From Trichopria drosophilae (lineage: Eukaryota > Arthropoda > Insecta > Hymenoptera > Diapriidae): 64,000 nucleotides of DNA. The position numbers and the translations under genes are program-made. This document shows, piece by piece, positions 1 to 64,000 of the stretch. The DNA lies in the NCBI GenBank assembly GCA_030407085.1, contig CM059584.1, positions 125,211,001-125,275,000 of the forward strand, written 5' to 3'. The notes under the pieces are model-generated. The model searched no databases and was not told the origin of the DNA. It saw only the letters and a list, made by a program, of their open reading frames with translations. Within the stretch, counting starts at the first letter, position 1. Each line of letters starts with the position of its first letter.

Positions 1-1036
1 CTTTGGTCGTCTCCGTGACCTCTTCATAATTCAAATGCGCGAACAATGCATCAGGACTTTTCGCATGATCCCTTTTTTTCCAAGACTAGTTAGCTGGTAG
101 CCTTTCTACGTGGAATGTTTAATATTTCGTTTAACATAACGAAAAAACGTGACAAAAGTTTTCAACAAATTTGTACTGAAGATATTTCTAGAATGTTAAA
201 TGTTTTAAGTACTTACGTCGAGTATACTGCCTATATACTATCATGATATAGTAGGTGTTTGCGTAATTATAGTAATTATGTCCAATAAAAGTAGGGTTCA
301 TATATATGGAACGAGTTCATACTCGAGAAAAAGTATAACTTCTTCTGTCGATAAATGTTTCGTCATCTCAATGCGCAAACTTTGGTAGAAAACTTTTGAT
401 TTCTTAATTGATGTTAGTTTATATACTAAAATACAGTAATCTCTGTTATTGACTATCGAATTACTTTTTATTGCAATTCGAATCTAAAAAAGTATGTTTA
501 AATGTATGTTAAGGTTCTGCAGTAGTGGTTAATTAGAAATGGAGACTTTTTAATATTAGTCTTTTTTCTAGTTGCATTTTCGACAAAAGTGAGGTTAAAT
601 GTTTCCATGACTAGCGAAGTACCATTTCGATAATATTTTTTTATTCGAAAAAAAAACGACGGTAATGCGAAAATTTAGCGGCAATGTCGTTTTGAGAAAA
701 ACGAGCTTAAGGTGGTTCTGCTGCTATTCTGTAGTAATTAAGAGACTGAAAAATAGTTTGCCTCAAATAAATGTAATTTATTAGGATTAATAATGGCTGC
801 AATAGTAAGATTTCTATAATATATACGAATTATGCCTATAGATACTTGACTTGCTGTTTATGTTCGCCAATGTGCAATGATTCCTTCATTTTTGTTTACA
901 TAAAGGTGTAGGACAAAGAAAAAAGACAAAAGATCTGTAAAAAACGACAAATTCATTGCACACAATATTTGCGTTTTTAATTACAATTGATACGGGCAAC
1001 AAAAAGAAGTGACAGTTATGAATAATGGTAGGAATG
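1..1036. other. AT-rich intergenic sequence, no gene recognised
   Basis: No convincing gene. The first 105 bases are less AT-rich than what follows and stay open on the + strand from the window edge to a TAG near position 105. This could be the tail of an exon or of an old transposon that begins outside the window, but I recognise no family. The remainder is AT-rich with many short A and T runs and stop codons in all frames. Confidence 0.4.
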
Positions 1037-1400
1037 CACTGACAAAAATTCTTGGTTGATGTGACTACTTTCTAACTACTGAAAGTATTTCAATAAGTCC
1101 TCAACGGAATTTTTTTTAAAGGTTTTAAACCTGCAAAAAATATAGTTATGGAAACGACATTTTGGAAATTAATTCTATTATATTTAAAAACATTTGCGAG
1201 AGTCCAACTACAGTAGACTAAAAACTATTCAACATGCTGGAGCGATATATTTTTAATTGAATTTAGCAGAACTAGATTTTTAGTTGATTTAACTTCTTTA
1301 CGGTAGTAACTGCATCTTAGAAAATTTTCTTGCAGCATATCGAACTACTCTGCGTAGTTAAAAAGTAGTGAAATCAACTAAGAAACTTTTTGGAAATTTT
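1037..1400. repeat. Dispersed fold-back repeat, copy A
   Basis: Begins with CACTGACAAAAATTC and shares long stretches with 37725-38060, for example the blocks around GGAAACGACATTTTGG and CTATTCAACATGCTGGAG. Its two ends are imperfect inverted repeats: the arm near 1050-1080 (TTGGTTGATGTGACTACTTT) matches the reverse complement of the arm near 1360-1395. That is the layout of a non-autonomous DNA transposon (MITE). No coding capacity is visible. The boundary on the right is uncertain and could extend towards 1640, where a TTTTTTTCAGTG motif resembles the reverse of the left end. Confidence 0.6.
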
Positions 1401-1719
1401 GTTTAGTGGAATTATTTTTAGTGCAGCTATTGGCGGTTGTTTTTTAATTATATGAGCGCATGCCTTTTTGAGTTTTATGCATAGTATCGCATTTCTCGAT
1501 CTCCAATCCTTAACCAATAGTAAACTTAACAACGTCAACAAAGTTATAATAACAAAGAAAGTATTTCTTTTAACTACTTTCGACCCAACTTCTGAATGGT
1601 AGTTGAATTTGTCAAGTAAATTTTTTTCAGTGTTGTTGCAATATACATGCAAGTAGATATACTAACAACAAAATTGGATTTTATAGTATATTATTACAGA
1701 AGATTTAGGTATATCTATA

Positions 1720-2727
1720 CGCACGGTGGGCTTGAACTACGGGTAAAGAAATAGTCCATCTAAATAGGATTTTCTTGTTTAGTTCAACACTGTGAACACT
1801 CTTTAGCACCAAAAGTAAAAATAATCTTTAGAGCTCTTTTTTAAAAAATCTTTTTTGTAGTCTACCGTAGTTATTGTAGACTTTTAGAGGTTCTCCTGGA
1901 ATGAAATTTTATCGAAACAGCACAAAAGTGAATAAAAACTGTAGCTTTTCAATCTTTTTTACGACTTTTTTATACAATATGCAATGTCGCTAACTATTGA
2001 GAAACAAATTTAGAGAAATAACACAAAATATTAATTTATTCTTCTTTTATAGGTTCTAACTTGTTGCACCATCGTAGAAATAATAATACTTTAATGATAT
2101 AATTAATTATTACATTTATTTACAGTTTTACAAATTCGTTCTCATTTACATTTGAATATGTAGGACGTTAAACTTACTATTGTATTCCGAATGCGTTAAA
2201 ATAACTTTATGTTTAGACCAAATAGTTTTAAATTAAAAACGAACACGCTTGAGAACTTTATTACCATTGCCTAATTCCTCATCTTACAACCGACAAAGAA
2301 AGAAAAATTATGTATTTTTGCTCTTTCTCTCCTCTAACTTCTTGAGTTTAACGGCCTTCATATTTAAATGCAAATGATGGCAAATTTGTCAAATTGAAAA
2401 TAAATATTATAATTAATTTTGACATTAAAGTATTATTATTTCTATGATGTTGCTATAAGAGAACCTATAAAAGAAGAATATATTATTATTTTTTTGTTGC
2501 TTCACTAACTTTTTTTCTAGATATTTAACGAAATTGCATATATGAGAAAGTTGTAGAGCATAAAAATACTACGGTAGACTACAAAAAAAACAGATTTAAA
2601 AAAATGCTTCTAACAATTAAGTTGATTTTTGGAACAAAATACACAGGAATGTCTACAATATTGAACTAAAAAAGAATATCCCATTTAGGATAACTATTTA
2701 TTTATCTCTAGTTCTATACCACTGTTG
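1720..2727. mobile_element. Fold-back MITE with TA flanks
   Basis: The ends form long imperfect inverted repeats. Left-arm blocks around 1720-1800 (GGTGGGCTTGAACTA, then AAATAGGATTTTCTTG) pair with the right arm around 2640-2727, and TTTTGTAGTCTACCGTAGT near 1853 pairs with its complement near 2570. TA dinucleotides sit just outside both ends (1718-1719 and 2728-2729), as in Tc1/mariner-like elements. The interior is AT-rich without a transposase frame, so the element would depend on a transposase made elsewhere. The arms have diverged, so this is an old insertion. Confidence 0.6.
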
Positions 2728-2729
2728 TA

Positions 2730-5700
2730 CAGTAAATGAAACAATATGATTCTCTTATATTGTACCAAATATAAGGCATTATATATAATTCATTGAACAA
2801 CTTTTTAAAATCAGAAAGATTACTTTTTTAACATCGATACATTATGATTTCCTACGTGGATGTACATACGTTATTAAAAAAAAAAAAAATTAATGAAACC
2901 GAAAATGCCCCAATAAATATTTCTTGAGTTATTAAAACAACTTATTTTTAAATAAAGAATGTCGTTGATATCCTCGATGCAATAAATAAAACTGACATAA
3001 ATTGTTTCATTTAAAAATTAAAAATGTCTAATTTTCCTTTCTCTGAAAAAATAATTTTGAAATTATTCTCTCCGGCCATTTAATTCTTAAGTGCTTCCTC
3101 AAGCGTTTGCAATTATTGGGTGTCAACGACAGCTGCAACTATGTTTCTTTTATATAAGAGCAGAAAGTTCTTTTGAGAATTGAGGCTTATTAAATGTCCA
3201 GCACTTTGTATACTTGTTTAGTCTCTTATAAATAGTTTCAACATATTTTATAAATCCTTATACGGCAATACGATAGAAAGAGCCTGTTAAAGACTCTTGT
3301 TGCTTATTTTATGTAAACACATTGATGAGTAAGTCCAATTTTTTCAATCATTTAAATTAATTTTAAATGTTATGTTATCTTCTCCCACACTATGATGAAC
3401 AATAAGTTATTACACATTTGTCTCATTAAATGTATTAAATATTACTTTGAAACGGTATCAGAGATAAAGAGAACTTATTTTTCTGAATTCCTGAATTGCT
3501 TTTACCAATGGCAATGTTTAGCTCTTCATTCTATGAAATATGGATCTAAAGCTAGAATAAACTTTGCTGTTTTTTGACGAAGTACATCGCAGGCGGATGG
3601 AATATCGACCGGAAATTGAGTATTGGGTATAAAAAGTGCATTTTTACGACTTGTTTGGCATTCGAGTTTAGAATGCAAGTATCTACCAACCTCGTTTGCA
3701 ACCTCATGAAACTATTATAGAATTTTTAACTTAAGGTATCGTTTTCCTCGAAAACCCGGTTTTAAAGCCGAGAACCTTTTTGTCCTATATTTTAGTTAAT
3801 TATGTGACGGGAAAATGTATTGAGTAGTTATTTACATTTTCTTTATCAACATTTTCACGTTATCCTCTGAATTGTTTCTGAAAAAGTTACTTAATTAGTT
3901 CTTGCATTCTTTCAATTATTGCCAGAGTCTAAACCATGAAAAATGTTGAATTATCCTCTTTAGAAAAGTTCTTATTAGATACATTTTTTTCTCTACCTTT
4001 CTGTAAAACATAATCGAAACTTAGTAATAGTTTTAGTTGTAATACGTTTCAAATGTTAATGTGTTAAAATATGTAATTTCTCCTCTTATTTCCACTTTTC
4101 TTACCTCTTTCAAATCACAATTTTAATATTTTTGTTTTTGCAAAAATTAATTTGTTAATCATTGTAATCATACTTAGTTACTACTTTTATATATCATGCA
4201 TTATAATAGAGTTTATAATTCCATTACTTATTAGTTTCGCAAAACATAATTGTATCATTGATCATTTTCAGGTTCGAATTTCGAAAAAATATTTCATTCA
4301 AAAGGATTTATAGATATAAATTAATACATAATTGAATTCAGGAATCGAAACAACCATTTTTTACGATCAATTACTTACGCGTTATAAATATGACATTAGT
4401 ATAAGCACATTTTAATGAGTAGGTATAATTTAGATACAATTTCGAATACAGGTTAAGTTTAAGGCAAATTTGATTTAATATATATATACAGACCCATGAA
4501 ATTACGTAAAAGAAAACTGCATCGCATTAAATGTAATTTCATATTTGATATAAGCTCTAATTAGTATAGTTCGTAATATGAAAATTAGTATTAAGTACCT
4601 ATGAAATTAAATTAATTTCTTCTTCTTAGATCTCATCTTATAATTTTATTTTAAAAAAGTTTTCTTTTTCAAAGTAACCCGGAATAATTTCAATTCCTTT
4701 TATCCTGACTTAATAGCAAAAATTTGAAAAATCAAAATGGTGGTTGAATTATGGCTAAAACATTTTGAAAATTCAGTTCGGTACCATTGAAAACACATAA
4801 AATTGAGTATTCATAAGAATTCTTTTATAACGGCGACGAATGTTAGGTGATTATATTAAAATATTTGAGGTTAACGTTTTTGAAACGTGTAAAAATAATG
4901 TACTTTCAAATATTTTAGCTACTCATTTTGAACTTTGGATTTATATCAAACGAATCACTATTTTACGCTAAATATACTCAAAATAATTGAGTAAACATTT
5001 AAAATTATTTTGGATTAAGTATTTAATTAGTTCCAAGATTCTTCTTTACATACTTAACATATAAATAAGTGAACCTATAAGTAAAATAATCCCAACTTAG
5101 TCTGAACATTCACGTCACATTAAATTAAATCTTTGAATATTGTACTTCCGGTTCCTTCATTAATCAAACCTGAAACATTATTTTATTTATGAAACTAGTA
5201 TACTTGTAAAAAATATCCCATATAGGTCATCCAGATAATTACTAGGTTGGAAAACTTCCTGGTTAAGCTCACCTTAGTACAAAAGTACTTAATGACATAC
5301 ACCGATAGCAAACATTACGTAGAGTTCAAAAAGGAACCATGAAGAAATTGCAGAAATTATTTTAACATAGTAGAATTAACAATATGAAAGGTATAATTAA
5401 TATGTCAGGTTATGTACAAACTATTTAAATACCAGAGAATACTAAATGGAACAATTTTATAGTTCTATTTACTATGAAAATAGTTATTAAACTATTTTTT
5501 GTATCAAAGCGTTTTACTATTATAAAATGGTTGCATTAATTATTTTATTTTCTCTATGTAATTTTATAATATTATGTTTATATATAATTTATTCCGTCTA
5601 GAGAAAACGAAGTAACTTAATCAAGTATTTTTCTCGATTGAAAACTATCAACTGTCGATGTTTTTTCCGAATATTTATAATGAAATTCACATAAATTAAT

Positions 5701-6534
5701 TGATATAAATTATTCGGATATCATTGATGCATAAAATATCAATTATTAAATACAACTGAATAAATACGATTCGAGTTGATGAAAGAGAGTAATAATAAAA
5801 TACTTCATTTCAAGTAATTCAAAGGTTACACAGAATGATGTTTCTGAAAACAATGAAGTCCGATTACAATTGTGAAAAGCTTCGGATATCAAACGAGGAA
5901 GGGAAATTTAATTTAATGGGACATCGAAAATAAATTAATATTCTGCGGTCGCTGGAAATCGATAATCTCAACGAATATTAATATAACTAATTTAAGCATT
6001 GTTAAATATACTCGCACAATTAATAAGGTAGTTTAAATTAATTTTATACTCATTTATTATAATTTTGATGATACGTAAATTAAAATTGTATGGTTTGTGT
6101 GATTATATATGTTTATTATTTATTTGCGCAATATCGACTACATTGATTTAAGACTAATTCGTATATGTTTTTCTTTTTCCAGAACAACTTGCCGCACTCA
6201 TGCATAGTAGAAGGCATTATTCGATCTCTTTGAGTGAGTATAAATGAAAAATGAAGGATTTGCTTAGGTCAGAGGCATTTATGTGGCATGGGTCGTATAA
6301 ATTCAATACTAGTATTTGAATACGACAATCCACCTTGGAAAGGACAAGCATGTAAAACGTTGCATTTCAATCATGATAATTGTTGAAATAATAATCCTTA
6401 GCCTCATAAATGTCACGCACTTTATATTTATCGTAATATGCGCATTAACTGTAGTATTATAATGCATTTTAAGGATATTCAGGCATTTCTTATAAACTTG
6501 GGAAATGTTATTAATTTTATAGGAACCTTACTAA
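2730..6534. other. AT-rich intergenic or intronic sequence
   Basis: I see no gene, RNA gene or ordered repeat here. Open frames are all under about 65 codons, with amino-acid composition typical of translated AT-rich noise. A 61-codon frame at 3392-3577 has no splice-site or composition support. Confidence 0.5.
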
Positions 6535-6536
6535 TA

Positions 6537-7464
6537 CACGGAGAGAAAAAAAATAAAATATTTACTTATAATGCGGGACTTTTTACTAAAACAGTTTAAA
6601 AATAGGACACATAAGGGTATTTTTTGCCAATGGAAATGTAGATTATTTGTCGAATGATAAGTATATATTCCTCCCCCCATAGGAAGTTTTCTCCACAAGC
6701 ATAATAAATAATACCATCGTAATTGCAAGATTTACTCGGACGTTTGGTAATTTTTTACCAGGTATTCAGCAAATAAGACTTTGCATAACTGTGCAATTTA
6801 CTCGAACGTTGCATAATTCTGAACCTAAATTCAAAGATAAAATTAATGCAAAAATATAAATGAATTAAATTAAAATTTGGAACTTTTTATACAACGTGCG
6901 GCAGTTTTCTGTCGTTTGCGCAAAACCCGCCATCTGTTATCGTTCTTGTGATACAATCCCGCGAAAATTTGAAATCAATTACTAATCAAGATCTTTTCTG
7001 GTGTTCGGGTGCTGTGGAGTGTAGTCCAAAAAAGAAAAATATGGCCGTTTACTCAGTTTCTAGACGCTCGGCACGTTTCCCATGTGAATCAACAAATATT
7101 ACCAAACGGTTGAGTAAAATATCCTTAAGAAAAAAGAAGTTTTCCTTTTTGTTGTATAGATTTCGCTTAGTTTATTGTACTAATTTATGAAAAGCACGTA
7201 ACGTCTACAATTCCACGAATGTAAAAGTTGCTTCCTATTAAGATTAAATTATACAGTAATTTTATATAATATTTCCAATTTGTTAGGATTTATTTACTTT
7301 TCCGGCAAGGTAAAATTTCCAAACACTTTACTTTCTGATGTAAAGTAAATATAACCATGCAGAAATATAAGTTATGCTGACTTTACTGTAATATGTCTTT
7401 AACAATCAGCAAGTTTCGAAAATTACCAAACGTTTAGTAAATTTTAGCTTCTCTTTTCTCCGTG
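6537..7464. mobile_element. MITE with CACGGAGA terminal inverted repeats
   Basis: The left end CACGGAGAGAAAAAAAATA and the right end (reading TCTTTTCTCCGTG on the + strand) are inverted copies. Both are flanked by TA (6535-6536 and 7465-7466), the target duplication of Tc1/mariner-type elements. Inside there are several subterminal copies of a TACCAAACGTTTAGTAAATT-like motif in both orientations (near 6735, 7098 and 7421). These could be transposase-binding repeats. No transposase is encoded. Open frames at 6531-6728 and 6948-7190 lie inside the element and are not taken as genes. Confidence 0.7.
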
Positions 7465-7466
7465 TA

Positions 7467-9589
7467 GTATTTTTTCAAAATTTGTATAAAAATAACAAAA
7501 ATTATTATCGTTATTTTCATTACAGTAATGCACTGAAAATTTTTAAAGCATTATTTGTTAGGTAGAAATTATAAACAAGAAATATCTGGATTTCATTTAG
7601 CATCAATAGAATTGTTACTGGTCTACAACCTCTAAATTTAATGTATAATTTGAGGTTAAGCTATTACAAAATAATGGTAACATTTCTTGTTAATCATTGG
7701 TTGGCTAAAGTCTCAATTATTAAAAGAAAGTTTTCTTTCGTTCGATATTTATACGACATACAGTTTACAATAGTTTTCATGTTGAAATTTCAGAAATTCA
7801 AAATCATTTATGTCCATTTACTCAAATATTTTTGCAATACCTGTTACGACAATTCGGTTATTTATCTCATACATTTTTCTGAACTGATTTTATCAAAATT
7901 ACATTGCTTTGGCCAGTAATATCTACATGTAATCAAATTATTATATTATTTTATTTAAAACTCGAAGTATAATTAACTTCAGTTTTAAATAAATATTTAC
8001 CTGGATTCTAGCAACTCCTTTTTTTAATCAGAAGTTTCTCAACGTAATTCAAAATTCACCATTAATAATAATGCTGATATTTCTAATTAATGTGCATTGA
8101 AATTAATATTATCTACTAACAGATGGGCCAAATATATATTTTAATTATAAAATATATCTAACATAAACTGAGTGTCTTTTCATTTCTATTTTTAAACATT
8201 TTTCATTCAAGAGAGTTTTTGATTAATTTTTCATTCAATTGAAAACGTGCTTCAACTGAAGACATGCATATTGTGTCGATTCATCAATCAAATATTAAAA
8301 AAATTAATGAAATCTTAATCCCAGTAATTTGTTGTTTTTAATTTACTGCTGACTAAAATGTCATAAACTGTTAAAGTTTAATAACTTATCCAGGTATTTT
8401 ACAGTGAGAATTACTCAAGTCAATAATAGTCAAATATATGAAACATTTTACTTCTCTATTTTTTATTTACTTTTATTAGTTTAACTAATCAGTTACATTA
8501 CTAAAATTACAAATGTACAACCATTGATAATAGTTGTTGTACGATGTTAGTGTTTCATTTCATAATTAATAATAATTTTCAATTCTATTCATTCATTAAA
8601 TGTGATTATAAAATTAATAACTACTAGTATACCCCATTATGATTCAGAAAATAGGGTATAAATTACTAAAAAGAATCGAAAATTAAATGATTATTGATGG
8701 TGATGATATTTTGTTTTAACTGTAAACCATTCGGACCTTTAATGCACCAGGAATATTTCACCCATAGCGTAGAATAAACAAGGTCCATTTTGATATTTAA
8801 AGGGGATTTATATTCACAAGGAATTCATGCAGAAATCTGCAGCTCGTGCAAAATCCGGTATTTGAGTTTTCTACGTTTTATTTTATTTTATTTACTCTAA
8901 AGTAATCTGTAAACTGAGAAAATAATATTTAATATATATCTAAGGATCATTAGGATTAAAATAATCGATTCTCGAGGTCCAATAACTCATTTTTAATACA
9001 TATTTCACAAATTTATTTAGTATTAGTAAAACTTAAGTAATTAATGATCGTGTTCATTTTCTTAGTTTATCGGGTTAACTTTAACAGCGGTCTTCCGAGG
9101 ACCATATATAAAATATTTAATCGCATCGGATTAAGAATCTATACTGTGGACTGTAGAGTGGCTAATATATTAAATATTGATATAATGAAACGTTTATTAA
9201 ATATTTCGGAATGAAATGAATGAGTTAACTTGCTACAGTCGAAGATGGCATATTACTTTTAAACTAATTCGTGTTTGTTTATTCATAATACATCATTAGT
9301 TTATTATCCATGCATCAAAATGTTTAATTATTTATTTACTTTCTTTTACAAATTTAATGATTGCACAATCAAAAATCGTTTTTAAACTCATTTAACCACG
9401 TCGGGTTTAGTCGAGGGATCTACAAATGACATTGCTTCTAATGCAATTAAAATTCTCTATACTGATTTTTTTTTAACATTTAAAAGAAAAGCTTGGAAAA
9501 GTATATAAAAAACTTAAAATAGCTGCTGCATAAAAGGGTAAAGAATATTTTTACATTTATTATTCGGATAAAAGGCTTCCTTCGTTCCA
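7467..9589. other. AT-rich sequence without recognised genes
   Basis: Stops are dense in all frames. The longest open frame (7641-7919, + strand) is low-complexity AT-driven peptide without domain signals. No RNA gene or ordered repeat was noticed. Confidence 0.45.
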
Positions 9590-9990
9590 TAAAAAGTGCT
9601 TACCAGGCGAATTCGTCACTTGGATCAACGGATGTATATCTGGTCATTAACACTTAGCAGCATCCCTCTCGAAGGTCAATATCATTTTTTATCCCAAAAG
9701 TAGTTGGGGTTATCCATAAGAAGTCTTGGACCATATTCTCTGGAACTGCCCCAAGTACGAACCAAAAAGGACCAAAATGATTAACTCTCGTTGTATGTAC
9801 CTTCAACGACCAAATCTTGCAGTGTTAAAAATATTTTATGAATGTTTAATAGCCAACAACGTTCATGTGTGAACTAGTTTGTATTTCGAAATTAAACAAA
9901 CTGTTATTTTGTTATCAATATATTATATTGTATCTACTACTTTGTAAGCTTTAATAAGTAAGGTTCAATAAGTTTAACTAAAAAAAAAAA
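9590..9990 (+). pseudogene. LINE retrotransposon 3' relic with poly(A) tail
   Basis: A reading frame ending at the TGA 9870-9872 contains LDHILWNCPKYEPKR from about 9726. This is the hydrophobic H-x3-(W)-x-C-P signature found near the C-terminus of ORF2 in Jockey/R1/CR1-type non-LTR retrotransposons. The intact LINE at 55034-58396 has the equivalent LTHILWDCP. Upstream the frame is broken by stops and shifts (around 9640-9720), so only a decayed C-terminal piece remains. About 110 bases of 3' untranslated sequence end in an A10 run at 9981-9990, as expected for a poly(A)-tailed, 5'-truncated LINE. Its sequence differs clearly from the intact LINE, so it is a different family. Confidence 0.7.
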
Positions 9991-12740
9991 CACGTCGAGT
10001 CTATTTTTGGGGTCGATGAATATGGGGAGTAGTTTTCAAATTGGTATTTGTAGAGATTTTCAAAGTTAGTTATATTATGAACTTAAACTGTCATTTTTAA
10101 AATTAATATATAATGGGATGCCGAGATTTTGCATTAACCTACATTTAGCGACAGCCAAAGCCAAAAATGACGACTTGCTGTGCAATGTTTCAATGTGTTT
10201 TCCAAGAATTTCCCTTGAAATTTATTCATTCTCATGGAAATTATAAAAAGTAAAAAGTATATAAATATGCGCAAATACTGTTGAAAATACATACAAAACA
10301 TTTTGAACTCGAAATGTCTACTAAATCATAAATTGCAGTATCTTAATTCACATATCAAATATGTTAGTGATTTTCATAAACAACAACGTAAAGGATTTTA
10401 TCGGAATTTATTTGAAATTTCAAAACATTTTTAAGAACACCATATTATCGCTAACACATACAATAAAAACAAAAATCGTCAAAGAAAAACACTACCAAGC
10501 TCATTCTGAAATAAAAAAGAAATATTGTTATGTTGCATTGCAGGCCATGGCTTGTTTTAAATCTCATTAAAGAATTTTAAGAATAAGATCTCCAAAACCA
10601 GTTTCATACGTCCACTTAATATTAGGTGTTAATATTAGGTGCGGCTGAATAGATTATTGTAAAATAAATGTTAGTTTTCAAAATCTGGCTTCAATTTGAT
10701 CATCAGCAAGTCCTAAATGTTTAATGATTTGGTTTAAGAATTGTATCGTCATTTTACACATTGAAAAATCGACTTTACATTCAGAATTAGCATCTCTCAT
10801 ATTACGCAAAAATGCCAAGATCAAAATAATCAGTATCTGCTGTCTCACGTGTATAAAATATGCAACGGATATGAAATTCATGTTCACCAAAAACAAAAAA
10901 AAACGTACAATATACCTGGTCTGGTCATAGCAATTTTTCATCGGTTTTTCTAGGATGTTTTATTTAAGAGAAATTAAAGGGAAGGAAACATATTGTTTGC
11001 AGTCTTATTTACACCAGTTCGAAATATATGAACATGCTTCATTTAAATGGGAACTACAAGAATATTATCGAAAATATAACATATTTCTTGGCCTGAAAAT
11101 GTCTGAAATCGATTGATTTTTTCAGTTGGACATATTGAAAGATTCTACGTCGATATAATGAAAATGCATAATTCTCAAATTATCGGTTATTTAAATTTAG
11201 TTACTAAAATTAGTGTCAGGTTAAATGCACATCTGCCGATTACGCTAAACAATGTTTTAATCGGATTAATGTTACATACACAATAATTTTAACAATATGA
11301 TAACAATAGAAGTAGGATATACGTACTCGGTACTAAACTGACCAATTCAACTTGAATTATCTAGATAAATTTAAATTCTCTTTATAATTTAATGAATTCA
11401 AATGAACATTTCTCATGTCATGTGAAATGTTACTGTAATTAATTCAAAATTGATAATAAATAAAGTAAGCTAAAGTAAGAAAAAGAATATATCGTGCTGG
11501 TCATGCATTTATTTTCGAAAATTAAAAGATTGTAAACAAAAAATTCTTAAAATATTTTCCATGATCATGTTAATTAATTTTTCCAGCATTTCCGTTCTAA
11601 TATACCTTAATTAATTATCGTGTTATTGATTATCAACTTTATACAATTGCCCTGATGGAATATTAAAAAACAGTTCTTTGACATATTTTACAACAATCAT
11701 AGAAGACTTTTTTGCACTTTAAACAATATAAAATTTATAATATTCTCGCAAAAAGACTATTGAAAATTATAATCATGTAACTGTTGCAACTTTTGAATGT
11801 CAGTATCGTGAAATTCTAACTTGAAATTATTTCTCTTTCCTACCACACGAAAAATTGATAGACAGGCAGGAATAGAGTGAATGTAACGTACAGAGACAGG
11901 TAGTTTTTGATGCTGAATGACTCGATATTCTGGCCTGTCAAATAGCCGGAAATAGTATTGGCTTTCGTGTAAATCGGAAATGTCGAATTTAGATTATGCT
12001 ATAAACCAAGAAATATAAATATTTAGCTATGCGATATACTATTTACTGCCGTTAATGATAATTAATTAATATTGATTAATAGCATGTAACTATTATTTTT
12101 TACTGAATTTCCGATTTCTGTTTGCTAAATCTCATTATTATATTAAAAAAAAAATTTCATCGAGTAAGTGAAGAACTAATCAATATATTCTATAAAAATC
12201 TAGTTTTTTATGAAAACAATTATGTGCAACATCATAACTTCTTTATTTGCATATTTTGTAAAATTGCTTATAAAAGTATTTTTCCATCATATTTTTTTCC
12301 GTGAAGTTACACGAAGCGATTTTACCGTGAAACCTGGGATAAACGCAAGCTTCATGACTAGGAGCAAAAATCTATTGATCAATTATTAGTTGTGGTTCTT
12401 TACTTCCGCGATGGAACTATATGTATTTTAATATAAAGTATACACTACGCTATTTTTTATCTTACAACTGGTTTGATTACTCATAATTAATGTAAAAAGT
12501 TTACATGCTTGCATAGTTCAGTTTAACATATGCATATTGTCTGAAATACATTTATTTTGAATACGTTAGCAATACTTGCATGGTAAAATACGAAGATATT
12601 TGATGATTTTATTTTGGTCACAAAATTTAAAATTAATGTGGTTGTTTTTTTTTAATTAAAAAAACGGCTGTATATAAGAAATAAAACAACTAATTAATTT
12701 TGTCGTTCGTTTTATTGCCAGTCAAAGTTTCTTTTTTAAA
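9991..12740. other. AT-rich sequence without recognised genes
   Basis: Only short, composition-driven open frames occur (for example 10361-10570, and overlapping frames on both strands at 10678-10941). A short inverted motif (GACAGGCA / TGGCCTGTC) lies near 11861 and 11933. No splice-supported exon or RNA gene was found. Confidence 0.45.
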
Positions 12741-12749
12741 TCTCTAAAC

Positions 12750-13420
12750 TCTTAGGAGCAAAATTTCACTCTTAAATAGTGAGAATTCACTTCAAGTAAA
12801 AATGAAAAATGAGCCACTCTGTTTTGGAGTGATTATTTCGCTTCAATGGGAGTGAAATTTGAATAAAATCTTGAAATCCTAATAATACAGTTGTAAGTTT
12901 ATAAAGAAACAAAACGCTTTGTTACTTTTAATAAAAAATAATCAATTTCTATATTTTCATAAAATAAGTTGTATCAATCAATTTTTCGGGATATTTGTAG
13001 TAGAGAAGGGTGGGTGCGCATAAACTGACGCTGGACTTCTTTTTCCATGATTGAGTTTTTAAATTGAACCTTTGAACATAACGGTAATGAAGTGGTATTT
13101 CATTGGGATGAACATAATTTTAATGTTTTTTCATAGGGTCACTTAACCTTTCGGTGTATTTAATTTATCTAGTAAATTATTAATTTCAAATTTACTCATA
13201 AGCATCTTCGTGGCAGGGCCTGCTAAATTAATAATCCTTTTGTTATGAAATTTAAAGCTTTATATTGCAAGTACTGAGACACTTTTTATAACTCTGCTTA
13301 TAGCTGCCATTGTAAATTCAGTTACAAAATCTCACTCTGAATCGTAGCTCTGTACAGAGTGATTTTTTACTTCAACTCTTTAATTTGGAGTGAAAATTAC
13401 ACTCCAAGAAATCGAACAAA
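12750..13420. repeat. GGAGTGAAATT-type inverted repeat region
   Basis: The sequence carries repeated short units of the form GGAGTGAAATT or its complement at both ends: about 12750-12860 and about 13330-13415. They include TTTCACTCTTAAATAGTGAG near 12765, GGAGTGATTATTTCG near 12826 and TTGGAGTGAAAATTACACTCC near 13385. The two ends face each other as inverted repeats, which suggests a fold-back element about 0.65 kb long. A lone related pair (CACTCCAAAGGAGT) occurs at about 29879. No protein-coding frame is visible. Confidence 0.45.
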
Positions 13421-13939
13421 ATTTTAAATAAAAAAGAATAGAAAAAAAGTTTAGATTAAATAATCCTTATTTAATAAATGTTAAATAACATTAACTTAAT
13501 GCACTTTTCTAAATAAATAAATACTTTGTTGGTGAAAACATATTTCTTTTTTACTTTTGCGGTGATAAATTAAATAATACAGGTAAGCAAATAGAAGTCA
13601 CTACTGAAATGGAACTGATTGTATGAACGTAGATTTAATACTTAACAGACCGATAGTGAATAACATGTTAATATAAAAGTACTTGGGAAGAAAATAAAAC
13701 ATTACTTTGGCTCAGCGAAGAATACGTCTCAAGATAGGCAACTTTAAATTCAGCAATGCGTAAGATTTAATTCAGTTTGAAATTGTGATAATTTAGTGAA
13801 GGTTTAGAGTCTTTGTTGAATATTATGCAGTACAATTTTCAGGCAACTCTCAGTTTATAAATGAAACTTTTCGAACTTAAGTGTGGCAAAACAGAATTTT
13901 TTATTTCCAACCAAAATATGGCGTAATTGTTATTTTGTA

Positions 13940-14198
13940 TCAAGGGCGTAAAATGGAGTTTTACGCCGCGACAGTAGAACCCGAAAGACGCCAAAGCCGG
14001 CTGTAGGTTCATGAGGGTGTAAATTCTACGCCTGAGATTCAAATATCGTTTTTTGATGCAGTAGGCGTAAAATATTTCGCGCCTCGATTTGCGGTCCTAA
14101 AATGCCAATTCCACGCCTCTGTGGGCGCAAACTTTATTTTATGTCGCAGAAGGCGTGAAATACGCGTTTTACGCCCGCATTTTACGCCTACTACAACA
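13940..14198. repeat. GGCGTAAAA palindromic repeat cluster, copy 1
   Basis: Contains about ten copies, in both orientations, of the unit GGCGTAAAAT/ATTTTACGCC, with intervening GC-rich segments such as AAAGCCGGCTGTAGG. It begins with TGTATCAAGGGCGTAAAA, which is repeated exactly at the start of a second copy near 36980. This looks like a non-autonomous element built of short internal inverted units. The - strand open frame over it (13839-14042) is not considered a gene. Confidence 0.6.
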
Positions 14199-14531
14199 AA
14201 ATAGTCATTTTCTTTCTACGAAAATAATTTATTTAAGAAAACTAGCGTCATTGGAGTAAAAAAATATGAAATTTAAGAGATTATTATATTATATAATGAA
14301 ACCTAACCAAACTCTTGCACACTGATAAAACGGGGTAGTTGTGAGGTTCAGAAGGACAGCCGAGATAAAGCCTGAGCGTCATACTTTTCAGGGTTAGGAG
14401 GAGGACAACTGACTATGCTTATGATCCTTACAACTCTTCTTTCAGTGTATAAACTTTATAAAGATAGAAATTTCATTTGATAGTATGTTAAAACTGATGC
14501 TTAGATGGTACTCTGAATAGATTTCAATGTA

Positions 14532-15285
14532 CACAGAAAAAAATAAATGGTTGAACCAACTAAATTAATAGTCAATTCTGCTAAAAATATTGGGTATCTA
14601 TACCTTACAACTTTATTTAGGTGCTGCAACTATTTCCTAGTAGTTTAAATAACTATTTTAATTCCTTAAATCAACTATTTCAAATAATTGATTTAATAAC
14701 TACAAAAATAGGCAACTTAACTATTTTTTTAGTAAATTGTACGCATTAGAATGCTGACAAAAAAAAATTGTGAGGTAGTTTGTCTGTTTTTTGACTGGAT
14801 GTACTAAAATTTCATTCGATTTCTGCTACCGATTGTATGTCGCTTTCTTCTTCTCAAATATTGAATGACAACTCTAACCTCAAATATTCTATTTTTTAGA
14901 TATAAATCATCATACCTTCAAATTTTTAAACATATTTTGAACAAGAGGTTGTCGTCTTTATTACACAATACAGTTATTCAATCTAGTAAAAGAAAATAGT
15001 TAATATTTACGAAAATAGTTCCTTCAACAATAGGAAATAACTTAACTTACTATTTTCTTAGTTGGATGGTGTAACCGCCTATAAATAGCTGAACTGACTA
15101 CATGATATTACTGACATATCACATAAGACTGTCAATTTTACAATTTTTTATAGTTAAACATTCAACAAATTTAGTTTGTTCAACTCCAGTTGGTTTATCA
15201 TCTTTACAAACTAGTTTTTTACGTAATATCTATTTTTCGAAGAGATATTTTTCAGGCAGTTAGATCAACTATTCTGTTTTCCGTG
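14532..15285. mobile_element. MITE with CACAGAAAA/CACGGAAAA ends
   Basis: The left end CACAGAAAAAAATAAATGG and the right end (reading TTCTGTTTTCCGTG) are inverted copies, with TA on both outer sides (14530-14531 and 15286-15287). Subterminal GGTTGAACCAAC-like and GTTGATCTAACTG-like motifs also pair. It appears to belong to the same broad class as the elements at 6537-7464 and 49222-49444. The interior is AT-rich and non-coding. Confidence 0.65.
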
Positions 15286-15289
15286 TATA

Positions 15290-16738
15290 AAAACATCTTA
15301 AGATCTATAATTTTCTAGTTAATCCTATTTTCATTATACTATTATATGTTATATTCAAATAACAATAGACAAATATTAAACATGATATTTATACAGAAAA
15401 ACGTTTATTTGCATCGGAAAATCAATTAGGCACCGAGGAAAGCTTTTGATTAGACCTGGAGTTGAATCGATAAGGACTGAATTTATACAAACATTTTACA
15501 CGACAGATTCAAAAGCGAATCGATTAAAAAATACACAAGTATACAATTTTGTACTGCTTTTTCTGCATTCAGGTGTAAATAGATATCAGAGCTTATAAAA
15601 AAAAGCACTAAACATACTTTTCAATAAGCTTTTCCCTTTGATTCACGTACAGTCATATTTCAACTAATTAAAAAATACTTCAGGTATTAAACTAAAAACC
15701 ATATGTCAAAATCTTTTTGAACGTGTTTCACTCGTTCGTGTGTGTGTCAGATTATTCTGGTAAATATAAAATAAAATACGACAATTTAAAATTTCTCAAA
15801 ATTTGACTACGTTTATTTTTAACCAAAGTTTAATCTGCCCAACAGAGTAATTATTATGTACTGCAGTGAAAAGGTTATACTTTTTTTATAATTTACATGT
15901 ACATCATTACACTTTATGGATTTCCTGATAAAATAGAACATTTTTATTTTTATGAATGGAAAGTTTTCATGTATGAAACTGTACATATTGTGTAATGCGG
16001 GTTAATATAAGTATACTGCATGTTGACTATGTAATTATGAATGTTATTACTTAAAATCTTAAGTACGTTTCCAACTAACTTCACGATTGCGTTACTGGCT
16101 ATAGTGTCCAGTAAGGAAATGTATCTTGATATAGAGTCGATTATTTTCAATTAAATGTTAGAAAACTTATATTTCACAGAATTGACAGTATTTACTATAG
16201 TATTTATTATACGCCTATCTCATTTTGCAATCCTATATAGACCGAAACTTTACTCCAGTAAACTATTCGCAGTAGCTATTAATATACACATCTGGAAATA
16301 ATATCCTGCATTATACACTACTACTACTTAAATGTTAAGGTATATCAATTTTACTTCTTTGACTATAAGAATTCTACACTAAAGGACTTTTAATTACAAA
16401 AATTATAGAAAGATAACCGGGGGATTATCGTCCGCTTTTTATACTTTCTTTTTTTATACTAAGAGTCTTTCCGAGAATACCATTTTTTAATTTTATTTTA
16501 ATACAAAACACCTCGCGTAACTCATTGATAAGGCTTGTTAGCCTTCCTGTGTACGAGAATTCCCTAAACAAGTTTTTTACAAGGTTGGGTATTTATAAAA
16601 TATTGAATCTAGAGGTTTTTGAGGTCGCTGATAATGAAGTCCGACGAACATTCAAAATGGTTTATCGAATAAGACGAACCAGTTTGTAAATTTATATTGT
16701 AATTTTATGAAATTTTGTATTTACGGATTTTCAGTAAG
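15290..16738. other. AT-rich sequence without recognised genes
   Basis: No supported gene. The - strand frame 15950-16150 has no splice or domain support. A short (GT)-like tract (CGTGTGTGTGTC) is at about 15738. The stretch 16495-16560 is slightly richer in G+C but has no open frame of note. Confidence 0.4.
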
Positions 16739-16743
16739 ATCAA

Positions 16744-17981
16744 TCCATTAACGCCGGGAAGGACACTTTTTAAACTTCAATTTCAATGCAGTATTTCGTA
16801 CGAAAATCGAACATCAACAAAATTGAAAGGTATCTATTGTACTATTTGCAAAGTTGCTCTTTTCAATGGCGTTATCAAAATTGAGCTATCGTAATTACAA
16901 ACTTAAATATAGCGATTTCAATATAAAAAAACGCTAAAAATCGGTTATACTTTTTTATAAAACATTTTTTCTCAAAAAAGGGTATTTGCCGGCACAAAAT
17001 TATTTCGCTAAAGGTGAAGAAAATAGTTGTAGTATTACGATATATTTTTTAAATATTAAAACACTAACATCATGATTACAAAACATAACAAATTTTTTTC
17101 ATGAAAACTATAAACTTTAGACAAAATTTTCTACGAATAAAAATGTTTCAATTCAATTAGCATGTATCAAAGAGTATGCCCAAATTTTTTCGCAATATAT
17201 TGATATGATTTTTTGTTTTTTAAATTTTTTGTGCATTCTTTGGCAAATTCTCAAATAATTTTGTTCTAAAGAAATTTTGTTTAAAGTCTACAGTTTTCGA
17301 CAAAAGAAATTATTATTCTTGAAATCTAGAAATAATTAATAATTATGTTTCTCAAAAACTATAAACTACAGGGAAAATCTTCTTGTTTCTTCAAAATAAA
17401 AATATTCTGGAATTAGTTCAATGATTACTTTCAATTGTTTTCAAATTTTTTAAATAACTTTTTTCACAATTTACATTTTCTTAATTTTCGAAAAATAAAA
17501 AATTGAATCAAAACATTCTGAAAAAAATTGAGTATATTCTTTGACACATTATAAGAAACGTTTTTTCTCACAATATTTTCTGTACAGTTTATAGTTTTCA
17601 TGAAAAAAAATGGTTAAATTTTCAAAAGAAAATTATCACTGCGGTCGCCATTGTGTGATCATTATGTTAGTTTTATTTAAAAAATATATCTTAATACTGC
17701 AACTATTTTCTTCACCTTTAGCGAAAGAATTTTGTGACGGCAAATATTCATTTGAAGAAAAAAATGTTTTATAAAAGAGTATACCCGATTTTTTGCGATT
17801 CTTTGACATTTAAATCGTTATATTTAATTTCGTAATTAAGATCAATTTTAACAATTCCACTAAAGTGACCGATTTCTAAAATAACAAGTCACATACATTG
17901 CAATTTTTTAAAATTTAATTTTCATATGAAATACTTGATTGAAATTGAAGTAGGAAATGTGCCCTTCCCACCGTTAATGAG
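16744..17981. mobile_element. piggyBac-like fold-back MITE
   Basis: The ends pair as inverted repeats: TCCATTAACGCCGGGAAGG on the left and, reversed, CTCATTAACGGTGGGAAGG on the right. The right end is followed by TTAA (17982-17985) and the left is preceded by TCAA (16740-16743), probably a decayed TTAA. TTAA target sites and CCATTAACG-type termini fit piggyBac-family non-autonomous elements. The arms are long: TTCGCTAAAGGTGAAGAAAA near 17008 pairs with its complement near 17707. No transposase frame is present. It is similar in design to 48562-50261 and 52654-53130. Confidence 0.75.
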
Positions 17982-17989
17982 TTAATAGA

Positions 17990-19170
17990 TTTTTTTACTA
18001 TAAAACGAGTTTAGTTAAGTCTTAGAATTAGTGAACTATTCGAGACAAGTACACGGATCGTTATTTGATAGTATAACTTAAATATGAATCCAACATTTCT
18101 AACGGGTCAAAATTTGAAAAAATCTCTTATATAATTTTCCATTGAAAAAGAAGATTTTAAAATAACTTTTAAGCTTTTACCAACAAACATATATCAATTC
18201 AGCATGCGCAAACAAATTATGTACATTTTTCAGACGAGTTAGGTTTTAATTTTTTATATTGGAGAGACACACATTCCTAATATCTTTTACTTGTACTGTA
18301 CGCAACAAAGCTTACCAAAGCTTTGTTAAAAAAGCTGTACAGTTTAAAATAAAATAAAAAGCAACGAATCGCTAAATTAACTACGTTCATCATCACTCCT
18401 TAATTCGTATATAATGATAATGTCTAATTAACATTTGGTATATGAAGAACTAAAATCGGATAAATTTTTAGGTCAGATATGTTTTCGATGATTTTCAAGT
18501 TACAAGTTCCAGACATATGCCCAAATATATTATGTTTTGAAAATGTTTTATAAAAAATTATGTATTTAATCCAATAAGTCCCAAAAGTACGAAATTGTTT
18601 AGTACTTTTTGGCTGTCTATTTTAATAGTTTATCAAGATTAAAAGAAACTAGGTAGACTATTTCAGAGGTAAAATTCTTATGAACAGCTCACTGTCATGA
18701 GATGGAAAATTAAAGCGGCTGCATCTCGTTACGGTCAATTGAAAAATTAATCTATATAACATTTTTAAATAATGATATGGTTATACTAACCCGGTGATTA
18801 CTTTGTGATGCGCAATTAACAAATAAAATGAAATTATTGAAAATTTGACCAGAAAGTACTATAAATAAATACATAACGCAAGCCAAACTTTTCAAAACGC
18901 CTGAATGATCAAATCTTGATTCGATTAAACGTTACACTTCTGATAAAATTCTAAAATATTTGCAGTCAACCTGATTAGGACTCGACCATGGCTACATAAG
19001 TATTTTTAATCGGGTATTTGCTATAGATTTTTGCTACCCAATTTTTGTTTATTTAACCAAGAAATAAAGAAAAAGAAACGGGGACAAAATTTTGTTAAAC
19101 ATTCTGCGAAAAACGTCGATAAGAAAAATAGTTCATTCAACTGCTACAACCTTGTTTGCTGTTGTATAAT
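17990..19170. other. AT-rich sequence without recognised genes
   Basis: No supported gene or RNA gene was seen. An open frame starting at 19031 on the + strand merely runs into the C-rich array and is not accepted as coding. A short inverted motif AAAGCTT/AAGCTTT lies near 18307-18323. Confidence 0.4.
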
Positions 19171-19173
19171 GGC

Positions 19174-19675
19174 ACCCCCCCCCCCACCCCCCCCCCCCCC
19201 CACCCCCCCCCCCCCCCACCCCCCCCCCCCCCCACCCCCCCCCCCCCCCACCCCCCCCCCCCCCCACCCCCCCCCCCCCCCACCCCCCCCCCCCCCCACC
19301 CCCCCCCCCCCCCACCCCCCCCCCCCCCCACCCCCCCCCCCCCCCACCCCCCCCCCCCCCCACCCCCCCCCCCCCCCACCCCCCCCCCCCCCCACCCCCC
19401 CCCCCCCCCACCCCCCCCCCCCCCCACCCCCCCCCCCCCCCACCCCCCCCCCCCCCCACCCCCCCCCCCCCCCACCCCCCCCCCCCCCCACCCCCCCCCC
19501 CCCCCACCCCCCCCCCCCCCCACCCCCCCCCCCCCCCACCCCCCCCCCCCCCCACCCCCCCCCCCCCCCACCCCCCCCCCCCCCCACCCCCCCCCCCCCC
19601 CACCCCCCCCCCCCCCCACCCCCCCCCCCCCCCACCCCCCCCCCCCCCCACCCCCCCCCCCCCCCACCCCCCCCA
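19174..19675. repeat. 16-bp minisatellite: A followed by 15 C, about 31 units
   Basis: From 19186 to 19666 every sixteenth base is A and every other base is C, without a single exception, giving 30 full units. A shortened 12-base spacing opens the array (19174 to 19186) and a 9-base spacing closes it (19666 to 19675). The other strand is runs of 15 G separated by single T. All six frames are nearly free of stops, which creates false Pro/Thr/His-rich and Gly/Trp/Val-rich open frames of up to 218 codons; none is a gene. It lies just beyond the stop codon of the small - strand gene that ends at 19802. Confidence 0.97.
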
Positions 19676-19801
19676 GAATGCATCTAACCTCTTGTGCCTG
19701 TCAATGGCTCCGAGCGATGAATTCAAATTTGAAAATAATGATTTCGAACGGAATCGAACATGTCACTAGCGACGCGATGGAGCGACGCATGAAAAGGTAC
19801 C

Positions 19802-20640
19802 TTAAGAATTAAAATTATATGCGTATAAAAAACAACATATATTAATTTTAGATTTATTTAAAATAATGCAGCAATCCGGACCATTTTTTAAATGACCCAC
19901 AAGATATAAAATTCCTTGTTTTTGAACAATTACTGCAGTAGCTTTAAATAACTTGTATCGATTTGTTTTAAATTTTAGAGAACAGAATTTTTTAAGTTTA
20001 ATTTATAAATTTCTCGAGTAACGGAAAATTGATAAATAACTGAGTTTTCTAAATAATTTTAAATTTAATTGAGACATACCATTCATTTCATTTGGTTCAT
20101 GTTCAACTATAACGGAATTCTGTAGAACGCTTTCCTCATCCACATTTTCTATTTCACAGTCATTATTATCAGCTTCTTCGTTGCAATCCTCAGTGACTTC
20201 TGAGCCATCTTCAAAATATTATTTAATAATTTATTATTATACAAATGTAAAATTAATATTCAATGAATGTTAATGTTGACTGAATGTTATCATCAGTAAA
20301 TGAGCTAAAAATAATTTTATATGCCAAAAAGAAATGCTAAGATAAATTTGACGTATATTCAATATTTCAGATATAATTATAATTCCGTAAGTTAGACTTA
20401 AAATGAAAACGCAACAGATTTAAAGGTTATTTGTGTAAAGTAAAATACTACAATTATAGTTTTATATTCTACATATTTAATTAAATAGTTACTAGAGCTA
20501 GTAGAACTATCACTTTCATCACTTGTACATGAATCTTCATCTGTGTTTGTATGCGTATGAACATTCACGCGTAATATTTTCCGAATGCGAAATTGGCTTG
20601 TCCGGGAATAGTCCTCAAGTTTTCTTTTGAAATTTGACAT
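19802..20640 (-). CDS. Small acidic protein, three-exon gene (hypothetical)
   Basis: A predicted spliced gene read right to left: exon 1 20640-20493, exon 2 20208-20080, exon 3 19932-19802 with a TAA stop. Introns have GT..AG ends (donors GTAACT and GTATGT; acceptors TTTTGAAG and CTACTGCAG). Phases fit, giving 408 bases, about 135 aa. The start region MSNFKRKLEDYSRTSQFR is basic and is followed by a Ser/Asp/Glu-rich stretch. Exon 2 is strongly acidic (Glu/Asp/Asn). Exon 3 is mixed, with Cys and hydrophobic residues. From memory, the basic start followed by an acidic stretch recalls N-termini of transposon-derived proteins in insects, but I cannot assign a family. It could therefore be a truncated relic. 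It is divergent from the BEN-domain gene with about 300 bp between the two start codons. Exon 3 is the least certain part. Confidence 0.5.
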
Positions 20641-20936
20641 ATTTCAAAATATTCAGAAAAACCATTCAATAACAGAACGAGGTTATCGGAATCGATAAAC
20701 AAATAAATTGTGGTTATGAAAAGTCGAATGTGCGGTACTAATCAAGTCAATTGTCAGTAACCAACTTCACAGAAACAAATCGACATTGACAACCGAACCT
20801 GCTTAATAATTTCAATTTGAAGAATTCTGCAATAAGTAAGTTTATTAACTATCGTTTATCTCTATGTAAATCGCAATTACCTTATTTTTTACTATTTAAA
20901 CATTGCATTTTTGATAGCTGGAATAATCGGAAGAAA
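20641..20936. promoter_or_regulatory. Divergent promoter region and 5' leader of BEN-domain gene
   Basis: The spacer between the start codons of the two head-to-head genes. It probably holds both promoters. On the + strand a donor-like AATAA|GTAAGT at 20835/20836 and an acceptor TTTTGATAG ending at 20917 would remove an 82-base intron in the 5' leader. The ATG at 20937 then follows 19 bases after the splice. I see no clear TATA box that decides a start point. Confidence 0.45.
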
Positions 20937-25833
<4,897 letters not shown>

Positions 25834-25888
25834 TTTAACAAAAATATTAAAATAATACTTATTAATGTAGAATGTGACTTTGTTTTGA

Positions 25889-25894
25889 AATAAA
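25889..25894 (+). terminator. Poly(A) signal AATAAA of BEN-domain gene
   Basis: A canonical AATAAA hexamer 55 bases after the stop codon at 25833, in the expected place for 3' end processing. Confidence 0.6.
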
Positions 25895-25940
25895 TTGAAG
25901 AATAGAGTATTGTACATTAAAGGATGATGATGACACCACT

Positions 25941-25965
25941 GGGCAATAATGAGTTATTATTGCCC
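25941..25965. repeat. Short palindrome downstream of BEN-domain gene
   Basis: GGGCAATAAT and ATTATTGCCC are perfect inverted copies with a 5-base loop (GAGTT). It may be part of a decayed element or a 3' end hairpin; nothing more can be said. Confidence 0.6.
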
Positions 25966-26199
25966 TTGACAGCGGGTAATAACGTATTCATTATTACATG
26001 CTACCGTGTCGCAGTCGTATAATGGATTACTTCTGCCCCTCTCTACAGGGGAATAAGATGCCGATTATCGTGCATGCGTGACGTACATATTATTTCTGAC
26101 TATTCGAATTAAAAAGCACAGTTTATTTCTGTTTATTTGAATAATATTTCTTTCGTTCCAATTTTGTTTTGGATTACGTTTAAATTGAAATAAATTCAA

Positions 26200-26795
26200 A
26201 TAGAATTGGATCTAAATCGTATCTTATAAGGGTCGAAAGAAATTTCCAAGCCGCATTCTCAGAGGTTTCCTGTGTCTTCGAAATGGATCACAACTGATTG
26301 GAACCGGATATGATTGTGATTAAATTTTGATCTATTTCAAATTAACATAATCGATGCTCAGATTTGAAAGAGATAAAAATCTATCAGCTGAAATATATCA
26401 TACTTCGGCGGATATTGCTCCTGAATGTATTACATTTTGATCAAATTTGATCGGAATCGTCGCCAATGACATTCTCTTTTCTGAAACAGAACAATTCGAT
26501 TTTGGTTGCATTTTGATCGCAAAGAGATCCTAAATTGACCAAAATATGATACAATTCCAATTCACTTCGAATTGTCGCAAATATATGAGTATGAAACAGT
26601 TCTGATCAGATTAAATTTTTATATAAAAAAAATCGCAATTACATCCAGTTTTGGCCTAATTTTCATTAATTGACAGAAAATCTCAGATCCTGAAATGTTT
26701 CAAAAAAGTGATCTTATTCTGATCCCCTTTTGATTCATTCGGTTTCGGCCAAATTTGATCAAATTAGATCATTTTTTTTTTTACTCGGGGTACAT
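26200..26795. repeat. GATC-rich decayed repeat block
   Basis: GATC occurs more than a dozen times in under 600 bases, often as GATCAAATTTGATC-like palindromes (26438, 26757) and TTTTGATC half-sites. The right edge, TTTTTTTTTTACTCGGGGTA, looks like a transposon end (reverse: TACCCCGAGTAAAA). I could not find a matching left end. No coding frame is present. Confidence 0.4.
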
Positions 26796-26799
26796 TTTG

Positions 26800-28500
26800 T
26801 TACTTAACTCCTACCTATAATTCCGAAAAACAGATAACTGATATGTACAAGCCAAATTTTCGGCAATAAAATGGATTCTTTTTGTTTAATTAACGAAAAA
26901 ATATTAAAAGTATACGTCACTCAGGTACTCTAATTAGCATGTAAATAAGTTTCTTTATCAGCAGTTCTTACGAATGCATAATTTAAAATAAATTTAAAAT
27001 CCGGGTACACAGTACTGGTAAAAATAAAATTTTAAAACTACTTGAAATTTCATGTTACACAAAAATAAAATTGGTCGTTTTTTATATCAAACATGAAATT
27101 ATGTAGAAAACAGATTGGAATAACCATTAAAAAGGAGGAAATATTTGTGCAATATAAAATATATTTTTATATTCATATTAAAATTCTAGAAAAGATTGAA
27201 CAATATGGCTTGTGCTTTTTTCAAGTTAATTTCTATAAAGAACATAGATTGAAACACTTAACTATAATTACATACTATATTTTATGACAATAATTGACAT
27301 TCAAAAGTAACTTACAGACGGACATAAATAATTACTATTTTTATAGGAATTGATGTTGAAGCCTATTATTTTTACGTTTAGAGGGAGAAAATGAGTCTCT
27401 AAAAATGCGAGCATTAAAAGTATTAGAATATAATTTGAAGAACTAAAATTAGAAAACGGCATATACATTACGGCTGAACTTTAAATTTTTAAAGCTGTTT
27501 TTTACGTTTTGAAAAACCGCAAATATTTTATAGAGATTAGGTAATAGTTTGAGGAAAGTTGAGACGACTAGTGTTGCTATTCTCAGATTGTATTTAATTT
27601 ACTTACGAGCCATGTAAATATTCTTAATTTTAAGGAAATACATTCATTCTATAATGATGTTGAAGATTGACAATTAGTAATTGAAGTGAATTATGTTTTT
27701 AGTTTTGACGATTTCTAATATTTTTTATTCAAATAATTGAAAGTTTTTTCTAGGAATATTGCTCTACGTAGTGGGTTTTGCTACCCCCCCCCCCCCCAAG
27801 ATCATTTTTTTAAATACTTTTACATATTTCAGCTTTATTTACATGTTCATAGATTTTGAAATATTGGACCATCCCGGTACTTACAGAAGTATAATTTTCC
27901 AACTATTTTGTATGCTGATAGCGACGACACACTCAGAATTTCCATGTCATGTCGCTTTTACAAAAAACACATTTAAAAAGAATGTACAGTTCGACAAATT
28001 TAATTAGAAAATACAATATGATAAAGAAATTCCGAGGGTATGTTTTCATCAGAAAAAAAGAATACAGAAATAACACTACGATTGTCAAATAACCATTCAC
28101 CTTTGCACAAAAAAAAGGTTCATTTTGACACATTTATCCTCATTTTTTCAAATATGTAACGTGATAGGGGAGTTCCGAGAGTAACATAGTTTTCAACAGC
28201 AGAAAATACTTCATAAATGGTACTTAGAATGTTAAAGGCAAAACAAGAAGTAAAATCTTGTCAGTCATTGTTTTCTGGAGATTGGATCAAGTTTTCCACT
28301 ATAACTCTGGACATTAATTTCAAATGAACCTAAACTTTAAATTCTAAATTGAATGCAATTTACAAAAGCCATTAAAATATATTCGTAAACGACTGGTGGA
28401 AGGGCTTCAAATAAAACGCGCAATATGATCGACCGCAAACTAATAATTCAAATTTATTTCGATCAAGCGGTGACGATCTGATCACGATGCGGACTTCCTA
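26800..28500. other. AT-rich sequence without recognised genes
   Basis: Only short open frames without domain or splice support (27093-27287, 27759-28007). A run of 14 C at 27784-27797 stands out in the AT-rich background. No RNA gene was seen. Confidence 0.4.
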
Positions 28501-28504
28501 ACCT

Positions 28505-29100
28505 AACCTGACCCGACGATGCACAGAGGTCAATTTTTAAGTTCTTGATATTTTTTTCTGACAAAAATACTTGCGGGAGGTCAAATCTCAACCAAACGGT
28601 ACAAATTTTTTTTAAAATACTCGTAATAGATCGCACATTGATGGATCACTGTCCAAATTTCGAAAATGGCCGGCATACGTGATTAGCGACCCCGAAAACT
28701 TCCGAGTAATGAGCTTGAAGCGATTTCGTTTAATTTTTCAAAAAACTTCCGCCTAGTGGATCCGCCATTTTTAATTTTCAAAATAGGTTATCAGATTCAT
28801 AATCGCCACCCCGGAAATCTAGAATAGTGTTATCGTATAGAAAAAATAATAGAAATAGAAATCAAATTGTGAAAATCGCGAATTGTTTATAGAATTGTTC
28901 ATATTAGGTGTTTATATGAATTAATGAACATATGCCATCCGATTTCGAAATTTCGGCAGTGAGCAATTAATTACAAGTAATTTAAAAAAAAATTTGTCCC
29001 GTTTGGTTGAAATTTGACATCCCGCAAGTATTTTTGCCAGAAAAAAAGTCAAGAACTTGAAAATTGATCTCTGTGCGCCGTCCCGAAACGTTCTGAAAAC
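28505..29100. mobile_element. Fold-back element with about 150-bp arms
   Basis: The left arm (about 28513-28660; it includes ACTTGCGGGAGGTCAAAT and CAACCAAACGGTACAAATTT) is an inverted copy of the right arm (about 28950-29090; AAATTTGTCCCGTTTGGTTG and GACATCCCGCAAGTATTTTT). The outermost pair is GATGCACAGAGGTCAATTTT / AATTGATCTCTGTGCGCCGTC. No clear target duplication was seen. Flanking sequence on the left is CCTAACCTAACCTG. Overlapping open frames at 28921-29115 and 29057-29368 are explained by the repeat. Confidence 0.65.
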
Positions 29101-29288
29101 ACCCGATCGATCCACTTTTCAATTTGTCGAACATTTAAATAGATTATACCATCATATTATAAATCGATATTATATTATTCGAATTACAATTAATTTTATC
29201 GAGATCGTCACCATTTTGAAAGGCCTTTACATAATTTTCCTAACAGGACACCTTCATTTTGAGAGGTACCCCCATTCGGGTGTGCAAT

Positions 29289-29327
29289 GGCGTAGGGAAA
29301 CCCACATTTGTGGGAAAAACCTACGCC
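29289..29327. repeat. Nested short hairpin
   Basis: GGCGTAGG pairs with CCTACGCC, and inside it CCCACA pairs with TGTGGG. This gives a compact two-part hairpin about 40 bases long, around 125 bases upstream of the membrane-protein exon. It may be a MITE fragment. Confidence 0.55.
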
Positions 29328-29365
29328 GGGTATCGCAGTCGATAAAACATCGATTCTGTCCGTAT

Positions 29366-29440
29366 TAATAAATTATTAAAATATATTAATTAATGAATTA
29401 TTAAAATATATTAATTAATAAATTATTAAAAATATATTAT
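29366..29440. repeat. 25-bp AT tandem repeat, about three copies
   Basis: The unit ATTAATTAATGAATTATTAA (plus AATAT) repeats three times with minor changes. It lies directly before the polypyrimidine tract and acceptor of the exon at 29453, so it is intronic or upstream sequence. Confidence 0.75.
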
Positions 29441-29452
29441 TTTCTGTTTTAG

Positions 29453-29695
29453 AGCATGGGTGCTCGGAGATCCGGCTCCGGGAGCCGCAGCGCCTTGCTC
29501 AAGGAGAGGGCAAACATGTCATTCATGCTCGTCGTCATGTTCTTCGCCGTGTTTGGAGTGATTGTCCTCACAGAAATATTTCTCATCGACGAGAGGCGTT
29601 CGAACGGCATCGCCGGAAATGGAGGTGTCGGGGGACGTCGTACAGGTCATCGTTTGGCAGCTGCTCCCGATCGTCCAGATTACGAAGAAGTTGGC
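29453..29695 (+). CDS. First coding exon of a single-pass membrane protein (partial)
   Basis: The acceptor TTTTCTGTTTTAG ends at 29452, the ATG is at 29456, and the donor GTGAGT starts at 29696 in phase 0. The exon encodes 80 residues. Its G+C content and codon use stand out sharply from the surrounding AT-rich DNA. Residues 1-20 are basic and Ser/Gly-rich (MGARRSGSGSRS). Residues about 22-45 are a strong hydrophobic segment (MSFMLVVMFFAVFGVIVLTE), followed by IDERR and a Gly/Arg-rich stalk. A short basic N-terminus before a single membrane anchor suggests a type II membrane or Golgi/secretory protein. I do not recognise the family. Further exons must lie downstream, probably after a long intron; I could not identify them in this window. 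Confidence 0.7.
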
Positions 29696-29994
29696 GTGAG
29701 TACAATTTTAAAAATTGTGCTATAAAATTTTAAAAATTCTTCCAGGCGTCTATTAACAATGGATTTACTATAATAACTAAAAAAAAAAACTATAATCTTT
29801 TTTTAACTGTTAGTGTTAATACGTCAGTCTTCACTCAAGGGAAACTTGCACACTATAAAATTATTGTACTCAAATTTCACTCCAAAGGAGTAGAAAATGG
29901 GGTAGGCTGGGTTCGACTATTTAAGTTCTTTGGAGTCAAAATGTAGTTTAATGGCGTCAATAAATACGGAAAAAGAGGCGACTGAATGCCGCCT

Positions 29995-30545
29995 AGACAT
30001 GACTTTTGCGTTACTACGCAGCCGGCTTTCTTATTTCAACTTGCTATAATATAGTCAATTTTGACGGTTTTGAAACTAATAAAAAAAGAAATTGTTCATT
30101 AGAGCTTTCCGCATCTAATTGTCAAATAACAAATTATATATTTCAATAAACAATAAAGTTATTCATTTTTTTCTACGCAACTGCAAAATATGCCTTCTGG
30201 CCCTTCGTTTATCGAGCAAATTTCGAGTATCCGAAAACTGTCAGCAAGAAAGTTGTTCATAAAGGTATGAACAAATTTTCTAGAAAGTGTTATCTTTATT
30301 GGTCAATTGGTCAAAAAGTAATGAATGTTTAAAGTTGGTGGCAGCCGATGACCAACGCGTCATGTGTTTCGAGGCCCTGAAAAACTTCATTGTTTATTCA
30401 GATATATAATTTGTTCATTCTTCATTAGATGCCAAAAACTCTAACGAACAATTTCTTTTTTATTCGTTTCAAAATTCTCAGAATTGAATAAGTTATAGCG
30501 AGTTGAAATAAAAAATGTTTGTCGGTCGGCCACCGAGTAAGCAGT
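29995..30545. mobile_element. Fold-back element (family also at 33.8 kb)
   Basis: The left arm, about 30030-30170 (GAAATTGTTCATTAGAGC, CAAATTATATATTTCAATAA), is an inverted copy of the right arm, about 30380-30515 (TATATAATTTGTTCATTC, CTCTAACGAACAATTTC). A related right-arm copy occurs at about 33825-34005. The open frame 30515-30748 starts in the arm and has no domain signals, so it is left out. The exact ends and target duplication are not resolved. Confidence 0.6.
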
Positions 30546-30779
30546 TTTCGAAGCAGTATATAACTACACCGGTAAAGAGATTCAAACCTAGCATGACATA
30601 CCCCAAAGGAGCAAATGTAACTCTAAGAGTAAAATTGAAGCCTATAGCAGTGAAATTTAACGATTACTATCTCTTGGACTCCGCAACTGAGTCCAATAAT
30701 TTTAGAGTGCACATTAATAGAATTTTTAGTAGGTTCTCCAATTTTTAAATATATTAAAAAAATTGTTGATATCACTCCT

Positions 30780-33700
30780 GACACATTTCACGATTTTGCG
30801 CCCTAGGGCAAAACCTTCGTGCGTGGAATAATCGCGCTCCGCGTCCATCGTTATGAAAGATATCGTATGTATCACGTGCGAAATATCGATCTTCAAGCAT
30901 TGTGATTCTTACCCTCGTTTCGTTCGGGCGACAAATTTGGCATTCGTCGAAGATCGTTAATATAAAAAAAAAATGTACTATACTTTTTAAAAACGATTTA
31001 AAGATTGGAGGAAAGGTTCCCCTTTGTAGGAATATAATCTAATGCTTTTATTGCATTTGGTGGAGAGTAGCATACTGAATGATATTCGGAAAATAAATGT
31101 TTAAAATCGTCAAAATTAACACAATGGTGGCTAATTTGCAAAAAAAAATGTGAAAATTAGTTTTATCCAATATTTTACCCACTTTTTGTACAGATTCTTA
31201 CAGATATAAAGATGGTATTCTGAAATTTAGAATCTTGCTAAACGCTATGTTCGTATACAATACTTACATAGAAAAATCTTACGAGCAGGACCGTCTTCTT
31301 TTAACAATTGGCTTCAATATAAGTCCAAATATGGTTTTAAAACAAACTCTTGCTGTCTTTGATCTTAAAAAAGTTTTTATCATTTCTCATTTTAAATCTG
31401 GAAGACTTTCAACAAGCATTCGTCGAGATAGACCCGAAGTAGGCTTTATTGACAGCTTGAAATGAGACCATCATCATGATTCTTTTAACATAAATAATAA
31501 CGACCTTACAAGACGAAACATGTTCAGTAACGACAATGGTTCTGAGCAGCTTTTTAATCGTATCAACCACACGAAAAGTTTAACGAAATTTTGTATGCGA
31601 AGTTGTGCCTCGTATGACAATGTGACAGTAATTAAGAAGTTAGTGTTCCATTCTTGTTTCGAATTATCCACTGTATGAGCGAAGTGGGGCGCTCAACATT
31701 TTTTCTCGGAGGGGGAAGAAGTTTTTTAAAGACCTTCAGTGACACAGTGAATCGATTCATGATTTTGAAAATGACAAGTATATTTGTGTTAAACATATTC
31801 CCTTGAATCATTAGTTATTGTTATAAAATTAAATACTTTTTAAATAAATCCCCCCTTTTTTGTGTGTTTCATTTCCTCTTTCCAGTGACTGATTTAGCCA
31901 ACCGGAAGAAAAGTTTTCTTTTACATGTAGGAATAGAACGTATATTAATTTATTACAATGAGAACAGGTCAAGTGAACCGATGAAACGTATTCTTTTAAA
32001 GGATGAAATATATTATTATTACTATAAAAAATCAATAAACACTACAACCCAAATAACTTTTTGTGGTAATAACAAAATACATCATTCGGTAAAATAATAC
32101 AATTCATTGTGCCATTGATTGTACGTTTGATTGGTACAATCAGTAGGTACAATGAATTTTTTTTCAGTGTATGGAAATTCGATTTTAATCTAACCCAAAC
32201 ACAATCCATCACGAGATTTACTCAGTATTTAAGCTCAAATTCTAAACAATATCTCATTTTTAGTACGAAATTTTAGTCGCATGGTATGATATTTTTAAGA
32301 CTTTTTAATTCGAGTCTTTTAAATAGTGAACTTAAAATAGGGTGTGACAGCTGTCTAAAAAAATGATGAAGACTAACATAAGCAAAGGTTCTTATTCACA
32401 GACTAAGCAAAGAAAAAAATTTCTTATATAAACGAATAATTTTTACCCGATTTATCTTTTTATTTTAATTTGAAAGCTGAAAACCATTTCTTTTTTACTG
32501 TTCTACCTCATTTTGACGAAATGAAAACTAACGGCCCTGCAATTCAAAATAATAGCGATTTTTTGTTTATCCTTTCAACTTTGATGGTGATTTTTCGACA
32601 TTATTCCATTTCAGAGATTTTTCAAATTAACTTTGGTTTTGGTTTTGAAAGTAAATTTAATGCTGCCTCGAATGCATTTTTGTTGATCGAAAATGAATTT
32701 AAATTGTTTCATTGAAACAGAGTTTCGTGAGTTTAAAATGTTAGGAATTTTGAGGTAAATTTGCGTATGCACATGAAGCTTTTACTCATAAATTTCAACT
32801 TTAATCATTAAATATAGAAACATGGTTAGGACGGTGCTTTTACTGTAAAGTATTTAAAAAAAGGGGACTTCATGATACGCTGTACTAAACAAATGCATAT
32901 GTGATCATTTCACTTACTTTTGTTTTATTTGGGAAAAAATAATAAGGCTATTAACAATGCTGAATTTGCGCATACCAACTTTAAAAATTGGCAGTGAAAC
33001 ATAATTCACGAGAATAGAGTGTTCGTTGAAATTCAAGAAATAGAAATCGAAAAGTGTTTCTAGTGTTCTAATGTCCGAACCTTCGAAAATCAGAATGAAT
33101 ACAGACGTCAAGTTATATGAATTCTGCGTCATAAATACAAATTCATTTCAATTTGTTAACAATGGCATTCCTAGAAAGGAATTGATGATTATGTTTCTGA
33201 ATATGAATTTTTAACGTCTGAATTCATTTTCGGTTATTCGGGTAGAATGCAAGGCAGTTCGTGAATCGAAGAAGAATCAGTTAATACATAATGATGGCGA
33301 CCAACGTTTGTTTTACGGTCAATAATGGCAGTCGCCCGATTTGTAGTAAGGCTGATGATACCATGTCAATCAAGAAGATAATGAAATTCGAACACTGTGA
33401 ACACTTTACTATTTCCATACCCTAAATTTCGATGAACACACGAATTCTGGTTCACACCAGCAATTTTGAGAGGTGCTCAATTCAAGTTTTAAACAATCAT
33501 TGTAGCATTTGTTACAACCTTATTATTTTTCAATTTTAGTCATAAATCAAACAAAACTTATCGCGAATATCAGATTCTTTGCATTTCTTTTTAAACTAGT
33601 TAATCTTGGAGCCAAAATTTCGAATGAGATTTTTAAAGGTATACAGTAAAGACATCTTGTTAGCATTTTGATTCCAAATGTTCACAATTAAAATTCCAGT

Positions 33701-33820
33701 ATAATCGAAGATCACTTTTTCACTGAAACTTTTCGAATTCTCGATTTTGTGGATAAACGAAGCACGTGAATGTATAAAAACGTACACTTCGCAGATATAG
33801 ATAAAAAAGTTACTTCTTGT
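30780..33820. other. Mostly AT-rich sequence, no gene accepted
   Basis: Several open frames of 60-81 codons lie here (31235-31465, 31864-32097, 32470-32715). None has domain signals or splice partners. A short hairpin at about 32101-32159 pairs AATTCATTGTGCCATTGATTG with its complement. It ends in TTTTTTTTCAGTGTA, like the right ends of other MITEs in this window. Confidence 0.4.
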
Positions 33821-33821
33821 T

Positions 33822-34010
33822 TATTGGTGTTTATATACATACTATTTGTTATTTCTTCATTAGATGTGCAAAACTCTAATGATCACTTTTGCTTTTGTAT
33901 TCTTTTCACGGTTCTCAAAATTGGTTTCGTTAATTCGAGTTCAATAAAAATGTTTTTAGCAATACTCAGTATCTCTTCTTTCCATGTGCAGCGAACGAGT
34001 AAACACGGCA
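33822..34010. repeat. Partial copy of the 30-kb fold-back family
   Basis: Matches the right arm at 30390-30545 over most of its length: TTCTTCATTAGATG, then AAAACTCTAA, a CTCAAAATT block, and a final AACGAGTAA motif. The + strand open frame 33770-34114 overlies it and is not accepted as a gene. Confidence 0.5.
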
Positions 34011-34014
34011 TAGT

Positions 34015-35765
34015 TAAATTTGTCAAAAGTTCCTGCAATTTTAAAACTAACATAATTCTGACAATTTTCATCAATTTTTATCTTATAAATTTGCTATCCT
34101 ATACAATATCCTAAAAATGCATTCGACATAGTATTAAATTTATTTTCAATTCGTTAATCAGAAAAAATCTTCAAGATGAAATAACAGACAAAAAATCATC
34201 AAAGTGGAAAAAATAAAAAAAAAAGATCGCCAGAAATTTCAAACGCAGTTCCGTATGTTTTCATTTCATCAAAATAAAACATGGGAGTAATTATTCACAA
34301 GAACCTAAAGATGATTTTTTACCCCAATTTAGATGAGGTAAAATTTAGATGAGGTTTGTTACACCGTGTAATATTCAGGTAAAGTAACGTTGTTTTGTAA
34401 TATGCATTTTATTTTTTTAATAATGCATGTAATTGTGTACATAATGTATATACAATGTTTATTGGTTTTTATTTTTTTTCATTTATATTTTATTCCAGGG
34501 ATATCATGATATAGGTACAAACGATAAATATGGTACAAATATTTAAATTTTTATTTTATAAAATTATTTAAATGAAGGAAACGTTATTAAAATTAATAGT
34601 CGAGGTATATTTATATGAATCTGGGTAAACTATGGATAAAATATTGAAGGTCAATTTTGAGAAAAATAATTTAAAAAATTCAACACCACCGTTTTGTTAA
34701 CCTCGAATATTTTTTTTCCTTATACCATTCAGTGTTATGGTCTCTACCAAATGCTATACATACGATAGTTTATGCTCCGATTTCGGTAAGGGTATATTTC
34801 TTTCAATGCATAGTAAATTTTTCAATTTACCAGAACACATCGAAAAATATTTTTTCCGAAACAAATAATAAGTGTTTCCTATTTTTCAATAAAAAAGAAT
34901 ATATCGCAATATTATACAAAATTGTGACACGTCCCTTTTGGTTCACATGATTTCATGTGGAATCGGTCCTTAATATATATTGTAATCTTTTACTATGGTA
35001 CCTTACGGCAATGCAGGCTTTAAAATCTCATAAAGACACTTTAACAATGCAGTTTTATTGCATTCAAGTTCGGATATAATTAGAATGAACAATTAAAAAC
35101 ATAATTCACAAAGCTGAATGACTTTGAGCGTTTACTTTCTCTATAATCGTATTTACGATATAATATGATTTTGAGTTCAAAATGAAAAGCATATACATAC
35201 AAACGATTTTAAAAAAATATTTCCAAATTCTGTGCAATATATTATAAAAAAGACAATTCTTATAATTTTAGGGAATCTTAATAAAAATAAAAATAATTCA
35301 TATTTTAAAAAGGGAAATTCCAAAAGCTTAAGGTAAACGAATGTTTATTTTTATTCAATTCAGGTTGTAAGTGTCATTAGCTCTCAGTTCACTAAATTTA
35401 ACGGGTCAAATATGGCATATTTATAATAATATTAATTTATAAATAATATTATTACATCTTTTTCGCTCATGTGTTTTCTGCACACTATGTTATAAATATA
35501 TTTTGTAATTTATAAATTTATAATCCATCAAATATTGTGAATAATTTATTTCATGTATTCCTCTCGTGCTTGACGTATTGAACAGCGAAAGAAGTACCTT
35601 AAGAAAATAAATAAAATATACACGTTAATAAACATAAAAAATCTTATTTTACGAGCTATAAGATTTTTAACAAGTGATATAATGCGTCCGGCAAGGATTT
35701 CATTGCATTCTAAGTCGATATGTGTTTTATTATGACGCAGATTTTTTCAAAAATTTATTTGAAAG
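34015..35765. other. AT-rich sequence without recognised genes
   Basis: No supported gene. A short tandem pair (GATGAGGTAAAATTTAGATGAGG) is at about 34332. Several TA-rich runs occur near 35430-35520. Confidence 0.4.
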
Positions 35766-35768
35766 ATA

Positions 35769-35948
35769 CACGGAAAAAAATTACTAGTTGGGTTCACTAC
35801 TTGAGTAGTAAAATAGGGACCAGACATCTTTCGTAGTTGTTCTTACTATTTAGATAGTAAGGCCAGCCATTTAAGTGATAACGCCAACTACAAAAGATGT
35901 CCGTTCCGTATTTACTGCTCAAGTAGCAAGTTCAACTATCTATAACAT
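35769..35948. repeat. Fold-back MITE with ACTACTTGAGTAGT motifs
   Basis: Starts with CACGGAAAAAAATTACTAG after TA. Its halves are inverted copies: GTTGGGTTCACTACTTGAG with GGGACCAGACATCTTT on the left, and AAAGATGTCCGTTCC with CTGCTCAAGTAGCAAGTT on the right. The palindromic CTACTTGAGTAG core is shared with 48241-48258 and about 62933-62950. No clear right terminus matches the left CACGGAAAA. Confidence 0.55.
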
Positions 35949-36268
35949 AATAATAATGACGTGAATTGCTGTAAATGGTTTTCAATTTTATTTTCGAACA
36001 GTATTTAGCTAATTAACTGAACAATTGATCGGAATGAAATCCAACGCCATCCAACAAGTTAAAGTAGTTTAATGTTTTTGCCATTTGAATGCCAAAGTTA
36101 TATAATGAAGCTACAAAAAGGAATAGCTTCAAACTGCAAATGATCTCATTTGCTAATTGATGAAAAAGTTGAAAACATTTCAAGTGGAAATGTCAGGAAA
36201 TTGGGCCTTCGTTTGCGTTCTCTAAACAAACAGGCGCATAGAAAAATCTAATAAAAAAGACAACATAC

Positions 36269-36383
36269 CGTAGAAATCGATATCGACGATGATGAATACA
36301 AACTCTAGTGGCCGATAAATCGTTGATGCAACGCCTGGGTCGTCTAGAACCGTCCAGGTTCGTCGAGAAACTCGTCCGAACTT
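36269..36383 (-). CDS. Candidate internal exon, 38 codons
   Basis: On the - strand a good polypyrimidine acceptor (TTTCATTTCCTACCTATACAG) is followed by an open segment read as KFGRVSRRTWTVLDDPG and, after a short stretch, PLEFVFIIVDIDFYG. It ends at a donor G|GTATGT. The exon begins in phase 0 and ends in phase 1. The surrounding 300 bases are richer in G+C than their neighbours. I do not recognise the protein family and found no partner exons. It may be an exon of a gene mostly outside the window, or a chance frame. Confidence 0.35.
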
Positions 36384-36977
36384 CTGTATAGGTAGGAAAT
36401 GAAAAATGCCCACGTTGAAATTATAAATGAATCTCTTGTCGGAAAAGAAACAAAGTACACGCGTGAAGTGCACATAGAAGTTTTATCTTCATTTTTTAAA
36501 TTACTTTTCCACACGATGTACATTTTACGGAAGTGGATTGAAAACTGTTAAATTATTTTTGAAACAAATTATTTTTTAAAATTTCAAATCTTATCATCCA
36601 CTTTATCAAAGACGTCATTCGAGGAAAATAATGCTAAATAATATAGTACAATGTTGTACTACAATATCGTTATACCGTTATTTGTAGTTAGAAATTCCAT
36701 AAAACGAATTTTCTAATTATGAAATATATATCGGAATTCACGATTTATACTTAGATGTGTTTATTTGTTTTAACCAGGTGCTGAAAATTACTCTTAAGTC
36801 ATCTTCAACACTGCTTGTTGTAATAACTATGTAGTATTAAAATGTCTATTTACTTGTGTAATGAATTGTTATCACGGTATATCGTCAATGAAGATTCATA
36901 TTACTCAGTAGTGAAGTTAAAAATTAAAAACCTAATATTGTACCTGCACAAACCAATCCTAATGAACAAAATAGTTA

Positions 36978-37085
36978 TATTTGTATCAAGGGCGTAAAAC
37001 TTATTTTATGCCCCAGGAGGCGGAAAATATGCGTTTTTCGCCCGCACGTGAGGGCGTAAAATGAAAATTTTACGTCTAGTTCATC
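36978..37085. repeat. GGCGTAAAA palindromic repeat, copy 2
   Basis: Opens with the same TGTATCAAGGGCGTAAAA string as copy 1 at about 13937. It contains GCGTTTTTCGCCCGCACG and GGGCGTAAAATGAAAATTTT. It is a shorter, partly deleted version of the element at 13940-14198. Confidence 0.6.
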
Positions 37086-37724
37086 TAAAAGGTATTTTTT
37101 TATTCCACAGTAGTGTTCAAATTACATGAAAATAATCAGACCTAATACAACAACGTAAACCTGATCGAGTTATATCCTGACTATATTAGTTTAAATCTCT
37201 TTGATTTTATTTTTGACAAATTTTGTGAAATGCAGATTTAGTTTTTGAATATGGAAACCGTTTTACATAACACCTGTCAGTGGGAGAGATACATTGCCCA
37301 CGATAATTGACCTATTAGTTCGTGACTTAGTGCTATTCGGTATGCACGTACGCAAAATAACGAGAACGATATTCCTTTAATATGTTCAATCATTACTTAG
37401 TTCAATCATTATATCTCATTCAGCAGTGATAAGGTAATAAAATGAATCGTTTCGCATCACAGTTATTCCTGAATAGTCCATTCAGAAACCGTGAATTTTA
37501 AATGTTATGTGAAGCAATCAGTATCAATATCTCAATACACTTGGCAGGCACATACATAATAAAGTAATTCGATATTTTGAATTTTGAGCACGGTGAATAA
37601 ATTTTACTTTTATTATTCCACTAATTGCAATTTATTTTTAATTTTAATAAACAACAATAATTGATGGCTCTACATTATTTTTGTGTTAATTAAATTTCTC
37701 TGCATTATCGTACGTAGAAACTCC

Positions 37725-38110
37725 GTACACTGAAAAAAAATCCTTAGTTGATTTGAAACTACTTTTTAAGACTACTTTTTAACTGCTGAAAGTATTTCAA
37801 TAGGTCCTCCACGAAATTTTATAGGTTATAGTTACAACCATAAAGGAGTTAAACCAACAAAAAATATGGTTATGGAAACGACATTTTGGCAGTTAATTCT
37901 ATTACATTTAAAATATTTTTTAGAGTCTAAATACCGAGTACACTAAAAACTATTCAACATGCTGGAGCAATATATTTTTAATTGAATTTAGCAGAACTAC
38001 ATTTTTAGATTTTTCTTGACGGTAGTAACTGCAACTTAAAAAAATTTCTTCAAGCGTAGCCAAAAAGTAAAATTGGTTTTCCTTAGTAACTTCACAAAGT
38101 AAACTAACAG
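37725..38110. repeat. Dispersed fold-back repeat, copy B
   Basis: Matches copy A (1037-1400) over about 330 bases with substitutions and small gaps. It begins TACACTGAAAAAAAATCC and includes GGAAACGACATTTTGG and CTATTCAACATGCTGGAG. It contains an extra inserted stretch (near 37826-37860) relative to copy A. It is non-coding; the - strand frame at 38036-38239 starts beyond it. Confidence 0.65.
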
Positions 38111-39175
38111 TTTATAAATGTACGTAATACCAAAATTGCTTATTTGTGATAAACTGGAATATTTGAACATTTCTTTTGCTAAACCATTAATAACACAGAA
38201 TTGACGACGGCGATTTTGTTTTTGATTTACAATCCCCATTATTATACTGTGGGAGTGGGGATTTTTAAACGAATACCCAGTTTCGTAGTATTTTTGGGAA
38301 TGCCCTTTCAGAATCCGAGATCAAAATTTAAATCTCTCTTCTAAATAATTTATTTTTATGTCAAGAATATTTTTTTCATCATTTTTGTTCACATTGAAAT
38401 TACGAAGAATTATGTTTTCTTCATTCATCGACACATAGATCGTAGAATTTAATACGATATTTTTTGTTTTCGTAAAATAAGTCAATATCACTTTGGAAAT
38501 TATGATTTTTCACTCGAATATTTTGCAAAAATGAGTGCAGAGGGTAATCTGAAATTCCAACGAATACTGATAAACGTAAATGTTTCTTTTTTTTTTGTTC
38601 TCGCTAAATCTAGGTCTAGATCTGGTATTAGATTTTCGAAATTCAACGACAAATCCATTATTGCGGTCACAATTTTGAAAATATTACGAACTAAATGACA
38701 TTGTCCATACATAGATTGTCGAGGTCGATAAATTCGAATCTGATTTGTGAAACCCAAAATGGGTTACCCAGTAGGGCGACCCACATTCGTAAAAAAGGAG
38801 AAAAATGCGTTGAAATCGTACATTCTTACGTTTTTTAGACCTCTAAATTGGAATCAGTTGTCCGAATTTCAATAATCCAGACTAATACAATATGTTTAAA
38901 ATTGTTAATATCGGGTTTATTACGTGATTGATTCAGGATCTCGTATCGAAATAAACGTCTTAGAATTCCTATTTTTTTTCCAATAAACATTTTCTTTTTA
39001 TACTTTCAGCACAACCCAAAGAAAACATCGTAGACATGGTTGATTTATTTCTTTTGGGCTTTTTGTTTTGAGCGAATCTCCTTTTCTAATGAAAAATAAT
39101 CATTTTTAAATGTCTTTTTCTATTCAAACGTATTGGCAATTTTCACACCTACGAAATTGAAAAATATGACGCATC
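38111..39175. other. AT-rich sequence, no gene accepted
   Basis: No supported gene. The block near 38311-38330 (TCAGAATCCGAGATCAAAAT) resembles a segment of the large inverted-repeat element at 48562-50261 and may be a fragment of the same family. Confidence 0.35.
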
Positions 39176-39275
39176 ATGGGCGTAGAATTTACGCTTCGAT
39201 GGGTGATTGCACGCCTGAGGGACGACGATGCCGGCCGTTGCAGTAAAACTCCTATTTTACGGCTTTGGTACGAAA
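39176..39275. repeat. GGCGTAAAA-type repeat, copy 3 (decayed)
   Basis: Contains GGGCGTAGAATTTACGC and GATGCCGGCCGTTGCAG, then ATTTTACGGC. These are the same internal motifs as copy 1 (13940-14198), but shorter and more diverged. Confidence 0.5.
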
Positions 39276-39279
39276 AGTA

Positions 39280-40835
39280 CTATTATGATGCCAACCAAAA
39301 ATATACTCTAAAATTTTAGGATTTTTGTGCACCGAAGGTTGAAGAAATACGAGAAGTTACCTCGAGATGTCAACGTCATTAAAGAAATATTTTCCCGAAA
39401 TTTATCATTTTTGACATAACAGCCGCCATATTTAATATTCTAAAAGAAATATTTCCGTTTTGAGCTCAGTTTCTTAACGAAGACACCCTTAAATACCGGG
39501 AAACAAGGTATTCGTTAAAAAATGTCCGCTCCTTAATTATAATAAAGAGGTTTGAAAATAAATTAAAAAATCGTAATTCTTCGTCGTTAATTGATTAATT
39601 ATGCTGATTGAAACCCTCAAATTTTCACAGGCAAATTTGTACAGTATTAGCATTTTTGAAAACATTTTTGAAACAGTTATGTGTATAATTGCGTTTATTC
39701 ATGTTTTCATTTATGAGATGTACTCTTAAACATATTTTTTCTTCCTATTTTTTCAGAGTACTCTCAAGGTATATTTTCGAAGGTTTTAAATTATTTTTCC
39801 CCGAGGGTGGACATCTCTGTTCATAATTGCTGGCATGTTTTGAGGACGATCTATCCTTCAGCATATTTACAGCAATCAGGAAATGACTATTTCTGGACTA
39901 TTTGGCGAATCCTACCATGGTTCACATAATGAAGCAAAAGTTTGCTCAAAATTTAATGCATAAAATTTTAATCGCAGTCTAATATAATTATTATACAAAC
40001 AGTAAAAAGAAATCAGGTAAAAATGATATAAAGGAATAATTACGCTACAAAAATGGAAACTGTTATATTGAGAAATTTGCATTTATATTATGTATTTTAT
40101 ATTGTGTATCACAGCTCTCAGATAAAATTTGTGACCTCATATTTTAGAGGTTTTGTAAGGCATAAATTTTCCTAGAGATCACTTTAAGAGCTCTCTCTGA
40201 TAAATACCTAAGACATCTTACCGTTTTTAAGACTTCCCAAAGAGCTATTAAAGATGTCTTCTTGCTTTTTTTTTGTTTTATTTAAAGCTTTCAAATCAGT
40301 TACAGCTTTATTCACTTTACACTGTAAGAAATACGCTTATAACAAATTAGATTTTCTGTAATCGTAGGTAATTTTATATCTTCTTGCTGTTTGGGTAAAC
40401 GTACACCTTAAATCTTGACGTATAAATATATTAAAAATATTCGAAGCTTCACAAACATCAATGCGAATTTTATTTTTATTATTGGTTTTCAAATCACTAT
40501 TATTTTTGTTATTAACGTAAAAATATGTTTTACAGCTAAAAAATATTATTTTATTTATTTCGAAAGATTTGTGTGAGATTGATTTTCATTTATATTAAAT
40601 AATTAAAATGCACAATTCGACAAACAAATATACCGACTCAAAAGAGAGGAGAACTGACTATTAATTCATAAATCTTATTAGTAAATTTTATATTGGATCC
40701 ACCAACTACTTCGGAATTTATCTGTTCATGTTTATCATTTCTAAATAGCATAGACTATTTAGCAATGAACTAGTCTCAAACATTATTCAAATTTGCTTAT
40801 TTTTATCGTATTTGTTTTTTAATACTTTGTTCTGT
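39280..40835. other. AT-rich sequence without recognised genes
   Basis: No open frame, splice-supported exon, RNA gene or ordered repeat that I can support. Confidence 0.4.
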
Positions 40836-40840
40836 ATCAG

Positions 40841-40976
40841 TCAAATTCCCATTGACAAATACCCCTTCATCAATTCTGCAGAGTGGTTGAATAAATTGCA
40901 CAGAAGAAGGAAGGGATCATGTTACATAATCTGTACGCTTTTCGTAGAATGGACTTTTAAAATAGTTCTTGACATG
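40841..40976 (+). CDS. Candidate internal exon, 45 codons
   Basis: A pyrimidine-rich acceptor (TTTTTTAATACTTTGTTCTGTATCAG) is followed by an open segment read as QIPIDKYPFINSAEWLNKL, a basic run HRRRKGS and a hydrophobic end. It closes at a donor ATG|GTAATT in phase 0. The codon composition is less AT-driven than neighbouring frames. The exon would need two bases from an upstream exon, so it does not join in frame with the exon at 29453-29695. The family is not recognised, and it may be a pseudogene fragment. Confidence 0.25.
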
Positions 40977-40979
40977 GTA

Positions 40980-41537
40980 ATTCCATTGCTTTTTTTTAAA
41001 GTGTTGATAGGCAAACTTAAAACAATTAAAAACTCCTATTTCTCTTGCCGAAGATGTAACTAATCACTTATAAAAACTATTATGAGTTGTAATATCCCAA
41101 AACCTTCGAAATTATTGAATATTTCGCTGATTGCTTCATTGGAACTTGAGTGAAATATACAATTAATTTCGAACGTCGAGGGGTATTGGAAGGATTATTG
41201 TTCTTGTCGTGATTTTCATGCAATCGTCGTGCAAAATTTGCGACCTTGCACCAGCTTCAAATTGCAAATCGACTTATCTTCACCTAGCCTTTTTAAAAAT
41301 GTCTGTCAAATGGATGAGAAATAATTGATAGACTATGGGGGTATTACTGCTTTGGTTATTTCACAATCAAAGCAACACTCGACTTGAAGTTGTAGCAATG
41401 CCATGAATATCGTATGCTGATTGGGCAAAATAACTTTCAGAAAAATAACCACGTTAATTTTTGGAATCACCTGGTAGTTTGACGATGTTCATAATGGATC
41501 ATAATCCGACTTGATGGTCATCAAAGTTATTGTCAGT
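40980..41537. other. Intergenic sequence without recognised genes
   Basis: Somewhat less AT-rich than average, but no supported frame. The repeated TGATCAT/ATGGATCAT motifs near 41500-41550 surround the insertion point of the Penelope-like element. Confidence 0.35.
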
Positions 41538-41550
41538 AATGATCATGCCA
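41538..41550. repeat. Target-site duplication, left copy
   Basis: The 13-mer AATGATCATGCCA occurs here and again at 42581-42593, exactly bounding the Penelope-like element. Confidence 0.8.
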
Positions 41551-41690
41551 AATTAGTTTAAAAAAAATATATATATATATCTTCTTTTCCGTATAATGTT
41601 TTCTTAAGTGAAAATGTATTTTGTTGAAAAAAATTGTTTCTTGAATTACGAAAATAATTGAATTTGGTTAAAAAATAAAAACCATATAAA

Positions 41691-41723
41691 CGTTTCGACC
41701 TATTTATTTCTGGTCCTCTTCAG
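41691..41723 (-). ncRNA. Hammerhead-ribozyme-like motif in Penelope-like element
   Basis: On the - strand the sequence reads CTGAAGA, a GGACC ... GGTC stem around an 11-base loop, then GAAACG. CTGANGA and GAAA are the two conserved core boxes of hammerhead ribozymes, and the GACC/GGTC stem would be helix II with one bulged G. Such motifs are known from Penelope-like elements. Helices I and III are not clearly formed, so self-cleavage is uncertain. Confidence 0.5.
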
Positions 41724-42141
41724 ATAAAACTACAATATTACAAAGTACTATTTTAATGATGACATATAATAATTATCTTTTAAGTCAAAAAGGGATCAGT
41801 ATATAAAAAAAAAATTGTTTTGTTTAAAAATTATGAATTTATTCTCCTTGCCTTGAGTAAAAAAGTTATCTTCTTCTGTTTGTCATAAAAACTTAAAATA
41901 AATAAATAAAACATATATTTTACATATTTTAAAAAATAAAAATTATAAGTTTTAAGAAAAAACTTAGTAAGGTGAATAAAAGAGCACTTAAACACGAACA
42001 TTTAACCAGAACGAGGGATATACACAGACTGATCGCTCTTTGACTTTAACAACGACTTTACAAAATGTCAATAAGGTTATAAATATACATGAAAGAAAAA
42101 AATTTCAAAATTGCTTTTATAAATAAAGTAATATTGAATTT

Positions 42142-42460
42142 TCACATTAATTCAAAATAGTCATCCGGTAGTAATGATTTTTCAAATCTTATGTTCACTG
42201 CGTTATTATTAATTTTAATGAAATAATTTTCAATATGTTTTCTTTTGTTATTGTTGCGTTCAGTAGCTAAGATTTTAATATTGTTATAATCGAAGTCATG
42301 TCCTGTATTAATTCTATGTATAGTTAATCCCGTAAATTTTGTTTGATTGCCCAAAATATTCGTTTTATGTTCATAAATTCGTTTTTTAAGTAATCTTCCT
42401 GTTTGTCCAATATATACACAATTACAATGTTTACATTTAATTTCATAAACTACTTTTATT
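42142..42460 (-). pseudogene. GIY-YIG endonuclease part of Penelope-like element
   Basis: The frame is open from about 42460 down to the stop at 42142 and encodes about 105 residues. It begins VVYEIKCKHC (the GIY-type strand with a CxxC-like pair) and continues VYIGQTGRLLKKRIYEHK, with the YIG motif, the Arg and the helix typical of the nuclease. The motif then runs through HRINTGHDFDY to the C-terminal end. It is separated from the preceding RT tail by a frameshift, so it cannot make a full Penelope protein. Confidence 0.8.
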
Positions 42461-42580
42461 CAATTTGTCTTTAAACGGTTTTATTCCTCCGATATTAATG
42501 TTGTAGGGTTTATGTACTATTTTAATATTCTGTTTATTAAAAATCTTTTTAATATCTTCAGAAATACCTTTGATATAAGG

Positions 42581-42593
42581 AATGATCATGCCA
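42581..42593. repeat. Target-site duplication, right copy
   Basis: A second copy of the 13-mer that also occurs at 41538-41550, directly after the truncated 5' end of the Penelope-like element. Confidence 0.8.
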
Positions 42594-42889
42594 GATGATG
42601 AAAAACATCACAGTGGATAACAATTTGTAGCATAATATAATACGATAGTGATTATCATCCTGATCGTGCAGATCATCTTATATCCTCATCGTCTCATGAT
42701 ATAATACGAATAGAGTAAAGTGGTTCAGTTTATTAAAGTGACCAGCTAATATAACAAATGACTAAACATTTTAACTCTCGAATCAAGATGCAACATCATG
42801 CTGTAGCCCTCTCTCTCTCCTTAACTACTAGAAGTAAAAGCGATTTACATTTTTCACGAGTGCAATTTGTACATAAAAGTAGACACTTT

Positions 42890-43640
42890 TCTCTTCTACC
42901 TACTCATTAGTGCTTCCAGAAGAGGTTTCGAAGGGTAGACATGCTGTTGGATAGAGTGGGATGTTGAAATAACGCATGCAGCACCAGCGTGAAAGCTGCA
43001 TATCCAGCACTTACACTCTAGACAATCGCTTACATCAAAACCCGAGTCTGCACTACAAGCCCTTTCGAATGGCGCGAATAAAAAGAAGTGAATAGCAATT
43101 CCATCGATGCGTCTGCACTCATCTCCGTGGAATAATTGCATATTTCGAATTCGGGGTGTGTACATGCGCTCGAGGAGATCTGAATTTAATGAAAACAGCG
43201 AAGGGCGCGATTTACAGAAGCTCGCGCAACCCTGCAATGCCTTTATGCTTCGGAATGTCGGTCCTCTTGGAGTTCGAAGCGAGATGCTAACTTTAGCATT
43301 CAGCGAGAAAATACCTTTGTGTTCTTGGCAGCTCTCGCTCGAGATGGTATGTTTTATGAATGCACGCATTTCGAAATTCGAATGGCAATCTTTTACTCGT
43401 TAGCAGGTGTACCAGAGTACCATGCACGCATTATACGATTGAAGCACAGAATAGCATTGTGACGATCGATGTTGCTTTAAAAGTCCAACTGAATTCGGTC
43501 TCGAGAGTTTATTTCGCGGGAGCATGCGATTGGTTCAATTGCTTTTTCCCACGGCAAGATTACATAACAATGGAACGTGACGAGTTTCTTGGTTTTATAC
43601 AAGTAAATATACGTGCCGTCAGAACTACCTTGTAACCACT
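42890..43640. other. GC-richer block with overlapping open frames, function unknown
   Basis: About 750 bases with clearly higher G+C than the rest. It has a 157-codon open frame on the - strand (42896-43369) and frames of 98 and 91 codons on the + strand. The frames overlap on opposite strands and their peptides show no domain I recognise, so a protein is doubtful. A donor-like ATG|GTATGT on the + strand at 43346/43347, preceded by CTCGCTCGAG, could end a non-coding first exon. A promoter, an enhancer-rich first exon or a long non-coding RNA are all possible. Confidence 0.4.
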
Positions 43641-43725
43641 GCACTCAACATTCTTGATAAAATGATAGAGAAACAGTACACGAGAAAAATGATGGTGCAA
43701 AACCAGCTTGAACCAGAAAAAATTC

Positions 43726-43971
43726 AATTATTTTGGAGTAGAATTTCATGCTGACGCATTTTGTTGATTTTCTTGACAGCTTAATAATTTAGATGAAGTA
43801 ATTTTGGAGGAGACGGTCTTGTAGAACAAGTTTTAAATATAGGTTGACGTTTCAGTCGTTGATAACAGCCCTCTTCAGGATTTATTCATTTTGTTACTTC
43901 GACAAGTTCAAAATAGACTGCAACCTTTTGCAAAACTTGTTCTACAAGATCACTAAATTATTTTGGAGTAG
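43726..43971 (-). mobile_element. Small inserted element with hammerhead-like motif
   Basis: A 214-base insertion (43742-43955) is bounded by 16-bp direct repeats AATTATTTTGGAGTAG (43726-43741 and 43956-43971). Inside, a perfect 17-bp inverted repeat CTTGTAGAACAAGTTTT (43818-43834 and 43932-43948) encloses a - strand motif at 43843-43880 with CTGAAGA ... GAAACGTC. Those are the hammerhead core boxes, as in Penelope-like elements or retrozymes. The stem between the boxes is imperfect. There is no coding capacity, so this would be a non-autonomous retroelement or a solo terminal repeat. Confidence 0.55.
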
Positions 43972-44632
43972 GTATAATACTTTTAAGATATTAGTCGTAT
44001 GTTAAAACCTCAAAATCCCCCACCATTAAAGGAAGATGGGGTAAACCGGAACAACGAAACTTTGGAATAAATAAAATGTGATGGTTATTGTTTTACAAAT
44101 GTTAGTTTGTAAAACAACTATTTTGCAAGAGACACGTGGTTCACTTTACTTATACTTTTTTGTACTCTGTAGATTGTAAAAATAAATACTTAGCATTATT
44201 ACTAAAAGTCAGCCAATTCATAGTGTATAAGTCCTTGTCTAAGTGATCTTATGTGAGGAATTCTTTCAAACTTTTAATATTTGACATATATGAAAAAATT
44301 AATTTCCCCTTTTGATGGCATATCAATCAGCTTTGCACCATTTTTTAGAAGGTTTAAAGGAGTAAAAAAAGAAGGGAGCCAATCATTTTTAAACAAAGTT
44401 TTACTTGTTATGAAATTTGTTGATATATCTAAAACACATAACTAATAAACTATTTTAATGCAATTTTGTCTCTAGGTTAAGAATATGACAATAAAACTGG
44501 TCCATCATTCATATTATTGCCGGCATCTTAAAGGATACTTTTAAAAATTGGATTTTCGTGAGTTATTTTCAAAAATATTTTAGCAGACATTTAACGAAAT
44601 AAAATGTTATAAATGAACAAGAAATTATCATT

Positions 44633-45873
44633 AAAGGGGCTAGCAGGATAAGAAGGTCCAATCTGCCACAGCAGGGATTCAGATGAATGAAATTTTATCC
44701 TTTTCTATGTCGAAAACTCCCTATCCCTAGAATTGCGCTCGCTATAGAAAGAATGTGAATTTTCAGTTTTTATTTTTTATTTCGTAGCCAAATTATGCAA
44801 TCTTTATAGAAAAATTCATGCGTGTAAATAATATTAGAGTGTAGCTACGAAAATTTTTTCAAGTAATTTGACTTCATAGAAACTTTTTAAAAAATTCATA
44901 AAAAATTCAAACCGGATCAAACTATTAGATCATCAAAATAATTAGAAGTCACCAAAGTAAAAACTGACGTGTTTTTCTATAACACGCTTAATGGTGGAGT
45001 TAAGTAGTTGAAGATTTACAAAAATGATTGTATTTTTATAAAAAAAAATATTTACGAAGTTATTTTGGTGACTTTCCATCTCAATGTAGCTATATAAAAC
45101 CTGAAAATAAAAAAAAAATAATAGTTTGATCCGGTTTGTTGGTAATATCTTGGCATCTACTTAAGTTTCGACAATGATATATCAGCCAATTTTGAAGCTA
45201 ATTTCAAGCCCTACAAATTATCTTTGAAACACTTTGACCAAAAATGAATATTTCTCAGGTTAGAGCCGATAAAAAGAGAAAAAATGCATATTTTTGCGGT
45301 TTTTCGCCTCTAACTCGTTTCGTTCAACAGCTAGTGAATTTTTTATATGAGAAAGTTGTAGAGCTTAAAAAGAACTACAATTTAACCTCCTAAGTTGTTA
45401 CGTTTTGATAGAAATTGAGCAAAAAAATGAGAAAAATACCGTTTTTATTTTTTATTACTATGGCGCACCACTTTTAAAAATCTGAAAAAAATTGACCATA
45501 TAGATTGGCCTAAAATATATCTTCTTGAATTTTTTCAAGAGGGTTTTTTTTTAAACGGGAGAAAACATGTTTTAAATTTTTTATGAATTTTTTAAAAAGT
45601 TTCTATGAAGTCAAATTACTTGAAAAAATGTTCGTAGCTACACTCTAATATTATTTACATGCATGAATTTTTCTGTAAAGATTGCATAGTGTGGCTACGA
45701 AATAAAAAATAAAATTGAAAATTCACGTTTTTTCCTATAGAGAGCGCAATTTTGGGGATAGGGAGTTGAGAATTTCTGAGAATTATTATTTTTCGATATA
45801 GAAAAGGATAGAATTTCATTCATCTGAATCCCTGCTGGGTTAGATTGGACCTTCTTATCCTGCTAGACCCTTT
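44633..45873. mobile_element. Large fold-back element, about 300-bp arms
   Basis: The left arm starts AAAGGGGCTAGCAGGATAAG and the right arm ends (reversed) AAAGGGTCTAGCAGGATAAG. The arms pair through about 44930 and back from about 45580, for example GTCCAATCT, CAGCAGGGATTCAGATGAAT and GTAATTTGACTTCATAGAAAC. The central 600 bases are AT-rich. They contain a TATGAGAAAGTTGTAGAGC motif also seen near 2540, inside the fold-back element at 1720-2727. No transposase is seen. No certain target duplication was found. This is a non-autonomous DNA transposon of unknown superfamily. Confidence 0.75.
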
Positions 45874-45879
45874 TCTGCA

Positions 45880-48175
45880 AAAAATGTTCATTACATTTTT
45901 TTCTTAATTATCATACTATTTTTTGTTTTTGGTTTTGTTTATGGTTATGAAACTACAAAATTGTGCTTTTAAAGAATACAATAGTTATTTTTGTACCGTT
46001 AGAAAAAGAAACATAAAATTGTACATTACATTATCTTGAAGTTATCTGATTTTTAGCGTAGAATAAATTAGCATTTTTATTATTCGAAGAAACTTAAATT
46101 ACCGAGCAGACATGCACCATATTGGAAACGACGATTTGAATTTCATATATTTGATCCGAGAGTCCCGTTTAGAAGCCCCTAAAAACTATTATAAATACTA
46201 TATTAACTGTATTGATCAGAACCTTCACCCTAAGGAACGATTAAACTTAATATAATATTTCAGATTCCAATAATTTTGAGTTTTTCCCGATTTTCTACTT
46301 TTGAATACTGACTATTTCGTTGTGAATATTCGTTAAAATAGATAATGAAAAATTGGCAGAACACAAAATAATAATTTAATAAATAGAGCCATTTCAAGTC
46401 CGTTTCTTTTCTGTATACAAATACAATTACTTCCCAAACGGACATTTTAAACAGTTAACAGATTGTTTTTTTTGTTATAATGAATTGTTTGATAAACAAC
46501 ACGTTTTGAAAAATCTGAGTTGCACTGGAATCTCACTCAGTCCTGCGACGTCTACTATAGGCTACACGGTTCAGCATTGCATTTTTTGAAAGATGTATAC
46601 ATCTCCAAACATAATACCGATATATGCTCAGATTAAAAAAAATGTTTTCTACAGCTACAAAAAAATGTCAATGCAGTGTGCAGAAAAGTATTTGAAATTT
46701 GGCATTTACGCACGTCTGATGAAAAATAACTATGCAATTCCATCATATTCACACTGCCAAATTTGTCTACGCTCCTTATTTTAAAGGATAATTGTCAGTT
46801 CTGCGAATATTAAAAGTTTGAAAAAACTCCTCATATTCGTTAAATCTTACTTTCAATCAAATTTCTTACCTCATTCCCGATTTCAGTCGCATTTCTTGTA
46901 TCAATTTTTGTATCACTTTTTACTGTATTGAAATATTTTGTTATTTCTAAATGTTCGTTTTTTAATGTAAAAATAAAAATGAAGACTTTTTTGGACTCAG
47001 AAATATAGTGCAAAATGTGTTTTTTAAGAAACCCTCGAAATACACTCCGTTTTTTTATATAAATTTGAAGAAATAGCGAAGCAATGTTCAAAAGGTGTTT
47101 CATGAGGCAAATCGAAATTTATTTACGAGTTAGAACGCAATATTATAATTTTGTAATTTCTTTTCATTTTAAATGAGATTTATTTTGACGATTCGGAAAC
47201 AAAGTTCTGTCAGATAGTTCGAATTTCGTTCTTACTCGATTATACTATGTCACTTTGTTTATAAATATTTTAATTAGAATAAAAATCTTTTGTTGTGAAT
47301 GGCATACATCTGTTAGTTTTTCTCTAAAATACTGAAATGACTTCAATAATGCTGAAAAATACGATGAGTAATAAATAAAAAACAAATGTTCCTATTTACC
47401 TGTTTTGGTTTTTCCGAAGAAATGTAAATTTTTCATTTTGGTATTCCAATAAAATACGTACAAACACCGTAAAAATTGTTTTATCTTTAGGAAAAGTTGC
47501 AGAATGATATCAAGTTTTAAATGGCACTTGTTTCTGGTCGAGTAGTCTCACTTTTCTGCCATAAATAATAAAACATAGAAAGGGGTTTTCCGCTTTACCC
47601 CGTCTTCTTGTATGTGTAGAATAACCATTTGAAATATGACAAAATCTAGTAGTAAGTAATGAACATTTTTCTCATTTACCAGTAACACCTTTTTGGTACA
47701 ATATGTTTTTAAGTGAGAGCCATCTAATTATTCAAACTAGCCGGTCGTTAATGCGGCAACGGCTTTTGACCTTACTACACCCTGTTCACAGAAGAAAAAT
47801 GAGTACTTATTTTCGTAGATTTAAAACTTTTGCTGAGACAAATAAGTGACCATTTTTAATCAGTATTTACTAAATTTCTATAAGTGGGCTAACTACACTT
47901 GTATTGTCAAAAAATAAAAAAAAAAACAATCCTTATATCATCTTAAAGTAAGTACATTAAAGACCTTTCAGTAATCTTCTTATTAAACAAAAAAAATAAC
48001 ACATAGTTTAATTACAAAAAGATCTAAAAGAACAAATATCAATGGGATGAATTAATTAATAGTATAAACTAGTGTTTGATCGAACGATTTTAAAAACGGT
48101 GCATTTTTTATAAAAAAAAATGTTTTATAAAAACTGTGCATTATACATAATAAAAAATGTAACAAAAAATATCAA
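45880..48175. other. AT-rich sequence without recognised genes
   Basis: Open frames at 46260-46445, 46593-46784 and 46840-47103 are short, AT-driven and unsupported. No RNA gene was noticed. Confidence 0.4.
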
Positions 48176-48199
48176 TTTTTTTAATGTTACGGACGGAGT

Positions 48200-48378
48200 T
48201 AACCCCAACATACGGAATAAACTTAATATAGACGGTTAGATCTACTACTTAAGTAGTACAATGCCGGACCAAACAACTTTTGCAGCAGTTTTTACTATTT
48301 TAGTGAGCCCAACCGTTCAAGTAGTAACAGCGTGTGTAAAACAGGTCGGGTCCAAACTTTACTACTGCAGTAATAGTC
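48200..48378. repeat. ACTACTTAAGTAGT repeat, second copy
   Basis: Contains the perfect palindrome CTACTACTTAAGTAGTA (near 48242-48258), then a GCCGGACCAAACAACTTTTG block and inverted CCGTTCAAGTAGTAACAG and ACTACTGCAGTAATAGTCC motifs. It is related to 35769-35948. The + strand open frame 48261-48482 crosses it and is not considered coding. Confidence 0.5.
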
Positions 48379-48517
48379 CTATAGTTAACCCATTTTCAGC
48401 ACATTCTCTTTGTCTTTTAAACAAATCAAAAACATTTTTGAAAATGGAAGAAAAACAAAAAATAAATATTACAACAAATTAGAACACTCACCAAGCATTT
48501 ATGAACAACTCTGGTTG

Positions 48518-48548
48518 AAATGCAAATAAGTTTTGCCGAAGCATAATA
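48518..48548. repeat. 31-bp direct repeat, left copy
   Basis: AAATGCAAATAAGTTTTGCC and the following 11 bases recur at 50791-50821 with one mismatch. The two copies lie on either side of the large inverted-repeat element. Confidence 0.7.
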
Positions 48549-48561
48549 GTTTCCTTCTTAA

Positions 48562-50261
48562 CCCATTAACGCCGAGGTGATCAGAATGTTTACTAACTTT
48601 TCAACGCGTTTATTTATTATGTAATCGGACCAAAAAAATAATGCAATACCTTTACTCCTATGCAAAATTTGATGCTCTTTCAGAATCTGAGCTCAAAATT
48701 TCAATTAGACACTGAGAAAAAAAAATATGGCCGTTTTAAACGTGAAAAACGTGAAATTTTTCGAAAAAAATATTTTTTCGCATTTTTTTTTCACAATGAT
48801 ACCGCAAAGGTATCGACTTTCTACTATGATCAGATGTGATCATGGCACTCGAACATTAAGAGGATTTTTTTTCAGAAAAATTCATCGACGCGTTTTTGCA
48901 AAATGGCGGCGGGAATGAAAAAATTTTATAAAAATCTTAATCTATTGTTTTTTTTAAAAACTATAAAGTTTAGACAAAAATTTCTAAGAACAAAAATGTC
49001 TTAAAATTAGTCAAAGAACACTCTCAAATATTTTCAGAATTTTTTGAGAGAATTTTTGTTTTTCGAAAATTTGAAAAAATCAAATTTTCGAAAAAATGTT
49101 TGAAAAAATTTATGAGTGTTCCTTGACTAATTTTAAGATTTTTTTGTTCTCAAAACCTTTTTCGTAAAGTATAAAGAAAAACCTTTTTCTTGAATTGTAC
49201 ATAAAATTTTGTTTCTATCTACACGGATAGACCCAAGGTGTAATTTTCGTACCACCCCCTACATTTGATAAAGGTACTAGAGAGTTTGTACCCGAAACGT
49301 ACCAAAGTGTGCACCGAAATCGTCCGAAGTTGTCTGACTATAGCACGGTGAATACGGGACGAAAAAAGTACGAAGTGCGCGTATATATCGTGCATATAGT
49401 CCGTGACAAAATCGTCCGATAATTACACCTTTGGTATCTCCGTGTACCACTACAAAATTCACGAACAATCTCGTACATCCTTTCACTTGTGTATTGCCTC
49501 ATATGTTCTATACAATTTATACATGAATTATAAGTAAAGCATATAATAAAAATATTGGTTTTCACTTTTTCAATACATTTGTTATGTCACGAAAACGTTC
49601 AAAATCTTCTGCTTCATGGCATGCAGAGTATGAATCAGATTTATGTACAATTCAAGAAAAAGGTTTTTCTTTATACTTTACGAAAAAGTTTTTGAGAACA
49701 AAAAAATCTTAAACTTAGTCAAGGAACAGTCACAAATTTTTTCAAACATTTTTTCGAAAAATTATCAAAAATTATCTCAAAAAATTCTGAAAATATTTGA
49801 GAGTGTTCTTTGACTAATTTTAAGACATTTTTGTTCTTAGAAATTTTTGTCTAAACTTTATAGTTTTTAAAAAAACAATAGATTAAGATTTTTATAAAAT
49901 TTTTTCATTCCCGCCGCCATTTTGCAAAAACGCGTCGATGAATTTTTCTGAAAAAAATTCCTCTTAATGTTCGAGTGCCATGATCACCTCTGATCATAGT
50001 AGAAAGTCGATACCTTTGCGGTATCATTGTGAAAAAAAATGCGAAAAAATTTTTTTTTCAAAAAATTTCACGTTTTTCATGTTTAAAACGGCCATATTTT
50101 TTTTTCTCAGTGTCTCATTGAAATTTTGAGCTCAGATTCTGAAAGAGCATCAAATTTTGCATAGGAGTAAAGGTATTGCATTATTTTTTTGGTCCGATTA
50201 CATAATAAATAAACACGTTGAAAAGTTAGTAAAAATTCTGATCACCTCGGCGTTAATGGGT
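48562..50261. mobile_element. 1.7-kb piggyBac-like fold-back element with 640-bp arms
   Basis: TTAA flanks both ends (48558-48561 and 50262-50265). The terminal sequence CCCATTAACGCCGAGGTGA is matched exactly by its reverse complement at the right end. The two arms, about 48562-49200 and 49640-50261, are near-perfect inverted copies; the few differences I see include short insertions and base changes. The spacer holds another, smaller MITE (49222-49444). TTAA target sites and CCC termini fit the piggyBac superfamily. Arms this long and similar suggest a recent origin or ongoing arm correction. Short frames at 48727-48918 and in the spacer are not genes. Confidence 0.85.
49222..49444. mobile_element. 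MITE nested in the piggyBac-like element
   Basis: The ends CACGGATAGACCCAAGGTGT and ACACCTTTGGTATCTCCGTG are inverted copies. TA is on both sides (49220-49221 and 49445-49446). It lies in the spacer between the long arms, so it either inserted later or was already part of the spacer when the fold-back element moved. Its centre is relatively GC-rich, with CGT-containing motifs. Two - strand open frames cover it and are not taken as genes. Confidence 0.75.
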
Positions 50262-50269
50262 TAACCGCT

Positions 50270-52484
50270 TGTTAAATAATTAAAATAAATGAATTTATAT
50301 CTTGGTTTTGACGGCATATTTACAAGGGGTAATTAAAGTAATAAATAATCCTTTAGTGTTTGCGATGGAACCACTATTTGTATATCAAAATATGATTTTT
50401 TATATATGTACATAAATAGATAGCCAGAAAGATGTGAAATCATCGCTACCGGCAATCCCGATTTTACTTACTGTATATATTTAATTTATAGGAAACGATC
50501 GTATGTGGGTTCTGTTTCCCTCTAGCGACAACAATTGTAATCAAATGCCTATTTCTTAAAGATTAACGAACTTTTGTTAAAAATAGGTTTCGTCCCAGGA
50601 TCCCGTTTGGACTCCATCCCTGCCCTAGACATATTAGAAACAAAATTCGTTCTAAAAAATTACTAAGTTGAGATTTTAAATAACATTAGTAAGGGAGAAA
50701 CCTACTAAAGCTATTTTAGTACATATCGACTAATATGGTAAACGAGATATCGTTTTACCCAGTGCGTATATGCATTATTTTCCAGTTTTAAAATGCGAAT
50801 AAGTTTTGCCGAAGCATAATAACTCTGGTTAAGATTCAACATTGTCATTTAATGGTGACAGTTATGTCATCAGCAAAAGGCGAATATTTTTTTTTAAATC
50901 AACATTGCCAAAAAAAACAACAGTAAGTAGATAACAACGCACATAAATATATAATTTAAACAATAAAAATAGTTTTGCTTGTAATATTAACGTTCGGAAT
51001 ATTTCTACTTGAAATCAGGCAGATGTGATATCTCCAAATTGTTTTTCATGATATACCAAAAAAGACATTACAAAATTTACATGGAGATAAAGAGATACTT
51101 CCCCGATATTACACGAACGAAAAGTTTTGCTATTTTCTAAATTTTGTATATAATCGTTAGTAATATTGTATTATTAATTTTAAACGTATACAATCATTGA
51201 ACGTGATGCGTAAACAAAATTTATACTTTTCTACAAAACTGCATTGTTCAAAATTAGCTGCATTCAAAATCTCATTTCTTGCAAAGAAAATTCAGTAATT
51301 TAAAGCTTAGAATGCATATACCACCAAAAAGATTATCCATTAGATTATAAATCTCATAATTGAGTGAACTGCAACTGCGTCGACTTATTTATTTATTACC
51401 GCGTTTTATCTCGATATTTTCGATAAACAAGTGTTATTGATTATTTTATGCCACGTTAAATATGGACAGAAATTTTCTCTTGGCATTATAAATTTGTATA
51501 ATTCATAATGCCTTGATCAAAACTCTTTGTTTAACACAAGTACACGTTTGATAATTTAGATGAAATAATAATTAGGAAGACGGTTAAATTATCAACATAA
51601 AAATACTTTCTGAAGTTTGGAACAAAGTGTACTGGAAACTGTATTACGTATTAATTGGAATTTAGTTACTATTTACATGAAGTTTAGATCTGGTGAAAAC
51701 CATTTACTTGGTATTTACACCTGAACAGAAATTTCCGCTACGTTATACTCCGTTATTCAACAACGAAACGATTAAACAAATGAACATACTATGTATTGGT
51801 TTACATATTAAGATAATGATTAGGGATTTAATACAATACTAGTATCCAATTTACTAAAAACTAGATATATTAAAACTAGACATTGGGTGACACTGTCAAA
51901 AATGTATGCATAATTTATTCATTCTTTCACTCATTTTACATTTCGGTTTCATACTTAATGAACATATTATCCAATATATCAAGTAATTAGTCTTTTAGTA
52001 CTTATAACAATTTAAAATTACATTGCTAATAGTAAGCACTATTATCGTTACATTCGTTAAACGAAAACCAGCATGTACAAAATATGCAGCAGCATGATAT
52101 ATGGATTATACTGCCCAGTTATCTGAATAACCCTGTACATTTTCTGTGTTTCATACGAAAATCACAACTAGTAAATAGCACAAGCATTAGAATACCGTAC
52201 TTCTTTCAAACTTATTTTATTTATTTACATAAACAGCAAGATAATCAGTTTTTTTTATTATTTCTGCAATTTTTAATCTCTGAAAAGATTATTATGCATA
52301 CATCTTAATCCGTACAAGTTTTTACACAATTAATCTTACAAGTCGTTTTTACGTAAAGTAGTGACAGTATTATACATTTAAATTACATGAATTTAGGACC
52401 CGTAGAGAATTTTGCAGAGTCAGTTGATACATTAATTATAGATGTAATTAATCCATTAACATTCGAATCATCTATACTTTTTGT
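50270..52484. other. AT-rich sequence, no gene accepted
   Basis: No supported gene. It contains the right copy of a 31-bp direct repeat (50791-50821, partner at 48518-48548). The + strand frame 52084-52308 has no domain or splice support. Confidence 0.4.
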
Positions 52485-54471
52485 AGAACATTGGACACTT
52501 GATACACGCAAGACTTGATATAGACGCTGCCATTATTTCTCTTACGGTCGCTTGGGATAACCCTTTATTATTCAGTAATTAGATATGATAAATTGTATAT
52601 TTACAATGAATAATTTATAATTTATATGTATGATTTATAATAAATATATTTAACCCATTACGCCCACGAGGTCACTTTTTTCAGAGTTCTCCAGATGGGA
52701 TAAATTTGATCCTCAAAAATGCTTAAAAACATGAAATTGTTAGATTTTTATCGACCTTTCATATCCAAAAATTAGATACAAAAAAACATATTATTACTAA
52801 AAAATGAGTTTAAATGTAAAATATACAAAATTGTTGGCGGTTTCATCCGACAGTGGACAAAATTAACTTCAACTTCCTTCTACCTTATAAATTAGTCTCA
52901 AGATGATTCCATAATGGGCAGTTGATACGAAACGAAGTGACAAAAAAAATTTTTACATTTAAACCCATTTTTTAGTAATAATTTTTTTTAATAATGGATA
53001 CCACCATTAATAAGATCGATAAACAATCTATCAATGACATGTATTCAAAAATTGTTGAGGCCCAAATTAATCCTATCTAGAGAACTCTCAATGAAGTGGT
53101 GACGAAAGTGTACGCGTAGGCGTTAGTGGATTAAATAAGCAATTTCTTCTGAGTCTGTCGATAGTCTAAAAACAAAAAAGTAACTGACTCCAGTGGATCG
53201 TTAATCCAATACTATTCAATAAAATTTGTTGAGGCTATATGAAACTAACAACGTAATTTGGAATCCCGGATTGCCTAATGAGGACTGCTACTACTTATTA
53301 TAGTAACGCGTGTATTTCGGAACGCAATCAATTCATTGAATTCAAAAGAAATTTTAAAATTAAAGCAAATTAAAATGCCGGAAGTACATTAAAGGGAATT
53401 TCAATTGATCGACCTATCGAGGTAAAAATAAAAGTTGCTATTATTCCGTTTAAAAAATGGCTTTAAAATTCTTAAATTCCCGTATATATGCAAGCTTCCC
53501 GATTTAATCAAATAAATTTTTTTCTATTAGTAAACATAACGTTACTTATTTTCACATAATTTTATTTTTAATATAATATATTATATAAAATAATATTCCC
53601 GAAAATCTGCTAAACTTGTTCAGTTACGTGGTACTTGTCAATAACACCCAAAGGTTAGTATGATATCATTTTCATCTCCTATTTTTATTTCATTTTATTT
53701 GTTTTCGTCTCTAGTTTGGGTGTCTCGAAATTTGTATTTTTAAATTTACTATACTATCCGTTTAATATTGAACCAGATATACATTAAATTTAAACTCGAT
53801 TTTAACAATGATTTATATGGCTTCCTTAATTTTTAGAATATTCAAATTTGTTATTGGGATATTCGTTTTATCGGCTTCTAGCGATATATTGGTTTGCAAA
53901 GTTACTTATAGAGGGAAGAAAGCCGAGAGCATCTTTCAATGATTATTACTGATCCGTGACCACGTGTTCTTTTCCAATTCGAAAAATCATCTATATAAGT
54001 TCAAAATCGATGACAATTGATTTCATTTTGTAGACGAGTCAAGATCAATATTATGTGTTTTATCACTTTATTTTTTAAATCTAATAACGGTATCAACACA
54101 GCCATGCATTTACTTTTAGTAAAATCTCTTCCGGTTAAGAATATAATTTCTCTTCGTTAGTAAAGTGAAATTGCAAAGTGGATACTTATAAATTGAACTC
54201 GAAGGATACACAATCAATCTAAGCATACTGCATTTGAAAGATTTATCAATTATATTTTGTAAATTATTAAAGGTATAGACAATATCTTGGACAAACGAAC
54301 GTCTTCCTAGCAAACCATTCTTCACTCATTGGGTAATCTAATTCCACTATAAAGTCATGTTTTAAAAAATGAAGTGAACAATTTCCTGATAAGGAATATT
54401 AACCGATGTTTTTCATAAAAATCATTACGATAATAATGCATTATTGATGTTAAAAATCAATTATTTAAATA
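52485..54471. repeat. 1,987-bp direct repeat, left copy
   Basis: Identical in length to, and without a visible difference from, 59242-61228 (constant offset of 6,757 bases along its whole length). It abuts the 3' end of the LINE at 54472. It contains a piggyBac-like MITE (52654-53130), otherwise AT-rich unique-looking sequence, and a 69-codon open frame (54116-54325, - strand) that recurs in the second copy. The simplest reading is a very long target-site duplication made when the LINE inserted. Confidence 0.95.
52654..53130. mobile_element. piggyBac-like MITE (left-copy instance)
   Basis: Flanked by TTAA (52650-52653 and 53131-53134). Ends CCCATTACGCCCACGAGGT and, reversed, TCCACTAACGCCTACGCGT pair imperfectly. 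Inner blocks such as CAGAGTTCTCCAGAT / ATCTAGAGAACTCTC (with mismatches) and TTACTAAAAAATGAGTTTAA / TTAAACCCATTTTTTAGTAA also pair. It is an old insertion, duplicated along with its flanks at 59411-59887. Confidence 0.75.
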
Positions 54472-54628
54472 TAGTAGTAGTATAAGTTTATTAACCCGTA
54501 TTTGAAATATAAAGAAATTTCTTGAGGGTAGAGTGCACAGTTGCTCAATATATACAGAAACAGGTACGCTACATTCACGCTTCCGGTATGATACACATAA
54601 AAAGAGAAAACAAAATACAATAAAGAAG

Positions 54629-54631
<3 letters not shown>

Positions 54632-54671
<40 letters not shown>
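54632..54671. repeat. (AT)n microsatellite in LINE 3' untranslated region
   Basis: About 19 uninterrupted AT dinucleotides, ending in TATGTATGTA. It lies between the ORF2 stop and the LINE 3' end. An Ile/Tyr-rich open frame on the - strand is produced by it and is not a gene. Confidence 0.9.
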
Positions 54672-54678
<7 letters not shown>

Positions 54679-55033
54679 AACACGCTCTTAATTACTAACG
54701 GAACGCACTATACAGTTATCGGCATATAACGACAGGGACACAAAACTAGGCACTTTAATAAAGATCGAACGAAGCATTGTACATTTCATTAACGCGATAT
54801 CTACATTTGTGTCGCCAAACAACATTACATTAACATACAACTCTTACATATACCGATAATGACTTTGAACCTTTATAGAATACGGATAAAGGATACAGCT
54901 CATAAAACACGACTTTTCTTTCATAAACAACACTTACAATGTTCGCTGACACCATATGAAACTTTTTTACAGATATAAAATTATTTTGCTTTAAACGCAC
55001 TGCCCGGCAGCAACCGCAAATTCGCAGGCCAAC

Positions 55034-58000
55034 TTAGAAGTCCATTACAAATTGTCTCCTGGCAAAGCACGCGCTGACGAAACCAAAAAGGACCTTCAGC
55101 GCACGAGGGTCTGCAGAATGGATCAGAACGGCCATAACATTCTCGTCGGAACAGTTGATCATTATGCTGTTACGACGGAGTCTAGATCTTGAGGGGGCAG
55201 AAAGGGGACAGTCCCACAGGATGTGAGTTAATGTCTCCCTTTCACCCGTATTGCATATCGAACACGGCTCATTCGGGTTGTAGGCGTAGTGAGTACTACC
55301 GACGCAGAGCGAACGCGAGAATATAGTGGCCGTTCTCATCTGTATTTTTAGGCGCAAATGGGAAAGCTGGCAGCGTTCAGGAGCCAGAGTAGCCATTCCG
55401 TCGGAATATTGCCTAAATATTGGGAACTGGATCGATTCCGATAAGAAATAGCGCTGAAGGTCGCGGTTACGCTGAAGAATGGCAAAGGTTTCGCAGGTTG
55501 ACATTATACTAGACTCCCAGTTAGTTGCCGAGAAATCCTCCCATAGACCATCACAGCTCGGCGAGCCGAGGACCGACCTCAGCTGCACAAGCCAGTTCAT
55601 TAGCATATCTGTCGTCCCACCAGAGCTGAGCTCATGCAGCCTGACTAGCCCCGCGCGCGCCAAGCTATTTGTTGGTTGACGCAAATACTTTAGTACTAAA
55701 TTTAACGCTCTACGCACTATTTCGACGGATATTGGATAGAGCCCCAATTCCAGACGCAGAAGATAAGGCGGCGTCGATTTAGGGAGCTTAAGCCATTTCT
55801 TAAAAAAGTCAACCTGTACCGATTCTAAAGAGTGAAGATGGCCGAGGGCCCAACAGGGAGCAGCATACAGCAGGGTAGATAATATGGAGGCCCCATAAAG
55901 CTTGAGGGCAGCACTGGTTGAATCACATCCAGCTGAAGCCATTATAGCCAAGATAGACGCCGTAGCTTGGCGAGTCTTGGCTATAGCATTTTCAGTTGCC
56001 TTCAATCCACTCGCCGATGAGGAGACGATTGTACCTAGATATGGGTAAGTGGTCGCAACTTCCACCTGCTGATTGCCATAATAAAAATTTCTTGAAGAGG
56101 CGTCAAGAGGACCACCTCTTCTGAACACAACGATTTTTGTCTTAGCGATGTTTACAACTAGGCCATTAAGGCTACAATAAGACTCGAGCGCCCTAAGTTT
56201 AGCTCTTAAGTCAGCAGGTGAATAAGCGAAAATCGCCAAGTCATCGGCGAAGAGGAGCATCATGAGGTCGAGCGTAGTTGTGAAGTCAATGCCCCTCAAG
56301 CCCAGGCCCCGACAGTATGTTACGATGTCGGAGATATATAAAATAAAGAGCAGAGGGCTCAAGATTTCTCCCTGAAGAACCCCCTCGGTCACCCTAACTC
56401 GATCCGTAGAGCCAGATGGGCACACGATAGAAGATTCAGCTGAGTCATAGAAGGCCTTAAGCACCCTAACCATTTTGGCACTAATCCCAATGCTATATAA
56501 CTTGTGCCAGAGTTTTGCATGGGGTATAGAATCGAACGCCCTGCGGAAGTCCACAAAAAGGACGTAACACTTAGAGGCTTTTTTCCTGAGCTGGATCTGG
56601 ACAGCTGCATTTAATATGAAAATGTTGTCCTCCGCAGAGCGTCCCCTTCTAAAACCCGCTTGTTCATCTGGGAGTATGTCACGCTGGGAAAGCCAGTTTT
56701 CGAGTCTCACCATAAGCACCTGCGTGAACAATTTCGTGAACGCATTGGTTATGGCGATCGCACGATAATTCTCTGGGTCGGTTCGGTTGCCCTTCTTGAA
56801 GAGCATGAAGAGATTAGCTACCATCCACCCCTCAGGAGGCAGTTCGTTGGTTAAAATTGAATTGAATAACTCCAAAACATAGGAGAACCACTCGCCCGTG
56901 AGTAGCTTCCACGATTCTGCCGGAATACCGTCAGGACCTACAGCTTTACCGGATTTTAATCTCTTCATGCTCTCCCTCAGCTCCTGCGGCAGAATTGGGC
57001 CGTCAAGGTCGTTGTCTAGAGCCCCATAGAATGTTAGTGGCAATGATAGCCTTGGAGGGTAGAGGAGCTCCAGGTGCCCGGACCAGGCCTCCAAGGGCAC
57101 AGGCGAACTACCTAAAGGAGCCCGCCTGTGTCTCCGAACCTCGGACCAGAAACCCTTGGCGTCCCTCACCCCAGCAAAGGCATCAGCTGTACGCGAGGCA
57201 TATAGTTTTTTTGCCACAACCGTTGCGAGTTTAAACTTCTTCTTGGCAGCGAGGTAAGAGTGCTCATAGGAAATCTCGTAGTTATTCGACCGAACGAGAT
57301 GCAGGGCTCTGTTCATAGCTTTTCTGGCGACCTTACAGGACTCGTCGTACCAACGAGGTATAGAGCTCAATGAGTTACTTTTCCCGCCGGAGTAAGTGGA
57401 CAATTTTACTAGGCCTTCCTGCACGAGAAGGCTGAGTAAACCCGAGCAAAAAGTATCGAGAGACGGAGTTTGCGTTGCGTGATTTAAAAAAAGTGCATAT
57501 GGGTTGACTTCGCGTAAACGCTTGACGAGTTTTGCCTCCCCTTCAGGGGACCACGACACTATGTACCTCGGTGCTACGTTAGACGAAACATGAGACATAG
57601 GCGGAGGATTTATACATGTAAGGGACAACGTGGCGACTGCCGGAAAATGGTCTGAGCCTCCACTCTCAGGGCCTATAAAAAAGTCGTTCACCAAATATAA
57701 ATGATTTGCTGAGACCCAGACCAAATCGACAATGCTACGCCCCTTGACATCCAAAAACGTGAATTGCGCGGGTGAATCACTAAGCGAACGACCGTTAAGT
57801 AACACGAAGTTGTTATCGAACATAAAGCTGTATAAACATTTACCGCGAACATTATAACGGCTATCGCGAGTTCGCCTCGCAGGTACAAATTGGGTCTCCT
57901 CGAATAAATTCGGGAAGTCGCATTCGTAGTCGAGGTCACCGGTCCATGAATTGAAGTCTCCTCCCAAAATAATCATACTATCAGGAAATTTAACCGAAAA

Positions 58001-58396
58001 GGAATCAAGAACAAGCTGGAGCGAAGAAAGCAACGACGTGAGATCAGAATTTGGCGGGAAATAGAACGAACCTTGAATTAGAGAAATCGGAAATGATTTA
58101 ATTAGAAGAAAAAGCCAGTGCGAGGAGGATTCAATCAGCACCGGTGACCCCGACGACGGCACATAAGTTGACAAGCCACCGCCAAATCTTCCTCTGGAAC
58201 CTTCACGCGAGGCTGGGACTGAGAAGTTCACTGTACCAAGGTCCGCAGGAAGTGTAGATGGTTCTGGACACCATGTCTCGGTGAAATTCATGATCCTGCC
58301 TTGTGGAAATTTAGACGCCATGGAGTAATTGTGGGGACCGTGAATATTCCAAAAGGCAACAGAAAGCAGAAGGTCCTGCCGACTTGATGGAGCCAC
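55034..58396 (-). CDS. LINE ORF2: endonuclease and reverse transcriptase
   Basis: 1,120 aa with no internal stops. Residues about 10-255 are an APE/exonuclease-endonuclease-phosphatase domain: WNIHG at 16-20, the catalytic-Glu motif ETW at 40-42, GGDFN at 145-149 and the terminal SDHFP at 248-252. It nicks the target DNA. Residues about 480-790 are the reverse transcriptase: KAVGPDGIP, NYRAIAI, GFRRGRS, VDFRRAFD at 615-622, GEILSPLLF and the active-site FADD at 716-719, followed by YLGT. The C-terminus carries CSIC ... HILWDC, a CCHC-like zinc-binding motif used by this group. The intact frame suggests a recently active source. It uses its own RNA for target-primed reverse transcription. Short overlapping frames on both strands here are shadows. 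Confidence 0.95.
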   Translation of the reverse strand: MAPSSRQDLLLSVAFWNIHGPHNYSMASKFPQGRIMNFTETWCPEPSTLPADLGTVNFSVPASREGSRGRFGGGLSTYVPSSGSPVLIESSSHWLFLLIKSFPISLIQGSFYFPPNSDLTSLLSSLQLVLDSFSVKFPDSMIILGGDFNSWTGDLDYECDFPNLFEETQFVPARRTRDSRYNVRGKCLYSFMFDNNFVLLNGRSLSDSPAQFTFLDVKGRSIVDLVWVSANHLYLVNDFFIGPESGGSDHFPAVATLSLTCINPPPMSHVSSNVAPRYIVSWSPEGEAKLVKRLREVNPYALFLNHATQTPSLDTFCSGLLSLLVQEGLVKLSTYSGGKSNSLSSIPRWYDESCKVARKAMNRALHLVRSNNYEISYEHSYLAAKKKFKLATVVAKKLYASRTADAFAGVRDAKGFWSEVRRHRRAPLGSSPVPLEAWSGHLELLYPPRLSLPLTFYGALDNDLDGPILPQELRESMKRLKSGKAVGPDGIPAESWKLLTGEWFSYVLELFNSILTNELPPEGWMVANLFMLFKKGNRTDPENYRAIAITNAFTKLFTQVLMVRLENWLSQRDILPDEQAGFRRGRSAEDNIFILNAAVQIQLRKKASKCYVLFVDFRRAFDSIPHAKLWHKLYSIGISAKMVRVLKAFYDSAESSIVCPSGSTDRVRVTEGVLQGEILSPLLFILYISDIVTYCRGLGLRGIDFTTTLDLMMLLFADDLAIFAYSPADLRAKLRALESYCSLNGLVVNIAKTKIVVFRRGGPLDASSRNFYYGNQQVEVATTYPYLGTIVSSSASGLKATENAIAKTRQATASILAIMASAGCDSTSAALKLYGASILSTLLYAAPCWALGHLHSLESVQVDFFKKWLKLPKSTPPYLLRLELGLYPISVEIVRRALNLVLKYLRQPTNSLARAGLVRLHELSSGGTTDMLMNWLVQLRSVLGSPSCDGLWEDFSATNWESSIMSTCETFAILQRNRDLQRYFLSESIQFPIFRQYSDGMATLAPERCQLSHLRLKIQMRTATIFSRSLCVGSTHYAYNPNEPCSICNTGERETLTHILWDCPLSAPSRSRLRRNSIMINCSDENVMAVLIHSADPRALKVLFGFVSACFARRQFVMDF

Positions 58397-58512
58397 TATA
58401 GGAAGAGTTCTGCGTGCTGATGATGCCGGCGGAGAGGGTTGAGAGCCAAGCCGATGTATGATGGAGTGTTGTGAGACTCGGCAGCCCCTTGAGCTGGTAA
58501 ACGGGGCTGCAT

Positions 58513-59268
58513 CTAGGCGTTTTTTTGAAGAGTGCGGTGGGCGTATGAGCGGGATGTGCTAGGAGCTAACGAAATCGGTTGAGAAGATGGTAAGTCAATT
58601 TCCATACCAGTTGATGGTGATGGCACTTCCGGTATAAAGGAGTCAGCAGCATCCGACCAAACATACCAAACGCCATCGACTCGCACCTTCTGGTACCTGC
58701 GCTCAACCCTTTTTCGGTCTGCTTTGGACTTCTTCACTAGTTGCCTGGCGTGGAAGTCGATACGGCGTTCCCTGGCCGTAGAGTCAGCGTCAATAAAAAT
58801 GTCCTTGCCCAAGAGGAGGCGTTTCTTCTGGGCCATGATGTGAAGCTTGGACCGATAGGACAGTAGTTCAACGATGACAATAGGAGGGTCATTCCGTATG
58901 AGGAAGGCTGTATCGACCACATTGGAAATTCCAAAAACCTCATCAAAAAACTTCTCAACACAGGCAGTTGGATCACCCGAAATTTTCAGTCCGCGAATTT
59001 TCAGATTCTTCTTCTTGATTAACTTGCTCTGGTGCTCCAATTCAGTGGTCAGGTGGGATATCTGGGCATCTTTTTCCTCTAGTTGCAATTTTAACGAGGT
59101 TACCTCACTAAGGACCTCAGTCCTAAGCTCTGAAATCGCGTCCAGGCTCGATTTAGTCGCCGCGTCTACTTTAGCGTCGATTTTGGCTGACAGAGCATTT
59201 ATTATGGTCTCTTGTAAGTCCTTGAGCTTCTTGAGTCCTTGAGAACATTGGACACTTGATACACGCAA
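58513..59268 (-). CDS. LINE ORF1, N-terminally truncated RNA-binding protein
   Basis: The open frame encodes 251 aa, but the first nine (MRVSSVQCS) come from the flanking direct repeat; the element itself begins at Gln10. Residues about 10-90 are coiled-coil, with Leu/Glu/Lys heptads. Residues about 90-150 look like an RRM-type fold (LKIRGLKI ... CVEKFFDEVF ... PPIVIVELL). A basic C-terminal domain follows, with Arg/Lys-rich helices and a VDGVWYVW strand. This order resembles ORF1 proteins of the L1 type, which form trimers and bind element RNA. It stops 116 bases before the ORF2 start. The real start codon and part of the N-terminus are missing, so this copy probably lacks a promoter. Confidence 0.85.
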   Translation of the reverse strand: MRVSSVQCSQGLKKLKDLQETIINALSAKIDAKVDAATKSSLDAISELRTEVLSEVTSLKLQLEEKDAQISHLTTELEHQSKLIKKKNLKIRGLKISGDPTACVEKFFDEVFGISNVVDTAFLIRNDPPIVIVELLSYRSKLHIMAQKKRLLLGKDIFIDADSTARERRIDFHARQLVKKSKADRKRVERRYQKVRVDGVWYVWSDAADSFIPEVPSPSTGMEIDLPSSQPISLAPSTSRSYAHRTLQKNA

Positions 59269-61228
59269 GACTTGATATAGACGCTGCCATTATTTCTCTT
59301 ACGGTCGCTTGGGATAACCCTTTATTATTCAGTAATTAGATATGATAAATTGTATATTTACAATGAATAATTTATAATTTATATGTATGATTTATAATAA
59401 ATATATTTAACCCATTACGCCCACGAGGTCACTTTTTTCAGAGTTCTCCAGATGGGATAAATTTGATCCTCAAAAATGCTTAAAAACATGAAATTGTTAG
59501 ATTTTTATCGACCTTTCATATCCAAAAATTAGATACAAAAAAACATATTATTACTAAAAAATGAGTTTAAATGTAAAATATACAAAATTGTTGGCGGTTT
59601 CATCCGACAGTGGACAAAATTAACTTCAACTTCCTTCTACCTTATAAATTAGTCTCAAGATGATTCCATAATGGGCAGTTGATACGAAACGAAGTGACAA
59701 AAAAAATTTTTACATTTAAACCCATTTTTTAGTAATAATTTTTTTTAATAATGGATACCACCATTAATAAGATCGATAAACAATCTATCAATGACATGTA
59801 TTCAAAAATTGTTGAGGCCCAAATTAATCCTATCTAGAGAACTCTCAATGAAGTGGTGACGAAAGTGTACGCGTAGGCGTTAGTGGATTAAATAAGCAAT
59901 TTCTTCTGAGTCTGTCGATAGTCTAAAAACAAAAAAGTAACTGACTCCAGTGGATCGTTAATCCAATACTATTCAATAAAATTTGTTGAGGCTATATGAA
60001 ACTAACAACGTAATTTGGAATCCCGGATTGCCTAATGAGGACTGCTACTACTTATTATAGTAACGCGTGTATTTCGGAACGCAATCAATTCATTGAATTC
60101 AAAAGAAATTTTAAAATTAAAGCAAATTAAAATGCCGGAAGTACATTAAAGGGAATTTCAATTGATCGACCTATCGAGGTAAAAATAAAAGTTGCTATTA
60201 TTCCGTTTAAAAAATGGCTTTAAAATTCTTAAATTCCCGTATATATGCAAGCTTCCCGATTTAATCAAATAAATTTTTTTCTATTAGTAAACATAACGTT
60301 ACTTATTTTCACATAATTTTATTTTTAATATAATATATTATATAAAATAATATTCCCGAAAATCTGCTAAACTTGTTCAGTTACGTGGTACTTGTCAATA
60401 ACACCCAAAGGTTAGTATGATATCATTTTCATCTCCTATTTTTATTTCATTTTATTTGTTTTCGTCTCTAGTTTGGGTGTCTCGAAATTTGTATTTTTAA
60501 ATTTACTATACTATCCGTTTAATATTGAACCAGATATACATTAAATTTAAACTCGATTTTAACAATGATTTATATGGCTTCCTTAATTTTTAGAATATTC
60601 AAATTTGTTATTGGGATATTCGTTTTATCGGCTTCTAGCGATATATTGGTTTGCAAAGTTACTTATAGAGGGAAGAAAGCCGAGAGCATCTTTCAATGAT
60701 TATTACTGATCCGTGACCACGTGTTCTTTTCCAATTCGAAAAATCATCTATATAAGTTCAAAATCGATGACAATTGATTTCATTTTGTAGACGAGTCAAG
60801 ATCAATATTATGTGTTTTATCACTTTATTTTTTAAATCTAATAACGGTATCAACACAGCCATGCATTTACTTTTAGTAAAATCTCTTCCGGTTAAGAATA
60901 TAATTTCTCTTCGTTAGTAAAGTGAAATTGCAAAGTGGATACTTATAAATTGAACTCGAAGGATACACAATCAATCTAAGCATACTGCATTTGAAAGATT
61001 TATCAATTATATTTTGTAAATTATTAAAGGTATAGACAATATCTTGGACAAACGAACGTCTTCCTAGCAAACCATTCTTCACTCATTGGGTAATCTAATT
61101 CCACTATAAAGTCATGTTTTAAAAAATGAAGTGAACAATTTCCTGATAAGGAATATTAACCGATGTTTTTCATAAAAATCATTACGATAATAATGCATTA
61201 TTGATGTTAAAAATCAATTATTTAAATA
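59242..61228. repeat. 1,987-bp direct repeat, right copy
   Basis: Second copy of 52485-54471, starting right at the truncated 5' end of the LINE. The two junctions share the bases AGAACATTGG at the start and TTTAAATA at the end. Outside the repeat the flanks differ at once (T versus G before it, TAG versus CTT after it). It contains the duplicated MITE and a copy of the same 69-codon frame (60873-61082). Confidence 0.95.
59411..59887. mobile_element. piggyBac-like MITE (right-copy instance)
   Basis: The same element as at 52654-53130, copied together with its surroundings; TTAA is on both sides (59407-59410 and 59888-59891). Confidence 0.75.
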
Positions 61229-62320
61229 CTTCATTAAATCTGTCTCAATCTGTACAATAAGTATTTTGGTATATTAATTACCATCAGATAGAATCTGAAT
61301 ATAAAAGTAAAATTAATAATTTTGATGTTAAACCCTGCAACAGATTATAAACTCAGACGCGGTAATTATCATATTTTTCAGCTTCTCGATTTTTTGTATA
61401 GCCGTAACTTTCATCAAAGTTCGCAATATATACTTAATTTTTTTTATTATATAATTATTTGTTTATTGTGTATAAGGACCGCGATACCAAGCATTTAATT
61501 TAGTTCAAAATATTAATATTAATTATGACGATACTTTGCCGTAAAGATTAATTGTGATGCAATCCATGTTAATTTGATTTCCCTAGACTTTTTTATTACA
61601 CTGAACATTTGTTCAGGTGTATATTACAGATTCCAATCAAAATAATTGCAACAATTAATTATTAAAATGTATATAAATATAAAATTTAAAATTTGTAAAA
61701 TATTTTTAATATAATTGCATATTAATTTTTCATGGACAGGTTTGCTTATTATCTCACCAATGAACAATATGTATATGAATATTTATCTTAGTTGCGTGGT
61801 AACTAAAAAATCAAATATTTAAACTCGCTATTTATTTAAACGACCATTTAAGTTACTGATAAGATTTAGCAGCTGTCATTTATTTTAACATGATATACAT
61901 TACTCGCGCCATTTAATAGTAACTGGAAGAAAAATTGCCTATATTATATTTGCCTAACTAGTGCTGGAATGATTTTGGTTTCGTAGTGATCTTTTGTTTA
62001 AGAACAAGACAAAATGTAACCATCCTCAAGCTAATGCAAAACCAACCAATTTCAATGTTGAATATGAAGGTTTAGATTTATCTACTGAAAATATTGGAAT
62101 TTTTTTTGCAGAAGAAGTCTAACCATTTCTATAATATCCGCAATATTTAATACAGTAGTAAGAAAATCGTTGTTTGTTTGACCCAGAGAGGAACTCGGTT
62201 TAGCAAAACTAGAATGGTTTATAGTCAGCCAGTTTCTGGATAGTAATCTGTATTTAAAACTGCCCAGTAATTAATGTCTCGTTTTAGACAGTAACTAGAA
62301 TGTTATACAATAAAGTAACA
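61229..62320. other. AT-rich unique sequence, no gene accepted
   Basis: No supported gene or repeat. It is the DNA to the right of the duplicated segment and should adjoin 52485-54471 directly in a chromosome that lacks the LINE. Confidence 0.4.
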
Positions 62321-62325
62321 CGGAG

Positions 62326-63276
62326 AAAAACTGGGTAAAACCTAACCTGTTACTATAATTACTCGATTCGGTGACTTAACCTCAAAACTTGTTCACTTGC
62401 ACTCTTATATTTCATATTCTCTATTGCTTTTCTTGAACGACTCGAAATGCCAGAATTCGGCGTAATTTCAACGAAAAATTTTGTTCTATGCATTTAATAT
62501 TTCGATTTACGTGGCCATCTTGAACTTTAGGTGGGGAATTGAGAGCATTTTTCAAAATATTTCCAGTAGAACAAAAATAGACTGGTACTAGCTAATATTT
62601 GGACAGTATTGTATCGGTATACTACTCAATTCAAAACCGTGAAAAACTTACTATTTTGATCAATAAATGAATAACTGCTGGGTCGGTGAATTTCATCTTA
62701 TTCACTGCATAAACACCGAAACGCATTCGAGTTTCACTCATTCTAGCAGTGAATCATTTTTTGGCACTGCTTTTCAGTGGCTTCTTTTTCACGGTGGCAA
62801 TCAGTGACTATTCACTGAGAATAGTAAATTTTCACTACTACAAATTGAGAGAGTAGTATTTCAGCAACTGGCTAATTTCTCTGCCCAGGGCCGATAATTT
62901 TGTCACACTGAGATAATGGATTTACTACCCAAGTAGTAGGGTCAATTACACTTTTTAAAACGATTTAGTAAATCGTGTCGATAGCGTTGATTAGTTTTAT
63001 TTATGACTTAAAAAAACTATATGACAGTACTGAAACAATATTAGAAAAAAAACGGGAGGTGGGCGGACTTCTGTGTTGAACTCAATCAGAAATCACCATG
63101 AATATAGTAGGAAGCTGGTTTTATAAATTTTGATAGATGGTGTAACCATGTTAAAATTACAAGCAGTAACAAATATTAATTCATTGAAATTACTAATTTT
63201 TTATTGCATTCGCTACTTTTGTACTTACTACTTTTACTAACGTAGTTGGTATTACTAACCATTTTTTCCGTGTGAA
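62326..63276. mobile_element. Probable MITE with CACGGA ends
   Basis: The left end CACGGAGAAAAACTGGGTAA and the right end (reversed) CACGGAAAAAATGGTTAGTA are imperfect inverted copies. The interior has a TACTACCCAAGTAGTA palindrome (near 62936) shared with 35769-35948 and 48241. It also has a cluster of CAGTGA/TCACTG motifs between 62690 and 62850. No target duplication is clear, so the extent is tentative; two adjoining elements are also possible. Confidence 0.45.
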
Positions 63277-63414
63277 TTTTTATTATCTTTTTTAGATTTT
63301 TCTCACTTTTAAGTGAACTAACGAATAAAAAAAAGACAAATATCATTTAGGTTTAGGACGCAATACATGTTCCCGGAGATCTCGTCGGGATAAGTTTGAG
63401 AAACATGATTTTTC

Positions 63415-63644
63415 GGTGCAGGTCGAAATACCGACAAAATAAAAAAGCCGACAGGTCAAGAAACCGACAATCAAAAAACCGACAGTCAAAAAACCGTCAC
63501 TTCAAAAAATGACTGTCCGCTTGTCGATGTGCCTAATTTGTATGTGTCAGCTTTTTGACTGTCGCCTTTTCGATTGTCGGTTTTTTGATTGTCGGTTTTT
63601 TGACCTGTCGGCTTTTTGATTTGTCGGGATTTCGACCCGCACCC
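63415..63644. mobile_element. MITE built of CCGACA repeats, 9-bp target duplication
   Basis: A 230-base inverted repeat. The ends read GGTGCAGGTCGAAAT and (reversed) GGGTGCGGGTCGAAAT. Each arm is a row of short units CCGACA(A/G)(T/G)CAAAAAA, in one orientation on the left and the other on the right. It is flanked by TGATTTTTC on both sides (63406-63414 and 63645-63653). A 9-bp target duplication is typical of Mutator-like elements; 8 bp (hAT/P type) is possible if the last C belongs to the element. Non-coding. Confidence 0.85.
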
Positions 63645-63653
63645 TGATTTTTC

Positions 63654-64000
63654 AGCAAAATATATTTTAAAATATGCTGAACGATTTATTTTACTTGGTT
63701 TACCTTTCTTATAGGATAAACATTTTTATGCCATCATTGTCATAACCCATCAAAAAATACTAAATGCGAAAATTGAGTTTCACTAGAAGCTCTAAAGCTT
63801 TGTAAGCTCGTAGTAAACTTGTTGCGGTCTTGTTTTCTGTGGAGGGATAGAATAAAAAAAAACTTGGTACAATAAAAAAATTGAAACTCTTTTCCAAAAA
63901 CAATAATTTTTGTCTTCTCGCATTCCCATTTTTCGAAAAAGTTATTCTTGTTTTACTCTTGTCAGACATTTCCTACATCTGAAGCCACTTTTCCAAGATA
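63654..64000. other. AT-rich sequence at window end
   Basis: No supported gene. The - strand frame 63760-63969 (69 codons, Lys/Phe/Leu-rich) has no domain signals. Confidence 0.4.

Follow-up and report, generated by a model that had tools for sequence, protein, structure and literature searches.

The question raised by this locus is how a LINE in the genome of Trichopria drosophilae came to lie between two direct repeats of almost 2 kb. Pairwise comparison within the window, which is the whole stretch of 64,000 nucleotides analysed here, showed that positions 52485-54471 and 59242-61228 match at every one of their 1,987 bases, at an offset of 6,757, and thus the constant offset without differences described in an earlier note was borne out over the full length. 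The first mismatches of the pair are at 52484 and 54472, beyond which identity drops immediately to chance level, so the ends are abrupt. A whole-genome search for the full segment found no third place, such as an unplaced haplotig, and the other genome matches listed represent a dispersed repeat inside the segment (approximately repeat positions 157-655), mostly about 70-80% identical. The features of the locus are as follows.

52484 to 52485, minus strand: putative far (second) break, AATGTTCT^ACAAAAAG; rank 0.07 among the positions of its own segment, not target-like
52485 to 54471, no strand: left copy of the probable target-site duplication (TSD), identical to the right copy at 1,987 of 1,987 bases
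54464 to 54472, plus strand: putative first nick, TTTAAATA^; the unoccupied site would have continued with CTTCATTA, now at 61229; rank 0.999
54472 to 59228, minus strand: 5'-truncated LINE, with its 3' end at 54472 and its truncation inside ORF1 at 59228
54472 to 54486, minus strand: LINE 3' tail, TAGTAGTAGTATAAG on the plus strand; other copies have variable TAG repeats
55034 to 58396, minus strand: ORF2, open over 1,120 codons, with endonuclease (PF14529) and reverse transcriptase (PF00078)
58513 to 59228, minus strand: remainder of ORF1, the N-terminal part being lost through truncation
59229 to 59241, no strand: filler of 13 bases at the 5' junction, TCTTGAGTCCTTG, missing at the corresponding place in other copies
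59242 to 61228, no strand: right copy of the probable TSD, identical to the left copy; the genome search gave no other occurrence of the full segment

The element between the repeats is a LINE (non-LTR retrotransposon) with an AP-type endonuclease. Both PF14529 and PF00078 exceed the cut-off in ORF2, the PDB matches of ORF2 are L1 ORF2 and R2, and a LINE of the ant Trachymyrmex cornetzi (LOC108764858, P0001) has the same two Pfam domains and 57% identity over 73% of ORF2. Position 54472 is the usual 3' end of the family, whose dispersed copies end alike on the 3' side and are truncated to differing extents on the 5' side, and the window LINE stops about 0.83 kb before the family 5' end. The LINE proper ends at 59228 (query base 4757), where, among the best 33 of 1,020 candidates, 20 alignments to other copies stop (12 of them beginning at query base 1-5) because the family sequence continues differently there. 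Taken by itself, the 5' part of the C5 copy keeps the ORF1 frame open. Part of the filler duplicates LINE sequence next to it, as GTCCTTGAG, located at 59218-59226, is found again across the junction. Therefore, the claim that the repeats meet the LINE precisely holds at the 3' tail, where the abutment is exact, and needs correcting at the 5' side, where the two are joined via the 13 filler bases. The insertion is young; the window LINE differs from L010, L011, L012 and L015 by 2-3 bases in about 2.0 kb, and this low divergence from its near relatives agrees with the identity of the TSD copies.

Several related copies of this LINE show the footprint in shorter form, and therefore the 1,987-bp duplication is probably a genuine by-product of insertion. 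The family was represented by 40 of its best-scoring copies and not by a random sample (best 40 of 192 and 33 of 1,020 candidates); listed copies outside the sample include C4:29335560, C2:199738071, C2:15183734, C2:110755804, C2:118711868, C2:42042103, C4:43959828, C2:122977798, C2:137972998 and C33. A TSD was readable in 32 of the 40 copies and unreadable in 8, and the family median was 15 bp. Twenty-six of the 32 had TSDs of 7-27 bp, and long TSDs are therefore a minority, the six others measuring 59, 82, 189, 510, 779 and 1,987 bp. A direct repeat well over 100 bp that reaches both LINE ends was found in four of the 32 readable copies (1,987, 779, 510 and 189 bp), and the TSDs of 59, 82, 189, 510 and 779 bp all extend up to the LINE tail, their opposite copies lying 0-17 bases from the 5' end of the element. 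Long TSDs occurred in 6 of 24 copies of at least 3.5 kb and in 0 of 8 shorter ones, a difference that is not significant (rank test, p = 0.16) and for which some lengths are approximate. TSDs of 7-8 bp (L023, L026 and L033) could be due to chance in this A+T-rich DNA, and the TSD of about 27 bp in L031 is located in an AT repeat. A TSD search in about 7.5 kb of 3' flank for L027, L019, L033, L036 and L015 resolved only L033, which was taken as 7 bp, and 3.6 kb of 3' flank searched for L013 did not resolve one. The 5' flanks of L019 and L036, searched for recurrence, match only themselves, and therefore no TSD was seen there; those of L027 and L015 are repetitive, recurring at 28 other places among 40 scored and at 8 other places, respectively. 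L013 and L084 sit in satellite arrays, and L086 and L069/L070 are without a usable 3' end.

The best explanation, to which we assign a probability of about 0.87, is that LINE insertion by target-primed reverse transcription left a TSD of 1,987 bp. The extreme TSD suggested earlier is thus upheld by the normal family 3' end at 54472, the 5' truncation and the shorter long TSDs in relatives. A point against this reading is that the copies of the 779-bp TSD differ at more sites (6) than would be predicted by the one private change among 2,002 sites of the LINE that they flank. The LINE endonuclease would have nicked the plus strand after TTTAAATA, a site of the kind that the family ordinarily targets, and reverse transcription would have started on the repeats of the 3' tail of the LINE RNA, with the free 3' end as primer. 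It would have halted inside ORF1, a few bases may have been added or re-copied at the cDNA end, and this end would then have been joined to the target starting 1,987 bases behind the nick, compared with the usual distance of about 15. The joining could have taken place at a far-off, unrelated break in the opposite strand, which may have been on the sister chromatid, or the cDNA end could have invaded the target duplex about 2 kb back and copied back through the site. The two widely separated nicks envisaged in the earlier note are one of three routes that would give the same sequence, and the far break does not resemble a site of the element's endonuclease.

When the five longest-TSD cases were scored with a matrix built without them, their first nicks ranked at 0.999, 0.971, 0.89, 0.90 and 0.76, and their far breaks, by the same type of scoring, at 0.07, 0.165, 0.456, 0.468 and 0.031. 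Judged from these five cases and a weak target motif derived from 19 copies, the first nick of the long-TSD copies appears to fit the family target preference, whereas the far break does not. L074 was dropped from the matrix after its noted TSD was not located by script, and the short-TSD copies L014, L023, L026, L031, L035, L072 and L076 also lie outside it.

Several other explanations were weighed. An assembly artefact, in which a haplotype bearing the LINE and one lacking it were fused into a false duplication, would go along with the exact identity of both 1,987-bp copies. However, it is reasoned that a short-TSD insertion together with an empty allele would not give copies that abut the LINE on both sides, 1,987 bases apart, and the same anatomy is shared by four other family loci with TSDs of 82-779 bp. 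Furthermore, the TSD copies have diverged at two long-TSD loci (6 differences in 779 and 3 in 189), which is not explained by a collapsed or doubled assembly, and therefore those duplications at least are not assembly echoes. Since the genome search also found no additional copy of the segment, such an artefact is quite unlikely.

Alternatively, the cause could lie in the host, with a deficiency of nucleotide excision repair (NER) giving long TSDs for its LINEs generally. In human cells, according to the part of the study drawn on here, loss of NER lengthens the TSDs of L1, which in NER-deficient cells span 5 bp to 5.3 kb with a median of 1,495 bp (PMC5223499). This is very unlikely to apply here, considering that the family's own median is short, that the genome encodes XPA_C (88.9 bits) and Rad10/ERCC1 (99.5 and 46 bits) domains, the gene search having covered these and left XPC and XPD outside, and that for another young LINE of this genome 14 of 17 copies have TSDs of 11-15 bp and no long TSD was seen, the difference between the two families not being significant (p about 0.1). 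In the remaining 3 of these 17, no TSD was found by a search reaching to about 1.5 kb. The control set comprised 17 of 18 close copies, leaving out C2:18520218 (a copy with an inverted piece), and two of its members, L116 and L117, have a 3' flank in common and cannot be counted as independent. Two further families were set aside as controls, a sister family at about 75% identity (L087) because its copy is broken up by foreign DNA, and a third LINE family because only about 8 close copies were among the matches listed.

The filler at the 5' junction and a far break that is no LINE target site are what might be expected had the LINE patched a pre-existing break independently of its endonuclease, with repair creating the duplication. 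The 3' junction, in contrast, has the normal family tail at a high-scoring target (0.999), and the first nicks of the other long cases also score high (0.76-0.97), which makes this course of events highly improbable. A tandem duplication that came first, with the LINE later inserting exactly at the junction of both copies, would yield a similar end product except for a short TSD, but no separate short TSD surrounds the window LINE, the left flank ending and the right flank beginning with the 1,987-bp repeat. The exact junction hit would, moreover, have to be repeated at the other long-TSD loci, and this order of events is barely credible. That the copies are LTR-like terminal repeats of a mobile element and contain no target DNA can practically be dismissed despite a reverse-transcriptase gene flanked by direct repeats, because the full segment is found nowhere else and contains a dispersed repeat, like host DNA, and many LINE copies have unrelated, differing flanks with no common terminal repeat.

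Given insertion by target-primed reverse transcription, we tentatively suggest, as a possibility, that the second-strand step is inherently loose in this LINE family. The first nick would be made at a preferred site and the far end captured at any distant break or by strand invasion, so that, in the living lineage, about one in ten insertions might duplicate between 100 bp and 2 kb of host sequence, with a neighbouring LINE family of this genome keeping to 11-15 bp.

Among non-LTR elements, the rotifer retrotransposon R9 is said to be noted for an exceptionally long TSD; it is reportedly specific to rDNA, with a TSD fixed in length at about 126 bp, in contrast to the 7 to 1,987 bp over which the TSDs of this LINE family vary. 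Kilobase TSDs are already known for human L1 in cell culture, and the window LINE is a natural example, such long duplications having previously been seen mainly in cultured human cells. As far as described in the portions of that study used here, L1 in NER-deficient and HeLa cells resembles the window LINE in having a normal endonuclease site and TSDs of hundreds to thousands of bases, and its authors suggest that a remote, unrelated nick is captured (PMC5223499). However, those insertions arose de novo in cultured, mostly repair-deficient cells, whereas the window LINE comes from the assembly of an animal genome in which XPA and ERCC1 domains are encoded, and belongs to a family whose median TSD is 15 bp. 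Second-strand cutting or capture by LINEs is treated as an open question in the relevant part of a review (PMC2881922), and a natural family with TSDs of 7 to 1,987 bp, which combines a regular first nick with an irregular far break, separates the two steps. The tandem duplications bridged by L1 in tumours, in the sections of the report relied on here, likewise have one L1 at the junction of a direct duplication and an endonuclease motif at the 3' breakpoint, and are modelled as cDNA invading a sister-chromatid break; unlike the duplication described here, they are somatic and megabase-sized, 22.6 Mb in one example (PMC7058536). The family also points to LINE insertion as a source of kilobase duplications of host DNA in a natural genome, beyond repair-deficient cultured cells or tumours.

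The segments 52485-54471 and 59242-61228 were identical at 1,987 of 1,987 bases at an offset of 6,757, as the earlier note had described them, and directly beyond the repeat ends identity was at chance level. When the genome (936 Mb in 509 contigs, with the window on contig C3) was searched, the full segment was found at two places only, both in the window; the remaining matches listed were to a dispersed repeat inside the segment (approximately repeat positions 157-655). This internally inverted, MITE-like repeat lies at 52641-53139 and 59398-59896, and its relatives elsewhere in the genome are mostly 70-80% identical. Because its G+C content is 28.5% and its sole contained ORF of at least 60 codons is just 69 codons long, the duplicated segment resembles ordinary non-coding DNA. 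The earlier note's observation is right apart from a small correction: the repeat meets the LINE directly at the 3' tail, and across a short filler on the 5' side.

Features between the two copies of the repeat:
54472-59228, minus strand, LINE with its 3' end at 54472
55034-58396, minus strand, ORF of 1,120 codons encoding endonuclease (PF14529) and reverse transcriptase (PF00078) domains
from 58513, minus strand, remainder of ORF1 in a second frame
59229-59241, filler at the 5' junction, TCTTGAGTCCTTG, a partial repeat of the adjoining LINE

In the PDB, the product of the 1,120-codon ORF matched proteins of R2 and L1 (ORF2). Among the 7,993 candidates scored, those with the most words in common, a protein of the ant Trachymyrmex cornetzi showed 57% identity across 73% of the ORF product. 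The terminal 600 bases of the element had many genomic matches starting at query base 1-5, and the tail of the matching copies consists of variable TAG repeats (plus orientation). Among the alignments listed, 20 to other copies end at query base 4757 (window position 59228), 12 of which start at query base 1-5. Past this point the other copies have approximately 0.83 kb more family sequence, which is missing from the window copy, and therefore the window LINE is truncated inside ORF1.

Three further features were observed elsewhere in the window: exactly 500 bases (19175-19674) of a perfect 16-base unit, CCCCCCCCCCCACCCC, in 31.2 copies, which is odd in a window of 31% G+C and is possibly an assembly or sequencing oddity, and two inverted repeat pairs, at 48558-49205 and 49640-50264 (94% identical) and at 44633-44911 and 45571-45873 (86% identical).

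Other family members that also have long TSDs lend good support to the reading of the repeat as an extreme target-site duplication (TSD), which the earlier note proposed. Another 39 of the best-scoring copies were fetched in small pieces and direct repeats were sought at both LINE ends. Including the window copy, a TSD was readable in 32 of 40 copies, with a median of 15 bp; in 26 of these it was 7-27 bp and in the other six it was long.

Long TSDs in the LINE family (paired L numbers are fetched stretches at one copy):
L024/L044, 59 bp, 5' junction filler of 15 bases
L025/L057, 82 bp exact, or approximately 95 bp with mismatches
L082/L081, 189 bp, 3 mismatches, no 5' junction filler evident
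L011/L041, 510 bp, no mismatches, filler of 6 bases
L032/L049, 779 bp, 6 mismatches, filler of 17 bases
window copy, 1,987 bp, no mismatches, filler of 13 bases

When the window copy, which had been picked for its repeat, was dropped from the frequency counts, TSDs exceeded 50 bp in 5, 100 bp in 3 and 500 bp in 2 of 31 copies. Eight copies were unreadable: two sit in satellite arrays (L013, L084), two have a repetitive 5' flank (L027, L015), two are without a usable 3' end (L086, L069/L070), and for L019 and L036, whose 5' flanks matched only themselves, no TSD was found within approximately 7.5 kb of flank. On the 5' side of L027, the LINE 5' end adjoins a young high-copy element (L052:101-300), which is 99-100% identical at 28 other places among the matches listed. 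Two copies in opposite orientation are listed less than 3 kb apart (C1:113680895-113685139, plus; C1:113687876-113692606, minus). At another locus, a full-length LINE copy (L010) carries at its 5' end a full-length U6 snRNA copy (RF00026, 117.9 bits; L039:953-1059, minus), the fusion being enclosed by a 15-bp TSD; this chimera presumably arose by template switching.

The 16 bases surrounding the first nick were compiled into a matrix using 18 short-TSD copies together with the 59-bp case (19 in all), and the five longest cases were scored against every position of their own duplicated segments. The first nick, which in the window is the plus-strand cut after 54471, ranked at 0.999 in the window and at 0.971, 0.89, 0.90 and 0.76 in the others, and therefore the first step took the family's normal kind of target. 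The far break (52484/52485 in the window), scored on the other strand, ranked at 0.07, 0.165, 0.456, 0.468 and 0.031, while the second nick of short-TSD copies had a mean rank of 0.65. The far break thus gave no sign of choice by the first-nick specificity. For both breaks, five cases scored with a weak motif amount to support rather than proof.

What the sequences show directly is the 1,987-bp repeat and where it lies, the 3' end typical of the family, the truncated 5' side with its filler, the return of long TSDs in other family members, and a first nick at a regular site. In the mechanism that we propose, cDNA synthesis, primed from the nick after 54471, would halt or jump within ORF1, a few filler bases would be added, and the cDNA end would be joined to target DNA lying 1,987 bases back from the nick. 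This joining could use a nick made far away on the opposite strand and then filled in, or a break on the sister chromatid to which the cDNA end is joined; alternatively, the cDNA end could invade the target duplex and copy back through the site. All three routes yield the same final sequence, and judged from sequence the distant nick may deserve about as much weight as the other two combined.

In an alignment of approximately 2.0 kb of the LINE 3' part from 23 copies, the window copy differed by 2 bases each from L011, L012 and L015 and by 3 from L010, so the identity of its two TSD copies is unsurprising. At L032/L049 the two 779-bp TSD copies differ at six places scattered over the segment, although the LINE itself carries a single private change (2,002 sites) and is five differences away from its nearest relative. 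These six differences are more than expected, perhaps because of error-prone synthesis of the duplicated stretch, or by chance.

A second young LINE of the same genome, with a poly(A) tail, was found through RVT_1 and, with both its 3' and 5' ends located, served as control. Of 17 copies, 14 had TSDs of 11-15 bp; for the other three no TSD was found, and no long TSD was seen among the 17. Two control copies on contig C6 (L116, L117) have a common 3' flank and unlike 5' ends; this site was probably duplicated or rearranged. The difference between the two families was not significant (Fisher p = 0.097 for >30 bp, 0.22 for >100 bp and 0.33 for >500 bp), and long TSDs are no more than a possible special trait of the window LINE's family. 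The genome encodes XPA_C and Rad10 (ERCC1) domains, so plain loss of the XPA/ERCC1 genes is not the cause.

The rotifer element R9 is reportedly named, going by a paper title, for its exceptionally long TSD, said to be approximately 126 bp. Among the top-ranked results of long lists in the open-licence literature, none described kilobase TSDs in an insect LINE family. Mobile-element TSDs in 1,019 humans are mostly 10-20 bp (PMC12350158); in a comparison of human and chimpanzee insertions, collection was limited to TSDs of 5-30 bp, so that long ones could not appear (PMC2912911); a 22.6 Mb tandem duplication in a tumour was bridged by L1 (PMC7058536); and how second-strand cleavage occurs is not known in most cases (review, PMC2881922). 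According to PMC5223499, L1 copies newly inserted in NER-deficient human cells have TSDs ranging from 5 bp to 5.3 kb (median 1,495 bp), and L1 TSDs above 100 bp make up 3 of 9 events in complemented cells and at most 10% of events in HeLa cells. The share above 100 bp in the present family (3/31, without the window copy) is close to this HeLa-cell share, and the window duplication is a natural case of an already known type of event.
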